A stretch of 64,000 nt of DNA from Gemmatimonadota bacterium (GTDB lineage: Bacteria > JAAXHH01): positions 19,267 to 83,266 of the forward strand of contig JAPOYX010000216.1 of assembly GCA_026706345.1 (NCBI GenBank). The letters run 5' to 3'. Positions 1 to 64,000 of this stretch are shown here, piece after piece. The first letter of the stretch is position 1. Each line of letters begins with the position of its first letter. A program made the translations under genes and the position numbers. The notes under the pieces are model-generated. The model was not told where the DNA came from. It worked only from the letters and a program-made list of their open reading frames with translations, and made no database searches.

Positions 1-174
1 GGCACGTCGGAATCGTTCGGCGGGCGAAAGCAGCTCGATACCCGCTCCGGCCTCTGTCGGCCTTCGGACCTTGTGCAGGATGTTTCCGTCCCAATCGGCG
101 ATGACCACGGCCAGCTTGGTGCCGCCGATATCATGGCCCAGGAGGTACGGGGCGTTCCGATCGGGCTGGGGCAT
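1..174 (-). CDS. ROK-family protein (glucokinase/regulator), N-terminal fragment
   Basis: Reading the reverse strand from an ATG at 174 gives 58 residues before the window ends. The stretch LGHDIGGTKLAVVIADWDG is the N-terminal phosphate-1 (ATP-binding) loop of ROK sugar kinases and ROK-type repressors (DIGGTK signature). ROK kinases phosphorylate glucose, N-acetylmannosamine and similar sugars in the cytoplasm; the substrate cannot be told from this fragment. No N-terminal helix-turn-helix precedes the loop, which favours a kinase over a NagC/XylR-type repressor. The start codon lies inside an imperfect 36-bp direct repeat. The rest of the gene is outside the window. Confidence 0.8.
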   Translation of the reverse strand, partial: MPQPDRNAPYLLGHDIGGTKLAVVIADWDGNILHKVRRPTEAGAGIELLSPAERFRRA

Positions 175-242
175 AATCGCGGGTCGGAGCGTTAATCCTG
201 ACTGGAGCATAGTCGCGGGTCGGCACATGAATCCCGAGGCTT
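171..242. repeat. Imperfect 36-bp tandem repeat upstream of the ROK gene
   Basis: The segment starting gcataatcgcgggtcgg at 171 recurs as gcatagtcgcgggtcgg at 207, and both copies run on to an aatcc. The unit is 36 bp with several mismatches. It covers the start codon of the reverse-strand ROK gene and its upstream region. Confidence 0.6.
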
Positions 243-489
243 CGCGGGCGCCTTCCGGCTTTCAGGAAAGCATGCAGTTATTATAGCCCGCGAACGGCTT
301 GTGTCAACTGCTTTCAACCGGGTCCCGACGCTGTTCCGGGCAGCCAAAAACTGATTGACAGCAACCGTCCGGTCCGGGCATTTTTGCAGGAATCGGAAGG
401 CTGCTTCCCGGTCTGGGCGGCCTTGACCTGAGGCGCACGGATCCGCGGCCGGTCCACGGCCCGCTGGAGGAATGGGAGGAGGACGGCAA
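175..489. other. Intergenic region between divergent ROK gene and CopD-like gene
   Basis: This 315-bp stretch holds the second repeat copy (207-242), a TTGACA hexamer at 355-360 without a convincing -10 partner, and a GGAGGA-type ribosome binding site just before 490. No conserved coding potential was seen on either strand; overlapping open frames here have no recognisable protein features. It probably carries divergent promoters. Confidence 0.5.
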
Positions 490-987
490 ATGTTGGATAC
501 CAAGATTCTGTGGATGTGGCTGCATGTACTGGGCGTCGTGCTGTGGGCGGGCGGTTTCTTCTACGTCCTGGTCGCGCTCACCCCGGCGCTCCGGTCGGGC
601 AGGGCGTCGGAGGAGCGCGTGGAGATCATGCGCAGGACCGGCGCCATATTCCGGCGGGTATCCTGGACGGCGATCGTCATCCTGGTCGTGAGCGGTTCGT
701 TCAGTCTGTATAACCGGATCATGGATGGGGTGGCCGCCCGGGCGATGTCGTCCCAGCCCGAGCTGTACCCGCTGCTTCCGCCGGGCTACGAAGCCCTGAT
801 GACCGTCAAGCTGCTGATCGTGATCGCGTTGATCGTGCACCATGCGGTCCGGCTCCTGGAACCCCGGGTCCTCGAAGACGGCAGCATCGGGTTCAAGTCC
901 AGGGCTTCGGGCATCGTGGGCGCCGTGCTCTTTGCGGCGGCGGTGCTGCTGGGCCTGATCCTGCTGACCATGAACGTCTCTGTCTGA
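490..987 (+). CDS. CopD-like four-helix integral membrane protein
   Basis: A 165-residue hydrophobic protein with about four membrane segments: near residues 5-25 (WMWLHVLGVVLWAGGFFYVL), 55-75, 100-120 and 138-160. The first helix carries the WLHxLGxxxWAGG pattern of CopD/DUF4149-type proteins, some of which bind copper or heme. I chose the ATG at 490 over the ATG at 472 because a GGAGGA Shine-Dalgarno lies 8-10 nt upstream of 490. It lies 9 bp before heme o synthase and near a DUF420 gene, so a role in cytochrome oxidase or copper handling is plausible. That role is inferred from context; the family assignment is moderate. Confidence 0.65.
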   Translation: MLDTKILWMWLHVLGVVLWAGGFFYVLVALTPALRSGRASEERVEIMRRTGAIFRRVSWTAIVILVVSGSFSLYNRIMDGVAARAMSSQPELYPLLPPGYEALMTVKLLIVIALIVHHAVRLLEPRVLEDGSIGFKSRASGIVGAVLFAAAVLLGLILLTMNVSV

Positions 988-996
988 TTCGGTTCC

Positions 997-1842
997 ATGA
1001 AGGATTTCATCGCCCTGACCAAGCCCGGCCTGGTCATCATGCTGGTGCTGACCACCTGCGTCGGGTTCTACCTGGGGTCCGACGGGCCGGTGGACTGGCT
1101 GCGCCTGCTGCACACGCTGGCCGGAACCGCCCTGGCGGCCGGGGGCACGCTCGCCCTGAACCAGTTCATGGAGCGAGACCGGGACGCCATGATGCGGCGG
1201 ACCCGGAAGCGTCCGCTCCCCGCCGGGAAGCTGCGGCCCGCGCAGGCCCTCGGGTTCGGCGTGGCCATCACGGTGGCGGGCCTGTTGTACCTAGCGCTTG
1301 TGGTCAACGTCCTGAGCTGCGCGGTCACCGCGTTGATCACCGCCACCTACCTGTTTCTCTATACGCCGCTCAAGCACCGGACCACGCTGTCGACCGTGTT
1401 CGGCGCGGTCCCGGGCGCGTTGCCGCCGGTGACGGGATGGGCGGCTGCCCGAAACGAACTGGGGCTGGAGGCCGGCGTCCTGTTCGCCATCCTCTTTCTC
1501 TGGCAGATGCCCCACGCCCTGGCGCTGGCCTGGCTCTTCCGCGAAGACTACGCCCGCGCCGGTTTTCAGTTGCTGCCCGCCGTCGATCCCGACGGCCGGT
1601 TCACGAGCGTGCAGATCCTGATCAACTGCCTGGCCCTGACCGCCTTCAGCCTGGTCCCGACCATACTGGGCATCTCGGGGATCATCTATTTCTACGCGGC
1701 CTTCGCGGCCGGACTGGGCCTGCTCGCTTTCGCCATCCACCTGACCGTGACCCGGACGCAGGCTTCGGCCAGGAACCTGTTTTTTGCGTCGCTGGTGTTC
1801 CTGCTGGTCCAGTTCTCCGTGATGGCCTATGACAAGGTGTGA
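997..1842 (+). CDS. ctaB: Protoheme IX farnesyltransferase (heme o synthase)
   Basis: This UbiA-superfamily membrane prenyltransferase adds a farnesyl group to heme b to make heme o, a cofactor (and heme a precursor) for terminal oxidases. The 281-residue length fits the family. The first Asp-rich loop reads NQFMERDRDAMMRRTRKRPL near residues 62-81, matching the CtaB/CyoE N-x4-D-x2-D-x-M-x2-R-T-x2-RPLP signature. A second conserved loop, YTPLKHRTTLSTVFGAVPGA, follows near 123-142. About eight or nine hydrophobic helices are visible. It follows the CopD-like gene by 9 bp and precedes the DUF420 gene, forming a small oxidase-assembly group. No oxidase subunits are in the window. Confidence 0.93.
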   Translation: MKDFIALTKPGLVIMLVLTTCVGFYLGSDGPVDWLRLLHTLAGTALAAGGTLALNQFMERDRDAMMRRTRKRPLPAGKLRPAQALGFGVAITVAGLLYLALVVNVLSCAVTALITATYLFLYTPLKHRTTLSTVFGAVPGALPPVTGWAAARNELGLEAGVLFAILFLWQMPHALALAWLFREDYARAGFQLLPAVDPDGRFTSVQILINCLALTAFSLVPTILGISGIIYFYAAFAAGLGLLAFAIHLTVTRTQASARNLFFASLVFLLVQFSVMAYDKV

Positions 1843-1956
1843 GTACGTGTCGGTATCGCTACGGATGGATGGTTGCGATGTTTGCCGGTATGGTTTTCGA
1901 CGAGCGGATGCGACGCGATCCAGATCAGGAAATACTTCTGAGGAGTACACGCTGAA

Positions 1957-2379
1957 ATGCTGGAAATTTCCGACCTGCCCCTGATGAATGCCTGCCTGAA
2001 CACGACCAGCGCGGCTTTCCTGGTCGCGGGCTACGTCAATATCAGGAAGCGCAATGTCGCCGCGCACAGGACGTGCATGCTGGGCGCGGTGGCGGCGTCC
2101 GTTCTGTTCCTCACAACTTATCTGATCTACCACTTCAACCACGGAAGCACGCCCTTCACCGGCGAGGGATGGACACGTTACGTCTATTTTACCATATTGA
2201 TAAGCCACACGATTCTGGCCACGGCCATCGTGCCCATGGTCGTGCTGACGCTGCGCCACGCGCTGAAGGGACGTTTCGAGCGCCACGCGCTGCTGGCCAG
2301 GTGGACCCTTCCGATCTGGCTGTACGTGTCCGTTACCGGCGTGCTGGTGTACCTGATGCTCTACCACTGGCCCGTATAG
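1957..2379 (+). CDS. DUF420 family membrane protein (CtaM/YozB-like)
   Basis: A 140-residue protein with about four membrane helices. It shows the DUF420 pattern: MNACLNTTSAAFLVAGYVNI at residues 8-27, the AAHRTCM motif, IYHFNHGSTPF, and conserved His residues in the third helix (ISHTILA) and at the C-terminus (LYHWPV). Firmicute relatives (CtaM/YozB) are needed for heme A-containing oxidase activity. Its place downstream of heme o synthase supports a role in oxidase maturation; the molecular activity is not established. A GAGGAG ribosome site precedes the ATG. The last 24 bp are repeated in tandem directly after the stop codon. Confidence 0.85.
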   Translation: MLEISDLPLMNACLNTTSAAFLVAGYVNIRKRNVAAHRTCMLGAVAASVLFLTTYLIYHFNHGSTPFTGEGWTRYVYFTILISHTILATAIVPMVVLTLRHALKGRFERHALLARWTLPIWLYVSVTGVLVYLMLYHWPV

Positions 2380-2405
2380 ACATGCTCTACCACTGGCCGG
2401 GATAG
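2356..2405. repeat. 24-bp tandem duplication of the DUF420 gene 3' end
   Basis: The block beginning atgctctaccactggcc and ending in an in-frame atag occurs at 2356-2379, as the real gene end, and again at 2382-2405, with two substitutions near its end. The copies start 26 bp apart. The second copy is intergenic, just before the ECF S-component gene, and looks like a recent slippage or unequal-exchange duplication. Confidence 0.85.
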
Positions 2406-2414
2406 GCGACTGGC

Positions 2415-2966
2415 ATGGCCGTAACCGTTCGCAGCCTGACACTGGCCGCGCTCATGATCGCGCTCATGACGCTGGCGACCCTGATCGTCCGGATCCCCAA
2501 TCCGGCTACCCAGGGATACATCAATCTCGGCGACGCGATGCTGTTCACCATCGCCCTCGTCTTCGGCTGGCGTATCGGCGGAATCGCGGGCGGCGTGGGT
2601 TCCGCCCTGGCCGACGCGCTGGGCGGCTATTTCCTCTGGGCGCCCTGGACGCTCGTCATCAAGGGCTTGGAAGGGATCCTGGTCGGAACGATCGCGGCCT
2701 GGGGAGCCCGGGACGGTCGGGATGCCCGGGGCGGTCGCCATCCGCGCCGGATCGCGGCCTTCGTCGCTGTGTTCGTTGGCGGCGCATGGATGGTATCAGG
2801 GTACTACGTGGCCGGATCGGTGTTGTTCGGAGGAGTAGCCGCACTGACGGAGATACCGGGTAACCTGACGCAGGCCGGTGTGGCGGTGGTGGTGGCTTTG
2901 CCCCTGTCGGTCATATTGAGAAACGCCCTGCAACGGAGTGATTATGGACCTCACGCATCTCGATGA
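2415..2966 (+). CDS. ECF-type transporter substrate-binding (S) component
   Basis: A 183-residue integral membrane protein with about five or six helices. Near residues 30-50 it has the S-component signature GYINLGDAMLFTIALVFG, followed by GGIAGGVGSALADALGGY and a loop ending WAPWTLVIKGLEG, typical of ECF S subunits. These bind a vitamin or cofactor precursor and work with a shared EcfT/EcfA module, which is not in this window. The substrate is unknown. The gene overlaps moaC by 23 bp, suggesting co-translation. A charged, Arg/Gly-rich insert sits near residues 95-110. Confidence 0.78.
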   Translation: MAVTVRSLTLAALMIALMTLATLIVRIPNPATQGYINLGDAMLFTIALVFGWRIGGIAGGVGSALADALGGYFLWAPWTLVIKGLEGILVGTIAAWGARDGRDARGGRHPRRIAAFVAVFVGGAWMVSGYYVAGSVLFGGVAALTEIPGNLTQAGVAVVVALPLSVILRNALQRSDYGPHASR

Positions 2967-3435
2967 AAAGGGACGCGTCCGCATGGTGGACGTGACGGAG
3001 AAATCGGTTACGGAAAGGCGGGCGGTGGCCTACGGTGAAGTGAGGGCGGCTACGGAGACGATCCGGAAGATCTCCGCCGACGAGATGGGCAAAGGGGATG
3101 TACTGACCACGGCGAAGATCGCGGGCATCTCGGCGGCCAAGAAGACGGGCGACCTCATCCCCATGTGCCATCCCATCCCGCTGACCCACGTGGAAATCGA
3201 CATTACCCTGAACGAAGACCAGGGCAGGATCGGCCTCCTGGCCACGGCCGTCGCGTCCGGCAAGACCGGCGTGGAAATGGAGGCCCTGACGGCCGTCTCC
3301 GTAGCCGCCCTGACCATCTACGACATGTGCAAGGCCGTGGACCGGACCATGGAGATCGCATCCGTCCTGCTGGCGGAGAAGGAGGGCGGCAAGTCGGGCA
3401 CGTTCAAGCGGCCCGGGTGGGAGGGTCCGGGGTAG
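2944..3435 (+). CDS. moaC: Cyclic pyranopterin monophosphate synthase MoaC
   Basis: MoaC converts the MoaA product (3',8-cyclo-7,8-dihydro-GTP) to cyclic pyranopterin monophosphate, the second step of molybdenum cofactor synthesis in the cytosol. The roughly 163-residue protein has the family blocks LIPMCHPIPLTHV and GKTGVEMEALTAVSVAAL followed by YDMCKAVDR, which contain the active-site His, Lys and Glu. I prefer the ATG at 2944, preceded by GGAG at 2935-2938, over the in-frame GTG at 2938. No other Moco genes are nearby. It is convergent with the AbrB-like gene 7 bp away. Confidence 0.95.
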   Translation: MDLTHLDEKGRVRMVDVTEKSVTERRAVAYGEVRAATETIRKISADEMGKGDVLTTAKIAGISAAKKTGDLIPMCHPIPLTHVEIDITLNEDQGRIGLLATAVASGKTGVEMEALTAVSVAALTIYDMCKAVDRTMEIASVLLAEKEGGKSGTFKRPGWEGPG

Positions 3436-3442
3436 TCCGGAC

Positions 3443-3658
3443 TCATCTTCCCCTGATCGTTTCGATGTAGTCGTCCGTGTTCTCCCTACTTCGCAAAATG
3501 CCGCAGATGCGTTCAACGGGATGACGGTCCTTCGCTGCCTTGCGAACGAGCAGGCCCTCTTTCGTCGGTATAATCTCGACCTCGATGCCTTGATGCAATC
3601 CATAGCGGTCTCTCAACCGCTTCGGGATCGTAATCTGCCCCCGCTTGGAAATCCTCAT
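3443..3658 (-). CDS. AbrB/MazE-type (SpoVT-AbrB) DNA-binding protein
   Basis: A 71-residue protein opening MRISKRGQITIPKRLRDRYG, the swapped-hairpin AbrB fold used by VapB/MazE-type antitoxins and AbrB regulators. Residues 23-41 continue the beta pattern (GIEVEIIPTKEGLLVRKA), and the tail could hold a toxin-binding region. A VapC or PemK-type partner normally lies directly downstream. Here the downstream sequence is the 3' end of moaC, so it is an orphan antitoxin-like gene or an independent regulator. Confidence 0.8.
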   Translation of the reverse strand: MRISKRGQITIPKRLRDRYGLHQGIEVEIIPTKEGLLVRKAAKDRHPVERICGILRSRENTDDYIETIRGR

Positions 3659-3744
3659 ACAGCCTCCTGGGTGTGTTGCAGAATCTGCCTTTCACATTAG
3701 TCGGTGTCTTGCCGGGATTTCTCGTACTTCACTTCACCGTCCCC

Positions 3745-3780
3745 ATGTCAGCCGAAACTGACATGCGGGTCTTTTTTCTT
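3745..3780 (+). terminator. Rho-independent terminator (likely 3' boundary of the cta-moaC unit)
   Basis: A perfect 7-bp inverted repeat (atgtcag at 3745-3751, ctgacat at 3758-3764, loop ccgaaa) can extend through ccc/ggg. It is followed by a T-rich tract at 3770-3780. The orientation fits + strand transcription, ending readthrough ahead of argR. Confidence 0.7.
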
Positions 3781-3811
3781 GACGGCAATCGATTGGGCCA
3801 TATATTGTAGT

Positions 3812-3854
3812 GCGACATTAGGAATAATTATGCTTATAAATTCATATTTATTCG
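3812..3854 (+). promoter_or_regulatory. argR promoter with ARG-box-like operators
   Basis: A -35-like GCGACA at 3812-3817 and a -10-like TATAAA at 3835-3840 are separated by 17 bp. The spacer contains ggaataattatgct (3821-3834), which matches 11 of 14 positions of the ArgR box core TGAATAATTATTCA. A second AT-rich half-site array, aattcatatttattc (3839-3853), follows. The location and the downstream argR-argCBDH genes suggest arginine-dependent autorepression of the whole cluster. ArgR binding is inferred from consensus similarity. Confidence 0.6.
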
Positions 3855-3863
3855 GATAAACAC

Positions 3864-4331
3864 GTGAACGCCAAGCACCAGCGCCAGGGCACCCTACGAT
3901 CACTCATCGAGCGGGGGCACTTCCATACGCACAAGGAGGTGATCGCGGCCCTGCACACGGAAGGGATCGACATCAACCAGGGCACGCTGTCCAAGGATTT
4001 CAAAGAACTGCACGTGATCAAGACGCGTCTGGCGGACGGACAGTACAAGTACGTATTGCCGCGTTACTACTCGGTGGAGACTCAGGACGAACTGGTCGAA
4101 CGGGAGATCCGGGATTTCGTCGTCGGCGCGGAAGACGCCATGAACCAGGTCGTCCTGCAGACCACCGCCGGTCACGCGTCCGGGGTGTGCGAGGCGATCG
4201 ACCAGGCGGAATGGCCGGAGATCGTAGGCAGCGTGGCGGGCGAGAACACGATTCTCTTGGTCACGAAATCGACCGCCCAGGCCAGCAAAACGCTGAAGCG
4301 CATCCGGGCCATCATGAAGCAGAAGAGGTAA
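3864..4331 (+). CDS. argR: Arginine repressor ArgR
   Basis: A 155-residue transcriptional regulator that as an arginine-bound hexamer represses arginine synthesis genes. The N-terminal winged helix spans roughly residues 5-70 (QRQGTLRSLIERGHFHTHKE, then TLSKDFKELHVIK as recognition helix). The C-terminal oligomerisation and arginine-binding domain ends with GSVAGENTILLV, the counterpart of the usual GT(I/V)AGDDT motif. The start is a GTG at 3864 with only weak Shine-Dalgarno complementarity. The gene lies 5 bp before argC and behind ARG-box-like sites, so it probably controls its own operon. Confidence 0.93.
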   Translation: MNAKHQRQGTLRSLIERGHFHTHKEVIAALHTEGIDINQGTLSKDFKELHVIKTRLADGQYKYVLPRYYSVETQDELVEREIRDFVVGAEDAMNQVVLQTTAGHASGVCEAIDQAEWPEIVGSVAGENTILLVTKSTAQASKTLKRIRAIMKQKR

Positions 4332-4336
4332 GACAC

Positions 4337-5356
4337 ATGATCAGACTGGGCATCATAGGCGCGACGGGGTACACGGGCATGGAACTGTACCGCCTGGCGT
4401 CGCGTCATCCGGACATCGAGATCGCGTTCGCCACTTCGGAACAGTACACCGGCCAGCACCTCGGCGAGATCTTCCCCCGGGTGGACCCGGACCGGGACAT
4501 TACGCTGAGATCCCTGGACGACATTTCGGAAGAACCCGCTGACGTGGTCTGTTTCTGCACGCCGGACGGGGTGGCCATGGACCGGGTCGGCGCCTTTCTC
4601 GACCGGGGCGTGCGCGTCGTGGACGTCAGTTCCGATTTCCGGTTCGACGATCCGGAGGTGTATACGTCCTGGTACAGCCGGCCGCATACGGCACCGTCGC
4701 TCCTGGATTCCGCGGTGTACGGGATTCCCGAATTGAACCGGGATCGCATACGGACGGCCGATCTCGTGGGCAATCCCGGCTGCTATCCCACCGGCGTGAT
4801 CCTCGGCCTGGCCCCGCTGCTCGAAGAGGATGCGATAGACGCCGGGCAGATCATCGTGGACGCCAAGTCGGGCGTCAGTGGCGCCGGCCGGGGCCTGAAG
4901 CTGCGGAATCTCTACGTGGAGGTGAACGACAGCATCACGCCGTACAACATCGGCCATTCGCACCGCCACGTGGGGGAAATCGAGCAGGAACTGTCCAGGT
5001 TCTCCGATGGGTGGCCCTATGTGGTCTTTTCGCCCCATCTGACGCCCATGAACCGGGGCATCCTGGCGACGACCTACGTACACGTGAAGAACGGCGCGAC
5101 CAACGGAGACCTGGCGGCCCTGTACGCGCAGCGCTACGAAGGGGAGCCTTTCATCCGGCTGTCGCAGTCCGGCTATCCCGAGACGCGCTTCGTGACCTGG
5201 ACGAACTACTGCGACCTGCGGATCGACCGGGTGGACGGATCGGACCTGGCCATCGTCACGTCCGCCATCGACAACCTGGTCAAGGGCGCCGCCGGCCAGG
5301 CGCTGCAGAACGTGAACGCCATGTGCGGCCTGGACGAAACGACGGGGCTGATTTAG
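4337..5356 (+). CDS. argC: N-acetyl-gamma-glutamyl-phosphate reductase ArgC
   Basis: ArgC reduces N-acetylglutamyl phosphate to the semialdehyde with NADPH, the third step of arginine synthesis. The 339-residue protein begins MIRLGIIGATGYTGMELYRL, a Rossmann GxxGxTG motif. The catalytic cysteine is Cys149 in VGNPGCYPTG, the same spacing as in characterised ArgC enzymes. The His pair in NIGHSHRHVGEIEQEL and the HLTPMNRGIL block are also conserved. It starts 5 bp after argR and is followed by an 80-bp spacer rich in GGCACGA. Confidence 0.95.
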   Translation: MIRLGIIGATGYTGMELYRLASRHPDIEIAFATSEQYTGQHLGEIFPRVDPDRDITLRSLDDISEEPADVVCFCTPDGVAMDRVGAFLDRGVRVVDVSSDFRFDDPEVYTSWYSRPHTAPSLLDSAVYGIPELNRDRIRTADLVGNPGCYPTGVILGLAPLLEEDAIDAGQIIVDAKSGVSGAGRGLKLRNLYVEVNDSITPYNIGHSHRHVGEIEQELSRFSDGWPYVVFSPHLTPMNRGILATTYVHVKNGATNGDLAALYAQRYEGEPFIRLSQSGYPETRFVTWTNYCDLRIDRVDGSDLAIVTSAIDNLVKGAAGQALQNVNAMCGLDETTGLI

Positions 5357-5365
5357 GGAAAGCGC

Positions 5366-5445
5366 GGCACGAGACTTACACGACGCGGCACGACGTGGCA
5401 CGACACAATGCGACGGCACGATCGATTGGGATCATCATGGCACGA
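5366..5445. repeat. Five GGCACGA heptamers between argC and argB
   Basis: The heptamer GGCACGA starts at 5366, 5387, 5397, 5415 and 5439. The last copy overlaps the argB start (ATG GCA CGA). Spacings of 10, 18, 21 and 24 bp are irregular. It may be a chance low-complexity expansion or a cluster of protein or RNA sites. Confidence 0.5.
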
Positions 5446-6225
5446 AACATCGTGGTAAAACTGGGCGGCGCGACGATCGAGCAGGACGGCGTGATCGAGG
5501 AGTTGGCCGCCGACCTTCGGGACCTGCCGGACGTTTTCCCGATCATCGTCCACGGCGGCGGTGCGGAGATCGGCCGGTACCTGGAGTTGCTCGGCAAGGA
5601 GTTCACCTTCGTGAACGGCCTCCGGGTCACGGACGGCGACATGGTCGAAATCGTGGAGATGGTCCTGTCGGGCAAGGTCAACAAGGAACTGGTCTCGCGC
5701 TTCCAGCACAGCGGCGTGAACGCTCTCGGCGTAAGCGGGAAGGACATGGGCCTGCTGCGGGCGGAGAAGTACCGGGAGGACGGCGTGGACATCGGTTTCG
5801 TGGGAGAGATCGTCGAGGTGAATACCGCCCTCTTCGATCTCTGCGCGTCGAACCACGTCACGCCCGTGGTCTCCCCCATTTCGGGGGGCGTCAACGGGGA
5901 GACCTACAATGTCAACGCAGACCACGCCGCGCTGGACATCGCCCGGGCCGTGGCCTGCGACGACATCGTGTTCATATCGGACGTGGCCGGCATCCACCGG
6001 TCCGACGGCCGGCCCGTTCGCAAGTTGACCCCCGAACTGGCCGATGAACTGATCGAAGCGGGAGAAATCACGGGCGGGATGATTCCCAAGGTCCGCTCCG
6101 CCCTCGAGTGCCTGTCCTATGGTGTCCGCCGTGCCCGCATCATCGCGTGGCGGGGGGCCGGAACGCTGCGGAAGGAACTGGCATCGGATGAAAGTGTCTT
6201 TGGAACGGTAGTGACCACTGGATGA
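5437..6225 (+). CDS. argB: Acetylglutamate kinase ArgB
   Basis: ArgB phosphorylates N-acetylglutamate, the second committed step of arginine synthesis. The 262-residue amino-acid kinase fold shows VKLGGATI (residues 6-13, ATP-binding Lys8), IIVHGGGAEI for substrate binding, YNVNADHAALDIARAV, and VFISDVAGI. Loop ITGGMIPKVRSAL carries the conserved second Lys. The N-terminus lacks the extra helix found in arginine-inhibited hexameric ArgB enzymes, so feedback control may differ (inference). The ATG at 5437 gives the expected compact length. Its stop overlaps an alternative upstream ATG of argD. Confidence 0.95.
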   Translation: MARNIVVKLGGATIEQDGVIEELAADLRDLPDVFPIIVHGGGAEIGRYLELLGKEFTFVNGLRVTDGDMVEIVEMVLSGKVNKELVSRFQHSGVNALGVSGKDMGLLRAEKYREDGVDIGFVGEIVEVNTALFDLCASNHVTPVVSPISGGVNGETYNVNADHAALDIARAVACDDIVFISDVAGIHRSDGRPVRKLTPELADELIEAGEITGGMIPKVRSALECLSYGVRRARIIAWRGAGTLRKELASDESVFGTVVTTG

Positions 6226-6248
6226 ACCACCGGAAGAAAGGAAAAAGC

Positions 6249-7433
6249 ATGACTACCGAAGAGATCATCGGCCTGGAGGAACAGTACATCGCGCCGACCT
6301 ACGTACGTCCGCCCGTCGTGTTCGACCGGGGCAGCGGAGCCTACGTCTACGACCTCGAAGGCAGGAGGTATCTCGATTTCCTCGGCGGTATCGCGGTGAA
6401 TTCCCTGGGCCACGGGGTACCGGAGATCATCGGCGCCGTGGCGCAGCAGGCCGCGAAGCTGATGCACATCTCCAACCTGTACCACACGGAACCCCACGTG
6501 AAGCTCGCGAAGCTGCTGGTGGAAAACGCCTTCCCGGCCAGGGTGTTCTTCTGCAACAGCGGATCGGAGTCCATTGAGGCGGCCCTCAAGTTCACCCGCC
6601 GGTGGGCGTCCGAAGCGGGCGGCGAAGCCAAGCACGAGATCGTGACCTTCGAGAACGCGTTTCACGGCCGGACTTACGGCGCCGTCAGCGCCACGGCCCA
6701 GCCCAAGTACCACGAGGGGTTCAAGCCCATGCTCCCGGGGATGGTCTACCTGCCCCTGAACGAGATCGAGCCCCTCGAAGAAGCGATATCGGCGGAACGG
6801 ACCGCGGCCGTGATGGTGGAGCCCGTCCAGGGAGAGGGCGGCGTAAACCCGGCGCACGTGGAGTTCCTGCAACATCTGCGCAGGTTGTGCGACGAACGCA
6901 GGGTCGCCCTGATCTTCGACGAGATCCAGTGCGGCCTGTGTCGCACGGGCAAGCTCTTCGCCTACCAGCACCACGGCATCGAGCCGGACGTGATGACCCT
7001 GGCCAAGCCGCTGGCCGGCGGCTTGCCCATCGGCGCCGTCATGATGAAATCCCACATCGCCGAAGTGCTCAAGCCGGGCATGCACGGCTCCACCTTCGGG
7101 GCGAACCCGGTGGCCTGTCACGTAGCCCATGCCGTCGTCAGCAAGATGATCGACGAGGGTCTGGCGGACCGGGCCCTGGAAATGGGCGGCAAACTGACCG
7201 CCGGTCTGAATGAGCTCACAGGAACCAACAAGGACATCCGGGGCGCGGGCCTGTTGATCGGCGTGGAATTCGAAGACAAGGTGGGCGACGTGGTGAACGC
7301 GTGCCGGGACGGGGGCCTGATCGTGGGAACGGCCGGGGACAACGTGCTCCGCTGCGCGCCGCCCCTGGTGATCGAACAGCGGCACGTGGACGAGGCGCTC
7401 GGGATCATCGGCGGAGTGCTGGACGCGCGGTGA
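6249..7433 (+). CDS. argD: Acetylornithine aminotransferase ArgD
   Basis: This PLP enzyme transfers an amino group from glutamate to N-acetylglutamate semialdehyde, giving N-acetylornithine. The 394-residue protein has the class III layout: NSGSESIEAALKFTRRWA for phosphate binding near 103-120, FHGRTYGA, IFDEIQCGLCRTG with Asp224 for the PLP ring, and the Schiff-base lysine Lys253 in TLAKPLAGGLPIGA. I chose ATG 6249 because AAAGGA lies just upstream and the opening MTTEEIIGLEEQYIAPTY matches family N-termini. A longer start at 6222 overlaps the argB stop. Confidence 0.94.
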   Translation: MTTEEIIGLEEQYIAPTYVRPPVVFDRGSGAYVYDLEGRRYLDFLGGIAVNSLGHGVPEIIGAVAQQAAKLMHISNLYHTEPHVKLAKLLVENAFPARVFFCNSGSESIEAALKFTRRWASEAGGEAKHEIVTFENAFHGRTYGAVSATAQPKYHEGFKPMLPGMVYLPLNEIEPLEEAISAERTAAVMVEPVQGEGGVNPAHVEFLQHLRRLCDERRVALIFDEIQCGLCRTGKLFAYQHHGIEPDVMTLAKPLAGGLPIGAVMMKSHIAEVLKPGMHGSTFGANPVACHVAHAVVSKMIDEGLADRALEMGGKLTAGLNELTGTNKDIRGAGLLIGVEFEDKVGDVVNACRDGGLIVGTAGDNVLRCAPPLVIEQRHVDEALGIIGGVLDAR

Positions 7434-7449
7434 GCAGAATGGGAGCATC

Positions 7450-8817
7450 ATGACCGACAGCCGGGACGAAGCACTCAAACAACTCATGGATGATTTCCAC
7501 GCGTCCATCGACGCGGACCGCCGCCTGTTCCGCGTGGACATCAGGGGCAGTATTGCCTATGCGCGCGGGCTCGTGCGCATCGGCGTGCTCACCGCCGATG
7601 AGGGCCGGGTGATCGAAGCGGCACTGGGCGAGATCGAAGGCGAGATCGAAAGCGGCGCCTATACGCTGACCCGGGACCTGGAAGACATCCACATGGCCGT
7701 GGAGAAACGCCTCATCGAGAAAGTGGGTCCCGTGGGCGGAAAGCTGCACACGGGCCGGAGCCGGAACGACCAGAACGCCACGGACGAGCGACTGTATCTC
7801 CGCGAGGTGGTGGACGACGTCTCCGGGCGGATCCGGGAATGCCAGGCAGCGCTGCTGGGGCTGGCCGAGCGTACCGTGGATGTCGTCTTCCCGGGGTATA
7901 CCCACCTGCAGCAGGCGCAGCCGATCCGGTTCGCCCACTACGCCCTTTCGCTCCTGTTCGGGCTCCAGCGGGACCGGGAGCGACTGGCGGATTGCCGGAA
8001 GCGGATCAACGTCATGCCCCTCGGCGCCGGGGCGATGGCGGGCAGCGCCTTCCCGATCGACCGCGCGTTCCTGGCCGATGAACTGGGTTTCGACGGCATC
8101 TCGCCCAACAGCATCGACGCGGTGAGCGACCGAGATTTCAACGTCGAGTTCCTCGCCGCATGCACGACACTGATGATCCGCATCAGCCGGGCCTGCGAGG
8201 ACCTGGTCATCTGGTCGTCCACGGAATTCGGGTACGTCACGCAGCATCCCCGGCTGGCCACGGGCAGCAGCATCATGCCGCAGAAGAAGAACCCGGACGC
8301 CGCCGAACTGCTGCGGGGCAAGACCGGACGCGTCGTGGGCAGCCTGGTCTCCCTCGTTACCATGCTCAAGGGCCTGCCCCACACGTACAACAAGGACATG
8401 CAGGATGAAAAGGAACCCCTTTTCGATGCGATCGACACGGTGACCGTCGCGCTGACGGTCTTCACGGCGATCTGGGAGACGCTGGAGGTTAGCGGCGATC
8501 GGGTTGAAGAAAACATGGACGACGCCATGCTGGCCACGGACCTGGCGGACTACCTGACCCGGTGCGGCGTGCCGTTCAGGGAAGGACACGGCATTGTGGC
8601 CGCCCTCGTGGACGAGGCCATGAACCGAGGCTGCAGCCTGCGGGACCTGCCGATCGAGCTGTATCAGCATTATTCGGAACATTTCGACGAAGCCGTGATC
8701 GCCGGGCTCAGGTTCGACGACAGCGCCGACAAGCGCGATCTGCCCGGTGGGACCGGTAAGGACTCCGTGCTGCGCCAGCTGGAACAGGCCCGCGAGATCA
8801 TCGCGCAGGGATCATAA
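7450..8817 (+). CDS. argH: Argininosuccinate lyase ArgH
   Basis: ArgH splits argininosuccinate into arginine and fumarate, the last step of the pathway. The 455-residue fumarase-superfamily protein has HTGRSRNDQNATDERLYLRE (residues 100-119), the PGYTHLQQAQPI block with the catalytic His, and the mobile signature loop GSSIMPQKKNPD at 272-283. It lies 16 bp after argD and is followed by the GNAT gene. Argininosuccinate synthase (argG) and ornithine carbamoyltransferase (argF) are not in the window. Confidence 0.95.
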   Translation: MTDSRDEALKQLMDDFHASIDADRRLFRVDIRGSIAYARGLVRIGVLTADEGRVIEAALGEIEGEIESGAYTLTRDLEDIHMAVEKRLIEKVGPVGGKLHTGRSRNDQNATDERLYLREVVDDVSGRIRECQAALLGLAERTVDVVFPGYTHLQQAQPIRFAHYALSLLFGLQRDRERLADCRKRINVMPLGAGAMAGSAFPIDRAFLADELGFDGISPNSIDAVSDRDFNVEFLAACTTLMIRISRACEDLVIWSSTEFGYVTQHPRLATGSSIMPQKKNPDAAELLRGKTGRVVGSLVSLVTMLKGLPHTYNKDMQDEKEPLFDAIDTVTVALTVFTAIWETLEVSGDRVEENMDDAMLATDLADYLTRCGVPFREGHGIVAALVDEAMNRGCSLRDLPIELYQHYSEHFDEAVIAGLRFDDSADKRDLPGGTGKDSVLRQLEQAREIIAQGS

Positions 8818-8886
8818 GATGTGGTTGAGTTCGGCAAGCCAGGACACGGGTATCAAGAGTGCAGGTAGTCATGGAGCAGAACGGCC

Positions 8887-9474
8887 ATGAACAAAGCTGA
8901 CACGTCTTTGACGCCGGCCTCGAACGGAAGCGACATCGTCATCCGTCCGGCCGTGATCGGGGACGTCCCCGAGATCATGGAGATTCTCCAACCCTATATC
9001 GAGGAGGACATCCTCCTTCCGGTGTCGGTCTACCGCCTGTTCGAGCACATCCGTTATTTCGTCGTGGGCGAGCGGGACGGCCAGGTGATAGGCTGCGGTT
9101 CCCTCGTGATCGTGTGGCACGACCTGGCCGAGGTGCGGTCCCTGGCCGTCCGGAGAGGATGCCAGGGCGGCGGCGTCGGCGGGCGCATCGTCGACGAACT
9201 GATCGCGGAAGCGGAGGAACTGGGCGTCGCCCGGGTCTTCGCCCTGACCTACGAGACCAGCTTCTTCGGCCGCCACGGGTTCGAGGTGGTCGATCGCGAG
9301 ACCCTGCCGCACAAGGTATGGAAGGACTGTACCTCCTGCGCCCGTTTCACCCACTGCGACGAGATCGCGGTAGCCCGGACGCTGATCCCCGAAGACCAGC
9401 GGAAACCGGAACCCGCCCTGCCGGACATGCAGCAGGACCCCACGCTGATCATGCCTTCTCCCGCTCCTCAGTAA
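8887..9474 (+). CDS. argA: GNAT-type N-acetylglutamate synthase (short ArgA)
   Basis: A 195-residue single GNAT domain. It has the acetyl-CoA loop RRGCQGGGVGGRIVDEL near residues 98-114 and the C-terminal ALTYETSFFGRHGFEVVDRE. The tail LPHKVWKDCTSCARFTHCDE matches short ArgA proteins and the ArgA part of ArgH(A) fusions. It would make N-acetylglutamate from glutamate and acetyl-CoA. Position 69 bp after argH and absence of argJ support this. The N-terminal ~18 residues and the Pro/Gln-rich last ~25 residues look non-conserved. Another GNAT substrate is possible but less likely. Confidence 0.82.
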   Translation: MNKADTSLTPASNGSDIVIRPAVIGDVPEIMEILQPYIEEDILLPVSVYRLFEHIRYFVVGERDGQVIGCGSLVIVWHDLAEVRSLAVRRGCQGGGVGGRIVDELIAEAEELGVARVFALTYETSFFGRHGFEVVDRETLPHKVWKDCTSCARFTHCDEIAVARTLIPEDQRKPEPALPDMQQDPTLIMPSPAPQ

Positions 9475-9521
9475 CTAATCTTCCGCTCCCCGGCGACTCG
9501 CCTTTGACTGGCTGAAAAAGC

Positions 9522-10721
9522 GTGCCTGGACGATCTCCTCTATCGAACCACGTGACGGAAGCAGCGAACCAGCTCGGATGGTGGCTGCGGCTTCCCCCGA
9601 CCAACCTGATAGATCGCGGCGATCACGTCCGTTTCCGCCACGCCCTCTACTTGATGATCCACCAGACCGCCACCGTACTCTACGGGATGAACGGCCTGCC
9701 GGAGATCATGTATTATCCGTCGCGGCTCGAAGGCGCGCGAAACCGGCTGAACGGGTTGTCACGGGCGCTGGAAAACGCAGGCGATGCCCTGTGGACGCTG
9801 GCGACCGAACGGGTACCTGAAAAGGCGTGGGCAGCCGCGTCCCGGCTGATGCGGGATACCCTGGCGTTGCTGCACGAATCCGGTGGCGATCATGGCACGT
9901 TGGACCAGGATATCGAGGAAGGGTCCTTCAAGCCGGATCAATCCCGGGATCCTGGTGAGCTGTACGCCTTGGCCGCCGAAATCGTGGAGAGGATCCGGCT
10001 GCTCGAGGGAACGAGCGCCGTGGCGCTGGGTGGATCCCTGGGAAGAGGTTACGCCGACCGCCAGTCGGACATCGACCTGCTCGTGTTCGGGCCGGGCATT
10101 CCCCGGGAGGCCGATCGCCGCCGGTTGATCTCGGCGTGGCCGGACATGCGGCACGGTCCCCTGATTGAGCCGGCCTGCGACAGCGTGGTGCTTGACGGGG
10201 CGATGGTCCACATCCGTTACTGGACCCGGCAGACCGTGGAAGATATGCTGAAGGCGTTTCCCAGGCCGCCCGAGCAGCGGATTCTCGCCGAAGAGTTGCA
10301 GTGCTGCCATGCGCTGGTCGATCCGGATGGTCGGCTGAGTGTGTGGCAGAATGTATTGGAAAAGTTACCCGCTGAATTGGTTAAAGCGGTGATCGGTGAA
10401 GCACAGGATCGGCTGCCCCTGTTTCGGAACCAGTGGCGAACGGCACAGGGCGCTGACGACCGGGGCCACCTTTACTGTCTGGCCAACCAGGCCGTGAACG
10501 ATTTACTGATCGCGCTGTACATAAGGAATGGACGGTTTCTGAGTACGCCTCGGTGGGTCCACAAAGATATCGGAGTGTGTGCTACCTTGCCAGCGGACCT
10601 GGGGGCGAATCTCTCTCGGCTCGTAGATGGGATCATCGACAGGGAAGATATGGTGGCCAGATGGACGGTACTGGAGGATCTGTGGGACAGGTCTGAATCT
10701 CTGCACACCACATTGGAGTGA
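9522..10721 (+). CDS. Nucleotidyltransferase-domain protein, unknown role
   Basis: A 399-residue protein with a Pol-beta-type nucleotidyltransferase core near the middle: ALGGSLGRGYADRQSDIDLL at residues 168-187 gives the GG-S and D-x-D metal ligands (Asp183, Asp185). The N-terminal ~150 residues and C-terminal ~170 residues are helical and resemble the substrate-binding or HEPN-like parts of stand-alone NTases. I do not recognise a specific substrate. The GTG at 9522 is listed; an in-frame GTG at 9552 is an equal candidate and neither has a strong ribosome site. It lies between the arg cluster and an AT-rich island that begins with a second NTase-like gene. Confidence 0.65.
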   Translation: MPGRSPLSNHVTEAANQLGWWLRLPPTNLIDRGDHVRFRHALYLMIHQTATVLYGMNGLPEIMYYPSRLEGARNRLNGLSRALENAGDALWTLATERVPEKAWAAASRLMRDTLALLHESGGDHGTLDQDIEEGSFKPDQSRDPGELYALAAEIVERIRLLEGTSAVALGGSLGRGYADRQSDIDLLVFGPGIPREADRRRLISAWPDMRHGPLIEPACDSVVLDGAMVHIRYWTRQTVEDMLKAFPRPPEQRILAEELQCCHALVDPDGRLSVWQNVLEKLPAELVKAVIGEAQDRLPLFRNQWRTAQGADDRGHLYCLANQAVNDLLIALYIRNGRFLSTPRWVHKDIGVCATLPADLGANLSRLVDGIIDREDMVARWTVLEDLWDRSESLHTTLE

Positions 10722-10768
10722 TGTCTCATCCATCTTTAGCTGCGAGATAAATCTGCAGATTGCGACTA

Positions 10769-10797
10769 TTGACAATGACTGTTCTAATTGACATTTT
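10769..10797 (+). promoter_or_regulatory. Possible promoter of the NTase/XRE pair
   Basis: TTGACA at 10769-10774 is followed after 17 bp by CATTTT at 10792-10797. A second ATTGACA starts at 10787, making a roughly 20-bp direct repeat of the hexamer. It lies 24 bp before the ATG at 10821, in DNA clearly AT-richer than the genes on its left. The -10 is poor. Confidence 0.35.
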
Positions 10798-10820
10798 TAA
10801 CACAATCAATATGTTGTGTA

Positions 10821-11261
10821 ATGATACCTGCTTTCGACAGTTCCGGAAACCTTCCTCCAGGTGTTTACTGGTCTGCCTGGGAAGAGGTGTCGACCAGATT
10901 TGGGACAAATCCATGGAGACGGTTAATTCTTTCCGGTCTTCGAGAAGCACTGTCGAATCTTAAACTTGCTGGTTGTCAAAAGGTCTATCTAGACGGTAGC
11001 TTTGTTTCCAGCAAGAACATGCCGAATGACTTCGATGCATGTTGGGATGAAAACGGAGTAAATCCGACTGTTCTTGACCCAATTCTGTTAACTTTTGATT
11101 CCGGCAGGGCTACCCAGAAAGCAAGGTACATGGGGGAGTTGTTTCCTGCCTCTGTTTCAGCAAATAACGACGGACTGTCATTCTATGAATTCTTCCAGAC
11201 AGACAAACACACTGGAAACAAAAAAGGGATAATCGCGCTGGATTTGGGAGATCTCAAATGA
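10821..11261 (+). CDS. DUF6932-like minimal nucleotidyltransferase, candidate toxin of an XRE pair
   Basis: A 146-residue protein starting MIPAFDSSGNLPPGVYWSAW, which I recognise as DUF6932-like. Residues 57-75 read LDGSFVSSKNMPNDFDACW, giving a GS-x10-D-x-D arrangement (Gly59-Ser60, Asp70, Asp72) typical of the minimal nucleotidyltransferase fold. The partner XRE gene starts inside its stop codon (ATGA overlap), so the two are translationally coupled. A small NTase with an HTH partner resembles toxin-antitoxin or MNT-type layouts, but activity is inferred. The ATG at 10821 is chosen because the conserved N-terminus starts there; the open frame extends to 10788. No clear ribosome site is seen, so it may be leaderless. 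Confidence 0.72.
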   Translation: MIPAFDSSGNLPPGVYWSAWEEVSTRFGTNPWRRLILSGLREALSNLKLAGCQKVYLDGSFVSSKNMPNDFDACWDENGVNPTVLDPILLTFDSGRATQKARYMGELFPASVSANNDGLSFYEFFQTDKHTGNKKGIIALDLGDLK

Positions 11262-11656
11262 TTAAGAACGAGAGACAATATCTAATCACCAAAGCACAGT
11301 TATCGCGATTCGTGCGTACCTTGGAAGGCCTGAGCGAAGAGGTGGGGGTACATCCGCTGATCCTGAAGGCGCAGAAAGATGCGGTGCGTAGCCAGCTTTG
11401 CGATTTGGAAGCAGACTTACGCGAATATGAATCATTGAAGGCAGGCAGATTCAAGTTGGAACAGCTTAAGACCGTCAGAGAAATACCGACCATACTGATC
11501 AAAGCGAGAATCGCTCAGGGCCTAAGCCAGAAAGACCTGGCGAAGCGGCTCGGTTTGAAAGAGCAACAGATACAGCGATACGAAGCGACTGACTATGCTT
11601 CCGCCAGGCTTACAAGAATACGCGAGATCGCTGAAGCCTTAGATATTGAATACTAA
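11258..11656 (+). CDS. XRE-family helix-turn-helix protein, candidate antitoxin/repressor
   Basis: A 132-residue protein with two parts. Residues 1-70 are predicted helical and charged (for example RSQLCDLEADLREYESLKAG) and may bind the partner. Residues 78-131 form a Cro/C1-type HTH: IKARIAQGLSQKDLAKRLGL, then KEQQIQRYEATDYASARLTR. Its ATG overlaps the stop of the preceding NTase gene by 4 bp. Antitoxin-second order with a DNA-binding C-terminus fits autoregulated pairs such as HigBA. Function is inferred from arrangement only. Confidence 0.8.
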   Translation: MIKNERQYLITKAQLSRFVRTLEGLSEEVGVHPLILKAQKDAVRSQLCDLEADLREYESLKAGRFKLEQLKTVREIPTILIKARIAQGLSQKDLAKRLGLKEQQIQRYEATDYASARLTRIREIAEALDIEY

Positions 11657-11765
11657 CCCAAACGAATTCGATCGAGTTGAACGTAACATTGGAATCAAGT
11701 GATTTGCACAGTACCACTAACAACGACTAATTCAAATGGATTGTTTAGCATAAGGAATTGTAGCG

Positions 11766-12385
11766 ATGGGACACACTGACCATGAAACAGACCAAACAGG
11801 TTGTGATGTCATGGAGGAGTTTCGAACCTTTCTTATTGAATTAGCAAACAACCTTACTTCTCATCTTGACATTCCTGAAGGTGTACCCAGTCAGTGGTGG
11901 TCTAGAGTCGATGAAGGCTCTCTTTTTCTTAACTCGAAAGAATATCAACAGTATAACCATATTCTACGAAAGTTGATGGAATCCGGTAGATGTGAATACC
12001 TATACAGTGCCCAACTGTCAACGTCCGCCAGGTTTGGGCGCGCATGGCCTCGCAACTAATCGCGAAATCTGAAGCAGCAAATAGCTGGGGAGGACGTACC
12101 ATTTGGATAGTTCAGGATTTGTTGGCTGATTACATTCGTACACAAACTGCTTTGCCACTAGATGATCTACACTCCCCAGATTGGATTCCGGATGAAGTAA
12201 ATATGGTTGTGGCGAATTTGAGTGGACCTGTTGCGCTGTATGCCGGACCTATCAGGCCACGAGGTAAAGATCAGGCATGCTGGATGGAAATACTAGGAGC
12301 CGCTCATTTACCGTCTAAAGAAGCAATCACAAGTAAACTACGAGAAAGGAATAACCTCACTTCCACACGTGTATCATTGGAATAG
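11766..12385 (+). pseudogene. Unknown island gene, apparently split by a frameshift
   Basis: Two overlapping open frames, 11766-12059 and 12044-12385, look like one gene. The first begins with an AAGGA ribosome site and ATG. Its last ~13 codons (TSARFGRAWPRN) look like out-of-frame sequence. In the second frame, sense codons extend upstream to 11996 and give TVNVRQVWARMASQLIAK leading smoothly into the WGGRTIWIVQDLLADYI segment. A single-base change near 12000-12030 would fuse them into about 205 residues. I do not recognise the family. Its position directly before vsr suggests a restriction endonuclease remnant, which is a guess. Confidence 0.5.
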
Positions 12386-12413
12386 AAGTCCCTAGTCGCT
12401 AGAGAATCCCGGT

Positions 12414-12860
12414 TTGAGATATTTAAGACAAAGCAGTCGTGATACACTAACTGTGCGAGAGCGTAGTGAGTTGATGGGCCGTATTCGATCCGTGAATACG
12501 AAGCCCGAGATGCGCGTACGGCGGCTGGTGCACGGTATGGGATACCGTTACCGTTTACACGCAAAGGATCTTCCGGGTCGACCGGATCTTGTATTCCGTC
12601 CACGACGCAAGGTCATCTTTGTTCACGGTTGTTTCTGGCATCGTCATAGAGGATGCTCAAATAACCGAATGCCGAAATCACCTGAACGGCTATTTTATTG
12701 GCGTAAAAAGTTGGATGGCAATGCTCAACGCGATAGGGAACATTATTCTGCTTTGCGGAGCATGGGGTGGCAGGTACTCGTGATCTGGGAATGCGAGACA
12801 AAGGAACCAGAATCCGTCAAAGAGAAAGTTAGAGCATTCCTAAAATATAACGAGGAATAA
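12414..12860 (+). CDS. vsr: Very short patch repair (Vsr) endonuclease
   Basis: Vsr nicks DNA next to T:G mismatches that arise by deamination of 5-methylcytosine. The 148-residue protein has the family order: LMGRIRSVNTKPEMRVRRLV near 20-39, GYRYRLHAKDLPGRPDLVFR with the catalytic Asp58, and KVIFVHGCFWHRHRGC (66-81) with the His and zinc-binding Cys residues. The listed start is a TTG at 12414; GTG 12453 would remove 13 non-conserved residues. Vsr normally sits beside a cytosine-5 methyltransferase. None is in the window, so it may be a leftover of an eroded restriction-modification locus. Confidence 0.9.
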   Translation: MRYLRQSSRDTLTVRERSELMGRIRSVNTKPEMRVRRLVHGMGYRYRLHAKDLPGRPDLVFRPRRKVIFVHGCFWHRHRGCSNNRMPKSPERLFYWRKKLDGNAQRDREHYSALRSMGWQVLVIWECETKEPESVKEKVRAFLKYNEE

Positions 12861-12986
12861 CGGCATCAGATTTCGCTAACTCCTGACTTCGCTTTAAGGT
12901 ACATCTTCGACGGTTAAACGAACTCATCATTGGCAACCTAGCTAAGAACCGGGTAGGTAGTAGTTCGAAGTCATAGCTTTACATCC

Positions 12987-13445
12987 CTAAATCCTCAATT
13001 CAAACCCATCCTCGGTCTGCCTCAAGCTCTCTGCTACCAGATCGTCGGATATCCGGACGACTACGCCGGAACCCGAATCGCCGATCGGCTCGAAGGATAC
13101 GCCGAGGTTTCTGTCCCTGCCCCCGGCCTGCGCGACGTCGACCACGAGCCTGTTGCGATCGGATGAAAACGTATCGAGCAGGCCTTCCGGAACGTCTACG
13201 TCATCCACGACGACGGTCAAACCCTCCGCATCCCACGATTCAATTACCCCGTCGAACCGGTTCAACGTCCATACGACCGGTTCATTCTCCTTCGTATTGA
13301 GTGAAACGATCCGTTCGTCCTCCATCACGACGCCGAGTCGCTCGCCGGCAACAAGCAGATGGGTGAGATCTTCCCTCGGTCCGCCGCATCCCATAGCGAT
13401 CAGCAGGGCAGCCAGAACGAAGTATCGCATGTTTATGTGGTACAT
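12987..13445 (-). CDS. Small lipoprotein of unknown function
   Basis: From an ATG at 13445 the protein is 152 residues with a lipoprotein signal: MYHINMRYFVLAALLIAMGC, lipobox LIAMGC, then Gly-Gly. A GGGAG ribosome site lies 6-7 nt before this ATG, which is why I prefer it over the longer frame starting at 13505. The mature part is rich in Asp, Glu and Val with predicted beta strands (for example GLTVVVDDVDV), and no family was recognised. It should be attached to the membrane on the periplasmic side. It follows the Gfo/Idh oxidoreductase by about 78 bp on the same strand. Confidence 0.65.
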   Translation of the reverse strand: MYHINMRYFVLAALLIAMGCGGPREDLTHLLVAGERLGVVMEDERIVSLNTKENEPVVWTLNRFDGVIESWDAEGLTVVVDDVDVPEGLLDTFSSDRNRLVVDVAQAGGRDRNLGVSFEPIGDSGSGVVVRISDDLVAESLRQTEDGFELRI

Positions 13446-13523
13446 GGTCGTCTCCCGGATGCAGCGCGCCGGTTGTGCTTCGCCGCCTGAATTCGCGTAC
13501 ATCACGCGTGGATCCCGCCTCGA

Positions 13524-14534
13524 TCACGCCTCCTCAATAAACCGTTCCACGTCCACGAGGACCCCGTCCCGGCGTGCCGAATCCCATCCGGCCAGGATAG
13601 GTGCGAGCGATCTGAGCCCGTCGTGGTAATCGCTCTGAAGCAGATTCGGATCGTTCGACCGGACCGCCTCGACGAAGGCCTGGTCCTGGGCCAGCCATGG
13701 GTCGAAGGGATCGGCCTCGTAGACGACCTCGTCATTCACCTCTATCCGTTCATAACCGAAAACCCCCAGCCTCCCGCCGTCGAAGTAGATCTTGAAATAG
13801 GGCTCTTCGCCCGGGCCGGTCGGATCGGATTCGATGAAGGTCAGCGTCGCCGTGGCGCCTTCCGACAATTGGTAATGGAAGGACGAGGAAAGAGGGGTGT
13901 GGTATTCCTCCGGATGGTACAGGAATGCCTGGGCCTTGAGGACGTCCTGCCCCGTCATGAACCGGGTGTAGTCCGTGGCGTGCACGCCCCAGTCGAAGAA
14001 GCGGACGCCGCCTTTCTCCACCTGGTGCGACCATGCGGTGGGGGCAACAGCGGCCGGTTTTGGGTTATGCGAGATCTGCTGGAAACGGACATGCACTACG
14101 CGCTTGTCCCGGAGCAGCCGCCGGGCTTCCTGGAAGATCGGCCGGTACCGTTCCCGAAAGCCTACCGTGCTGATGACGCCGCCCTTCCGCACCGCCGCGT
14201 CGATCCGCTTCGCCAGGGCCATGTCCATGGCCTGGGGCTTCTCGCTGAAAAGCTGGATGCCGCGTTCGGCCGCAGCGATCTCCACGTCGGTGCGGGCGAA
14301 GGCCGGCACGATAGACCAGAGGGCGTCGAGGTCTTCGGCTTCCAGCATCGCGTGGGCGTCCGTGTAGGTACGGGCAACCCCGAACTGCGCAGCCGCTTCA
14401 CGTAGCGCGTCTTCATTGATATCGCACAGCGCCGCAATCTCGACGCCGTCGATCCGGCACAGGTTGGGCAGGTGGGTGGCCTGTGCGAACCGGCCGGTTC
14501 CGTAGACGGCCACGCGTACGGGTCTTCCGGGCAT
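13524..14534 (-). CDS. Gfo/Idh/MocA family NAD(P)-dependent oxidoreductase
   Basis: A 336-residue protein with an N-terminal Rossmann fold (RVAVYGTGRFAQATHLPNL, residues 6-24) and the family motif FSEKPQAMD near 95-103, whose Lys is catalytic. The C-terminal alpha/beta domain contains FDWGVHATDYTRFMTG with the conserved Asp/His. Family members oxidise sugars, inositols or sugar derivatives; the substrate is unknown. An AGGAG site precedes the ATG. It is transcribed after the LDH2-family gene, suggesting a two-step sugar or polyol oxidation unit (inference). Confidence 0.88.
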   Translation of the reverse strand: MPGRPVRVAVYGTGRFAQATHLPNLCRIDGVEIAALCDINEDALREAAAQFGVARTYTDAHAMLEAEDLDALWSIVPAFARTDVEIAAAERGIQLFSEKPQAMDMALAKRIDAAVRKGGVISTVGFRERYRPIFQEARRLLRDKRVVHVRFQQISHNPKPAAVAPTAWSHQVEKGGVRFFDWGVHATDYTRFMTGQDVLKAQAFLYHPEEYHTPLSSSFHYQLSEGATATLTFIESDPTGPGEEPYFKIYFDGGRLGVFGYERIEVNDEVVYEADPFDPWLAQDQAFVEAVRSNDPNLLQSDYHDGLRSLAPILAGWDSARRDGVLVDVERFIEEA

Positions 14535-14618
14535 GGGGGTCTCCTGTTTCCCGCTGGCGTGACGCGGCCAGCGCGGTTTGCGACTATTTCGTAATCTGAT
14601 CTCTAATGGGCGCCGGAT

Positions 14619-15659
14619 CTATATCGCCGGCATTTCCACGCCAAGGCCAGCCGCGGTTTCCGTGATCGTGTTCCAGGTCTTGTCCGGGATGTAGATGCCC
14701 TCGGCAAGCCGCTGCTGCCGTACGTCCTCCTCGATTTCGCCCGGTGCGTAGACCCTGTCGAATCCCGGCAGGGGTTTCGCCGAACCCACGTAGGCGACGT
14801 GGGCTTCGATTTCCGCCTTGTAGTCGGCTGGGTCCATGAAGGCCCCGATGTCCAGTGCGGCGATCAGGATCCCTCCCCCGCCCTTGCCGCCCGTACACCC
14901 CGCGTTCGACAGGGGGCCGATAATCATCTCGATCATCATGGCCAGGCCGTGTCCCTTGTGGCCGAACTGCAGACCGCCCAGGGGCAGGACGGCCACCTGG
15001 TCCGGCTCGGCGTGATACCGGCTGCCGTCGTTCACGTAGCGGCCCTGCTGGTCGATCAACCATCCGTCCGGCATGGGCTCGCCGCGCTCTATCTTCTGCT
15101 CCACCTTGCCGCCCGCGACCACGCTGAGTGTCATGTCCAGCATGAGGGGCGGACCCTGTGCGCGGGGCACGGCGAAGGCGATGGGCTCAGGCCGCAGGCG
15201 CCGGTCAGCGCTACCGTAGGGCGCCACGAATTCGCCGCCGCCGTTGAGTCCCACCATGCCGATCATGCCCTGTTCGGCGATCCGAGGGGGGAAGTCGCCC
15301 AACCGGCCGATGTGGGAGACGTTCCGCAGCGCGATCATGCCGATCGTGGCGCTGCGCGCCTTTTCAACCGCCAGGGACAGGGCCTTTGTCACCGCTACGA
15401 TGCCGTTGGCACCGTTCCCGTCGATCTGCGCGAATCCGGGCCGGTCCGCCACCACGATATGGTCTTCCCAGGGCCTGTAATCCGACTGCAGGGACGGGAC
15501 GTAGCGGGGCATGAACCACACACCGTGGGAATCGTGCCCGAGCAGGTTGCTGGTCGTCAGGTGATCGGCGAGGATGTGGGCGTCTTCCGCCGGGATGCCG
15601 GTCGCCTCGAAGATCGCGCGGCTGAGACTGTTGAGCTTGTCGAAGGGCACTACGGGCAT
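14619..15659 (-). CDS. LDH2 (malate/L-sulfolactate/ureidoglycolate) family dehydrogenase
   Basis: A 346-residue protein with LDH2-family markers: the N-terminal helix bundle ending HILADHLTTSNLLGHDSHGV with the conserved Asp-Ser-His-Gly, then NGANGIVAVTKALSLAVEKA, ALRNVSHIGRLG, and APYGSADRRLRPEPIAFAVP. These non-Rossmann NAD(P) enzymes oxidise 2-hydroxyacids such as malate, sulfolactate or ureidoglycolate. The substrate here is not determinable. An AGGAG site lies just upstream of the ATG at 15659. It sits 84 bp upstream of the Gfo/Idh gene on the same strand. Confidence 0.9.
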   Translation of the reverse strand: MPVVPFDKLNSLSRAIFEATGIPAEDAHILADHLTTSNLLGHDSHGVWFMPRYVPSLQSDYRPWEDHIVVADRPGFAQIDGNGANGIVAVTKALSLAVEKARSATIGMIALRNVSHIGRLGDFPPRIAEQGMIGMVGLNGGGEFVAPYGSADRRLRPEPIAFAVPRAQGPPLMLDMTLSVVAGGKVEQKIERGEPMPDGWLIDQQGRYVNDGSRYHAEPDQVAVLPLGGLQFGHKGHGLAMMIEMIIGPLSNAGCTGGKGGGGILIAALDIGAFMDPADYKAEIEAHVAYVGSAKPLPGFDRVYAPGEIEEDVRQQRLAEGIYIPDKTWNTITETAAGLGVEMPAI

Positions 15660-15725
15660 GGATCGACTCCTGTGATTTCCGTAAGCGTGGCTGGGTGGAA
15701 ATGGGTATATGGATACAGAACTTAC

Positions 15726-15748
15726 GTTTTCAATCCTGGGATGAAAAC
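15726..15748. other. Hyphenated palindrome in AT-rich spacer
   Basis: gttttca at 15726-15732 is mirrored by tgaaaac at 15742-15748. Nearby, gtatatggat (around 15704) and atccatatac (around 15786) form a longer-range inverted repeat. Both lie where base composition shifts from GC-rich to AT-rich between the LDH2 gene and the DUF6338 gene. They may be operator sites or remnants of an insertion edge. Confidence 0.4.
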
Positions 15749-15908
15749 AGTCTTATGTCGATGCATCAATGGAAAGAAAACGAATCCATATACGAGACCC
15801 CATGCTTAAAAAACAACTGATTAAGAAAGTACCATCTCTCAAAGTTGTCCATCGGTAGGGAACAACGCGGCTCAATCAGTAGTGGAGACTGATTACTAAG
15901 AGGTCATA

Positions 15909-16542
15909 ATGGAATCGATTTTCAACGATTTAATTGAAAAGTGGCATGGTCCTGTTCCGAGTTCCACGCTTGTTCTGTTCATAGCTGCAGTAGTACCAGG
16001 GGTTATCATTGTTTTTGTGAGGTCACAGTTTGTCAAAGGGAGCAGCCTTCCGTACCCAGCAGGGTTTCTTTCCTATCTGACTGTTTCGACGGTTTACTGG
16101 ATGGTTTTATTGGTATTGATTTTCCCTCTGGGGATGTTGATATTGGACTACGCACGAATACACTACTTGATTGCTCCATTTTAATGAATGTAAAGAATTT
16201 ACCTTTGTTGTTATTGTCCCAATACTCGTTGGATTTGTTTCCGGGTGGGTGGCAACCAGGGGTTATGTTTACAGGATCCTGTACTTCCTGAAACTAAACC
16301 CCTTTCATCCTACTCCGACAGCATGGGAATGGTGTTTTTCTGAATCCGTTGAACAGTTCATATTGATTACATTAAAAAACAGTGTTCAGTTTGGAGGGAT
16401 GCTTGATTCTGATAGTTTCGCTTCGTCAGATATAGAAAACCAGGCTATCTACATATCTGAAGTTTACGAAATTGATTACCAGAATAACTGGATTCCCCAG
16501 GGTCGTGGCGTTTCCTTTCGAGTGGGGAGATTTCTTCAGTAG
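15909..16542 (+). pseudogene. DUF6338-like membrane protein, split by a +1 frameshift
   Basis: The first frame (15909-16184) encodes a membrane N-terminus, SSTLVLFIAAVVPGVIIVFV, and ends at TAA 16182-16184. The second frame (readable from 16171 to 16542) continues with a third helix, VVIVPILVGFVSGWVA, and a DUF6338-type C-terminal domain: TAWEWCFSESVEQFILITL, then GGMLDSDSFASS, IYISEVYEID and a RGVSF end. Joining the frames near 16178-16183 restores about 208 residues. The junction is CCA TTT TAA, where a shift on TTT-T or loss of one T would read through. I call it broken, but programmed +1 shifting or an assembly error are alternatives. Function of DUF6338 is unknown. Confidence 0.65.
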
Positions 16543-16575
16543 AATTCATTCCGATTAAGGAAGAGGAGCAGTCAA

Positions 16576-16729
16576 ATGTCAAAAACACCCCAACCTCCAG
16601 AAAAAGGGTACGGGCCTACTCGCCATAAACCCACGGGGATTCAGACCGAAACCTAATCCGAACAGACCTGCGAATCCGAAACCTCCCAATGTGGGTAGCG
16701 CCCTGAAACCACCCCCCAGATCCAGGTAG
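16576..16729 (+). pseudogene. Short proline-rich protein, apparently frameshifted
   Basis: An ATG at 16576, preceded by GGAAGAGGAG, opens MSKTPQPPEKGYGPTRHKPT and then hits TAA after 26 codons. A -1 shift inside the GGGG run at about 16636-16639 continues in frame as GFRPKPNPNRPANPKPPNVG and ends SALKPPPRSR at TAG 16727-16729, giving about 50 residues. The uniform Pro/Lys/Asn composition across the junction supports one original gene. It follows the DUF6338 gene by 33 bp. Small proteins with an EKGY motif and Pro-rich tail occur beside DUF6338 genes in my recollection; this is unverified. Confidence 0.5.
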
Positions 16730-16765
16730 TCTCTAAAGCCCCCAATCCAACATTGACTGGAACTC

Positions 16766-16794
16766 AAACCCCGCTTCCCGGAGCGGGGTTTTTT
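16766..16794 (+). terminator. Strong rho-independent terminator
   Basis: A 10-bp stem aaaccccgct (16766-16775) pairs with agcggggttt (16782-16791) around the loop tcccgg, and a run of six T ends at 16794. It closes the DUF6338 cassette and separates it from groESL. Confidence 0.9.
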
Positions 16795-17165
16795 GGTAGA
16801 AGGGAATGGTCCAGGAATGTCATACTGAGCCAATCAGAAATGCGAACGCCCTTGACACGCCAGACAGGCATGATTAATTTGACCTCTATGTCTAATTGGC
16901 AATGCCAATATGGCACGATTAGTTGTGTGTGACAGATTGGCAGAAGACAGGAGAGCGTGGCAGTACCACCAGGTGTTTCGCTACAATGTGTATAACATCT
17001 TGAATAACAAACATTTAAGTTTCAATTACCGTGTTATGTGGGCGGGCTTGTCAACGGTGGCACGGAAATTGCACGTAAGAAAGCGGACGAGATAACTGTT
17101 CATTATCGTGATCGTGCTGATTTCAAAATCAGCGTTCTTATCACCAGTGAAAGGAGCAGGAAGCA
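16795..17165 (+). promoter_or_regulatory. groESL control region
   Basis: This 371-bp non-coding, AT-rich stretch has a promoter-like TTGACA at 16852-16857, 17-bp spacer and TAATTT at 16875-16880. A 7+1+7 palindrome, attggca-a-tgccaat, lies at 16895-16909. A second perfect inverted repeat, gctgattt-ca-aaatcagc, lies at 17116-17133, 33 bp before groES. No CIRCE element (TTAGCACTC-N9-GAGTGCTAA) was seen, so HrcA control is not indicated here. The palindromes are candidates for another heat-shock operator or mRNA structure. A 61-codon open frame inside it looks spurious. Confidence 0.5.
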
Positions 17166-17453
17166 ATGAACGTACAACCTTTGGGCGACCGGGTTCTGGT
17201 CAAGCGCCTCGAGGAAGAAGAGGTACAGCGCGGCGGTATCATCATTCCCGATACGGCCAAGGAAAAGCCGCAGCAGGGCGAGGTCGTGGCGGCCGGTCCG
17301 GGGCGCGTCGGCGACAACGGCGACCGCGTGGCGCTGGAAGTCAAGGTCGGCGACAAGATCCTCTTTGGCAAATACTCCGGAACGGAAGTCAATCTGGATG
17401 ATTCCGAATACCTCATGATGCGGGAAGAGGACATCCTGGGTATCGTGTCGTAG
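17166..17453 (+). CDS. groES: Co-chaperonin GroES
   Basis: GroES caps the GroEL cage during ATP-dependent protein folding. The 95-residue protein has the family blocks [20 protein letters not shown] at 3-22, the mobile loop [34 protein letters not shown], and the ending [18 protein letters not shown] ribosome site precedes the ATG. It is 77 bp before groEL and is likely transcribed with it from the palindrome-rich upstream region. Confidence 0.98.
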
Positions 17454-17500
17454 ATCATCGAGTGTCCGAACCGTAACCTGCAAGGTCCGGTTGCGGCTGA

Positions 17501-19171
<1,671 letters not shown>

Positions 19172-19211
19172 GCCTCCAGGCCAACCTGCCAGGCAGTTTA
19201 AGTGCGTGAAG

Positions 19212-19248
19212 ACCGGCGTCGGCTGTCTTAGTCGGCGCCGGTTTTGTT
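19212..19248 (+). terminator. Terminator after groEL
   Basis: accggcg (19212-19218) pairs with cgccggt (19236-19242), with a possible inner ggct/agtc stem, followed by the T-rich ttttgtt. It sits between groEL and the FmdB-like gene. Confidence 0.7.
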
Positions 19249-19260
19249 AGGAAGGAACGC

Positions 19261-19656
19261 ATGCCTACCTACCAGTACCGCTGCAACAAATGCAGGCACG
19301 AGTTTTCCGAGTTCCAGTCGATCACGGCGGATCCCCTTTCCACCTGTCCGGAATGCGGCGGCGCCGTGAAACGCCTCATCAGCGGTGGGGCGGGCTTCCT
19401 GTTCAAGGGCGATGGATTCTATACCACGGACTACCGGAGCGAGAACTACAAGCAGGCCGAGAAGGCCGACCGGGAGTCTTCTTCGTCCAAGTCGGACGGC
19501 GGGTCCGACGGGTCCAAATCCGACGCCAAGTCCAGCGGCGGCGGGTCCTCCGACGCGTCCGGTTCCGGTGACAAGTCGAAATCCGAAGCCTCCCCGAAGG
19601 CCGACTCGTCTTCCGGTCCGTCTGGTCCGTCTGGTCAGCCTGGTCAGCCTGGTTAG
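19261..19656 (+). CDS. FmdB-family zinc-ribbon protein with collagen-like tail
   Basis: The first ~55 residues form an FmdB/CxxC zinc ribbon: MPTYQYRCNKCRHEF (Cys8, Cys11) and LSTCPECGG (Cys29, Cys32), then VKRLISGGAGFLFKGDGFY. Family members are small regulatory or unknown-function proteins. From residue 70 the chain is Ser/Asp/Lys/Gly-rich low complexity, ending in Gly-x-y repeats (GPSGPSGQPGQPG). The stop TAG arises within the repeat where CAG would continue it. In-frame reading past it meets a second TAG in the next repeat, then sense codons to TGA 19714-19716, so the protein may have been about 20 residues longer. GGAAGGAA precedes the ATG. Confidence 0.85.
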   Translation: MPTYQYRCNKCRHEFSEFQSITADPLSTCPECGGAVKRLISGGAGFLFKGDGFYTTDYRSENYKQAEKADRESSSSKSDGGSDGSKSDAKSSGGGSSDASGSGDKSKSEASPKADSSSGPSGPSGQPGQPG

Positions 19657-19716
19657 CCTGGTTAGCCTGGTCCGTCCGGCCCGTCCGGTTCGGCCGGTCC
19701 GCCCGCGTCCAACTGA
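19616..19716 (+). repeat. 9-bp tandem repeat coding for Gly-x-y units, with stop-containing copies
   Basis: Variants of a 9-bp unit (tctggtccg, cctggtcag, cctggttag, tccggcccg) run through the 3' end of the FmdB-like gene and past its stop. Two adjacent units carry TAG in place of CAG, at 19654-19656 and 19663-19665. Unit size preserves frame, as expected for slippage-prone coding repeats. Confidence 0.8.
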
Positions 19717-19725
19717 AGGATCATC

Positions 19726-20739
19726 ATGAGCACAGAAGAAGCGAAATCACCGGACGACATCAAGGCCATTCACGACCGGATCTACGAGCAGAGCGTCTTC
19801 GTCGACCGGCTGGTCTCGGAAATCGGCAAAGTGATCGTCGGCCAGCAGTACATGATCGAGCGTCTCCTGATCGGCCTGTTGACCAATGGACACATCCTGC
19901 TCGAAGGGGTGCCGGGCCTGGCCAAGACCCTGGCGGTGCGTACCCTGGCTTCGACGGTCTCGGCGCGGTTCCAGCGGATCCAGTTCACGCCGGACCTGCT
20001 CCCCGCCGACCTCACCGGCACCATGATCTACCAGGCGAACAGCGGCGAGTTCATCGCCAAGAAGGGTCCGATTTTCGCCCACCTCATCCTGGCGGACGAA
20101 ATCAACCGGGCGCCCGCTAAAGTGCAGAGCGCGCTCCTGGAATCCATGCAGGAGCACCAGGTAACCATCGGCGACGAGACCTTCCCGCTGGAGGATCCCT
20201 TTCTCGTCCTCGCCACGCAGAATCCCATCGAGCAGGAAGGGACCTACCCCCTTCCGGAAGCCCAGGTCGACCGGTTCATGCTCAAGTTGACGACGACCTA
20301 TCCGCGCAAGGAAGAGGAACTGGAGATCCTGAACCGCATGACCTCCGGTGAGCCGGCGGAAGTGGACCAGGTCGTGTCGCTGGAGGATATCGTCCGCGCG
20401 AGATCGATCATCAACAGGGTCTACATGGACGATAAGATCAAGCAGTATATCGTCGATCTGGTCTTCGCGACCCGCAAACCGGAGGACTACGGCGAACTCG
20501 CCGAAATCCGGGACCTGGTGGAGTACGGCGCTTCGCCCCGGGCGACGATCTACCTGGCGACGGCCGCGCGCGCGCATGCCTTCCTGCGCCGCAGGGGCTA
20601 CGTTACCCCGGAGGACGTGAAGTCGATCGGGATGGACGTGATGCGTCACCGCGTCATCGTCACCTACGAGGCCGAGGCGGAGGACATGACCTCGGAACAG
20701 ATTCTTCAGCGCGTCTTCGACTGTGTAGAGATCCCTTGA
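19726..20739 (+). CDS. MoxR-family AAA+ ATPase
   Basis: A 337-residue cytoplasmic AAA+ ATPase of the MoxR class, which acts as a chaperone or maturation factor together with DUF58 and von Willebrand A proteins. Walker A is LLEGVPGLAKTLAVRTLAST near residues 58-77, Walker B is HLILADEINRAPAKVQSALL near 119-138, and sensor 1 is LVLATQNPIEQEGTYPLPEA. The C-terminal helical lid follows. It starts the long block that includes DUF58, ABC and Bat genes. Its stop overlaps the DUF58 start. Confidence 0.95.
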   Translation: MSTEEAKSPDDIKAIHDRIYEQSVFVDRLVSEIGKVIVGQQYMIERLLIGLLTNGHILLEGVPGLAKTLAVRTLASTVSARFQRIQFTPDLLPADLTGTMIYQANSGEFIAKKGPIFAHLILADEINRAPAKVQSALLESMQEHQVTIGDETFPLEDPFLVLATQNPIEQEGTYPLPEAQVDRFMLKLTTTYPRKEEELEILNRMTSGEPAEVDQVVSLEDIVRARSIINRVYMDDKIKQYIVDLVFATRKPEDYGELAEIRDLVEYGASPRATIYLATAARAHAFLRRRGYVTPEDVKSIGMDVMRHRVIVTYEAEAEDMTSEQILQRVFDCVEIP

Positions 20740-21617
20740 TACCCAGGCAGATCATCCAGAAGATCCGGCAGATCGAGATCCGGACCAAGCATCTCGTGAA
20801 CGACGTATTCAGCGGAGAGTACCACAGCGTCTTCAAGGGACGCGGCATGGAATTCGCCGAGGTGCGCGAATACGAGCCGGGCGACGAGATCCGGTCGATC
20901 GACTGGAACGTCACCGCCCGCCTGGGGCGCCCCTATATCAAGCGCTTCATCGAGGAACGGGAACTGACGGTCATCCTCATGGCCGACGTCAGCGCATCGG
21001 GTCATTTCGGCACGGTGAACCAGATGAAGAGCGAGATCACCGCGGAGATCTGCGCGCTGCTGGCTTACGCGGCGATCCAGAACAACGACCGTGTCGGCCT
21101 GCTCATGTTCACCGACCAGATCGAGAAGTACATCCCGCCGAAGAAGGGCCGGACCCACATTCTTCGGGTGATCCGGGAAGTACTTTACAACCAGCCCGAA
21201 CACACCGGCACCGACATCACGCAGGCGCTTGAATACCTGAACCGGCTGCTGACGCGCAGGAGCATTGTCTTCATCCTGTCCGATTTCCTGACAGCGGACT
21301 ATATCAAGCCCCTGCGCGTGGCCAGCAAACGCCACGACGTGGTCGCCGTCACGATCACGGACCCGAGAGAACTCAGCCTGCCCGGCATCGGCCTGGTCGA
21401 ACTGCAGGACGCGGAGACAGGAGAAGAGGTGCTCATCGACACCGGCAACGCCGAATGGCGCAGGCAGTACGCCGAATACAACGAAGCCCTTCGCGAAGAC
21501 CGCGACCAGCAGTTCAGGGTGACCGGCGTGGACGCCATACACATCCGCACGGACGAGCCCTATATCGATCCGCTGCTGCAGTTCTTCAAATTGCGCGAGC
21601 GCAAATTCGCGCGGTGA
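20736..21617 (+). CDS. DUF58 domain protein (MoxR partner)
   Basis: A 293-residue protein with the DUF58 core EVREYEPGDEIRSIDWNVTA at about residues 47-66 and a VWA-like fold afterwards (VILMADVSASGHFGT, then RSIVFILSDFLTADY). DUF58 proteins are the usual partners of MoxR ATPases. It starts at TTG 20736, overlapping the moxR stop by 4 bp, so the two are coupled. No membrane segment is evident, so it is probably cytoplasmic. Residues DVSAS give a metal-ion-adhesion-like motif. Confidence 0.92.
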   Translation: MIPRQIIQKIRQIEIRTKHLVNDVFSGEYHSVFKGRGMEFAEVREYEPGDEIRSIDWNVTARLGRPYIKRFIEERELTVILMADVSASGHFGTVNQMKSEITAEICALLAYAAIQNNDRVGLLMFTDQIEKYIPPKKGRTHILRVIREVLYNQPEHTGTDITQALEYLNRLLTRRSIVFILSDFLTADYIKPLRVASKRHDVVAVTITDPRELSLPGIGLVELQDAETGEEVLIDTGNAEWRRQYAEYNEALREDRDQQFRVTGVDAIHIRTDEPYIDPLLQFFKLRERKFAR

Positions 21618-21756
21618 ATCGATACCGTTGCGAAGGATGCGTCCAGGCGCCCGCCCGTTCGACGATGATGACCTGCCTGGACCAGGAGAATCGAAGCCGT
21701 CGCTTCAGCCGCGTAAAGGCACGGTCCGAAGGATCGGGCCGGGGGGCAACAAAGGC

Positions 21757-21785
21757 TTGCGTTTCATCACTTTGTGCGCTAAATT
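21757..21785 (+). promoter_or_regulatory. Probable promoter ahead of the ABC transporter genes
   Basis: TTGCGT at 21757-21762, a 17-bp spacer and TAAATT at 21780-21785 lie in the 233-bp gap between the DUF58 gene and the ABC ATPase gene, 66 bp upstream of the TTG start. Short frames in the gap show no conserved features. Confidence 0.5.
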
Positions 21786-21850
21786 AGGTTACTTTGAAAA
21801 CCGTCGCGCGATTCGCGCGAAGCTTGTGGTAAAGTCACCGGGAGCCTGAC

Positions 21851-22798
21851 TTGATAGAAGTAAGGGACCTGACCAAGAAGTACGGTAATTTCACCGCGGT
21901 GCGGGACGTGAGTTTCGAGGTGGAAAAGGGCGAGATTCTCGGATTCCTCGGACCGAACGCGGCTGGCAAGACCACCACCATGCGGGTGCTGACGTGCTTC
22001 ATGCCCGCGACGGCCGGCACGGCCCGGGTGGCGGGGTTCGACACCTTCAGCCAGTCCCTCGATGTGCGCCGCAGGGTGGGATACCTGCCGGAGAACGTCC
22101 CGCTCTACCTGGACATGCGGGTCCGTCCCTACCTGGAGTTTATCGCCAGGATCAAGGACATCCCGTCCCGCGATCGCAAAAAGGCCGTCAACCGCGTGAT
22201 CGAATTGACCTCCCTGGAAGAGGTCGAAAATCGGATCGTCGGTCATTGTTCCAAGGGTTTCCGTCAAAGGGTGGGCCTGGCCCAGGCGCTGATACACGAT
22301 CCCGACGTCCTGATCCTGGACGAGCCGACCAACGGCCTGGACCCCAAGCAGATCAACGAGGTCCGGGAGGTGATCAAGAGCCTGGCCGGGGACCATACCA
22401 TCATTCTCAGCAGTCACATATTGCCCGAGGTGAGCAAGACCTGCGAGCGCGTGGTCATCATCGACCAGGGCCGGATCGTGGCCGGGGACACGCCGGCCAA
22501 CCTGGACGCGCGGCTGCGGGGTTCGCAGTCCATCTCGGCCCAGATCCGGGGTCCGGTCAGGGAAGTGATGGACCTGTTGAAGAAGAAGGACGGCGTTGTG
22601 GATGTGAAGACCAGGTCTTCGATCGGCGATGGTCTCTGGCAGTATGACATCGACATCGTCCCGGGCCGGGATCTCCGTCCGGAAGTGGCTTCGTCGGTGG
22701 TCGAAAACGGCTGGGACCTCGTGGAACTCACCACGGCCGGCATGAGCCTGGAAGAGATTTTCCTGGAGCTGACGACCCAGGAAGAGGAGGGCGACTGA
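21851..22798 (+). CDS. ABC transporter ATPase, GldA/ABC-2 type
   Basis: A 315-residue ABC-2 ATPase. Walker A reads GPNAAGKTTTMRVL near 37-50, with Ala in place of the usual first Gly of GPNGAGKT. Signature is GFRQRVGLAQAL and Walker B is DVLILDEPTNGLDPKQ. The C-terminal ~90 residues resemble the accessory domain of GldA/NosF-type ATPases. It pairs with the permease at 22801 and the GldG-like protein, as in gliding-associated or related auxiliary ABC systems; a gliding role is not implied. The start is TTG 21851 with GGAG 7 nt upstream. Substrate unknown. Confidence 0.9.
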   Translation: MIEVRDLTKKYGNFTAVRDVSFEVEKGEILGFLGPNAAGKTTTMRVLTCFMPATAGTARVAGFDTFSQSLDVRRRVGYLPENVPLYLDMRVRPYLEFIARIKDIPSRDRKKAVNRVIELTSLEEVENRIVGHCSKGFRQRVGLAQALIHDPDVLILDEPTNGLDPKQINEVREVIKSLAGDHTIILSSHILPEVSKTCERVVIIDQGRIVAGDTPANLDARLRGSQSISAQIRGPVREVMDLLKKKDGVVDVKTRSSIGDGLWQYDIDIVPGRDLRPEVASSVVENGWDLVELTTAGMSLEEIFLELTTQEEEGD

Positions 22799-22800
22799 CG

Positions 22801-23574
22801 ATGCAGGGATTGCTGGCCATCTGGGGACGTGAATTGAAGGCCTATTTCATTTCACCCATCTTCTACGCCCTTTCGACCGTGTTCATATTTATCGTAAGCT
22901 TCATGTTTTTCTACAGCTTACAGAGTTACACGCAGTATTTCATGCAGGCCGCGCAGTACCCGGCCATGATGGAACGGATCAACATCAACGAAATGATCAT
23001 GCGCCCGCTGTTCAATACCATGAGTTTCGTGGCCGTGCTGACGCTCATGCCCATGCTCACCATGCGGGTCTTTTCCGAGGAAAAGAAGACCGGCACGATC
23101 GAGCTGCTGCTGACTTCGCCGGTCCGGGACTGGCACGTGATCCTGGGCAAGTTCCTGGCGGCCTTCACCCTGTACACGGCCATGATCGGGCTGACGATCA
23201 TCTACCCGCTGGTGCTCCAGGTATACGGCGATCCCGACTGGGGTCCCATATGGGCCGGCTACCTCGGTCTCATTCTCCTCGGCGGCGGTGTGATAACCAT
23301 CGGGCTCTTCGCCTCTTCGCTGACGGAGAACCAGATCGTGGCCGCGGTGATCTGCTTCGGCGCCGCGCTCATACTCTGGATGATGGATGTAGCGGCCGAA
23401 TCGATGGCCGGCACGCTGGGCGAGGTGGTCGGATACCTGTCCGTGCTGAGGCACTACAATACCTTCGAGAAGGGGATTATCGACTCGACGGACTGCCTCT
23501 TTTTCCTGAGTTTCATCTTCCTGGGCCTGTTCATCACGGTCCGGTCGGTGGAGTCGATGCGCTGGCGGGGATGA
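22801..23574 (+). CDS. ABC-2 type permease, GldF-like
   Basis: A 257-residue membrane protein with about six helices, starting WGRELKAYFISPIFYALSTV, the typical GldF/NosY N-terminus. The cytoplasmic loop SEEKKTGTIELLLTSPVRDW carries the conserved E-x-K-x-G-T-x-E coupling motif for the ATPase. It begins 3 bp after the ATPase stop, and the GldG-like gene follows. These permeases work with the ATPase to move an unknown substrate or act on envelope proteins. Confidence 0.93.
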   Translation: MQGLLAIWGRELKAYFISPIFYALSTVFIFIVSFMFFYSLQSYTQYFMQAAQYPAMMERININEMIMRPLFNTMSFVAVLTLMPMLTMRVFSEEKKTGTIELLLTSPVRDWHVILGKFLAAFTLYTAMIGLTIIYPLVLQVYGDPDWGPIWAGYLGLILLGGGVITIGLFASSLTENQIVAAVICFGAALILWMMDVAAESMAGTLGEVVGYLSVLRHYNTFEKGIIDSTDCLFFLSFIFLGLFITVRSVESMRWRG

Positions 23575-23647
23575 CACTTGTCCTGAATGGACGAACCAGC
23601 CCGCGCTTTCGAACCGCGTGCGGTCTGATAAGGGGAGAAACCCGTAC

Positions 23648-25267
23648 ATGAAGAGTCTTGTGCCATCCGCCGGATACCTGGGCCTCATCCTGATCCTGGT
23701 CAGCGGGTACCTCTACGCCTCGGATGCGACGACGCAGCGCACGGTCCTGATCGTCCTGCTGGCCGGTCTGGCGCTCGGATCGGCCTGGGTGGTCTTCGAG
23801 TGGGAAAAGGTGTGGAGCCTGCTTGGACGGCGTACCACGCGGTACGGGGCCAACACCGCCGTACTTGTCCTGCTGGTGATCGGCATCCTGGCCTTCGTGA
23901 ACCTGATCGGTGCGCGTTACTCCCAGCGGTTCGACACGACGGCCAACCAGAGGTTCAGCCTCGCGGACCTGTCCGTCAGCGTGCTGGACGAGCTGGACCA
24001 GGACGTTCACATCGTGGGCTTCTTCAGATCCAGCGGGTCCGATGCCATGCAACGGCACGAGATCGACGACATGCTGAATCAGTTCCAGTACCACTCGGAC
24101 CACATCACCTACGAATTCGTAGACCCCGATCTCGAGCCCAGCATAGCGCGTCAGTACAACATCTCCGCCTACGGAACGATCGTGTTCGAAAGCGAGGGCA
24201 AGACCGAGCACATCAACCGTTACCTCGAAGAGAGCGTGACCAACGCGCTGGTCAAGGTCACGCGGGAAGGCCAGAAGACCATGTATTTCCTGGAGGGCCA
24301 CGGCGAGCACAACATCAACCTGACCGACCAGGCCGGCTACAACAGGATGCTCCAGTTGCTCGAGAACCAGAGTTACGTCGTCAGGAGTTTCTCGTTGCTT
24401 AGCGAAGTGGAGGTACCTTCGGACTGCAGCGTCCTCGTGGTGGCCGGTCCCAGGACCAACCTGGTGGGCAACGAGCAGGAAGCCATTCGCAACTACCTCG
24501 ACCGCGGCGGCCGCGCCCTCTTCCTGCTCAATCCCGACTATCCCGAGGAGAGTGCCGATCTGTCGGAACTGCTTGCCCGCTGGAAGGTGGAGATCGGCGA
24601 CAACGTAGTGATCGATGAGAGTGCCGTGGGACGGTTGCCCGGCATGAACGAGTACATGCCGGCCGTCATGCAGTACCCGGCCCATCCGATCACGCGGGCG
24701 CTCGGCAATACGGTCAGCTTCTTTCCGCTGGTGCGGTCCATAGAGCCCGCGTCGGCCTCCGACGACACCGTTGAAATACAGACCATCGCCATGACGGGCC
24801 CCCGCAGCTGGGCGGAATCCGCCCTGCCGGATACGCCGGAAGAAGCCATGGAGTACACGCCCGAACTGGACCCGGTGGAAGACGAGCCCGGCCCGGTTTC
24901 CATTGCCGTCGCCATAACGGCCGTCCCGAGGGCCCTGCCGCGCAGGGACATGACCACGCTGACGCCGCAGGAGATGGCGATGCGGCCGGAGGAGCACGAG
25001 TTGAAGACGCGTATCGTGGTCGTCGGCAACTCGGCCTTTGCCTCCAACGCCTATATCATGCTGCCGGGCAACGGAGACCTGGCCCTGAACATCCTCAACT
25101 GGCTCGCCCAGGAGGAGGATCTGCTCGCCATCCGGCCCAAGTCGAGCGACACCAGGCTGGTTCAGATTTCGCTGAGCCAGATGCGGGATATCTTCATCGT
25201 CACCGGCATACTTTCGCCCATCGGCATCCTCATCGCGGGCGTCATGGTGTGGTGGAGAAGGAAATAG
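23648..25267 (+). CDS. GldG-like auxiliary protein of the ABC system
   Basis: A 539-residue protein with three N-terminal helices (about 8-24, 34-51, 68-89), a large extracytoplasmic domain, and one C-terminal helix (about 512-532). The FDTTANQRFSLADLSVSVLD segment after the third helix matches GldG/ABC-type uncharacterised transport proteins. The family is thought to sense or gate the ABC-2 transporter. I prefer ATG 23648, with AAGGGGAG upstream, over GTG 23618. It is followed by a DUF4340 gene, a common companion. Confidence 0.88.
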   Translation: MKSLVPSAGYLGLILILVSGYLYASDATTQRTVLIVLLAGLALGSAWVVFEWEKVWSLLGRRTTRYGANTAVLVLLVIGILAFVNLIGARYSQRFDTTANQRFSLADLSVSVLDELDQDVHIVGFFRSSGSDAMQRHEIDDMLNQFQYHSDHITYEFVDPDLEPSIARQYNISAYGTIVFESEGKTEHINRYLEESVTNALVKVTREGQKTMYFLEGHGEHNINLTDQAGYNRMLQLLENQSYVVRSFSLLSEVEVPSDCSVLVVAGPRTNLVGNEQEAIRNYLDRGGRALFLLNPDYPEESADLSELLARWKVEIGDNVVIDESAVGRLPGMNEYMPAVMQYPAHPITRALGNTVSFFPLVRSIEPASASDDTVEIQTIAMTGPRSWAESALPDTPEEAMEYTPELDPVEDEPGPVSIAVAITAVPRALPRRDMTTLTPQEMAMRPEEHELKTRIVVVGNSAFASNAYIMLPGNGDLALNILNWLAQEEDLLAIRPKSSDTRLVQISLSQMRDIFIVTGILSPIGILIAGVMVWWRRK

Positions 25268-25280
25268 GAGGCGATGTACC

Positions 25281-27059
25281 GTGAGCGGTGGCCGTTACAC
25301 GATCATCCTGGCTGTCATTCTGGGATTGCTGGCGTCCTGTTACTTCCTTTTCGTCCTGGAAGAAGAACAGATCGCGGAAATCGAGCGTGTGTTCGAGGTC
25401 GACGCGGAGGAGGTCGTTGGGATCAGGGTTGCCGTGGATGGTGAAGCCACAACGCTGGAAAAGGTGCCGATGAAGGGCTGGGAGATAACCGAGCCGGTCA
25501 GGTACGCGGCCGACCCGAACGTCGTGGGAACGCTGTTGCAGGAGTTCTCCACCCTGTCCCCCGCCCGTACCGTGGCTGATTCGGCGGAAGTCCTGTCGGA
25601 ATACGGCCTCGAGCTTCCATCGGCGTCCGTCGAGGTAACCCGGGGTCTCGACAAGCCCATGGTGTTGCTGCTGGGAGACGTGAACCCGACGGGCGCGGCC
25701 TATTACGCCGCTGAACAGGGAACCCGGCGGGTGTTTCTCGTCTCCGCGCGGATCAATGAGAATCTGCGCAGGTCGACCGATGCGTTGCGGGACCGCAGCC
25801 TGATGCGGGTTGAGCAGGACAAGGTGGAAGAGATCATCCTCGAAAAGGGAGACCGCAGAGTCGTCATCAAGTTGGATCCCTTTGGGATCTGGCGCGTGGA
25901 AGAGCCCTATCAGCTGCCGGCGGAGCGCGATGAAGTGGCCAACGCGATAAGTACGATCATCGGCGCCTCGGCGATTTCCTTCATCGATGAGGCGCCGTCT
26001 TCGCTTGAGGGATACGGTTTGACGGATCCGGTGATGACGGCGACCGTGAAATCCGGTGACGGCGGGATCCGGCATACGCTGATCCTGGGTAATGAAGAAA
26101 TGGGCCTCGTCTATGCCATGACCGGCGAGAGACGCAACGTGTACTCGGTTTCGATGTCGATCCTCCAGCAACTGGACCGTGAGCCCGACTTCTACAGAAG
26201 GATTACAGCTTTCGATTTTCAGTCCTACAAGATCCCTGTATTTTCGATGAACCTGGGAAACGAGTCCGTGACCCTGGTCAAGCGGACCTTCGAGGACTGG
26301 CGGATGACGTCTCCTTATGAGTTGAGAGCCAATGACCGTTTCATTACGGCCATGCTGGACAGCCTGGAGATCACGCGTGTGCGGGAGCACATCCCGTCGA
26401 CGTCCGCGAACAGAGCGACGTACGGTCTCGACAACCCGGCCGCCAGCCTGTCGCTTACGATTGAAGACCGGGTGAGGCCCCAGGAAGTCCTGGTCGGAAC
26501 GGTCTCCGGTGATGGGAAGTACAGATACATGCTGGATCCCGCGGAGGAGTGGATCTACGCGGTGGACGCATCCGGTCTGCAGCATCTCCCGGCCACCGCA
26601 CTGGAGCTGCGCGACAACAGGATTCTGCGGTTCAAGGGCTACCAGGTGCACATGTTCGAGGTGATCACACCCGACGAACGCGTACGGGTACGCCGCGACC
26701 AGAAGCAGAGAGTCGTGTGGAAAATGGAAGAGCCGGCGACGGGCGACGCGGACGCGATCTCGGTCGGTCGGGCGTTCAGCGAACTGGATTCACTGTATTC
26801 GCAGGCTTTCGTAACGGCGGATCCCGATGCGGACCTGGCATCCTATGGACTCGACAGGCCGATCATGGAACTTACGCTGCAGATCGGCGGCCGGGACGAT
26901 GTGCCGGAAGAACGCATATCGCTCCTGGTGGGCAAGTCTTTTCCCGGGGACGGGAGTCTGGTCTACGTCAAGCAGCGAAACAGCCCCGTCGTGTCCCTGG
27001 CCAAGGCCGGGTTTGTAGCCCGAATCAACAATATGGTCGCCCAGACACCGAAATCGTGA
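25281..27059 (+). CDS. DUF4340 domain protein
   Basis: A 592-residue protein anchored by one N-terminal helix (residues 6-25, TIILAVILGLLASCYFLFVL). It then has repeated DUF4340-type modules built from blocks like GWEITEPVRYAADPNVVGTL, WRVEEPYQLPAERDEVANAI and WRMTSPYELRANDRFITAML, each followed by a YGL-x-x-P segment. At least three or four repeats are visible. DUF4340 genes accompany gldAFG-type ABC genes. It is likely exposed to the periplasm. The start is GTG 25281 with AGGAGG upstream. Function is unknown. Confidence 0.88.
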   Translation: MSGGRYTIILAVILGLLASCYFLFVLEEEQIAEIERVFEVDAEEVVGIRVAVDGEATTLEKVPMKGWEITEPVRYAADPNVVGTLLQEFSTLSPARTVADSAEVLSEYGLELPSASVEVTRGLDKPMVLLLGDVNPTGAAYYAAEQGTRRVFLVSARINENLRRSTDALRDRSLMRVEQDKVEEIILEKGDRRVVIKLDPFGIWRVEEPYQLPAERDEVANAISTIIGASAISFIDEAPSSLEGYGLTDPVMTATVKSGDGGIRHTLILGNEEMGLVYAMTGERRNVYSVSMSILQQLDREPDFYRRITAFDFQSYKIPVFSMNLGNESVTLVKRTFEDWRMTSPYELRANDRFITAMLDSLEITRVREHIPSTSANRATYGLDNPAASLSLTIEDRVRPQEVLVGTVSGDGKYRYMLDPAEEWIYAVDASGLQHLPATALELRDNRILRFKGYQVHMFEVITPDERVRVRRDQKQRVVWKMEEPATGDADAISVGRAFSELDSLYSQAFVTADPDADLASYGLDRPIMELTLQIGGRDDVPEERISLLVGKSFPGDGSLVYVKQRNSPVVSLAKAGFVARINNMVAQTPKS

Positions 27060-27060
27060 C

Positions 27061-28140
27061 ATGAGGCGGCGTGCGGTGAGGTACTTCGGTTTATTCGCCA
27101 CCCTCCTGGTGGCTGTCTCAACGAATCCGGTCGCTGCCGAACCCGTCCCGGCGCCGCAGGAAGAAGACGACGCGTTTTCGATCGCGGCCTCGGTAGACCG
27201 CGACCGGATCACCGTGGGCGATCCCTTCCTGTACCGGGTCACCGTGAAAAGCCCCGGTAACGCCGCGATCGAGTGGCCGGAAGCCGGACGACCTCCGGAA
27301 GGTTTCGAGCTGGTCTCCTTCGAGCACGAAGGACCCCTGCCCGGGCCCGGCGGCGCGAACATCGATTCCCTCCGCTATGTACTCACCCTGTATCGGACGG
27401 GTGAGCATTCCATACCGCCCTTTTCACTTAAGAGTGTTCTTTCGGATGGTACCGAGCTTTCCGCCGAATCGGATGCCATACCGGTTACCGTGGTCAGCGT
27501 GATCGACGATGATGCGGCGGACATACGCGATCTGAAGGACCCGGTGGAAATCCCCGGCGAGGTGCCGTGGTACTGGTGGATGATCGGCGGCCTGGTATTG
27601 CTCGCCGTCGCGGCTGCGGTCATGCTGTACATCAGGCGCCGCAGGAACCGGGGTGCTCCGAACGGCTCGGTCCCGGAAGCCGAGCGCCCTCCCGACGAAA
27701 TCGCCCTGGAAGAACTGGATCGGCTGGCTCTCAGGGAGTGGCTGGCCCAGGGACGCGTGAACGCCCATTACTCCACGCTGTCGGAAATCCTGCGCCGGTA
27801 CCTGTCCGCGCGCTATCGGATAGCCGCCATGGAATACACGACCTCTGAGCTGGTGGCGGCGTTGAACGTGCTCGATCTCGGGAACGAAGAAACGCGGGCC
27901 GTCCGGATGCTGTTCGAGGAATGCGACATGGTCAAATTCGCAAGGTATACGCCGGGATCCCATCGTCAGTCTCTTTCCTTGCAGGAAGGAAGGGAGATCG
28001 TCGAGCTTACACGCCCGCCCGAGGTGCCCGAAGCCCCGGAATCCACCGCACCGGACAAATTGGCTGACGACGATTCTCCCGTCGCCGGCGAGGCTTCGGA
28101 CGGCGGTGCGGGATCTGTGCAGGCACCGGCAAAGGATTGA
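27061..28140 (+). CDS. BatD-like protein with DUF4381-type C-terminus
   Basis: A 359-residue protein with a signal peptide (about residues 1-26). A beta-rich domain near 36-146 (SIAASVDRDRITVGDPFLYR) resembles the first BatD module. One transmembrane helix follows at about 169-191, then an Arg-rich stop-transfer, and a cytoplasmic helical domain around 210-310 (LREWLAQGRVNAHYSTLSEI). The tail is acidic and Pro-rich. It lies between DUF4340 and batA and begins 1 bp after the DUF4340 stop. It is shorter than the second BatD (34546-36435) and may be its partner or a functional paralogue. Confidence 0.75.
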   Translation: MRRRAVRYFGLFATLLVAVSTNPVAAEPVPAPQEEDDAFSIAASVDRDRITVGDPFLYRVTVKSPGNAAIEWPEAGRPPEGFELVSFEHEGPLPGPGGANIDSLRYVLTLYRTGEHSIPPFSLKSVLSDGTELSAESDAIPVTVVSVIDDDAADIRDLKDPVEIPGEVPWYWWMIGGLVLLAVAAAVMLYIRRRRNRGAPNGSVPEAERPPDEIALEELDRLALREWLAQGRVNAHYSTLSEILRRYLSARYRIAAMEYTTSELVAALNVLDLGNEETRAVRMLFEECDMVKFARYTPGSHRQSLSLQEGREIVELTRPPEVPEAPESTAPDKLADDDSPVAGEASDGGAGSVQAPAKD

Positions 28141-28147
28141 TGTACCC

Positions 28148-29155
28148 ATGTTCTTTTCCGTACCCATGATTCTCGGTCTTCTCGCGGCCCTGCCGGTACT
28201 CCTGTGGTGGTATCGCCGCCAGGTGAAGGGCCGGCGGGGCGGAATGCGGTTTTCCGATATCTCCGTCGTAAGCCGGCTGAAGCCCGCGTCCATCCTGAAG
28301 TACCGCCACGTCCCCTTCGCGTTGCGCGCCGCCGCCATCGGCCTGGCGATCCTGGCCCTTGCCCGGCCGCAGACGGGGACCGAAGGTGCGGAGGTGATGA
28401 CCGAGGGTATCGACATCGTGCTGGCGCTCGACATCTCCGGCAGCATGGGAGCCGAAGACTATAAGCCCCGAAATCGTCTTTATGTCGCCAAATCCGTGAT
28501 CTCCGATTTTATCCGGGAACGGAAAAACGACCGTATCGGCATGGTGGTCTTCGCGGGACGCAGCTTCACGCAGTGTCCGCTGACGCTGGACTACGACGTG
28601 CTGCTCGGCCTGCTCGACCAGGTGGAGATCGGGTTGACCGAAGACGGTACGGCCATCGGAATGGGCATCGCCAATTCCGTCAACCGGTTGCGGCAGAGCA
28701 GCGCCGAAAGCAAGGTGGTCATCCTGTTGACCGATGGGGTGAACAACACGGGCGCCATCGACCCGGTCACCGCGGCCAAGGCGGCCAAGGCGCTGGGCGT
28801 CAGGATTTACTCGGTCGGAATAGGAAAGGAAGAAGGCGCGCCGATTCCGGTCGACGACCCGGTACTGGGTCGCACGTACGCCCGTAATCGCGACGGCAGC
28901 CTCGCCCTCACGGAAATCGACGAGGAGACGCTCCGGCAGGTCGCGGAGATTACCGGCGGATACTACTTCAAGGCGACCGACGGCGAGATGCTGTCCCACA
29001 TCTATCAACGCATCGACGCCCTTGAACGCACGGAGATGAAAGTCATCGCCTACTCGAGATACACGGAACTGTTCGGTTACTTTCTGTTGCCGGCCATGTT
29101 CCTGGTACTGGCCGAAACCCTTTTGAAGCACACCCGGTTCAGAAAACTGCCGTAG
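28148..29155 (+). CDS. batA: BatA-like von Willebrand factor A membrane protein
   Basis: A 335-residue protein. N-terminal helices (about 4-20 and 54-74) frame a cytosolic loop, a VWA domain spans about 88-290, and a final helix lies near 300-325. The MIDAS motif is intact: DIVLALDISGSMG, with downstream Thr and Asp in LLTDGVNNTGAIDP. Bat proteins are linked to aerotolerance in Bacteroides and work with MoxR ATPases. I use ATG 28148, the start of the membrane segment. It is followed 43 bp later by a paralogous VWA gene. Confidence 0.88.
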   Translation: MFFSVPMILGLLAALPVLLWWYRRQVKGRRGGMRFSDISVVSRLKPASILKYRHVPFALRAAAIGLAILALARPQTGTEGAEVMTEGIDIVLALDISGSMGAEDYKPRNRLYVAKSVISDFIRERKNDRIGMVVFAGRSFTQCPLTLDYDVLLGLLDQVEIGLTEDGTAIGMGIANSVNRLRQSSAESKVVILLTDGVNNTGAIDPVTAAKAAKALGVRIYSVGIGKEEGAPIPVDDPVLGRTYARNRDGSLALTEIDEETLRQVAEITGGYYFKATDGEMLSHIYQRIDALERTEMKVIAYSRYTELFGYFLLPAMFLVLAETLLKHTRFRKLP

Positions 29156-29198
29156 ATCAGGCGGCCGCGTTCAGGTCATTCGGACCACCGGAGTAATC

Positions 29199-30209
29199 AT
29201 GCGATTTGCCCAACCCGAGTTTCTGTATCTGCTGGCGGCAGCACCGCTGATCATCCTGTTCTATATCGTTCGGTTCCGGCACAGGCGCGACGTGCTCAGG
29301 CAGCTGGGAGATCCGGAACTGCTGGACAGGCTTGCACCGTCAACCGTAGCGGGAAGACAGCCGGTCAAGGCGGCGCTTGTGGTCCTGACCCTGGTCTGTT
29401 TCGCCCTGGCCCTCGCCCGGCCGCAGTTCGGAACACGGTCCGAAACGGTGCGCCAGACCGGTTTTTCTGTGATGGTCGCGCTGGATGTCTCCAATAGCAT
29501 GCTGGCCGAGGACGTCCGGCCGAATCGTCTCGTACGGGCCAAGTATGCGGTCCGGTCCCTGGCAAGAAAGCTCCGGAACGACCGGATCGGACTGGTGGTT
29601 TTCGCCGGATCTGCTTTTCTGCAGTGTCCCCTGACCGCCGATTACAGCATCGTGGAACTCTTCCTGGACGGTATCGATACCCAGACGGTGGGTACGCAGG
29701 GAACGGCCATTGCGGAGGCGTTGCAAATCGCGGACCGGTCGTTCCAGCAGGATCACAAAGGGTACAAGGCCGTCGTACTGATCACCGACGGAGAAGACCA
29801 CGAGGGAGACCCCGCAGCGATTGCCGCGGAACTGGCGGCCCGGGACGTTCGTGTTTACGTGGTGGGCATCGGCACGCCGCTTGGCGTTCCCATACCGGTC
29901 AAGGGCGAGGACGGCATGGTCGCCGGTCACATGCGGAACCGTTCCGGGGAAGTGGTCATGAGCCGCCTGGACGAATCTACGTTGCGCCAGATCGCGGAGA
30001 CGACCGGAGGGGCTTACTACCGGGCTTCGCCGGGTGGAGAAGAGATGGACCTGGTGTACGATACCCTCGCATCGCTTGAAAGGGCGGAGTTCGAAAGCCG
30101 GGAATTTACGCAGTACGTCGAGCGTTACCAGTATATATTGTTGTTCGGCCTGATGCTCCTGGTCGCGGATACCGTGATCCGGGATCGCAGATTGCCCGTC
30201 GATTCTTAA
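29199..30209 (+). CDS. batB: BatB/BatA-like von Willebrand factor A protein
   Basis: A 336-residue paralogue of the preceding protein: two N-terminal helices, the VWA domain with MIDAS motif MVALDVSNSMLAEDV near 95-109, VVLITDGEDHEGDP later, and a C-terminal helix (YQYILLFGLMLLVADTVI). The DVSNSM form of the motif is typical of BatB. The pair, with BatC next, gives the classic batABC order. It should lie in the inner membrane with the VWA domain on the periplasmic side. Confidence 0.88.
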   Translation: MRFAQPEFLYLLAAAPLIILFYIVRFRHRRDVLRQLGDPELLDRLAPSTVAGRQPVKAALVVLTLVCFALALARPQFGTRSETVRQTGFSVMVALDVSNSMLAEDVRPNRLVRAKYAVRSLARKLRNDRIGLVVFAGSAFLQCPLTADYSIVELFLDGIDTQTVGTQGTAIAEALQIADRSFQQDHKGYKAVVLITDGEDHEGDPAAIAAELAARDVRVYVVGIGTPLGVPIPVKGEDGMVAGHMRNRSGEVVMSRLDESTLRQIAETTGGAYYRASPGGEEMDLVYDTLASLERAEFESREFTQYVERYQYILLFGLMLLVADTVIRDRRLPVDS

Positions 30210-30243
30210 GCGTCGGAACCCAGGCCATGCCGGAGTTCAAGCC

Positions 30244-30909
30244 ATGAGCGCCATACTGGTCGTCATCCTGTTCCTCGGTTTGCAGCCGGCCGCGAAGAAC
30301 GCCCGCGGAAACGAACTGTATCACCAGGAAAAGTACGATGAGGCGCTGGCGGCCTATAACGAGGCGCTGGCGGAGGACGGAGAAAACCCGGCGCTTCATT
30401 ACAACCGGGGCAACGCGCTGCACCGCGCCGAGCAATATCCCACGTCCGTGCAGGCGTATACGAACGCGTTGGACGGCGACGCGCCGCTCGGCGGCCGGGC
30501 CTGGTACAACATGGGCAACAGCCTGTATCGCATGGGCCGGCTGGAGGAATCCATCAAGGCCTACAAAGAGGGCCTGCGGATCAAGTCGGACGATCTCGAC
30601 ATGAAATACAACCTGGAATTCGTGATGCGGCAACACCAGGAACACCAGGACCGCCGGAACGCGCAGAATCCACCGGACGATCAGGACGAACAGGACAACC
30701 AGGATAGTCAGGCACAGCCGCCGGAGCCGGAGCAGCAGCAACACGAAGAAGGAGAAAACCCGGAGCAGCAGCAGGCCCCCCGGGAAGGGGAACTGAGCAG
30801 GGAACAGGCGGAACGTCTTCTGAATGCCCTGAACAGGGACGAACTGGATATACAGCGCCAGCTGCGCAGACAGCAGGCCACGCAGGTCAATCCGGAGAAA
30901 GACTGGTAG
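30244..30909 (+). CDS. batC: BatC-like TPR protein
   Basis: A 221-residue protein with a short hydrophobic N-terminus (ILVVILFLGLQPAA). TPR repeats cover about 18-125: KNARGNELYHQEKYDEALAA, ALHYNRGNALHRAEQYPTSV and AWYNMGNSLYRMGRLEESIK. A Gln/Glu/Pro-rich linker follows (about 128-185), and a C-terminal block ELSREQAERLLNALNRDELD is conserved in BatC. It is expected to bind BatB or related proteins. It directly precedes the aspartate kinase gene. Confidence 0.85.
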   Translation: MSAILVVILFLGLQPAAKNARGNELYHQEKYDEALAAYNEALAEDGENPALHYNRGNALHRAEQYPTSVQAYTNALDGDAPLGGRAWYNMGNSLYRMGRLEESIKAYKEGLRIKSDDLDMKYNLEFVMRQHQEHQDRRNAQNPPDDQDEQDNQDSQAQPPEPEQQQHEEGENPEQQQAPREGELSREQAERLLNALNRDELDIQRQLRRQQATQVNPEKDW

Positions 30910-30937
30910 CCGGTTCAGGCGGGACCGACGAGCCACG

Positions 30938-32359
30938 ATGGCGGACACTATGATAGTCATGAAATTCGGAGGCACTTCCGTAGGCAGCGTGGAGGCCATT
31001 AGACAAGTCGTCGAAATCGTCGGAAACTACCGCGAACACGGCCTGTCGGTGGTATTGTCCGCCATGAGCAAGGTGACCGACGCCCTGCGGGCGATGGCGG
31101 CCACCGCCTGCGCCGGAACCGAGCCCACCGCTGCCCTCAAAGCCCTGAGGAAACGCCACGAGGAGACGGTTTGCGCCGTGGCCGAGGGGGATGAGCGGAA
31201 GCGGGCCATCGAAGACTGTGCCGGACTGATCGACGAGTTGTCGGGAATCCTGCACGGGATTACGCTGCTCCGGGAGCTTTCCCCGCGTTCGGCCGACCTG
31301 GTCAGTTCCTTCGGCGAGCGCCTGTCCGTGATCGTGGTCTCCGCGGCGCTCCGATCGGCCGGCCTGTCGTCCATCCCCGTCGACGCGCGCGAATACGTAA
31401 AGACCAACGAGCGCTATACCGAGGCGGAGGTGAATTTCGCGGAAACGGACCGCCGTCTTTCGGAAGGGCTCGCCCCCATGGTGTCCGATGGCTGCATTCC
31501 GATCATTACGGGGTTTCTCGGGTCAACGGATGAAGGGGTCACCACGACCCTGGGGCGGGGTGCCTCGGACTATACCGCCTCCTTGGTCGGCGGCGCGTTG
31601 CATGCCGGGGAAATCTGGATATGGACGGACGTGGACGGTGCGATGACGGCCGATCCGAGGATCGTCGGGGACGCCCGGGTACTCAAGGAAATTTCCTATC
31701 TCGAGGCCGCCGAGATGTCCTATTTCGGCGCCAAGGTACTGCATCCCATGACCATGCTGCCCGCGGTGAAACAGGAGATTCCCATCCGGATCCGGAACAC
31801 CTTCCGGCCCGAGAACAGCGGCACGGTCATATCGTCGCGCACCCGTACGGCGCCCCTGGGCGTGAAAGCCGTGACGAGTATCGACCGGCTGTGTCTGATC
31901 GTGGTCGAGGGCACCAGCCTGAGCAGAACGCCCGACACTCACGCGCGCCTTTTCAAGACCACGGCCGAACGCAAGACCCAGGTCATCATGATTACGCAGG
32001 CTTCATCCGAACACGACATCTGCCTGGCGGTCGACGAACGGGACGGCCCCGGAACCGTCCAGGCGCTGAAGGAGGAATTCCGTCATGAAGTCGCCGAAGG
32101 CAGCCTGGAGGAGATCTCGGTTCAATCCGGCCTGGCCGTGGTGGCGGTGGTCGGCGGCGGCATGAAGGGAACCCCCGGTATCGCGGCGCGCACGTTCGGC
32201 ATTCTCGGCGAACACGGGATCAACATCATCGCCATCGCCCAGGGTTCTTCGGAACTGAATATCTCGTTCATCGTCGAACGGAACGACCTGCAGAAGACCG
32301 TTCAACTGGTGCACGCGTCCTTTGGACTGGGAGGGGATGGAGATTTTGAGCATAATTAA
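30938..32359 (+). CDS. Aspartate kinase (monofunctional)
   Basis: Aspartate kinase phosphorylates aspartate at the start of lysine, threonine and methionine synthesis. The 473-residue sequence opens MIVMKFGGTSVGSVEAI and has ERYTEAEVNFAETDRRL, GFLGSTDEGVTTTLGRGASD, and TDVDGAMTADPRIV. Two C-terminal ACT domains follow (about 320-470), including a GILGEHGINIIAIAQGSSEL motif as in ThrA-type enzymes. A homoserine dehydrogenase domain is not fused but is encoded by the next, overlapping gene. The 30938 and 30953 starts are both possible. It interrupts the bat genes. Confidence 0.95.
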   Translation: MADTMIVMKFGGTSVGSVEAIRQVVEIVGNYREHGLSVVLSAMSKVTDALRAMAATACAGTEPTAALKALRKRHEETVCAVAEGDERKRAIEDCAGLIDELSGILHGITLLRELSPRSADLVSSFGERLSVIVVSAALRSAGLSSIPVDAREYVKTNERYTEAEVNFAETDRRLSEGLAPMVSDGCIPIITGFLGSTDEGVTTTLGRGASDYTASLVGGALHAGEIWIWTDVDGAMTADPRIVGDARVLKEISYLEAAEMSYFGAKVLHPMTMLPAVKQEIPIRIRNTFRPENSGTVISSRTRTAPLGVKAVTSIDRLCLIVVEGTSLSRTPDTHARLFKTTAERKTQVIMITQASSEHDICLAVDERDGPGTVQALKEEFRHEVAEGSLEEISVQSGLAVVAVVGGGMKGTPGIAARTFGILGEHGINIIAIAQGSSELNISFIVERNDLQKTVQLVHASFGLGGDGDFEHN

Positions 32360-33449
32360 CCTGTTTCAGTTCGGGAAGGGGAACATAGGCGGTGCGCTGA
32401 TCAGGCAGGTGGCGGAACGGTCCGGGGCCCTGGCCCAGGCCAGCGGCCTGTCTTTCGAGTACGTCGGGATATGCGGCCGGGGCCTGGTGGTCTTCGATCC
32501 GCGGGGACTCAATACGGCGCTTCGCCTCCCCGGCGGCCTGGACGGGTTGCTGAACGACGAGGACAGGAACGCGCATTACCCGGGCGCGCCGGACATGATC
32601 GGTCGTTTGCTGCACGATCCTCCGCCGAATCTCTGCGTGATCGATACGACGTCCGCCGATATGACGGAGGTACACCTGGCCTGCCTTCGAAAGGGCGTCC
32701 CGGTCGTGACGGCCAACAAGAAGCCCATAACCGATCGGGGAGTCGCCTATGACGAGATCCGGCGGCTCGGCCGCGCCAGACGGATGCGATACTGGTACGA
32801 AACGACCGCGGGCGCCGGCCTGCCCGTCATAAGTACCGTCAGGGAACTGGTGGACACCGGGGACGAAGTGACCGAAATCGTGGGATGCCTGAGCGGTACG
32901 CTCGGCTATATCTGTTCCAGGCTGGACGAGGGGCTCGCCTTTTCGGAAATCGTCCGGGAAGCGAAAGCGCTCGGATACACGGAACCCGATCCCCGGGACG
33001 ACCTGAACGGGATGGACGTGGCCAGGAAAGCCCTGATCCTCGGCCGGGAGATCGGATACCGTCTCGAACTCGAAGATCTGACGGTCGAGGGCATGGTTTC
33101 CGAAGCGCTGCTCGAAGCCCCTTCCGTGGATGCGTTCATGGAGATGCTGCCCCGGGAGGACGCGGAATACGCGCAGCGTGTGGAATCCGGGAGGCAACGC
33201 GGGCAAGTGCTGCGATACGTCGCCACCGTAGGAGACGGCACGTGCCGGGTAGGCCTCCGGAGTGTGGACAGAGAAAGTCCTTTGGGAAGCCTGGCCGGTC
33301 CGGATAATATGGTCGTGTGCACCACGAAGAGATACCGTGACAACCCGCTGATCGTGCGGGGGCCGGGTGCGGGACCGGAGGTTACGGCGGGAGGCCTGTT
33401 CGGCGACCTGATCAAGGCGGCGAGGACGCTGCCCGGCGGCGATCAATAA
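32337..33449 (+). CDS. hom: Homoserine dehydrogenase (monofunctional, no ACT domain)
   Basis: Homoserine dehydrogenase reduces aspartate semialdehyde to homoserine. The 370-residue protein has a Rossmann start ([20 protein letters not shown]), [23 protein letters not shown] with the catalytic Lys, and the dimer/substrate block [40 protein letters not shown] and [20 protein letters not shown] follow, as in ThrA/MetL-type enzymes. The ATG at 32337 overlaps the kinase end by 23 bp. An in-frame TTG at 32346 with a better-spaced GGAGGGG is an alternative. The unfused kinase and dehydrogenase look like a split ThrA. Confidence 0.93.
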
Positions 33450-33482
33450 ACCTCGGTATCTGATCTGCTATGGGAGTCTGAA

Positions 33483-34541
33483 GTGTCGAAGAATGAGATC
33501 AAAGTGGGTATCCTGGGCGCAACCGGAGCGGTGGGGCAGCGGTTCGTCCAGTTGCTCGAAAACCATCCCTGGTTCAGGGTAACCGCCCTTGCGGCGTCGG
33601 AACGGTCGGCCGGCAGACCCTACCAGGAAGCCGCTTCATGGCGGCTGGATACGCCGATTCCGGAGGCCGCGCGGGAGATGTCCGTTACACTCTGCGAACC
33701 GGGACTGGACTGCGATCTCGTATTCTCCGGCCTGGATTCCTCGGTGGCCGGTCCGATCGAGGCGGCCTTCGCCGCCGCCGGCTATGCCGTCGTCAGCAAT
33801 TCGAAGAACCACCGCATGGACGACGACGTGCCGCTCCTCGTCCCCGAAGTCAACGCGGACCACTGCGGCATCATCGACTACCAGCGGGAGCGAAGAGGAT
33901 ATGACCGCGGGTTCATCGCGACCAATCCGAACTGCTCCACCATCGGTCTTACGATGGCGCTGAAACCGATCGCCGACCACTTCGGCATCCGCCAGGTCGC
34001 GGTCACCACCATGCAGGCCCTGTCCGGGGCCGGCTATCCGGGCGTTCCCTCCCTCGAGATACTGGACAACGTGCTTCCATATATCGGGGAAGAAGAAGAC
34101 AAGATGGAGCGGGAAACCCTGAAGCTGCTGGGCAGGTACCGGGATAACCGGATCGAGAACGCCGGGATCGTCGTCAGCGCCCAGTGCAACCGGGTCCATG
34201 TCCAGGACGGCCACATGGAATGCGTTTCCGTGGGCCTGGAGAAGGAAACCGACCCGGGGGGTCTCGCCGAGGCGCTGCGCAACTATCGGGGGCTGCCCCA
34301 GGAACTCGGTCTGCCCTTCGCTCCGAGGCAACCGGTCATCGTTCGCGATGAACCGGACCGGCCGCAGCCGAGGATGGACCGCGACGCCGAGAACGGCATG
34401 GCCGTGACGGTGGGCCGGATCCGGCCCTGCCCGGTGCTGGACATGAAATTCGTAGTTCTCTCCCATAACACCATCCGAGGGGCCGCGGGGACCGCCATCA
34501 TGAACGCGGAGCTGCTGCGAACCCGGGGATACCTGGATTGA
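33483..34541 (+). CDS. asd: Aspartate-semialdehyde dehydrogenase
   Basis: Asd reduces aspartyl phosphate to aspartate semialdehyde, the step between the two preceding enzymes. The 352-residue protein begins [20 protein letters not shown], has the catalytic Cys151 in [28 protein letters not shown] and the His-containing [15 protein letters not shown]. The long spacing and the [10 protein letters not shown] block fit the archaeal/fungal-type Asd branch rather than the E. coli type. It starts at GTG 33483. The trio aspartate kinase-hom-asd forms a complete route to homoserine placed between batC and batD. Confidence 0.94.
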
Positions 34542-34545
34542 ACGC

Positions 34546-36435
34546 ATGAGACAGTGGACGCACAGAAGCCTGTGCCTGTTGCTGCTTTTTGGGCCGCTTT
34601 CCGTGACGGGGCAGGAAGTCTCGGTTACGGCGGAGGTGAACCGGACCCGGGTGACGATCGACGAGACGCTGATTTTGACGATCTCGGTGTCGGGATCCGA
34701 CCTGGGCGATGTCCCGAAGCCCGAATTGCCCGATATGCAGTCTTTCAGCGTCATCGGCAGTACCTCCTCCTCGTCCACCAGCTTCAATCTGGTCAACGGT
34801 AAGTTGTCCTCCTCAAGGTCCGTGCGGTATATCTACCAGTTGAAACCCCGGAAGACGGGGACCCTGGTCATCGGCTCGGCCGAACTGACCTATGACGGGG
34901 CCACCCATGAAACGACGCCTGTATCGATCGTGGTCACGCAGGGCGCCTCGGGTCCGTCGCCGGGCGGAACCCGTGTCGCACCGCCGGGCGGAACCCCGGC
35001 CGCGCCGGCGAGTCTTTCGCAGGATAACACCGGCTTGCCGGACCTCGGGGACGCCGTATATATCCGGACCACCCTGGACAAGAAGCGGGTCTACCTGGGC
35101 GAGCAGGTCACGGTGACCTACACGCTGTACACCCGCCTGGGCCTGTCGAATGCGCGGTACGATGAGGTCCCCTCCTATACCGGTTTCTGGCTGGAGGAGC
35201 TCTTTTCCGCGCACCACCTCGATTTCATGGAAGAAATCATTGCCGGCAGGCGGTACGCCGTAGCCAGGCTGCGGCAGGTCGCGTTGTTTCCCACCGTGAC
35301 GGGCGAGTTGAAAATCGAGCCGCTGTCCATGATCTGCGACGTACAGGGCGAGCGATCCCGCAGAAGCCTCCTCGACCGCTTTATGAACGATCCCTTCGAC
35401 ACGTTTTTCTCTAATACACGCCAGATCAGGGTGGTGTCCGGAGGGCAGACCGTGACGGTTCTGCCGCTTCCGGGCGAGGGCCGCCCCGCCGGTTTCAGCA
35501 ACGCGGTGGGCGACTTCTCGCTTAAGGCGACGGTGGACCAGGCCACCACGGAGGTTAACCAGCCCGTGACGCTGACGATTGTGCTGGCCGGCGAGGGCAA
35601 CCTGAAGACCGTGGAAGATCCCGCCCTGCCGCCGCTCGACTACTTCAAGGAATACCAGTCCGGGAACAAGGCGGAATACGCGTCAGCCGGATCGCGCGTT
35701 TCGGGAACGAAAACCTGGGAACACGTGCTCATCCCCACCCTCCCCGGCGACCATTCCATCGCGTCGCTTTCCTTTCCTTTCTTCAATCCCGATACGGATG
35801 CCTATCGGGTTGCGACGACCGACCCGGTAACCATTACCGTCCTGCCGCCCAGCGGAGAACAGGCCGCCGTCGTCGATATGCCGCGCAAGACGGTCGTCCG
35901 GCAAATAAGGGAGGATATACAGTACATCAAGCCCGAAACGGTATTCCTCGGCGATCAGGGAGAGGTCCTGTTCAGGTCATCTTGGTATCTTCTATTGCAC
36001 GCCCTGCCCGTCGCCGTGATCCTGGCCGCGTTCTTTTACAGGTCCCACGCCCACCGCCTGCGGAGCGATGCCGGTTACGCCCGGCGGCGCCGGGCGAGAG
36101 GCAACGCCGATGGCGAACTGCGGCAATCGAAAGAGAAGCTGGATCAGGGTGCGCTTGACCAGGCCTTCACGGGCATATCCAACGCCCTGTACGGCTATGT
36201 CGCCGACAAGTGCAATCTGCCGACGGCCGGTCTGACGTCGCCCCGCGTCGTTGAACTGCTCAGGGAGAGGGGCATGGACGACGACACGGTAGAGCTGGTC
36301 AAGGACTGCCTGGACGCTTGCGACATGGCCCGGTTCGCCCCGACGGCGCTCACGGCGGAACATACCGAAGACGTCCTCGGCAGGGCCCGTAAGGGCATCG
36401 AATCCATCGAATCGCAGATGGCCGGAGACCGTTGA
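34546..36435 (+). CDS. batD: BatD-family protein
   Basis: A 629-residue protein with signal peptide (about 1-22), several beta-rich modules starting VSVTAEVNRTRVTIDETLIL, a Gly/Pro/Ala-rich insert near 125-160, a transmembrane helix around 478-500 (LLHALPVAVILAAFFYRSHA), and a cytoplasmic helical tail. The SFSVIGSTSSSSTSFNLVNG block is typical of BatD. The tail (DQAFTGISNALYGYVADKCN) resembles the C-terminus of the earlier BatD-like protein. It starts 4 bp after asd and is followed by an overlapping BatE-like gene. Confidence 0.9.
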   Translation: MRQWTHRSLCLLLLFGPLSVTGQEVSVTAEVNRTRVTIDETLILTISVSGSDLGDVPKPELPDMQSFSVIGSTSSSSTSFNLVNGKLSSSRSVRYIYQLKPRKTGTLVIGSAELTYDGATHETTPVSIVVTQGASGPSPGGTRVAPPGGTPAAPASLSQDNTGLPDLGDAVYIRTTLDKKRVYLGEQVTVTYTLYTRLGLSNARYDEVPSYTGFWLEELFSAHHLDFMEEIIAGRRYAVARLRQVALFPTVTGELKIEPLSMICDVQGERSRRSLLDRFMNDPFDTFFSNTRQIRVVSGGQTVTVLPLPGEGRPAGFSNAVGDFSLKATVDQATTEVNQPVTLTIVLAGEGNLKTVEDPALPPLDYFKEYQSGNKAEYASAGSRVSGTKTWEHVLIPTLPGDHSIASLSFPFFNPDTDAYRVATTDPVTITVLPPSGEQAAVVDMPRKTVVRQIREDIQYIKPETVFLGDQGEVLFRSSWYLLLHALPVAVILAAFFYRSHAHRLRSDAGYARRRRARGNADGELRQSKEKLDQGALDQAFTGISNALYGYVADKCNLPTAGLTSPRVVELLRERGMDDDTVELVKDCLDACDMARFAPTALTAEHTEDVLGRARKGIESIESQMAGDR

Positions 36436-37289
36436 AAACCAATCCACTACCCACCATGCGCGCACAGGGCATATCCGGTGCCGTCTCGAAACCGGAAGGG
36501 AATCCGGAGCGGTACGGCCGCCGCGGCCTGGTCTCGTGGCTGATCCTGGTCGCCCTGGCCGCCGGCTGCGCGGCCGCCGGCTGCGCCGAAGATACGGCGG
36601 ACAGGCAGACCGTGGAGTTGTACCGGCAGGGCAACCAACTGTATGAAGGCGGGAAGTATGCGGAGGCGAGCCGGACGTACGAACGCATCATTCAGCGCGG
36701 GATACGTAACGGGCACGTATACTACAACCTGGGGAACGCGTATTACAAGCAGGACCGGATCGGCCGGGCCATCCTGGCCTACGAAAGGGCTTCCCGCCTG
36801 ATGCCTCGGGACGGAGATCTGCGAAACAACCTGGACCTGGCCAACGAAAGGACGGTCGACCAGATTGCCCGCGACGTGCCGTGGTTCGGCAGGCAGGCGC
36901 TGGACGCAGTGACGGTGAATGAAGCCACGGTTGTTGCCACCGTATCGGGGTTTATCGCGTCGCTGGCCCTGGTGTGCTACTTGATTGCCAGGCGGCCGCG
37001 CGCGCGGTCCGCGTCAGGCTATGCTTTACTGGTCACGTGCCTCGTCTTGTTGCTGGCCGCCGGGTTCATGGGCATAAAGATCTACGATAGCCTGGGGAAT
37101 GACGAAGGCATCGTCCTGAGCCCAACGGTCGTGGTCAGAACGAGCCCCGACGCAGCATCCGAACCGGTTTTCACGCTACACGAGGGTGCCAGGGTGCAAC
37201 TGGTCGAACACCGGGACGACTGGATGCGAATCCGCTTGCCGGACGGCAAGAACGGCTGGCTCTCCCGGGACGATCTCGAAGGCATCTGA
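36432..37289 (+). CDS. batE: BatE-like TPR and SH3 protein
   Basis: A 285-residue protein. An N-terminal hydrophobic segment (about 36-50) ends in AAAGCAEDT, which could be a lipobox. TPR repeats span about 55-135 (VYYNLGNAYYKQDRIGRAIL), two helices lie at about 161-186 and 196-215, and a bacterial SH3 domain at 228-285 (GIVLSPTVVVRTSPDAASEP, ending NGWLSRDDLEGI). The TTG at 36432 overlaps the batD stop; ATG 36456 is an alternative. The domain order is that of BatE, and it ends the Bat block. Confidence 0.85.
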   Translation: MKTNPLPTMRAQGISGAVSKPEGNPERYGRRGLVSWLILVALAAGCAAAGCAEDTADRQTVELYRQGNQLYEGGKYAEASRTYERIIQRGIRNGHVYYNLGNAYYKQDRIGRAILAYERASRLMPRDGDLRNNLDLANERTVDQIARDVPWFGRQALDAVTVNEATVVATVSGFIASLALVCYLIARRPRARSASGYALLVTCLVLLLAAGFMGIKIYDSLGNDEGIVLSPTVVVRTSPDAASEPVFTLHEGARVQLVEHRDDWMRIRLPDGKNGWLSRDDLEGI

Positions 37290-37356
37290 CACCGACACGG
37301 GACATGTAACCTCCGCACGGGCTTCCAACCCGGAAACAGGACATCGAGACACGCCT

Positions 37357-38553
37357 ATGCTGACTTCCATCTCCGAACCACAGACCCAACGCATTGATCC
37401 CGGTGATGATGCGTACTGGTCCCAGGTCCGGTCGCAGTTCATAACGGAACCGGACCACGCCTACCTCAACAACGCCGCTCTGGGCATGCCGCCCAAGCCT
37501 GTTCGGGACGCCGTCGCAGCGGGTTTTCGCCTGATGTCCGAGAATCCGTCGAAGGCCAAGCGGGTCTTCCAGGACTATATCGAAGAGGAACTCAGGCCGG
37601 CCATGGCGGGTTTTCTACGCGCGGAAACCGGTGAGATCGCCCTGGCCCGCAACGCGACCGAGGGCCTCTATCATATCGTCAACGGCCTGGAACTGGCGCC
37701 CGGCGACCGGATCCTGATGACTACCCAGGAGCATCCCAGCGCGGTGAAGCCCTGGAAGGTACGGGCGGAACGGGACGGGATCGAGATCAGGGAGGTCCAG
37801 ATCCCCAGCCCGTTAACTGGAGAGGATGATATCGTGGAGCGCATAGCCGGGGCGATCGACAGGCGGACGAAGGTGTTCTTTTTCTGCCACGTGACCCGCG
37901 GGGGATACCTGTATCCGGTCAGGCGGCTTTGCGCCCTGGCCAGGGACCGGGGGCTGATATCGGCCATCGACGGCGCCCAGGCCGTGGGTATGCTGGACGT
38001 CGACCTGGCGGATATGGAATGCGACCTGTATACCAACAGCCTGCACAAGTGGTTTCTAGGTCCCGCCGGCACGGGGTTTCTGTACGTCAATCGCGCCCTG
38101 CAGCCTTCCTTCGGCACGCTGTACGCGCCAGTGGCGGAACCCGGGGTGGACGCCCGCCGTTACGAGATTCAGGGGACCTACGATCTTCCCGTTCGAGCGG
38201 CCCTCGGCACCGCCCTCGATTTCCTGAACCGGATCGGCATATGCAATATCGAAAGGCGGCTGCGCATGCTGTCGGATTACCTGAGACAGGCCCTCCTGGA
38301 TATCCCCCGGCTGCGGTTGCTCACCAGCCAGTCCCACGACATCTCGTCGCCCGGCTCCACCATCTTCGAATTCGACGGGATCAACGCGGCGCGATGGCGC
38401 GGCCCCATGGAGACGGAAGCGAATCTGCACGTGGACGACCACGACCGGGACGGTCACCACGGCATCCGCATCTCCACCCACTATTACAACACTACGGACG
38501 AGATCGACCGGTGCGTGGACAAGTTGAGAGATATGTTACGGCGGGAAGGGTAG
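37357..38553 (+). CDS. Class V aminotransferase (isopenicillin N epimerase/cysteine desulfurase-like)
   Basis: A 398-residue PLP enzyme of fold type I. Residues 34-50 (HAYLNNAALGMPPKPVR) are the substrate N-terminal block, ARNATEGLYHIVNGL binds the cofactor phosphate, SAIDGAQAVGMLDVDL has the Asp for the PLP ring, and the Schiff-base lysine is Lys231 in YTNSLHKWFLGPAG. The C-terminal segment GHHGIRISTHYYNTTDEIDR is typical of the isopenicillin N epimerase-like subgroup. Cysteine desulfurase, kynureninase or epimerase activity cannot be resolved. Its frame is open upstream to 37186, but ATG 37357 is the first plausible start. Confidence 0.88.
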   Translation: MLTSISEPQTQRIDPGDDAYWSQVRSQFITEPDHAYLNNAALGMPPKPVRDAVAAGFRLMSENPSKAKRVFQDYIEEELRPAMAGFLRAETGEIALARNATEGLYHIVNGLELAPGDRILMTTQEHPSAVKPWKVRAERDGIEIREVQIPSPLTGEDDIVERIAGAIDRRTKVFFFCHVTRGGYLYPVRRLCALARDRGLISAIDGAQAVGMLDVDLADMECDLYTNSLHKWFLGPAGTGFLYVNRALQPSFGTLYAPVAEPGVDARRYEIQGTYDLPVRAALGTALDFLNRIGICNIERRLRMLSDYLRQALLDIPRLRLLTSQSHDISSPGSTIFEFDGINAARWRGPMETEANLHVDDHDRDGHHGIRISTHYYNTTDEIDRCVDKLRDMLRREG

Positions 38554-38660
38554 GATCCGAGCAGATGTTCTTCGAAGAAACCCCGCGGACGAAATCGACC
38601 GGCGGGAAGTGCCGCCGGGCGTATGGACGGCCCGTGTCGTAACTGAATCGTGCCGCCGGC

Positions 38661-39380
38661 TCAGACTTCATATCCCAGTTCGTCCAGCGCTTCCCCCAGC
38701 AAGTCCATGGGGAGATCGCCTTCCGCCTTTTTCCACCGGCCCACCGCTTCGGGGCGAACGACGATGCGGCTGAGGGGAATGCCGAGGTAGTCTTCCAGCC
38801 GGCGCAGGGTCTCTTCCTGGTTCAACACGAAGTCCTCGAACCGTACGGTCAGCAGATGTACGGGTTTCGGCGTTGCTTTCATGAGCTGATACTGGTACAG
38901 CCAGGAAATGGCCCTGCGCCGGCGTATGTCCGGGTCGTCGGGATAAGCGATGCCGAAATCACCGAGATCGTCCGTCCTGTGGTCGGCCAGGATGCCGTCC
39001 CGGGGGTCCCGGATCCAGTGTATATACCGGATATCGGGAAACATGCGGACGATCCAGGGATAGACGAGTGTCGTTTCCGGGAGTTTCCAGCCGCGGTGCG
39101 GGTTCCCGTTTTCCGCCACGTCGGCCAGGTACGTTTCCATTTTTTCCACGAATTCCGGGTCGGGATCCATTCCCATCACCCGTGCGTAGTCCCAGGTAAG
39201 TCCACCCTTCCAGGCCACGTATTTCGCGAAGATGCGGCAGGCGTCGTACAGATCGTGCGGCGGTACCTTGTCGCCGGACGCGTTTATTGTTCTCCCCATG
39301 AACACGCCGCTCGTATAGAGCGTGTGCGATATGGCCCGCGTTCCGGAGTGCCCCCGGCCTATGATGGTGATGATGGACAT
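38661..39380 (-). CDS. Sulfotransferase-family protein
   Basis: A 239-residue protein with the 5'-phosphosulfate binding loop near the N-terminus (ITIIGRGHSGTRAISHTLY, residues 4-22) and the 3'-phosphate region DIRYIHWIRDPRDGILADHR. Such enzymes move sulfate from PAPS to carbohydrates, lipids or other acceptors. It lacks a signal peptide, so it is probably cytosolic. The acceptor is unknown. It is divergent in job from the neighbouring aminotransferase and SurE and is transcribed in the same direction as surE. Confidence 0.75.
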   Translation of the reverse strand: MSIITIIGRGHSGTRAISHTLYTSGVFMGRTINASGDKVPPHDLYDACRIFAKYVAWKGGLTWDYARVMGMDPDPEFVEKMETYLADVAENGNPHRGWKLPETTLVYPWIVRMFPDIRYIHWIRDPRDGILADHRTDDLGDFGIAYPDDPDIRRRRAISWLYQYQLMKATPKPVHLLTVRFEDFVLNQEETLRRLEDYLGIPLSRIVVRPEAVGRWKKAEGDLPMDLLGEALDELGYEV

Positions 39381-39473
39381 GATGCTTGCCGGCTGATCGC
39401 AACCGGCTGAAGTCTCCCGCGGCAGTGATGCGCGGCATGTCGACAGCCTCGCATGTCAGAGCGTCGGCACCGG

Positions 39474-40157
39474 TCAGACCCTGATTCTGGACACGGAAAT
39501 ATGGCCACTAAAGCAAAGATCGGTATCCTGGCCGGGTCGCCGGGGCCGTTCGTGGTATACATCCATGTTTTGATATCCGTTTCCGGTTCGTGCGAATGTG
39601 TGCCTGAAGGGACTCGAGTCCACGGAAGCGATTTTTGTCTCCAGCCGGGGTTCGTTGTGCTCCGGGTGCGGCAGGTTCACGTTTAGAAAACATCCGGATT
39701 CCAGGGGTTCGCACAGCAGGCGTTTGAGCAACGGCCCGAGGCGTTCGGCGGCCAGCGGCCAGTCGATCGCCCTTCCCTCCGCCACATAATGGGACAGCGC
39801 CATGGCCTTGCATCCGTGGAACGCCGCTTCCCTGGCGGCTGCCACCGTACCGGATTCGTAGACGTCCACCCCGAGATTGGCCCCGTGGTTTATCCCGGAA
39901 AGCACCCAGTCTCCATCTGGCGCCAGTTGACCGAGCGCCAGGCGGGCGCAGTCGGCCGGTGTGCCCCAGACCCTGTATCGGTCTCCGGCGAGTTCATCCA
40001 CGCGGATTGGGCGGTCGTTGGTCAACTGGTGGCTGGCGCCGGATTGGATTTCCGCCGGTGCGACAATGACCACATCGCCCCACTGCGACGCCAGGCCGGC
40101 GAGGGTCAGCAGACCCTGCGCCTCAATGCCGTCGTCGTTGGTAACGATCAGTTTCAC
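39474..40157 (-). CDS. surE: 5'-nucleotidase SurE
   Basis: SurE is a metal-dependent 5'/3'-nucleotidase and exopolyphosphatase. The 227-residue protein opens LIVTNDDGIEAQGLLTLAGL with the Asp8-Asp9 metal ligands. VVIVAPAEIQSGASHQLTND has the conserved Ser, and GTPADCARLAL and VLSGINHGANLGVDVYESGT complete the catalytic set. The start is a GTG at 40157. A small hydrophobic reading frame lies 6 bp upstream on the same strand. Confidence 0.93.
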   Translation of the reverse strand: MKLIVTNDDGIEAQGLLTLAGLASQWGDVVIVAPAEIQSGASHQLTNDRPIRVDELAGDRYRVWGTPADCARLALGQLAPDGDWVLSGINHGANLGVDVYESGTVAAAREAAFHGCKAMALSHYVAEGRAIDWPLAAERLGPLLKRLLCEPLESGCFLNVNLPHPEHNEPRLETKIASVDSSPFRHTFARTGNGYQNMDVYHERPRRPGQDTDLCFSGHISVSRIRV

Positions 40158-40163
40158 CGCGGC

Positions 40164-40379
40164 CTACTTGTCCTGGGGAACGGGTTTTCCGGATGGATTG
40201 CAGCGTGATTGGGAAGTTGAGGAATGCGGGTAACTCGTCTTGCGCTGAACACGAGGTCGCCTGATCCTTCGCCAACACGGCAGGAGTAATCCGAACAGGG
40301 GATAGATGACAATGATGGCGAGCCCGCCGCTGATCCACTGTATGATGCGGGCCAGACGCAGGTTGTTCTTTCTTCTCAT
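40164..40379 (-). CDS. Possible small membrane protein upstream of surE
   Basis: A 71-residue frame, MRRKNNLRLARIIQWISGGL then a hydrophobic helix (AIIVIYPLFGLLLP), then a basic Arg/Ser-rich tail. One membrane helix with a positively charged N-terminus is plausible. It ends 6 bp before surE on the same strand, so co-translation is possible. No homology was recognised and the ribosome site is weak, so it may be spurious. Confidence 0.35.
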   Translation of the reverse strand: MRRKNNLRLARIIQWISGGLAIIVIYPLFGLLLPCWRRIRRPRVQRKTSYPHSSTSQSRCNPSGKPVPQDK

Positions 40380-40533
40380 ACCTAGGCCGTCGATATGAAA
40401 TATAAAAGCGACCGGTCCCGGACGCTGACTGATCGCGGTATATTCTAGGTGGCTGAATACCGGTTGTCAAGTCCATTCGGAGGACTCGAGCCGAAGCCGG
40501 AGGGGCGTGCGGGTCATTGGCAGGCGTCGTCCG

Positions 40534-41250
40534 TTACGCGTTCTCGACGGGACTTTCGGGGCGTCCCACGGGCATGACGAAAGCCATGAAGAGATAGAGC
40601 AGGGTTACCGTTCCCACGGAAAACAGAAAGGCGATGAAGAACCCGATGCGCACCAGGGTCGGGTCAAGGTCGAACGCATCTGCCAGACCGTTGCACACGC
40701 CGAAGATCTTCTTGCCTTCATTGAGCCTGTACAGTCGTCGATGTCTGAAGAACTCCATGATCTGCCCTCTGTATGCGAACAGGATAAAAACCGCGGCGCC
40801 GATTGCCACGATGGGCACCAGCGGAAGGATGAAGGAGAATCGCCCGAAGTCCGGCCCGAAGTCCGGAGCGTATGAATAGGTCAGCACGATCACGGCCAGC
40901 AGGATCAGCAGGATTCCCCAGACCGTGTTGTTGTTCCGGGAGGTGCTCGGGTAGCCTTGGGCTTGCTGGCCCGTCTGGCCCGCCTCGCCCGCCTGGCCCG
41001 ATGCCTCGGAAGCCGGCTGCGCCTCGGCTGCGTCCACGGGCGTCGGGTCGGGATTCCGGGGTATGATGAAAACGCACACCAGGTACGCGAGGAAGACGAA
41101 GGGGCCGAAAGCGGGCAGGGTGATGACCGTGAAGGCGACCAGGGCGATGCGAAGCACGGAGGCGTCCACGTCGAAGTATTCGGCCAGGCCGCCGCATATG
41201 CCGCTTATCATCCTGTTGGAAGAGGATCTGTAGAGGATTTTCCTAGGCAC
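40534..41250 (-). CDS. Membrane protein with two PspC domains
   Basis: A 238-residue protein with two PspC-type units. The first is KILYRSSSNRMISGICGGLA near residue 4, followed by a helix. The second is RRLYRLNEGKKIFGVCNGLA near 185, followed by GTVTLLYLFMAFVMPVG. Between them lie an Ala/Gln/Gly-rich linker and two helices. PspC proteins are inner-membrane partners of the phage-shock stress response. I take GTG 41250, with GGAGGG upstream, over ATG 41292. Its start abuts the DUF6249-like gene, which has the same orientation. Confidence 0.85.
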   Translation of the reverse strand: MPRKILYRSSSNRMISGICGGLAEYFDVDASVLRIALVAFTVITLPAFGPFVFLAYLVCVFIIPRNPDPTPVDAAEAQPASEASGQAGEAGQTGQQAQGYPSTSRNNNTVWGILLILLAVIVLTYSYAPDFGPDFGRFSFILPLVPIVAIGAAVFILFAYRGQIMEFFRHRRLYRLNEGKKIFGVCNGLADAFDLDPTLVRIGFFIAFLFSVGTVTLLYLFMAFVMPVGRPESPVENA

Positions 41251-41257
41251 GGATACG

Positions 41258-41782
41258 TTACCCTCCGTTTTTCTTCCCCGTCGTCTGTTCACCGGTGCCG
41301 GGATCGGCGCTTGGACCGGTGCCGGGATCGGCGCCGGGACCGGGATCAGGGCCGGGACCAGGAACGGGGCCGGGTCGGACCTGCTGAAGGCCGGCCTGCT
41401 CCTGGTTCCTGTTGTGCAGCAGCCGGGAGCGTACTATCAGGCCGATGCCCACGAACAGAAGCACGAAGCCGAAGAATTCCACGTCGCTGGCGATGACCGT
41501 GGCCAGGCCGATGCCCACCAGGAGTACCACGAGAAGAGAGGGCACGCCGGAATCGTGCTTCCTGGCTTCGATGTATATCCCTTTCTCGATCATCGCCATA
41601 CGTTCGTGGTGCCTGATTTCCCGTCCCCTCCTCAGATACCCCAGCAACCCGAGGACGATTCCCAGTCCGAAGGAAATGGAAACCGTACCTACGGCTGCTT
41701 CCCAGTAATCCAGATAGGCGAGGACTACTGCCATGACACAGGTACTGATGAACAAAACCGCCCAGGCTTTCCAGCTATCCAT
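41258..41782 (-). CDS. DUF6249-like membrane protein with Gly-Pro-Asp repeat tail
   Basis: A 174-residue protein with about four hydrophobic segments. It has the membrane-associated motif RRGREIRHHERMAMIEKGIY near residues 52-71, which I recognise as DUF6249-like. The C-terminus is low complexity (GPVPGPGPDPGPGADPGTGP), a Gly-Pro-Asp repeat of about 35 residues. It sits 7 bp upstream of the PspC gene and probably belongs to the same envelope-stress unit, facing the sigma/anti-sigma pair. Function unknown. Confidence 0.65.
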   Translation of the reverse strand: MDSWKAWAVLFISTCVMAVVLAYLDYWEAAVGTVSISFGLGIVLGLLGYLRRGREIRHHERMAMIEKGIYIEARKHDSGVPSLLVVLLVGIGLATVIASDVEFFGFVLLFVGIGLIVRSRLLHNRNQEQAGLQQVRPGPVPGPGPDPGPGADPGTGPSADPGTGEQTTGKKNGG

Positions 41783-41897
41783 ACCCGCCTCCAGATGGAT
41801 CCTGCTACCTCAGTCGCATCGTCTGTTCAGCAATGCCGCTCAACTTTTCGACACGAAAACCGGCCTTTTTGTTTCGGAAACTGAAAATTAAATCGTT

Positions 41898-41927
41898 TTG
41901 CAGGTATTGCCACGGAAAAAGTATACT
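41898..41927 (+). promoter_or_regulatory. Promoter candidate for the sigma/anti-sigma operon
   Basis: TTGCAG at 41898-41903 and TATACT at 41922-41927 are 18 bp apart, in an AT-rich 274-bp gap between divergent genes. The distance to the sigma gene ATG is 130 bp, leaving a long leader. Nothing else was recognised in 41783-42056. Confidence 0.45.
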
Positions 41928-42056
41928 CATGTATTGAAACATTTGTAGATTCCCGGTAGTCTTATTGTTGAATGGGGAATCGACCGGGATTCTTCAAGGG
42001 GTCGAATCTGTCCGGCGAAACGGCCCTGTAAGCGGCTGAGACTCGCTTGAGACAGG

Positions 42057-42656
42057 ATGAAGCGACCCATGGATTTGAGCGATGAAGAACTCGTCGCAAG
42101 GGCCCGGAAAGGCGACAGGCCGGCATTCGCCCATCTCGTTGACCGGCACCGGGTTTCCGTATTCAACCTGACCCTCAGGATCGTTGGAAACCGGGAAGAC
42201 GCCGAAGAGGCGGCGCAGGATGTGTTCGTCCGGGCTTACAGGAGTCTCGACAGGTTCCGCGGAGATGCCAGGTTTGCCACGTGGCTTTACCGTATCGCCG
42301 TGAATGTAAGCCTGAGTTCGGCACGGCGTTCCCGGCGGGACCTGTCCACCACTTCCCTGTCGGAGCCGGAAGATGACGATGACGGATTGCCGTTGCAGAT
42401 ACCGGATACCTCGGCGAATCCCGCGGAACGGTTCGAGCAGGCTGAATTCAGGGAACAGGTCAGGAACCTGGTGTCGGCGCTTCCGCCTATTTACAGCGCG
42501 GTGATCGCGATGTATCATATCCAAAGCCTGTCTTATGACGAGATCTCGGAAGCGCTGGAGCTGCCGATTGGCACCGTCAAGGCCCGGCTTTTCCGTGCCC
42601 GCGCCGCTTTGAGGAACCTGGTCGGCCGATCCATGGAGCCCGATTCGCTGAGTTAA
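42057..42656 (+). CDS. ECF-type RNA polymerase sigma factor
   Basis: A 199-residue sigma-70 family factor of the RpoE/ECF class with regions 2 and 4 only. Region 2 reads DLSDEELVARARKGDRPAFA, then FNLTLRIVGNREDAEEAAQD and FRGDARFATWLYRIAVNVSL. Region 4 reads LPPIYSAVIAMYHIQSLSYD and the HTH ALELPIGTVKARLFRARAAL. The acidic linker between them carries DDDDG. It is followed by a zinc-finger anti-sigma gene and lies next to envelope-stress genes, so a cell-envelope response is plausible. Confidence 0.95.
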   Translation: MKRPMDLSDEELVARARKGDRPAFAHLVDRHRVSVFNLTLRIVGNREDAEEAAQDVFVRAYRSLDRFRGDARFATWLYRIAVNVSLSSARRSRRDLSTTSLSEPEDDDDGLPLQIPDTSANPAERFEQAEFREQVRNLVSALPPIYSAVIAMYHIQSLSYDEISEALELPIGTVKARLFRARAALRNLVGRSMEPDSLS

Positions 42657-42688
42657 TCCGGCCCAGGGGCCCCCGGAGTCGATTGATT

Positions 42689-43267
42689 ATGAACTGCGCA
42701 TCCGTACAACGACTGATATATGAAGCCGTGGACCGGGCGCTTGCCCCGGATGAGCGCCGCCTGGTGGATGCCCATCTGACAGGATGCGAACGCTGCAGGT
42801 CGGAGGTGGCTGTGCTCGACGCCCTGATCGAGACGGTCGAGACGACCCCTCCGGCGGACCCTTCCGACGCATTCCTGCCCAACGTGATGGCAAGGCTCCC
42901 CGCGTCCCGGCGGTCCGCGTGGCTCGTGCCGTCCGTGGTCTTCCCCCGCGTGGCCTTTGCCGCAACCCTGGTGGTGGCCGCACTGGTCTGGCTGTATCGC
43001 GAGACGTTTGCCGAAATCGTGGGAAACCTCCTGCCCGTACAGGCTGTGATGGGACCGGCGGCGACCGTGATCCGTGACCTCCAGGCTTACATCCAGACTC
43101 AGGCCGGTGCGGTGGCGGACAGCCTGCCCGAACCGGTGTCCACCTCCGTCGACTGGGGTTCTCTTCTGCTGGTGGTCACCACGCTGGTGGTCGGTTACCT
43201 TCTGGTACGCACGGCCGAAGCGCTGGGCGTCGGAAACTCGAACATGCAGGTCGGCAAGCGGCCTTAG
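42689..43267 (+). CDS. Zinc-finger (zf-HC2) anti-sigma factor
   Basis: A 192-residue protein that pairs with the preceding sigma factor. The N-terminal anti-sigma zinc motif is Cys3 and His29-x3-Cys33-x2-Cys36 (AHLTGCERCR). Two transmembrane segments lie at about 88-105 and 155-172, with the region between them probably periplasmic. Such proteins hold the sigma factor at the membrane until a signal triggers release. I use ATG 42689, with GGAG upstream. It is 32 bp after the sigma gene. Confidence 0.88.
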   Translation: MNCASVQRLIYEAVDRALAPDERRLVDAHLTGCERCRSEVAVLDALIETVETTPPADPSDAFLPNVMARLPASRRSAWLVPSVVFPRVAFAATLVVAALVWLYRETFAEIVGNLLPVQAVMGPAATVIRDLQAYIQTQAGAVADSLPEPVSTSVDWGSLLLVVTTLVVGYLLVRTAEALGVGNSNMQVGKRP

Positions 43268-43365
43268 ATTCTCCGGTTCGCCTGTACCGGCTCATAGCCG
43301 TCCTCTGCACCGGAGAACGCAAAGATACCCGCCTTGATACGGGTCCCGGGCAGCCCGCATACTTG

Positions 43366-43394
43366 TTGACAATCCGCGCGTTAATCGTTTTATT
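43366..43394 (+). promoter_or_regulatory. Possible lepA promoter
   Basis: TTGACA at 43366-43371 with TTTATT 17 bp later (43389-43394) lies in the 195-bp gap before lepA, 69 bp upstream of the chosen ATG. The -10 hexamer is weak. Confidence 0.4.
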
Positions 43395-43462
43395 TCACCC
43401 TGTTGCATACGATTTCCATTAAGGCGGCTTTCCGGTTTTCCGGGCGGCCACACGGGGATTCC

Positions 43463-45280
43463 ATGTCCACTGCACCTATTCGCAACTTCTCCATTATCGC
43501 GCATATCGACCACGGCAAATCGACGCTGGCGGATCGCCTGCTGGAGATGACGGGTACCGTGTCCCCCTTGAAGATGCGCGCCCAGATGCTGGACAACCTC
43601 GACCTGGAGCGGGAACGGGGCATCACGATCAAGGCGCACGCGATCCGCATGTCTTACGAGTCGCCGGACGGGCAGGCTTACACCCTGAACCTGATCGATA
43701 CGCCCGGTCATGTCGATTTCTCCTACGAGGTATCCCGCAGCCTCGCCGCCTGCGAGGGCGCGCTTCTGATCGTCGACGCGGTCCAGGGCATCGAGGCGCA
43801 GACGATCAGCAATCTCTACCTGGCCCTGGAAAACGACCTGACCATTATCCCCGTGATCAACAAGATCGATCTTCCAAACGCCCGGGTCGACGTCGTTACG
43901 GGACAAATCGTGGATCTTCTGGGCGTCGAGCCCGACGACGTCATACTGGCCAGCGCCAGGGACGGCATCGGGGTCGAGGAGGTGCTGCAGGCCATCCTGG
44001 ACCGCATCCCGCCCCCTGAACCCGACGACAGTCCGTTGCGGGCCCTCATCTTCGACTCGATATTCGATCAGTACCGCGGCGCCGTGCCTTACGTGCGCGT
44101 CATGAGCGGCGAAATAAGGCCGGGCATGGACATCGTCATGTGTTCCAACGGCAAGCGATTCGAAGTCGCGGAGACCGGGGTACTTCGTTTTGACAAGGCG
44201 CCCGTGGACGCGCTCACGGCCGGGGAGGTCGGCTATCTGATCGGGAACATCCGAAACGTGGCCGACGCCAGCGTGGGCGACACCGTCACCGATGCCGCCC
44301 GGCCCTGCGACGAACCGCTGCCCGGTTACCGGGAGGCCAAGTCCATGGTGTTCAGCGGGCTCTATCCGGCGACGTCGGAAGATTACGAGCCGCTCAAGGA
44401 GGCCCTGGAAAAATACCAGTTGAACGACGCCGCCCTGGTATACGAACCCGAAACCTCGGTAGCGCTCGGATTCGGTTTTCGCTGCGGTTTCCTGGGACTC
44501 CTGCACATGGAGGTCGTACAGGAGCGCCTCGAGCGGGAGTACGGACTTACGATCCTGGCCACCATGCCGAGCGTGGAGTACCGGATCAGGACCACCGCGG
44601 GCGAGGTGCTCAGAGTGGACAACCCGGCCGATATGCCGGACGCCTCGCTCATCGCCTGCGTGGAAGAGCCGTTCATACAGGCGCAGATCGTGGTGCCGAC
44701 GGATTACATCGGCAATATCATGAAGCTGACCCGGGACCGGCGGGGCGTTTACAAATCCATGGAGTACCTCGACACGACCCGGGTCTCCCTGCAGTACGAA
44801 CTGCCGCTGTCGGAGATCGTCTTCGATTTCTACGACAGGTTGAAGTCGATCAGCCGCGGGTATGCTTCTTTCGACTACGACTTCCTGGAATACCGCGCCT
44901 CGCCCCTGGTCAGGCTGAACCTGCTTCTCAACGGCGACCTGGTGGATGCCCTTTCTATTATCATCCACAAGGACAAGGCCTATGAGTGGGGCCGCGAACT
45001 GTGCCAGCGGCTGCGCAAGATCATACCGCGGCAGATGTTCGAGGTCGCCGTCCAGGCCGCCATCGGCGGCAGGGTCATCGCGCGTGAATCGATCCGTCCT
45101 CTGCGCAAGAACGTCACGGCCAAGTGCTACGGAGGCGACATTACCCGGAAACGCAAACTCCTGGAACGGCAGAAGGAGGGCAAACGGCGCATGAAGCAGG
45201 TCGGGAACGTCGAATTGCCGCAGGAAGCCTTTCTGGCTGTACTTGATATCCGGGGCGAAGGCGCGGCCGTCGGAGGATAG
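43463..45280 (+). CDS. lepA: Elongation factor 4 (LepA)
   Basis: LepA is a ribosome-bound GTPase that helps ribosome assembly and back-translocation under stress. The 605-residue protein starts with [20 protein letters not shown] (G1), [17 protein letters not shown] (G2), [18 protein letters not shown] (G3) and INKIDLP (G4). The LepA-specific C-terminal domain has [20 protein letters not shown] and ends FLAVLDI. ATG 43463 gives the family N-terminus; the open frame starts at 43403. A signal peptidase gene follows 56 bp later. Confidence 0.96.
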
Positions 45281-45336
45281 ACGCCAGAGACCGGTTTTCA
45301 TGCCGGACGGCTCACCACCTCGGAGGATATCCATCC

Positions 45337-46044
45337 TTGGCGAAAAAAAAGTCTCTGCTTCGAGAGTACGTGGAAATCGTGCTGTTCACCGTGCTTCTCT
45401 TTCTCGTCATCCGTGCGGAGGTTGTTCAGGCTTTCCGCATTCCGTCGGAATCCATGGAAGCCACCCTGCAGGTGGGTGACTTCCTGCTGGTCAACAAATT
45501 CGTCTACGGCCCCGGCATTCCTTTCACGGATATACGTCTGCCCGCCTGGCGCGATCCGGAACCCGGCGATATCCTGGTGTTTCCTTATCCCCGCAACCCT
45601 GCGCAGATGTTCATCAAGCGGTGTATCGCCGTCGCCGGGCAGAAGGTGGAGATCCGAGACAAAAACGTATACGTCGACGATGTACTGGTGGAAAATCCGC
45701 CGCACGTCAAGTTCGATGATCCGACGGTAAGGGCGGCCCCGCGAAGCACGCGGGACAACTGGGGCCCCAAGATCGTTCCGGCGGGCACCCTGTTCGTCAT
45801 GGGGGACAACCGGGACTACAGTTCGGACAGCAGATACTGGGGATTCGTAGACACGAGGGATGTCGTGGGCAACGCCTTCATCATCTACTGGTCCTGGGAA
45901 CGGCACCGGGAAGACCCTGAACTGGTGTGGCAGTCGTCCAGGCCCCTGGAGAGCGTCGCCTCCCTGGTCTACGTGCTGGGTTACAACATCGTCCACGTTC
46001 CCTGGCGCGTCCGCTGGAATCGCATCGGCAGAATCGTCATGTAG
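45337..46044 (+). CDS. lepB: Signal peptidase I
   Basis: LepB cleaves signal peptides of exported proteins at the outer face of the inner membrane. The 235-residue protein has one N-terminal transmembrane helix (about 10-26), the catalytic Ser39 in FRIPSESMEATLQVGDFLLV, the catalytic Lys94 in MFIKRCIAVAGQ, and the box GTLFVMGDNRDYSSDSRYWG. The start is a TTG at 45337. Its C-terminus ends at 46044, and hemW follows. The order lepA-lepB is common in bacteria. Confidence 0.95.
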   Translation: MAKKKSLLREYVEIVLFTVLLFLVIRAEVVQAFRIPSESMEATLQVGDFLLVNKFVYGPGIPFTDIRLPAWRDPEPGDILVFPYPRNPAQMFIKRCIAVAGQKVEIRDKNVYVDDVLVENPPHVKFDDPTVRAAPRSTRDNWGPKIVPAGTLFVMGDNRDYSSDSRYWGFVDTRDVVGNAFIIYWSWERHREDPELVWQSSRPLESVASLVYVLGYNIVHVPWRVRWNRIGRIVM

Positions 46045-46061
46045 GTCGGGACGCATACACT

Positions 46062-47192
46062 TTGGCCGGTCTCTATATTCATATTCCCTTCTGCACCCAC
46101 GCCTGCCCGTATTGCGACTTTTCCTTCGAGCTGCTTAAAGACGGCCGGGTAGACCGGTTGCTGGCGGCCCTGGAAGCCGAGGCTGAACGCCGTGTCCGCG
46201 AATCGCCCTGGCCGGACACCATCGTCGACACGGTCTTCCTGGGGGGCGGCACCCCCACCTGCCTCACGGATCGTCAGCTGGACCGCGTCTTCGGGATGAT
46301 CCACGCGTTCTTCCGCGTCGACTCTGACGCCGAAATCACGGTAGAAGCGAATCCGGAGACAGTCAGAACCACCAAACTGCAGCGGCTTCGAGACTTGGGC
46401 GCCAACCGGCTCAGCATCGGCGTTCAGTCCTTTTCCGATGACATCCTGCGACGACTCGGGCGTCGTCATACGGCGGACCAGGCCGTGACGGCAATCGTGC
46501 TCGCAAGAGAAGCCGGTTTCGAGAACGTCAATCTCGATCTGATGTTCGGGGTGCCCGGCCAGGCGGCGGACTGGGCGGACACACTGGAACGCGCGGTTTC
46601 CCTGGACCCGGAGCACGTGTCGGTTTACGGGCTGACGATCGAACCGGGAACGGATTTCGCCCGGATGAAGGAGGAGGGGCTGCTGGACCTGCCGGGTGAA
46701 GCGCGTCACGTGGCCTGCTATTACCAGGCGCTTGACCGGCTGGCCGCCGCGGGTTACCGGCACTACGAAGTCTCCAACCTGTCGAAACCCGGCTTCGCAT
46801 GCAGGCATAACGTTTCCTGCTGGAACGGCGGCGACTACCTGGGGCTGGGGCCGTCCGCCCACTCGCACCTGGCCGGACGGAGACTGGCCAACACGCGTGG
46901 CCTCGCCGATTACCTGTCGGCCATGGACGAGCGGGGCGAGGCCGTTGACCTGGATGAAACGCTCACGGTGGAAGAACGTATACACGAGTATATCCTGCTG
47001 GGCCTGAGATCCGTCGAGGGTATGGACTCCCGGGCTTTTCGAGACCGATTCGGGGAGGACGCCATGGGCAAACGGGCCCCGGCAATCCATACCCTGGCCG
47101 AGGAGGGGCTGCTGGCGGAGCGCGGATCACGGATTCGCCTGACCCGAAAGGGGCTGGCCCTGGCGGACAGCGTCTGCGCGTACCTCATGTAG
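46062..47192 (+). CDS. hemW: Radical SAM heme chaperone HemW
   Basis: HemW-type proteins bind heme and a 4Fe-4S cluster and are related to oxygen-independent coproporphyrinogen III oxidase. The 376-residue protein begins LAGLYIHIPFCTHACPYCDF with the CxxxCxxC radical-SAM motif. VFLGGGTPTCL is the SAM-binding GGGTP box, followed by LRDLGANRLSIGVQSFSDDI, and the C-terminal NGGDYLGLGPSAHSH block is present. TTG 46062 is the first start that leaves the usual N-terminus; the open frame begins earlier at 45927. HemW is expected to act in heme insertion, not in coproporphyrinogen oxidation. Confidence 0.9.
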   Translation: MAGLYIHIPFCTHACPYCDFSFELLKDGRVDRLLAALEAEAERRVRESPWPDTIVDTVFLGGGTPTCLTDRQLDRVFGMIHAFFRVDSDAEITVEANPETVRTTKLQRLRDLGANRLSIGVQSFSDDILRRLGRRHTADQAVTAIVLAREAGFENVNLDLMFGVPGQAADWADTLERAVSLDPEHVSVYGLTIEPGTDFARMKEEGLLDLPGEARHVACYYQALDRLAAAGYRHYEVSNLSKPGFACRHNVSCWNGGDYLGLGPSAHSHLAGRRLANTRGLADYLSAMDERGEAVDLDETLTVEERIHEYILLGLRSVEGMDSRAFRDRFGEDAMGKRAPAIHTLAEEGLLAERGSRIRLTRKGLALADSVCAYLM

Positions 47193-47234
47193 CCGGACCG
47201 GCAGGCCGGTGCGCAAACCGAAAGAGACGGCATC

Positions 47235-48323
47235 ATGAAGAAAATCAGGGTAGGGGTCCTGTGCGGGGGCAGGTCGGCGGAACACCAGGTCTCGCTTCAG
47301 TCGGCCCGGAACATCGTCGACGCCATCGACCGGGACCGGTACGAAGTGGTCCTTATCGGAATCGACCGAACCGGACAGTGGCATCTGGGCGATTCGGCGG
47401 AATTCCTGCTCAACGCCCACGATCCGAAGCTGATCGCCCTGAACCGCCTGAGTGAAACCGTGACCCTCGCTCCCGGGGCGCCCGCCGACCAGGTGGCGAC
47501 CCGGACGACGCACCGGCCCGCCGGAAACATCGACGTCATCTTCCCCGTTCTCCATGGACCCTTCGGCGAGGACGGCACGGTTCAGGGCCTCCTGAAGCTG
47601 GCCAATCTGCCCTTCGTAGGTTCCGGCGTCCTGGGTTCGGCGGTATCCATGGACAAGGACGTGATGAAGCGCCTGTTGCGGGAGGCCGGCATCGCCATCC
47701 CCGATTACATGACGTTTGCATCTTCCGACCGGGACCGAATCGCATTCGATGAAGTGCGTGGCCGCCTGGGCCTGCCTTGTTTCATCAAGCCCGCGAACCT
47801 GGGCTCATCCGTCGGCATCACCAAGGCGCATGATGCCGGGGAATTCGAATCGGGCGTCCGGGAAGCCTTCCGATACGACCGGAAGATCCTGGTAGAGGAA
47901 TACGTAAACGGCCGGGAAATCGAATGCGCGGTGTTGGGAAACGCCCGGCCCGAAGCATCCGGCCTGGGTGAAGTCCGGCCCACCCACGAGTTTTACTCCT
48001 ACGAGGCGAAGTATATCGACGAGCACGGCGCCGAGCTGGAGATACCGGCCGCGCTGCCGCCCGATCTGACGGAGCGGATCCGGGCGACTGCCGTGGAAGT
48101 CCACCGGGTGCTGGCCTGCGAAGGCATGTCCCGGGTCGATTTTTTCCTTAAGGAAGACGGTGCAGTCCTGGTAAACGAGCTCAATACCATTCCCGGTTTC
48201 ACCCGGATCAGCATGTTTCCCAAGCTATGGGAGGTCGCCGGAGTATCCTACGGCGACCTGATCGACCGGTTGATCCAGCTCGCGCTGGAGAGATTCGATG
48301 AAGAAAAATCGCTCGAAACGTAA
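47235..48323 (+). CDS. ddl: D-alanine-D-alanine ligase
   Basis: Ddl joins two D-alanines for peptidoglycan precursor synthesis. The 362-residue ATP-grasp protein has VGVLCGGRSAEHQVSLQSAR near residues 6-25, VIFPVLHGPFGEDGTVQGLL, the ATP-grasp stretch CFIKPANLGSSVGITKAHDA, and NELNTIPGFTRISMFPKLWE with metal ligands. It is 42 bp after hemW and before a GC-rich repetitive spacer and the tRNA-Gly gene. Confidence 0.96.
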   Translation: MKKIRVGVLCGGRSAEHQVSLQSARNIVDAIDRDRYEVVLIGIDRTGQWHLGDSAEFLLNAHDPKLIALNRLSETVTLAPGAPADQVATRTTHRPAGNIDVIFPVLHGPFGEDGTVQGLLKLANLPFVGSGVLGSAVSMDKDVMKRLLREAGIAIPDYMTFASSDRDRIAFDEVRGRLGLPCFIKPANLGSSVGITKAHDAGEFESGVREAFRYDRKILVEEYVNGREIECAVLGNARPEASGLGEVRPTHEFYSYEAKYIDEHGAELEIPAALPPDLTERIRATAVEVHRVLACEGMSRVDFFLKEDGAVLVNELNTIPGFTRISMFPKLWEVAGVSYGDLIDRLIQLALERFDEEKSLET

Positions 48324-48416
48324 CGGGTGCATCGGGCGGCCTGGCCTGGACTGGCGTTGTCTGGCAGGGTCAAGCCTGGCCGAGCCCGGTCCGGCCGAGC
48401 CGGGACGGGTACCCGG

Positions 48417-48431
48417 GGTACGGACCGTACC
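48417..48431. promoter_or_regulatory. Perfect palindrome upstream of the tRNA promoter
   Basis: ggtacgg-a-ccgtacc is a 7+1+7 inverted repeat lying 9 bp before the -35 hexamer of the tRNA-Gly promoter. Upstream, 48335-48415 is a GC-rich low-complexity spacer rich in cctgg and ccggcc. The palindrome could be an operator or the ddl 3' hairpin. Confidence 0.4.
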
Positions 48432-48440
48432 AGATTTCGC

Positions 48441-48470
48441 TTGACATCGCGCGGGTTGCCGGGATAGAAT
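48441..48470 (+). promoter_or_regulatory. Promoter of tRNA-Gly
   Basis: TTGACA at 48441-48446 and TAGAAT at 48465-48470 are separated by 18 bp and lie 37 bp before the mature tRNA 5' end. This is one of the best sigma-70-like promoters in the window. Confidence 0.75.
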
Positions 48471-48507
48471 ACGGTAAGCGGCGGCCGTCCCGGTTTCCGC
48501 TTATCCC

Positions 48508-48580
48508 GCGGGAATAGCTCAGTTGGCAGAGCATCAGCTTCCCAAGCTGAGGGTCGCGGGTTCGAGCCCCGTTTCCCGCC
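48508..48580 (+). tRNA. tRNA-Gly (anticodon CCC)
   Basis: A 73-nt cloverleaf: acceptor gcgggaa (48508-48514) with ttcccgc (48573-48579), D stem gctc/gagc, anticodon stem tcagc/gctga around the loop ttcccaa, and T stem gcggg/cccgt around ttcgagc. The anticodon CCC at 48541-48543 reads GGG (Gly). No CCA is encoded; the 3' end continues as c-tgg. A TTGACA/TAGAAT promoter precedes it. Confidence 0.93.
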
Positions 48581-48635
48581 TGGCAGCCCTGCGGTTTAGT
48601 CCATCCGCGGGGCGTTTTCTTATGAGGAGGTTCCC

Positions 48636-49250
48636 GTGCGACGATCGGCGGTTTGCCTGGGACTGGTCATCGCGGCCCTGGTATTCGCCCGATGCGGTGC
48701 GAAGACCATGCAGTTTTCGGATTCGCTCAATACGCCCGAGGCCGAGTATGCGCGGGCGCTCCATCTGCTGGAATCCGGCGCCCATGACGAGGCGGAAACG
48801 GCGTTGCGCAGGACGATCCGGCTCGATAGCGGCTATGCGCCGGCCTACGTGGGGATGAGTCGTCTGTTCTTCGAACGGGGCGACGTGAAGGAGGCGATCC
48901 GGTATGTGCACATGGCGAGGGTACGGGACGCCGACTACGTACCCTCCTGGTTGATGGCCGCCCGCCTGTACGCCGCCGCCGGGCAGTATGAAGCGGCGGT
49001 AATCGAATTCCGGGAGGCGATCTCCCGGGACAGAGACCGGTTATGGGCCGTTGAAAGCTACTTCGATCTGGGCCGCACCCTGGAGAAGCTGAATAAACTG
49101 GAAGAGGCCCACGACGCCTACATGGAGGCGGTCTCCCTGGACCCTCTTCATCTCGAGGCCCGGGCCTCGGTCTCGCGTATCTGGAAGACCCTCGGTTCCG
49201 AATTCCTGATGCGGCTGCGTTTCGAGAACCGGGACATCATCCTGCCGTGA
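48636..49250 (+). CDS. TPR-repeat protein, exported or lipidated
   Basis: A 204-residue protein with a signal-like N-terminus (VCLGLVIAALVFARC, residues 6-20). The Cys with an Arg at -1 is a poor lipobox match, so plain export is as likely. TPR repeats span about 35-190: AEYARALHLLESGAHDEAET, PAYVGMSRLFFERGDVKEAI, PSWLMAARLYAAAGQYEAAV and SYFDLGRTLEKLNKLEEAHD. It starts at GTG 48636 with AGGAGG just upstream and is 55 bp after the tRNA. No specific partner was identified. Confidence 0.75.
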   Translation: MRRSAVCLGLVIAALVFARCGAKTMQFSDSLNTPEAEYARALHLLESGAHDEAETALRRTIRLDSGYAPAYVGMSRLFFERGDVKEAIRYVHMARVRDADYVPSWLMAARLYAAAGQYEAAVIEFREAISRDRDRLWAVESYFDLGRTLEKLNKLEEAHDAYMEAVSLDPLHLEARASVSRIWKTLGSEFLMRLRFENRDIILP

Positions 49251-49318
49251 CCGTGACGGAGGTTGCCGCCAGGATGAGCCTGGATACGTCGGCAGCCCCG
49301 TCAATCCGGCCGGTCGAG

Positions 49319-50134
49319 TCAGGATAAATCTCCGATTATACCCTGGATGAAGTTTACGGAACTTCGCAGGGTTTCCCGCCGCTCCGCGTCGCTGTCTCCC
49401 GTAATGCCGCATTCATAGGCCAGGTACCCGTCGAATCCGATGTCCCGGAGGGCGGACAGTCCCGCCTTCCAGTCGATGTCCCCGGAGCCAGGCTCCTGGC
49501 GGGTGTTGTCGGCCATGTGCACGTGACCCACGTACCGCCGTCCCGCTCTCCGGAGCGTGGCCGGCGTGTCCGTCTCCTCGATGTGCATGTGGAAGAAGTC
49601 GCACAGCAGGCTGGCGGACGGCGGGTCGCCGGCCCGCTTGATGATTTCGATCCCTCGTTCCTGCTGTCTCAGCAGGTGCTCCTCGTAACGGTTCAACGGT
49701 TCCAGCAAAACCTTCGTGTTCTGCTCCGCGGCGGACTCCGCCAGGTCCCGGACGATCTCCGTCAATAGTTGCATCTCCAGGGTGATCGCGTCGGCCAGCG
49801 GCGTAAGATCCGGGATGCGCGGCGGTCCGAATATGGGCGGCAGGATCAGGCCGACGGCCCCGAAGTGCCCGCATACCGCCAAGTTCTCCTTTGCCTCGGC
49901 GATGCTGTGGTTCCTCTTGTCCAGATCGGGATCCAGGAAATCGAAGGTGCCCTGGCCGCACAGCGAAACCAGCCGTATGGTGCGGTTACTCAGCGCGGAT
50001 TCCAGTTCGTCGATCCGCCGGGCCGGACCCCGCCCGGATATCTCGAGCCCTTCGACGTGCAGTGATTCGGCGAAATCGAGTTTTTCGTCGAGCGTGCCGC
50101 CTGGGAGCAGGGCTTCCTGCAGGGCGATTTTCAT
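49319..50134 (-). CDS. TIM-barrel sugar phosphate isomerase/epimerase family protein
   Basis: A 271-residue AP-endonuclease-2/xylose-isomerase-like TIM barrel. Metal-ligand motifs include the Glu in KVLLEPLNRYE, LLCDFFHMHIEE with Asp and His, and VGHVHMADNTRQEPGSGDID. GYLAYECGI near the C-terminus completes the barrel. Family members isomerise or epimerise sugars; the substrate is unknown. An AAGGAG site precedes the ATG. It is transcribed after the PhyH and IlvD/Edd genes, and the three may form a sugar or sugar-acid degradation unit. Confidence 0.85.
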   Translation of the reverse strand: MKIALQEALLPGGTLDEKLDFAESLHVEGLEISGRGPARRIDELESALSNRTIRLVSLCGQGTFDFLDPDLDKRNHSIAEAKENLAVCGHFGAVGLILPPIFGPPRIPDLTPLADAITLEMQLLTEIVRDLAESAAEQNTKVLLEPLNRYEEHLLRQQERGIEIIKRAGDPPSASLLCDFFHMHIEETDTPATLRRAGRRYVGHVHMADNTRQEPGSGDIDWKAGLSALRDIGFDGYLAYECGITGDSDAERRETLRSSVNFIQGIIGDLS

Positions 50135-50153
50135 TTCGTCTCCTTATTCATGG

Positions 50154-50834
50154 TCAAACCGCTTCGTCGATGAGTTTGGCGGTGGCCCAGACCGTCGAAG
50201 CGTCGGGCACATCCGCGTTTCGATAGGTGGGAATGAAACACCATCGGTCCCGGCCGGACCGGTTCGGATGGGAACTGTGCAGCAGCCGGTCGTGAAACAC
50301 CAGCACATCCCCGCATTTCATTTTCACGTCCATCATCGGCTCGCCCTTGAGATCGTCGTCGGAAACGCGGTTGGCGAACCCCCTTGCATCCCGCACCGAC
50401 GCATGATCCCGCGCCTGCCGATGGGAACCGGGAATGACCCTCAGGCACCCGTTTTCAGGCGTCGCGTCCTCCAGGGCGATCCATGCGGAGTACTTGGTCG
50501 CGCCGCCCCAGTACGCCTGGTCCTGGTGCCAGGGCGAGGCGAAGTGGACCGTGGGAGACTTGAATACGGGTTTCGCGCTGAGGAATTCGATGCGGGGGCC
50601 GATCAGCGGCCGCAGGATGGCCGTCATCCGGGAGTCGCAGGAAATCGATTCGAAGCGGGGCGGAATGGCGTCGCACATCCACACGTGTACACCCGACGGC
50701 CCCGATTGATTTTCCACCAGTTCCTTCGCCTCGGTCTTGCATACCGCCATTTCCTCCGCCGCGAAAACGGATTCGACGAGGAGAAAACCGTTCTCAGCGA
50801 AGGATGAAAGAGCCTCGTCCGGCGCCTTACCCAT
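50154..50834 (-). CDS. Phytanoyl-CoA dioxygenase (PhyH) family protein
   Basis: A 226-residue Fe(II)/2-oxoglutarate-dependent oxygenase-like protein. The HxD iron motif is in SPWHQDQAYWGGATKYSAWI, and a distal His is in CGDVLVFHDRLLHSSHPNRS, with the 2-oxoglutarate Arg expected a few residues on. GCLRVIPGSHRQ is also family-typical. PhyH-like proteins hydroxylate diverse small molecules. This substrate is unknown. It lies between the TIM-barrel isomerase and the IlvD/Edd-type dehydratase on the same strand. Confidence 0.88.
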   Translation of the reverse strand: MGKAPDEALSSFAENGFLLVESVFAAEEMAVCKTEAKELVENQSGPSGVHVWMCDAIPPRFESISCDSRMTAILRPLIGPRIEFLSAKPVFKSPTVHFASPWHQDQAYWGGATKYSAWIALEDATPENGCLRVIPGSHRQARDHASVRDARGFANRVSDDDLKGEPMMDVKMKCGDVLVFHDRLLHSSHPNRSGRDRWCFIPTYRNADVPDASTVWATAKLIDEAV

Positions 50835-50851
50835 TCCTGCCTCCCGCCGAG

Positions 50852-52567
50852 CTAGTGTGAATCCCGTGCGACCGGCGCGCCGCTACCGCCGACCAGGAAA
50901 TCGAAGTCCACGCCCCGGTCGGCCTGCAGCACGTGGTCCACGTACAACCGGCAGTATCCCCGGTCTGTCGCCGGTTCAGGCGGTATCCAGCGGGCTCGTC
51001 TCCGGGCCAGTTCATCTTCGGGCACATCGAGTTCAAGGCGGCGCTCACCGACGTCCAGCTCTATCATGTCGCCATCCTGAACGAGGGCCAGCGTGCCGCC
51101 CGCCGCGGCCTCCGGCGCCGTATGGAGCACGACGGTTCCGTAGGCCGTGCCGCTCATGCGCGCGTCGGATATGCGCACCATGTCCGTGACGCCCCGTTGC
51201 AGCAGTTTCGACGGCAGCGGCATATTCCCCACCTCGGCCATGCCCGGATATCCTTTCGGCCCGCAGTTTTTCAGCACGAGGACGCTGTCCGCGTCCACGT
51301 CCAGGTCGGGATCGTCGATGCGACCGTGGAGGTCCTCGATGTCTTCGAACACCACGGCGCGGCCACGGTGCCGCATCAGTTCGGGCGATGCCGCCGAGGG
51401 CTTGATGATGGCGCCGTCGGGACACAGGTTGCCTTTGAGTACGGCGAGTCCGCCGGTCGGGGTCAGCGGGGCGTCCAGGGTACGGATGACCTCCCGGTCG
51501 TGGCAGGGCGCGTCGGCCGTGTTTTCACCGATGGTCCTGCCGTTCACGGTCATGGCGTCCCGATGAATCAGGTCGCCCAACTCGCGGACCACGGCCGGCA
51601 GTCCGCCCGCGTAGTAGAAATCCTCCATCAGGTACTGCCCCGACGGCATCAGGTTCACGATACACGGGATGTCGCAGCCCAGGCGGTCCCAGTCCTGGAG
51701 GGAGAGATCTACGCCGAGGCGGCCCGCGATGGCCAGCAGGTGCACGACCGAATTGGTGGAGCCGCCGATGGCCCCGACCACCCGGATGGCGTTCTCCAGG
51801 GCATTGCGCGTGACGATGTGGGACATGCGCAGGTTCTCGCGAACCAGTTCCACCGCCCTTGCGCCCGCCTCGTGGGCCAGCTTCATCCGCCGGGCGTCGG
51901 CCGCGGGTATGGCGGCGTTGCCGGGCATGCCCAGGCCCAGCGCTTCGACGACGCTGGCCATGGTGGAGGCCGTACCCATGGTCATGCAGTGGCCCGTGGA
52001 CCGATTCATGCAGGATTCCGCCTCGAGAAACTCCTCTTCGCTCATCGTCCCGGCCCGCACCTCGTCACTGAACTTGTACACGTCCGTCCCGGACCCGATA
52101 TTCCGTCCCCTGAACCGGCCGTTGAGCATGGGGCCGCCCGATATGGCCAGGGTGGGCAGATCGCAGCTCGCCGCGCCCATGAGCAGGGCCGGGGTCGTCT
52201 TGTCGCATCCCACGAGCAATATGACTCCGTCGAGCGGATTGGCGCGAATGGTCTCTTCCACGTCCATGCTGACCAGGTTGCGAAACAGCATGGTCGTAGG
52301 CCGCATGAGCGGCTCGCCCAGGGACATGACGGGGAATTCCACCGGGAATCCGCCGGCCTCGTACACGCCGCGGCGGACCCGTTCCGAGATGATCCGGAAA
52401 TGGGCGTTGCACGGCGTCAGTTCCGACCAGGTGTTGCAGATGCCGATGACGGGCCGGCCGTCGAAGACGTGATCCGGAAGCCCCTGGTTCTTCATCCAGC
52501 TTCGATGAATGAATCCCACTTTGTCTTTGGGACCGAACCACTGGGCACTGCGAAGGGGTGATGACAT
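50852..52567 (-). CDS. IlvD/Edd-family dehydratase (sugar-acid dehydratase-like)
   Basis: A 571-residue [Fe-S] dehydratase. Its N-terminus MSSPLRSAQWFGPKDKVGFI lacks the standard IlvD start and resembles the pentonate/arabinonate dehydratase branch. Cluster-ligand regions are ICNTWSELTPCNAHFR, LLVGCDKTTPALLMGAASC and the C-terminal NCGPKGYPGMAEVGNMPLPS. The block RISDARMSGTAYGTVVLHTA is also present. ATG 52567 has an AGGAG site and starts the family N-terminus; the frame is open upstream to 52627. A catabolic sugar acid is more likely than branched-chain amino acids. Confidence 0.88.
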   Translation of the reverse strand: MSSPLRSAQWFGPKDKVGFIHRSWMKNQGLPDHVFDGRPVIGICNTWSELTPCNAHFRIISERVRRGVYEAGGFPVEFPVMSLGEPLMRPTTMLFRNLVSMDVEETIRANPLDGVILLVGCDKTTPALLMGAASCDLPTLAISGGPMLNGRFRGRNIGSGTDVYKFSDEVRAGTMSEEEFLEAESCMNRSTGHCMTMGTASTMASVVEALGLGMPGNAAIPAADARRMKLAHEAGARAVELVRENLRMSHIVTRNALENAIRVVGAIGGSTNSVVHLLAIAGRLGVDLSLQDWDRLGCDIPCIVNLMPSGQYLMEDFYYAGGLPAVVRELGDLIHRDAMTVNGRTIGENTADAPCHDREVIRTLDAPLTPTGGLAVLKGNLCPDGAIIKPSAASPELMRHRGRAVVFEDIEDLHGRIDDPDLDVDADSVLVLKNCGPKGYPGMAEVGNMPLPSKLLQRGVTDMVRISDARMSGTAYGTVVLHTAPEAAAGGTLALVQDGDMIELDVGERRLELDVPEDELARRRARWIPPEPATDRGYCRLYVDHVLQADRGVDFDFLVGGSGAPVARDSH

Positions 52568-52599
52568 GAATGCTCCTGGAGACGAATCAGATGCTGGAA

Positions 52600-53253
52600 T
52601 TATCCCTGACGCCGGGACGCGGCCCATGCCGCGCGAAGCGTGGAAGGGGAAAGGACGAACCGGACGGTGGGTAAGAGTAGGGTCACGGGCACGATGCGGA
52701 CCTCGCCCTGGCCGTCCAGTTCGAATACGGCTTCATTGAATTCGGGTTCGACGAGAAACCTGACGCGCTTCGCGCCTTGAAGGAATCCGGTGGCTGCGCA
52801 GATACTTCCCCAGAGGCGCCCGGTGTCACAGGGATTGTCCAGCCCGATGCGGCCGGCGACACGCAAAGACACGAAATGCACGCACCTCGTCATGTCTCGC
52901 AGGAACCTCAACACGCCCCGGATAAATCCCTTGCTCTTCAGCAACTTGCGGAACCGTTTCGCCGGGGCACGCGATGCCTTGCGCGGCGCTTCCCCGGACG
53001 AATCGTCCGGTTCAGGCGCCGCCGTGGCCGGCCTCCTTCTCCGCCTTCTTCTCCTTTTCGTACGCTCACCGTCTCCCGCCATGGAAGGCGTGAAACGGAG
53101 CAGTCCGAACAGCCAACCGATCGTGATTCTGGCGGAGAATGCTTCCCGCCGAACGATCGAGAAGGAGATCGTCACGGGCGAAGCAAGCAGAAACAGGACC
53201 GCGAGCACACACGCGGCAGGTATGATGAGTACCGGTTCGAAATTCGGGGCCAC
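52600..53253 (-). CDS. DUF2953 protein (YtfI-like)
   Basis: A 217-residue protein with an N-terminal hydrophobic segment (about 8-28), a very basic and acidic linker (KRRRRRRRRPATAAPEPDD near 66-85), and a C-terminal domain with VAGRIGLDNPCDTGRLWGSI, the DUF2953 signature. It starts at GTG 53253, 3 bp after the gerW stop. DUF2953 is paired with GerW/YtfJ also in Bacillus (ytfI-ytfJ), so the two may act together. Function unknown. Confidence 0.82.
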   Translation of the reverse strand: MAPNFEPVLIIPAACVLAVLFLLASPVTISFSIVRREAFSARITIGWLFGLLRFTPSMAGDGERTKRRRRRRRRPATAAPEPDDSSGEAPRKASRAPAKRFRKLLKSKGFIRGVLRFLRDMTRCVHFVSLRVAGRIGLDNPCDTGRLWGSICAATGFLQGAKRVRFLVEPEFNEAVFELDGQGEVRIVPVTLLLPTVRFVLSPSTLRAAWAASRRQG

Positions 53254-53256
53254 GGC

Positions 53257-53613
53257 TCAGCTTTCTTTACGTTCGCCCGGCTTCGTGAATCGGTCCAGTA
53301 CGGACTTCATCAGGTCGGCCACGGTGTGTGCGGCCGAGGATACGCCTGACTGGCCCGACATGCGTTCCAGGCGGACGTCGCCATCCTTGACGACCAGGAC
53401 GGCGACAGGTTGCACACCCCCGCCGCCGCCGGTGCCGCTGCGTCCGCCGTCTTTGTCCTGGGCCCCGCCGCCGCCGAATCCGAATCCGGTTTTCACCAGC
53501 GGGATGACAGTCGTATTATCAACCTCCACCGGGTCGCCCACGACGGACTGCGCCTTGGCCATTTCCCTGAGCTCGCCCAGGGTGGTTTTGACCAGATTTT
53601 CCAGATCTGCCAT
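53257..53613 (-). CDS. GerW/YtfJ-family protein
   Basis: A 118-residue protein with the GerW pattern: VVGDPVEVDNTTVIPLVKTG, a FGFGGGGAQDK-type glycine loop, then VQPVAVLVVKDGDVRLERMS. In Bacillus, YtfJ (GerW) affects spore germination, but homologues also occur in non-sporulating bacteria, and no other sporulation gene is here. It is 3 bp before the DUF2953 gene, a conserved pairing. Confidence 0.9.
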   Translation of the reverse strand: MADLENLVKTTLGELREMAKAQSVVGDPVEVDNTTVIPLVKTGFGFGGGGAQDKDGGRSGTGGGGGVQPVAVLVVKDGDVRLERMSGQSGVSSAAHTVADLMKSVLDRFTKPGERKES

Positions 53614-53733
53614 GCATGTTCTCCCATTTGTTCATGCGGTCCCGGTCGTCCAGGGAACCAGGTTGACGCGGCGTACAGCCGAGACGCCGCCGCGACACTC
53701 CCCTTCCGCGCGCATACGCGCATGCGGCGGCCG

Positions 53734-54396
53734 TCAGTCGCCCCACAACTCTTCCAGGCGGCGGTCCCGGCCGCAGTTGTACCGGTAGAACTTGTACCGC
53801 AACGGATTCTTGATGTAATAGTCCTGGTGGTATTCTTCCGCCTTGTAGAACACGGAAGCCGGGGTAACCTCGGTCACCACGCGAGCGAAACGGCCGGAAT
53901 CGATCCATTTCTGTTTCGAGGCCTCGGCCAGCGCTTTCTGTTCGGCGTTGTGATAGAAAATCCCCGCGCGGTACTGGCTGCCCTTGTCGCAGAACTGGCG
54001 GTCGTCCACCGTGGGATCGATGTTCATCCAGAATACGTCCAGCAGTTCCTGGTACGTGATCTTCGCCGGATCGTAACGGACTTCCATGGCCTCCGTATGA
54101 CCGGTGCCGCCGGCGGATACTTCGCCGTAGCTCGGATTGCGCACGTGACCGCCGATGTACCCCACGATGGTGGAAACGACACCGTCCAGTTCGTCATAGG
54201 GCGGTTCCATGCACCAGAAACAGCCGCCGGCGAAAGTAGCCAGCGCGTAATCGCCGCTCTGATCGGTCTGCATGGCCTCGCCGGTTTCTCCGGACCGCGG
54301 CTCCGGGCCTGTCTTCGAATGGGCGACAGCATATACGGTAAATGCGAACAGTCCAGCGGCCAGCACGGTTAGCAGCGTGTGTTTTGCATTTAACAT
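53734..54396 (-). CDS. msrA: Peptide methionine sulfoxide reductase MsrA, exported
   Basis: MsrA reduces methionine-S-sulfoxide. The 220-residue protein starts with a signal-like segment (LLTVLAAGLFAFTVYAVAHS, about 8-27). The catalytic Cys59 lies in FAGGCFWCMEPPYDELDGVV. RNPSYGEVSAGGTGHTEAME, DPTVDDRQFCDKGSQYRAGI and EEYHQDYYIKNPLRYKFYRY complete the family. The export signal suggests envelope repair of oxidised proteins. It lies downstream of the GerW/DUF2953 pair's start region on the same strand. Confidence 0.94.
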   Translation of the reverse strand: MLNAKHTLLTVLAAGLFAFTVYAVAHSKTGPEPRSGETGEAMQTDQSGDYALATFAGGCFWCMEPPYDELDGVVSTIVGYIGGHVRNPSYGEVSAGGTGHTEAMEVRYDPAKITYQELLDVFWMNIDPTVDDRQFCDKGSQYRAGIFYHNAEQKALAEASKQKWIDSGRFARVVTEVTPASVFYKAEEYHQDYYIKNPLRYKFYRYNCGRDRRLEELWGD

Positions 54397-54447
54397 GGCC
54401 TCTCCTTTCTATCGGGCGCGTCCAGCTGTTCCCAACCGGGACTCATC

Positions 54448-57400
54448 CTATCCGAACAGGCCCATTTGTTTCGACGGCCTCGGTTTCGCCTTTCTCCGCC
54501 GCCGACCCGGTCCACGCGTTTTATCGTACTGCTTCAACTGTTCTTCGATATCGGTCAGGAATGGCGACGGCCGGGTCGAGCGCACCTCGCCGAACAGCAT
54601 GCGCTTCTTCGACCGTACGAGGTAAAGCCGTTCCCTGGCGCGGGTCATGGCCACGTAAAACAGGCGGCGTTCCTCCTCCACGTCGGACTCCATGCCGCCT
54701 TGTTGCAGGGGCACCAGACCGTCCTCGCAGCCCACGACGAATACGACCGGGAATTCCAGCCCCTTGGCCGCGTGAAGGGTCATGAGATTCACATGCTCCG
54801 CCACTTCTCCGTAGGCATCGTATTCCTGGCTGAGCAGCAGCTTGTCGAGCAGGACCGCCAGATCCGCCTCGATTCGGGCGCACCGGATCAGCTCGCGCAG
54901 ACTGTCGTCCGCCCTGGGATAGCGCCATTTCATTTTATCCCAGACGGAAGTGCGGGCCAGGTTTTTCAATACGTCGGCCGCCGTGTTTTTCTCCAGGCCG
55001 GCGTTAATGGCGTTCAGGTCGTCCAACAGGGCTTCCACGCCGGCCCTGGATCGCTTCATGAGCAGGCGCGGCCGGTCCATCAGGTCCCGCACATGGTCGA
55101 TCGTGATCTGCGTGCGCTGATTCCAGATACCTTCGATGAGCTCCACGGTCCGGTCTCCCAGTCCGTCAATCATCGACGACAGACACCGCAGCGCCGACGC
55201 GGTGGTGACGGCCCGCGTGGTCCGTCCGTCGCCCAGTTGAAGCAGGGTGACCATCTCCTGTACGCCCGGCCGGTTGATGAGGGACGTGTCGCCAGCGACC
55301 TGGTAAGGAATCCCGCTGCGTTCGAAGGCCTCTATCAGGGCCGTATTCTGGCTCTTCGTCCGGTACAGTACGGCGACGTCTCCGAAGGATCGTTCCTCGT
55401 CCGGATCCGTCCCGCCTTCCAGGCGGCCCGAGTCCTGGGAGAAGAGGCTGGTTCCGCCCGCCAGTCGTTCGATCTGGTGTACGACGTACTCGGCCTCGGC
55501 CTTGTCCGATCGGGTTTCTTTGATGACGAGGCGCCCCTGGACGTAGAGCGCGGCGACCAGGGGGGGCGCCGTAGACTGGCTGGAGGCGCCCATGACCTGC
55601 GACGAGGCGTCGAGGAGGGAAGCCGCGGAACGGTAGTTCTCCTTGAGGTACTGTACCCGCGCACCGGGGAAATCGTCCGCGAATGAATGGAAATACCGGA
55701 TGTCCGCTCCGCGAAATCCGTATATGGCCTGGTTGGGATCACCAATGGCGGTGATTCGCGCGCCACCTTCCGCCAGGATCTTCAGCAGGGCGTGCTGGGC
55801 TGGATTGATGTCCTGGTATTCGTCCACGAAAACGTAGCGGAACCGCTCGTGCACGCTATTCCGGAACCGCTCGTCCGATCGGAGCAGCTTGGTGGTCTCC
55901 AGGATGACGTCGTCGAAGTCCAGCAGCCCATGTCTGCGCAGGAGGCGGGTATAGGCCGAAACCGCTTCCGGGATTTCACCGCTTCGATCCGATGCCTTCC
56001 ACCGGGCTACCTCTTCCAGCCGCCGCCTGCGCTGCGCGGCGTTGTCCCGCGGCCACTGCGCGCGGGCCAGTCGGTCCTGGTCGTCGGGCGTCGCCACGCT
56101 CAGGCTGAACGGGATGCTCGTATGGCGCGACCATTGGCGCATAAGGGCGAGGCAGATCCCGTGAAACGTGCCGACCATGGCCTCCTCGGCCTGGCCGTCG
56201 AGGAGGCTTTCCAGCCGCGTCTTCATTTCGCCGGCGGCCTTGTTGGTGAAGGTCACGGCCAGCATCCGTCCGGGTGTGGTTTCATGCCGCGCCAGGTAAG
56301 CCATGCGGTGGGTGAGCGTGTGGGTTTTTCCGGTGCCGGGCCCCGCCACGATAAGGAGATGGCCCTCGCGATGCCTTACGGCCTTCCGTTGGTCTTCGTT
56401 GAGGCGGCCGTCATCCGATGCCGCGTTTTCCGGTGTCCCGGGCGCCTCGAGCACGGCCACGGAAGACAGGGTTCCGTGAGGCTCCGGCTCCGGCGCCGCG
56501 GCCGCCGGAGCCGCGGGTTCCACGAACTCCGACAGGACCGGCGGTTTATCTGCGACCTCAACCGTCCCATTGGTGCGTATCGGCGTCTCTTCCTCCCTCT
56601 CCGGCGCCGCTTCCTCCCTCTCCGGCGTATCTTTCGGCCTGTTCTCGCGGGACGGTGCTTTCGCTTCCACGGGCAGTTCGTCCAGCAGGGCGATCTGCGT
56701 ATCGCCGCCCAGACGGTCCGCCTGGTTAAACAACTTGATCACCCCGTAATCTCCGTCATACCCCGGCAGGATATCCACCTCGCCGACCCGCATGCGTCGA
56801 ATGCCTTCGGCGATCAACGGCCCCGCCTCCTGTTCGATGTCATCTTCGGGAACGTCCAGGAGTATCTTGAGTTCGCTGCCCAGGCGCGCGAGCATGGCCT
56901 GATAGACCAGGTCCACCGTTTTGGATCCGGCGCCGACCTGTTTCGCCTCGCCGATGATCTCGGGGAGGGGAATCACACTGAAGAAATGGCGCGCGCGAGC
57001 GGGTCTTTTCCCTTCGGGCCGGTCCGCGAGCTCTTCCACGCGGGCCATGACGCCCACGGTCACGGCCTTGCCGCATTCCGGGCACCGTCCATCCGCGGCA
57101 ATAGTCTCCCGGGGATGCATCCTTCTCCTGCACTTCCTGTGTCCGTCGTAGTGATACTTGCCCTCTTCGGGATAGAACTCCACCGTCCCCGTCAGCCCGG
57201 TGTCTTCCGGATCGGAGAGGGCGCTGTAGATCGCGGGATAGTCGCAGGACGTATCGAACAGGGTGGTTTCCCTGCCCAGCTTCCCGGGCGAATGGGCGTC
57301 GGAGTTCGATACGAGCACGTAGGGGTCGAGCTGTTCCAGCCTCCAGTTCATGAGCGGGTCGGACGACAGGCCGGTTTCGACCGCGAAGATATGCTCCGTG

Positions 57401-57966
57401 AGATCGCCGTAGCAGTCCGATATCCGGTCGAATCCCCCCTTGGAACCCAGGGCGGAAAACCAGGGCGTCCAGACGTGTGCCGGGATGAGACAGGCCATCG
57501 GATCGGTCTCCAGGGTGATCTCCAGCAGGTCCCGGGAGTCCAGCCCCAGGATGGGCCGACCGTCCGACCGGATATTGCCGATGGCGCCCAGGCGGGCCTG
57601 TAGCGACCTGGCGGCTTCGAATCCCGGCGCAAAAATGATATTGTGTACCTTTCGGACGCCGCCGAGCCGCTTGTAGATGTTCGAGATCTCGACCGTCAGC
57701 ATAAATCGGACCGGCGCCCGGCAGGCAGCCGGCACCTGGTCGGTCATCGCCTTTTCGAGATCGGGTTTCAGCCGGAACAACCCTTCCTCGGCCGGTTGCA
57801 GTTTCTCCTCCAGCTCGTCCATCCAGCCAGGATGGACGAAGTCCCCGGTACCCACCACGCGGATTCCCTTCAACTGGGCCCACTTGTACAGGTGCTCCAG
57901 GTTCAGATTCTTGCTGGTCGCCCGGGAGTAATGGGAGTGGAGATGCAGATCGGCGTGGAAGGGCAA
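54448..57966 (-). CDS. PHP-domain and UvrD/Rep helicase fusion protein
   Basis: A 1172-residue fusion. Residues 1-420 form a PHP phosphoesterase module of the TIGR00375 type: MPFHADLHLHSHYSRATSKN with metal His residues, PAHVWTPWF, NSDAHSPGKLGRE, and a CPECGKAV zinc-like turn near 295-302. After an acidic and Ala/Pro-rich linker (about 440-520) comes a superfamily 1 helicase: LNEDQRKAVRHREGHLLIVA, Walker A GPGTGKTHTLTHRMA (542-556), RYVFVDEYQDINPAQHALLK, AIGDPNQAIYGFRGADIRYF, VTLLQLGD, LMTLHAAKGLEFPVVFVVGC and LFYVAMTRARERLYL. The start appears to be TTG 57966. It probably unwinds DNA in repair, with the PHP part's job unknown. Confidence 0.92.
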   Translation of the reverse strand: MPFHADLHLHSHYSRATSKNLNLEHLYKWAQLKGIRVVGTGDFVHPGWMDELEEKLQPAEEGLFRLKPDLEKAMTDQVPAACRAPVRFMLTVEISNIYKRLGGVRKVHNIIFAPGFEAARSLQARLGAIGNIRSDGRPILGLDSRDLLEITLETDPMACLIPAHVWTPWFSALGSKGGFDRISDCYGDLTEHIFAVETGLSSDPLMNWRLEQLDPYVLVSNSDAHSPGKLGRETTLFDTSCDYPAIYSALSDPEDTGLTGTVEFYPEEGKYHYDGHRKCRRRMHPRETIAADGRCPECGKAVTVGVMARVEELADRPEGKRPARARHFFSVIPLPEIIGEAKQVGAGSKTVDLVYQAMLARLGSELKILLDVPEDDIEQEAGPLIAEGIRRMRVGEVDILPGYDGDYGVIKLFNQADRLGGDTQIALLDELPVEAKAPSRENRPKDTPEREEAAPEREEETPIRTNGTVEVADKPPVLSEFVEPAAPAAAAPEPEPHGTLSSVAVLEAPGTPENAASDDGRLNEDQRKAVRHREGHLLIVAGPGTGKTHTLTHRMAYLARHETTPGRMLAVTFTNKAAGEMKTRLESLLDGQAEEAMVGTFHGICLALMRQWSRHTSIPFSLSVATPDDQDRLARAQWPRDNAAQRRRRLEEVARWKASDRSGEIPEAVSAYTRLLRRHGLLDFDDVILETTKLLRSDERFRNSVHERFRYVFVDEYQDINPAQHALLKILAEGGARITAIGDPNQAIYGFRGADIRYFHSFADDFPGARVQYLKENYRSAASLLDASSQVMGASSQSTAPPLVAALYVQGRLVIKETRSDKAEAEYVVHQIERLAGGTSLFSQDSGRLEGGTDPDEERSFGDVAVLYRTKSQNTALIEAFERSGIPYQVAGDTSLINRPGVQEMVTLLQLGDGRTTRAVTTASALRCLSSMIDGLGDRTVELIEGIWNQRTQITIDHVRDLMDRPRLLMKRSRAGVEALLDDLNAINAGLEKNTAADVLKNLARTSVWDKMKWRYPRADDSLRELIRCARIEADLAVLLDKLLLSQEYDAYGEVAEHVNLMTLHAAKGLEFPVVFVVGCEDGLVPLQQGGMESDVEEERRLFYVAMTRARERLYLVRSKKRMLFGEVRSTRPSPFLTDIEEQLKQYDKTRGPGRRRRKAKPRPSKQMGLFG

Positions 57967-58122
57967 GGAGTCCCCCTATGCGTTGACCCATCGCGGATTC
58001 CATCCGCCGGAAGCGCTCCGTTCCAGGTCCTTCCGGCGTTACCGCGCCTGTTGGAAAGATGGGGGAACATGCGGGTACAGGCAAGGAGTTTGTATAGCGC
58101 GGGACGTGCCCGGGACATGCGG

Positions 58123-61100
58123 TCAGGAAGCCGGGGTCTCGACCGCTTCGGCGGATTCCAGGACCTGTCCTCTCAGCCTGTTCCGGGCGCGGGCCACGAC
58201 GGCGAGGCCGTCTTCGAGGATGTAGTAGCAGATGGGTACGAGGATCAGTGTAATGGCCGTCGCAAAGAGCACGCCGAATCCCAGGGATATGGCCATGGGG
58301 ATGAGGAACTGCGCCTGCAGGCTCTTCTCCAGCAGGATGGGCGTCAGTCCCGCGAAGGTCGTGAGCGAGGTCAGCAGCACGGGCCGGAAACGGGCGACTC
58401 CCGCGTTCCGGATGATCTCGTGCAGATCCGCGCCCTCGCCTGCGCGTTCGCGCCCGCGGTTGATGAAGTCCACCAGTACCAGGCTGTCGTTCACGACGAC
58501 GCCGGAAAGCGCGACGATGCCGAACAGGGAGAGGAGCGAAATCGCGAATCCCATGATCAGGTGTCCCATCACCGCGCCAACGATGCCGAAGGGAATGACG
58601 CTCATGATGATCATGGGCTGCACGTAGGACTTGAAGGGGATGGCCAGCAGTCCGTAGATCACGAGCAGGGCGACCATGAAGCCGAAGGTCAGGCTTTCGA
58701 TGGACTCCTGCTGGTTGCGTTGCTGTCCCTCCAGCGTGTAGGTCAGGCCGGGGTACCTGGCCATGAGCGACGGAAGATAGGACGAGGTCAGGTCGTTGAT
58801 GATGTCATTTGAACTGGCCACGGCATCGTTCACATCGGCGGTGACGGTGATGACGCGCTTGCGGTCCGTGCGCCGGATACTTGAGTAGCCCCTGCCCATT
58901 TCCGCCCGCGCGGCGAGCGAGAAGGGGACCTCGATTCCTGCCGGGGTTCGTATCCGCATGTTCTCCATGTCGCCCAGGGACCGTCTTTCCGATTCGGGAT
59001 AACGCACCATCACGCGCACGTCGTCCCGGCCCCGCTGAATGCGCTGCGCTTCCTCCCCGTAGAAAGCTTGGCGCACCTGGCGGGAGAGCCCCGCCATGGT
59101 GATGCCGAGGGCCTCGCCTTCGGGTGTGACGTGCAACCTGATCTCCTGCTTGCCGGGCCGGAAATCATCGGCCACGTCCACGACGCCGTCGTAATTGGCC
59201 ACCGCCCGTTTCAGTTCCGCGGTCGCCTGCAACAGGTCATCGGGATCTGTACTGGACAGTTCGATGTTGATCGCCTCGCCCACGTTGAACAGGGAGGACG
59301 TGAACGAGAGTTCCACCACATCCGGGATCGGACCGATGAGCTCCCGCCAGCGGTTCACGATTTCCTCGCCGCTTATACTCCTCGTCTCCGAAGGCGCCAG
59401 ACCTAGTACGACTTCCCCTATGTGGGACGACCGGTCGGATACCGTGAGGCTTCCCGCATTCTGCTCGGCGCGAGCCGCGTTCGGCTGTTGGCCGATGGCC
59501 GACATGATGTTCACTATGACCCCGTCGTCGCTTTCTGGCTCATCCGGGGAGAACTCCTTGCCGAGCTGGTTTCGCAGTTGAACGGCACTGTCCTCGATCT
59601 GCGAAATGTACCGGTCGGTGACCTCCGCGGGGGTGCCCTGCGCGAGGGTAAGGTGGGCCGACACGAATTCGTTTTCTACCGGAGGGAAAAACACGAAACG
59701 CAGGATGCCGCCGGCCACGATCCCGATAGTAAGGATGATAGCGCCTACGCCGATGGAAAGCGTGACGTACCGCCAGGCGAGGGCCTTCTGCAACAGGGGA
59801 ACATAGGCGCCTTCCACGAAGCGCCGGAGCAGCCGGGCCACGTTGTCCTGGAGATCATGAAGCCACTTGTCGGCGTAGAAGAGCGCCAGGTAGAAGGGCC
59901 TGACCAGCAGGAAGGTACGGGGCAGCGGGCTGTCCTTTTGCCTGGGCTGCCCGTGGCGCAGGTGGGTCGGCAGAATGAGCAGGGACTCGACCAGGGAAAA
60001 AAGCAGCATGAGGATGATTACGATGGGGAAGACCTCGAAGAATTTCCCCATGAGCCCCTCCACGAAAAACATCGGAGAGAAAGCGACGATAGTCGTCAAA
60101 ACCGCGAAAGTGATCGGCTTGGCGATTTCCTGGACGCCCACCCGGGCGGCCTCCGCGGGTTCCATGCCCCTTTCCTGGTGCGCGTAGATGTTTTCCCCGG
60201 CGATGATGGCGTCGTCCACCACGATGCCGAGCACCATGATGAAGGCGAAAAGCGAAAGCATGTTGATGGAAGCATCCAGGATCGGCATCATCCAGAAGGT
60301 GCCGAGAAAGCAGATGACGATCCCCATGGCGACCCAGAACGCCAGCCGGATACGCAGGAACAGAGCCAGGCAGAGAAAGACGAGCAGGAACCCCAGCTGG
60401 CCGTTGTTGATCATCAGGTCGAGACGGCTCTCCAGGAGCCGGGACTGGTCCTGCCAGGAGATCAGCTCAACGCCGTCCGGGAGTTCCGCCTGTTTCTCCT
60501 CCACGTACCGATGTACGGCGCCGGAAACATCCAGGATGTTCTCGTTGCCCACACGGTACACCTGGACCAGGGCGGCCGGCTTTCCGTCGAAACGGGAGGA
60601 TATGTCCGTTTCGGCGAAGCCGTCGACGACCCGCGCCACGTGGCTGAGCAGGAGGCGGGTGCCGTCGGGGCGGGACCGCAGCACGATCCGGTCGAATTCG
60701 GCTCCGACGAGGGCCTGCCCCTTCGAACGAAGCAGGATCTCGCCGCCGGGTGTCTTCACCGAACCGCCGGGCAGGTCGAGCGAGGAATTGCGCACGGCGC
60801 TGACGACTTCGGTGAACGTGAGTCCGTAACGGCGCAGCGCGGCTTCCGATACCTCGATCGAAATCTCGTACGGCCGGACGCTTGCCAATTGCACGTAGCT
60901 GATCTCGGGCTGGGCCAGCAGGTCTTCCCGGATCTCCTCGGCGAGCCGTTTCATGGAGGACTCGTCCAGGTTCCCGGCTACGGCGACGTCGATGACCTGG
61001 CGCCGGAAGATGATCTCCTGGATGACCGGCTTTTCCGTTTCCTCGGGAAAGGTGTCGATGGCGTCCACGCGGGACTTCAGGTCGTGGACCAGCGTGCGGG

Positions 61101-61404
61101 CGTCGGCGTCGGGGTCCACTTCGACCAGGATCCTCCCGATCCCTTCCGACGCGTTGGAACTCAGCTTCTTGATGCCGTCCAGGTCCTGGATGGCCTCCTC
61201 AACGCGGACGCATACCGCTTCCTCCACCTCGGCCGGGGCCGCTCCAAGGTAGCGGATCGTGATGACGACGATATCGGTCTCGAACTCGGGAAAGATCTCG
61301 ACCTTGATCCGTGAGATCATCAGCAGTCCGCCCACGATGATCGTCATCATGAGCAGGTTGGCCGCCACGTTGTTCCGGGCGAACCAGGCCAGTACGTAGT
61401 TCAT
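58123..61404 (-). CDS. RND efflux permease (AcrB/HAE1 type)
   Basis: A 1093-residue proton-driven RND pump with a 12-helix plan. It has WFARNNVAANLLMMTIIVGG at the N-terminus, the first large periplasmic loop, VLGIVVDDAIIAGENIYAHQ with the paired Asp residues of the proton relay near 400, a second repeat half, and VALSGVVVNDSLVLVDFINR near the end. HAE1-type pumps export drugs, lipids or toxic compounds. Its ATG overlaps the adaptor stop by 4 bp (ATGA), so the operon is channel-adaptor-pump. No local regulator is visible. Confidence 0.93.
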   Translation of the reverse strand: MNYVLAWFARNNVAANLLMMTIIVGGLLMISRIKVEIFPEFETDIVVITIRYLGAAPAEVEEAVCVRVEEAIQDLDGIKKLSSNASEGIGRILVEVDPDADARTLVHDLKSRVDAIDTFPEETEKPVIQEIIFRRQVIDVAVAGNLDESSMKRLAEEIREDLLAQPEISYVQLASVRPYEISIEVSEAALRRYGLTFTEVVSAVRNSSLDLPGGSVKTPGGEILLRSKGQALVGAEFDRIVLRSRPDGTRLLLSHVARVVDGFAETDISSRFDGKPAALVQVYRVGNENILDVSGAVHRYVEEKQAELPDGVELISWQDQSRLLESRLDLMINNGQLGFLLVFLCLALFLRIRLAFWVAMGIVICFLGTFWMMPILDASINMLSLFAFIMVLGIVVDDAIIAGENIYAHQERGMEPAEAARVGVQEIAKPITFAVLTTIVAFSPMFFVEGLMGKFFEVFPIVIILMLLFSLVESLLILPTHLRHGQPRQKDSPLPRTFLLVRPFYLALFYADKWLHDLQDNVARLLRRFVEGAYVPLLQKALAWRYVTLSIGVGAIILTIGIVAGGILRFVFFPPVENEFVSAHLTLAQGTPAEVTDRYISQIEDSAVQLRNQLGKEFSPDEPESDDGVIVNIMSAIGQQPNAARAEQNAGSLTVSDRSSHIGEVVLGLAPSETRSISGEEIVNRWRELIGPIPDVVELSFTSSLFNVGEAINIELSSTDPDDLLQATAELKRAVANYDGVVDVADDFRPGKQEIRLHVTPEGEALGITMAGLSRQVRQAFYGEEAQRIQRGRDDVRVMVRYPESERRSLGDMENMRIRTPAGIEVPFSLAARAEMGRGYSSIRRTDRKRVITVTADVNDAVASSNDIINDLTSSYLPSLMARYPGLTYTLEGQQRNQQESIESLTFGFMVALLVIYGLLAIPFKSYVQPMIIMSVIPFGIVGAVMGHLIMGFAISLLSLFGIVALSGVVVNDSLVLVDFINRGRERAGEGADLHEIIRNAGVARFRPVLLTSLTTFAGLTPILLEKSLQAQFLIPMAISLGFGVLFATAITLILVPICYYILEDGLAVVARARNRLRGQVLESAEAVETPAS

Positions 61405-62609
61405 TTACCCGTGCCTTCCTGTTCCTGTACGACCGGTCCGGACGAACTCGAATCAAGTATGCGCACTTCCATTCCGTCCACCTGGGTCTCCAGGGCGGAC
61501 AGGCAGACGCGTTCGCCCGTTTCGATTCCGCTCAGGATGAGCACCCGGTCCGACTCTATCCTCAGTACCTCCACGTTGCGGAACCGGAGCCTGTTCTCTT
61601 CATCGATCACGCCGATCCGGTTTTCGCCATGCATGGCCGTCCGGGGCAATGCCGCCACGTCGGGATAGTGCTTGCCAAGGATCTCCGCTTCGATGAACAT
61701 GCCGATGCCCAGGGGCGGCCGGTCGGGATTCGCGCCACGGCCATAGGGATTCTGTACTCTGGCCACGGCGTAGACCATCCGGCTCATGGGATCGATCTCG
61801 CCTTCCATGCGAACCACCCTGCCGTTCCAACTGTGTTGCCGGCCGGCGAACTCGGTGCTGATCACGACAGGAGGGCCGGCGGCCCGGCCCGTCTCGCCGC
61901 GGAATTGCATGGGCGTGTCGAAAAACGCCAGTTCTTCGTCGGGTATGGGCAGCCGGATTTCGGCGTAATTGATGGCGTAGATGGTCGCCAGCGCCTCGCC
62001 CCGGCGGAGGAACTGCCCGACATCCACGTTTTTCTTCCTCACTCTGCCGGCGTACGGAGCGCGAATCTCCGTCCGTTCCAGATTGAGCTTCGCTTGTTCA
62101 AGCGCCGCGACCGAAGCTTCCAGGTTGGCGCGGGCCTGGGCAAGCTGGGGTTCCCGCAACACCAACGGCATGGGCGCGCCCGAGCCCAGCCGGCGCCATT
62201 CGTCCTGGGCCAGGCGGGCTTCTTCCTGCTCAATCTGCATTGCGGTGGCGAACCGGGCCGTATCCGCGGCGGCCCGCGTGACCGCCAGTTCCGCGTCGCG
62301 CGGGTCGAGGCGCACCAGCAGTTCGTCTTCTTCGAAGAATCCACCGGGTACGAAGGAGGGCGAAACGTAGACGATCTGGCCGTCCGTCTCCGCCGAGAGC
62401 GCGCTTTCGGTCCTCGGCATCACGGCGCCCTGGGACCGCACGGTGAGCTGTACCGTGTCCAGGATCGCGGTGGTTGCGCGAACCAGCGGCGGTGGCACTG
62501 CCGGCGGCTTGCTCTCCACGACGGGCCTGCTGCGGACCAGGAATACCAGGATCAGCAGCGATCCAAGGATGATGGCCAGCGGAAGAAATACCTTAACCCA
62601 TTTGTTCAT
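61401..62609 (-). CDS. RND periplasmic adaptor (membrane fusion protein)
   Basis: A 402-residue adaptor with one N-terminal anchor helix (about 8-26), a biotinyl-lipoyl-like domain, a helical hairpin, and beta-barrel domains. RATTAILDTVQLTVRSQGAV and ALSAETDGQIVYVSPSFVPG carry the barrel-sandwich, and EIRAPYAGRVRKKNVDVGQF is the matching second half. It links the inner-membrane pump to the outer channel. The stop overlaps the pump start; the channel gene is 3 bp upstream. Confidence 0.9.
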   Translation of the reverse strand: MNKWVKVFLPLAIILGSLLILVFLVRSRPVVESKPPAVPPPLVRATTAILDTVQLTVRSQGAVMPRTESALSAETDGQIVYVSPSFVPGGFFEEDELLVRLDPRDAELAVTRAAADTARFATAMQIEQEEARLAQDEWRRLGSGAPMPLVLREPQLAQARANLEASVAALEQAKLNLERTEIRAPYAGRVRKKNVDVGQFLRRGEALATIYAINYAEIRLPIPDEELAFFDTPMQFRGETGRAAGPPVVISTEFAGRQHSWNGRVVRMEGEIDPMSRMVYAVARVQNPYGRGANPDRPPLGIGMFIEAEILGKHYPDVAALPRTAMHGENRIGVIDEENRLRFRNVEVLRIESDRVLILSGIETGERVCLSALETQVDGMEVRILDSSSSGPVVQEQEGTGK

Positions 62610-62612
62610 CCC

Positions 62613-64000
62613 TTACTCCCGTGTTTTTCCTGTTTCCGGTCCCGCATGGTCAAAACCGCCTCCCAGCGCCAGGTAGAGGTCTACCCGGGCGTCCAGCCGC
62701 TGTCTCCGAACGGCCAGGTACTGTCCTTCGGATTCGAAGGCGCGCCGCTGGGCGTCCAGCATGGTGATCACGTCGCTCAGCCCACTGTGATACCGCGACT
62801 CCGCGAGTTCGCGGGCGGCCGCGGCCTGTGTCGAAGCTTCCAGCAGCGCCGCTTCCCGCTGTTTGAGGAGCGTGTCCGCCACCAGGGCGGTTTCCACCTC
62901 GCCGTAAGCGCGGAGGGCCTGGCCCGCGAAATTCGCCAGGACCTGGTCGCGGTTGGCTTCCGCCAGGTCGACGCCCGCGCGGAGCCGCCCGCCCTGGAAC
63001 AGGGGCTGCAGCAGGCTGGATGCAAGACTCCAGACGATGAAGTCACCGTCGAGCAGGTCGGTCAGTGCGGCCGAGGAGGTCCCGCCCGAGCCGGTCAGGC
63101 GAATGGCCGGATACCGTGCCTTTTTTGCCACTCCGATTCGTGCGCCGGCCGCCGCGAGCCGCCGTTCGGCGAGCATCAGGTCGGGACGCCGCGCGATGAG
63201 ATCGGCGGGAAGTCCCGCGGGTACGGCGGCCGGTACCGCCGGAAGGTCCGCGGCTATCGTCAGCTCGGCCGACGGATACCTGCCCAGGAGGATCTCTAGC
63301 TGCCTGACGACGCTGTCGTACGCCTGCATCCTCTGCAGCACGACCGCCTCCGCCGCGGCCACGTTGGAGAGCGACAGGCGCAGGTCCAGGGCGGGCCTGA
63401 GACCGCGCGCGTACCGGTTTTCGATGCGTTCGTTCACCACCTTGAAATTGTCCCGGGTCGCCCGGGCCAGTTCGAGCTGGCGCCGTGCCTCGATGGCGGA
63501 GAACCACGCCTTGGCGGTCTGCCCCGCGACGGATGATCGGACCCCGTGCAGATCGGCCTGTGAGCCCTGCAGGTCCGCCAGCGCGGCCGCCTTGTCATCG
63601 CTGAGCCGGCCCCAGAGATCGATTTCCCAGTTGATGTTGGTCGATACGCCGTAATTCGTCGACGTGGTGTTCAACACTCCGCCACTACTGCCCGGAATGG
63701 GAAATCCGATGAAGTTCCGGCGCTGCCGCGACCGGTTGAAGTCCAGGCTGACCTGCGGAAAAAGAGGCGCGCCGACGATGCGCGCCTGGGCCCGCGCGGC
63801 CCGCATGCGGCCGGTGGCGGTCTCGAGTTCGAAGTTGCGGGAGAGGGCTTCGTCGATGAGCGCATTCAACCCGGCGTCGCTGAAATCCGTCCACCACCGC
63901 GCCCCGATCCGGCCTTTGTCCGACGGGGCGGCGGTCCATTCGGGAGGAGCAGGAGTCTGGAGGGAAGGGAACTGCGGCTTCGGCACCGAGGCGCAACCAC
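62613..64000 (-). CDS. Outer-membrane efflux lipoprotein (NodT/OprM type), 5' end missing
   Basis: The frame is open through the window edge, so the gene starts beyond 64000. The visible N-terminus is GCASVPKPQFPSLQTPAPPE, where Cys is the likely lipidation site. A downstream GTG at 63986 is therefore not the real start. The core has WWTDFSDAGLNALIDEALSR, FELETATGRMRAARAQARIV and INWEIDLWGRLSDDKAAALA, typical TolC-family coiled-coil repeats, with a second repeat containing LIARRPDLMLAERRLAAAGA. It forms the trimeric exit duct of the RND system. Confidence 0.92.
   Translation of the reverse strand, partial: GCASVPKPQFPSLQTPAPPEWTAAPSDKGRIGARWWTDFSDAGLNALIDEALSRNFELETATGRMRAARAQARIVGAPLFPQVSLDFNRSRQRRNFIGFPIPGSSGGVLNTTSTNYGVSTNINWEIDLWGRLSDDKAAALADLQGSQADLHGVRSSVAGQTAKAWFSAIEARRQLELARATRDNFKVVNERIENRYARGLRPALDLRLSLSNVAAAEAVVLQRMQAYDSVVRQLEILLGRYPSAELTIAADLPAVPAAVPAGLPADLIARRPDLMLAERRLAAAGARIGVAKKARYPAIRLTGSGGTSSAALTDLLDGDFIVWSLASSLLQPLFQGGRLRAGVDLAEANRDQVLANFAGQALRAYGEVETALVADTLLKQREAALLEASTQAAAARELAESRYHSGLSDVITMLDAQRRAFESEGQYLAVRRQRLDARVDLYLALGGGFDHAGPETGKTRE

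What the first reader, a model, noticed from the sequence alone, without database searches (positions are those of the whole stretch)
10821..11656. Candidate uncharacterised toxin-antitoxin pair: DUF6932-like NTase with XRE partner
A minimal NTase (GS59-60, D70, D72) and an XRE protein overlap by 4 bp in an AT-rich island. The layout matches toxin-first, HTH-antitoxin-second systems. The XRE protein has a separate N-terminal helical half that could neutralise the NTase. I know of no described function for DUF6932.
Basis: partly seen in the sequence, partly recalled or inferred. Interest (0 to 1): 0.7.

Follow-up and report, generated by a model that had tools for sequence, protein, structure and literature searches.

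The report
Nucleotidyltransferase toxin with self-regulating antitoxin
Two overlapping small genes look like a mobile poison-and-antidote module in which an unstudied nucleotide-attaching enzyme (DUF6932) is the probable poison and its partner both neutralises it and switches the operon off at a conserved DNA site; this would give a function to a protein family that has none and that also appears in known anti-phage gene sets.

Summary
In detail: a DUF6932 nucleotidyltransferase (10821-11261, PF22014 E=1e-38) and a 132-aa hairpin+XRE protein (11258-11656) overlap by 4 nt in an AT-rich island. Toxin-antitoxin is the best reading. (1) The pair recurs across phyla; all 10 full-length hairpin-XRE matches in 301 Chloroflexota genomes abut DUF6932. 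(2) A palindrome, CACAA-n8-TTGTG, sits 2-3 nt before the DUF6932 start where the partner carries this type of HTH, not where the partner is hairpin-only; its outer base tends to track a recognition-helix residue, so the XRE very probably represses its own, probably leaderless, operon. (3) At the same chromosomal site genus-mates carry RelB-RelE, HEPN-MNT or other defence genes; one has a copy with the toxin's active site deleted and the XRE intact. (4) On plasmids DUF6932 takes the first-gene slot of PD-lambda-2-like defence operons. The partner's constant part appears to be the helical hairpin. Toxicity, substrate and polarity are unproven: in PD-lambda-2 the B protein was the toxic one, and an E. 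coli relative (PDC-M63AB) showed no phage defence. A new toxin family in a known kind of system.

The parts
10821..11261 (+). DUF6932 minimal nucleotidyltransferase (146 aa), proposed toxin
   Evidence: PF22014 E=1.2e-38; model pLDDT 91.4; top PDB fold matches are mostly nucleotidyltransferases, weak E
10995..11036 (+). NTase signature G59-S60 ... D70-x-D72
   Evidence: Invariant in alignments A3 and A5; D58-G59-S60, D70 and D72 kept in the divergent group too
11136..11138 (+). E106, proposed third catalytic acid, in strand 105-109
   Evidence: E or D in most relatives; strand position from model
11223..11228 (+). K135-G136, invariant lysine-glycine before the last strand
   Evidence: Invariant in A3 and A5, kept in nearly all of the divergent group
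11258..11656 (+). Hairpin + XRE helix-turn-helix protein (132 aa), proposed antitoxin and autorepressor
   Evidence: HTH_3 E=1.4e-11; 10 of 10 full hairpin matches in 301 Chloroflexota genomes abut DUF6932
11270..11440 (+). N-terminal two-helix hairpin (residues 5-61), proposed toxin-binding part
   Evidence: AlphaFold2 helices 5-25 and 33-61; hairpin-like stretch kept in partners lacking an HTH
11474..11638 (+). XRE/HipB-like HTH domain (residues 73-127) with recognition helix LGLKEQQIQRYE
   Evidence: Model; Foldseek top matches HipB; helix-operator covariation
10800..10819 (.). Operator ACACAA-n8-TTGTGT, ending one base before the start codon
   Evidence: Core found at two places in the 4.49-Mb genome; conserved in position and sequence
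10788..10815 (+). Promoter-like TTGACA-16-TATGTT; the -10 lies inside the operator, 5 nt before ATG, so probably a leaderless mRNA
   Evidence: same layout in most XRE-class loci
10722..12986 (.). Variable AT-rich cassette site between two conserved chromosomal genes
   Evidence: Flanks align at 78-91% to genus-mates, which carry other cargo here

Best explanation
A mobile two-gene toxin-antitoxin module. The first gene makes a minimal nucleotidyltransferase (inferred toxin) that adds a nucleotide to a cellular target, most plausibly the acceptor end of tRNA, and so stops growth. The second makes an antitoxin whose N-terminal helical hairpin holds the toxin inactive (inferred) and whose XRE domain binds the palindrome at the start codon and shuts the operon's leaderless promoter (strongly supported by sequence, not measured). 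Loss of antitoxin would both free the toxin and de-repress the operon. The cassette lies at a chromosomal site that exchanges toxin-antitoxin and defence cargo, so its role is probably anti-phage or stabilisation of mobile DNA.
For: Linkage across phyla. Operator 2-3 nt before the start in 15 of 18 XRE-class loci against one differently placed match in 16 hairpin-only loci; observed mean 8.7/10 against a null of 5.7, maximum 6.4 in 1000 shuffled sets. Outer operator base tracks the recognition-helix residue: E with C, A with T, K with G (Fisher p=0.003 on hand-grouped, not fully independent loci). NTase fold with conserved GS, DxD, E/D and K-G. Toxin lost with antitoxin kept: G005 lacks the active site, XRE intact; viral contig L085 keeps only residues 103-145. 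Site exchange with RelB-RelE and HEPN-MNT. Two-gene copies on cyanobacterial plasmids. DUF6932 in slot A of PD-lambda-2-like operons. Purifying selection on both genes: dN/dS 0.19 and 0.08.
Against: No toxicity data. In PD-lambda-2, XRE-peptidase B was toxic and A rescued it (PMC9519451), and in HEPN-MNT modules the NTase is the antitoxin, so polarity could be reversed. E. coli PDC-M63AB gave no phage-defence phenotype (PMC12409345). Foldseek E-values are weak (best 0.12). Hairpin-XRE proteins also occur without DUF6932. Nothing identifies the substrate.
Confidence: 0.72

Rival explanations
1. Reversed polarity: DUF6932 is the antitoxin and modifies or sequesters the XRE partner, as MntA does to HepT or as gene A does to B in PD-lambda-2.
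For: In PD-lambda-2, A rescued cells from toxic B (PMC9519451); B homologues with DUF6932 as first gene exist; the MNT of HEPN-MNT is named an adenylyltransferase antitoxin.
Against: The window's partner lacks the peptidase; some partners are about 80-aa hairpins with no effector domain; decayed copies lose DUF6932 and keep the XRE; hairpin-XRE genes persist alone.
Confidence: 0.13
2. An abortive-infection defence operon rather than a simple addiction module: the hairpin protein is a regulator that senses infection and releases the NTase effector. This overlaps with the best explanation and differs in what triggers it.
For: PADLOC PDC-M63A match; PD-lambda-2 B and C genes next to DUF6932; defence cargo at the same site in relatives.
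Against: The window's pair has no sensor domain beyond the HTH; PDC-M63AB deletion changed no phage infection in E. coli NILS69 (PMC12409345).
Confidence: 0.35
3. Housekeeping or resistance enzyme with its own repressor, for example a nucleotidyltransferase that inactivates an antibiotic, not a toxin.
For: AadA-type adenylyltransferases are among the weak fold matches; an XRE repressor could control a resistance gene.
Against: No large substrate-binding domain; partners include HTH-free hairpins; TA-like decay and site exchange.
Confidence: 0.08

Closest known systems
PD-lambda-2 (Vassallo et al. 2022, PMC9519451)
   Same: Plasmid and prophage relatives have the hairpin-XRE-ImmA/IrrE gene (PD-Lambda-2_B, E to 6e-80) and the beta-protein gene (PD-Lambda-2_C, E to 1e-50) directly after DUF6932.
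   Different: The published gene A is HigB-like, not DUF6932; the window's pair has no peptidase and no third gene.
PADLOC candidate PDC-M63 (A+B)
   Same: P0001 matches PDC-M63A (E=1.3e-10); L031 matches it at 7e-20 and its partner weakly matches the N-terminus of PDC-M63B (E=0.01).
   Different: P0002 does not match PDC-M63B; PDC-M63 has no demonstrated activity.
HEPN-MNT (type VII) modules
   Same: Minimal nucleotidyltransferase plus small helical partner; the same chromosomal site carries one in G009 and G011.
   Different: The partner is hairpin+XRE, not HEPN; the NTase gene comes first.
HipBA / HigBA type II systems
   Same: XRE antitoxin that autoregulates through an operator palindrome; the HTH fold is closest to HipB.
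   Different: The toxin is a nucleotidyltransferase, not a HipA kinase or RelE-fold nuclease.
MenAT / AbiE nucleotidyltransferase toxins
   Same: Nucleotidyltransferase as toxin (MenT1 extends tRNA acceptor stems, PMC10435456 title and abstract).
   Different: P0001 hits no AbiEii/MenT family and is a much smaller, single-domain protein.

Membership tests
DUF6932 (PF22014) | Match above the Pfam gathering cut-off over the whole profile | tested here: met
   133 bits against 27, positions 1-141 of 142
Pol-beta-type nucleotidyltransferase | GS motif, DxD and third acid on the palm sheet | tested here: met
   GS59-60, D70, D72, E106 conserved; strands 54-58, 71-75, 105-109. Fold-match E-values weak
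Type II toxin-antitoxin system | Compact co-directional operon of two small proteins, mobile and patchy | tested here: met
   4-nt overlap; 2 of 16 genomes of the phylum match; other cargo at the site in genus-mates
Type II toxin-antitoxin system | Antitoxin binds its own promoter | tested here: inconclusive
   Conserved operator plus helix-operator covariation; no binding assay
Type II toxin-antitoxin system | Toxin inhibits growth and the antitoxin neutralises it by binding | not testable with these tools
   Needs expression and pull-down
PD-lambda-2 | HigB-like gene A | tested here: not met
   Gene A is DUF6932; no PD-lambda-2_A match
PD-lambda-2 | XRE-peptidase B and beta-protein C | tested here: not met
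   Absent in the window; present in relatives L008 and L082
PDC-M63 | PDC-M63A and PDC-M63B side by side | tested here: not met
   A matches, B does not
HEPN-MNT (type VII) | HEPN-domain partner | tested here: not met
   P0002 hits only HTH-type families; two-helix hairpin
MenAT / AbiE | AbiEii/MenT family toxin | tested here: not met
   No such hit for P0001 in Pfam or NCBIfam

The most novel reading that the evidence does not exclude
DUF6932 is an interchangeable nucleotidyltransferase toxin family whose antitoxin is a short helical hairpin grafted onto swappable regulators (nothing, XRE, XRE plus ImmA/IrrE peptidase with a beta protein), so the same toxin core serves as a plasmid addiction module and as the effector of PD-lambda-2-like anti-phage systems.
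Probability: 0.45. Interest if true: 0.75.

Novelty: new variant of a known kind. Interest (0 to 1): 0.6.

Why it matters
It would give a function to DUF6932, for which no paper was found in the library searched, and add a small nucleotidyltransferase toxin family paired with XRE antitoxins. It predicts a precise operator and the residues that read it, offers an explanation for the PADLOC candidate PDC-M63, and suggests that PD-lambda-2-type defence operons can swap their first gene. The genus-level exchange of unrelated modules at one site is a natural experiment on how toxin-antitoxin cassettes move and decay.

Tried and rejected
No relative of P0001 or P0002 was found in annotated phage records. 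A single-sequence scan of viral contigs found nothing; an alignment query found four loci. HEPN identity of the hairpin-only partners was considered because a few have R-x4-H or R-x6-Y, but the motif is not conserved and the stretch is only two helices, so it was rejected. Homology between the hairpin-only partners and the XRE-class hairpin is only suggestive (hhalign E=6e-4, probability 28%). The longer TTG start at 10788 was rejected because operator, promoter and alignments support ATG 10821. A sequence search of the PDB with the DUF6932 profile gave nothing; the viral fold library gave no clear match. Papers naming DUF6932 or PF22014: none.

Full report
What is there. ORF 10821-11261 encodes a 146-aa DUF6932 protein (PF22014, E=1.2e-38); 11258-11656 encodes a 132-aa protein with an XRE HTH at residues 81-131. 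They overlap by ATGA. The segment of about 10.7-13.0 kb is 43-48% GC against 59-67% around it.

The enzyme. In ten relatives D58-G59-S60, D70, D72, E106 and K135-G136 are invariant; in a divergent Chloroflexota group the GS, DxD and nearly always the KG motif persist, and E106 is mostly replaced by D. A five-sequence AlphaFold2 model is confident (pLDDT 91.4) and places DxD at strand 71-75 and E106 in strand 105-109. The best PDB matches are mostly nucleotidyltransferases (2rff, the MNT antitoxin 8xeo, HI0073 1no5, Pol mu, AadA), with weak E-values (0.12 and above). An active pol-beta-type minimal nucleotidyltransferase is therefore likely, but shown only by motif and fold.

The partner. The model shows a helical hairpin (5-25, 33-61) followed by a HipB-like HTH. 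Three main partner types follow DUF6932: hairpin+XRE (window, G010, SAR202 L003, other Chloroflexota, some cyanobacterial plasmids); hairpin+XRE+ImmA/IrrE peptidase (L004-L008, L082, L083, L101); and short hairpin-like proteins of about 70-90 aa without HTH (L022, L025-L027, L030-L034, L036). A profile of the hairpin region found 10 full-length matches in 301 Chloroflexota genomes, all abutting DUF6932, plus two partial ones. Among 31 plasmid records with a P0002 relative, all with at least 41% identity adjoin DUF6932; several weaker ones do not. That the hairpin-only partners are homologous to the XRE-class hairpin is suggestive, not shown.

The operator. ACACAA-n8-TTGTGT at 10800-10819 ends one base before the start codon. 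Its core occurs at two places in the 4.49-Mb genome. In 18 XRE-class loci, 15 score at least 8/10 (mean 8.7; shuffled sets 5.7, maximum 6.4), nearly always 2-3 nt before the start; among 16 hairpin-only loci one scored 8, at another position, mean 6.0. The pattern was taken from the window and then tested on the others, but the set includes one genus-mate and some related loci. Where the recognition helix reads KEQQ the outer base is C (CACAA), with KAQQ it is T (TACAA), with KKQQ it is G (GACAA: L019 by script, L083 read by eye from the sequence); KPQQ occurs with both C and T; L015 is an exception; diverged helices (L096, L100, L102, L104, L006) lack the site. Fisher p=0.003 on a hand-grouped table, not corrected for relatedness. 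XRE-peptidase genes without DUF6932 keep the site (L109, L111, L112). Most loci have a sigma-70-like promoter whose -10 lies inside the operator 5-7 nt before the start, implying a leaderless mRNA repressed by its own product. This is inference from sequence; no binding was measured.

The site. The upstream NTP_transf_2 gene (9522-10721) and the downstream lipoprotein-like gene (12987-13505) are conserved in genus-mates. Between them: G010 carries the same pair; G005 the pair with about 225 nt deleted across the DUF6932 active site and the XRE reading frame intact; G006 RelB-RelE; G008 RelB with truncated RelE; G004 RelB alone; G009 and G011 HEPN-MNT; G002 a NACHT protein and a type ISP restriction enzyme; G003 further defence-like genes. 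Exchange of unrelated toxin-antitoxin modules at one site, with toxins decaying first, is the strongest context argument. A viral contig (L085) likewise keeps only residues 103-145 of DUF6932 before an intact hairpin-XRE gene.

Relation to known systems. P0001 matches PADLOC PDC-M63A. PDC-M63AB was deleted in E. coli NILS69 without effect on ten phages (PMC12409345). In L008 and L082 DUF6932 is followed by PD-Lambda-2_B and _C homologues; in published PD-lambda-2, A is HigB-like, B is an XRE-peptidase, and B was toxic with A rescuing (PMC9519451). So DUF6932 takes the A slot, but which gene is the toxin must not be assumed from that system. For the window's pair the partner has no effector domain, hairpin-only partners exist, and decayed copies lose DUF6932, which favours DUF6932 as toxin. 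Makarova et al. list XRE-peptidase fusions with RelE and PIN toxins and MNT with HEPN, not this combination, in the passages read (PMC2701414).

Mechanism. Shown: gene layout, conservation, operator conservation, site exchange. Strongly inferred: autorepression by the XRE protein; nucleotidyltransferase activity. Inferred: the hairpin neutralises the enzyme; the enzyme is toxic. Speculative: the target is the tRNA acceptor end (by analogy with MenT1, PMC10435456), with protein nucleotidylation as the alternative. Novelty: a new toxin family in a known kind of module.

Noticed in passing
window 12414-12860: Vsr mismatch endonuclease (TIGR00632 E=6e-38) next to the pair, without a DNA methylase beside it; two C5-cytosine methylases lie on other contigs. 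G010 and G005 lack this insert.
   Followed up: partly
window 11766-12385: Two overlapping small ORFs between the pair and vsr with no family match; possibly one frameshifted gene.
   Followed up: no
L054-L060 and L064-L066 (G002-G011), between homologues of window 10721 and 12987: Chromosomal hotspot exchanging RelB-RelE, HEPN-MNT, NACHT, type ISP restriction and other defence-like genes among genus-mates.
   Followed up: yes
L006 4001-5908 (Acinetobacter pittii NDM-1 plasmid): DUF6932 plus PD-Lambda-2_B lie between Tn7-like tnsE and an IS30/blaNDM-1 segment; the C gene is cut to 66 aa.
   Followed up: partly
L085 2365-3103 (IMG/VR contig): Phage-borne intact hairpin-XRE gene with only a 43-residue DUF6932 remnant behind an integrase; could act as an orphan antitoxin against the module.
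   Followed up: partly
L097 3495-4670 (Aliarcobacter plasmid): DUF6932-like domain fused to what looks like an alpha/beta hydrolase (IAHSFG motif), with no hairpin partner annotated.
   Followed up: no
window 10821-11656 against G010: Synonymous divergence differs between the adjacent genes (dS 0.19 for DUF6932, 0.71 for XRE), perhaps recombination.
   Followed up: no
L016 (G217) partner gene: Hairpin-XRE joined to a C-terminal domain with a Walker A-like GRRGSGKS motif, a further partner architecture.
   Followed up: no
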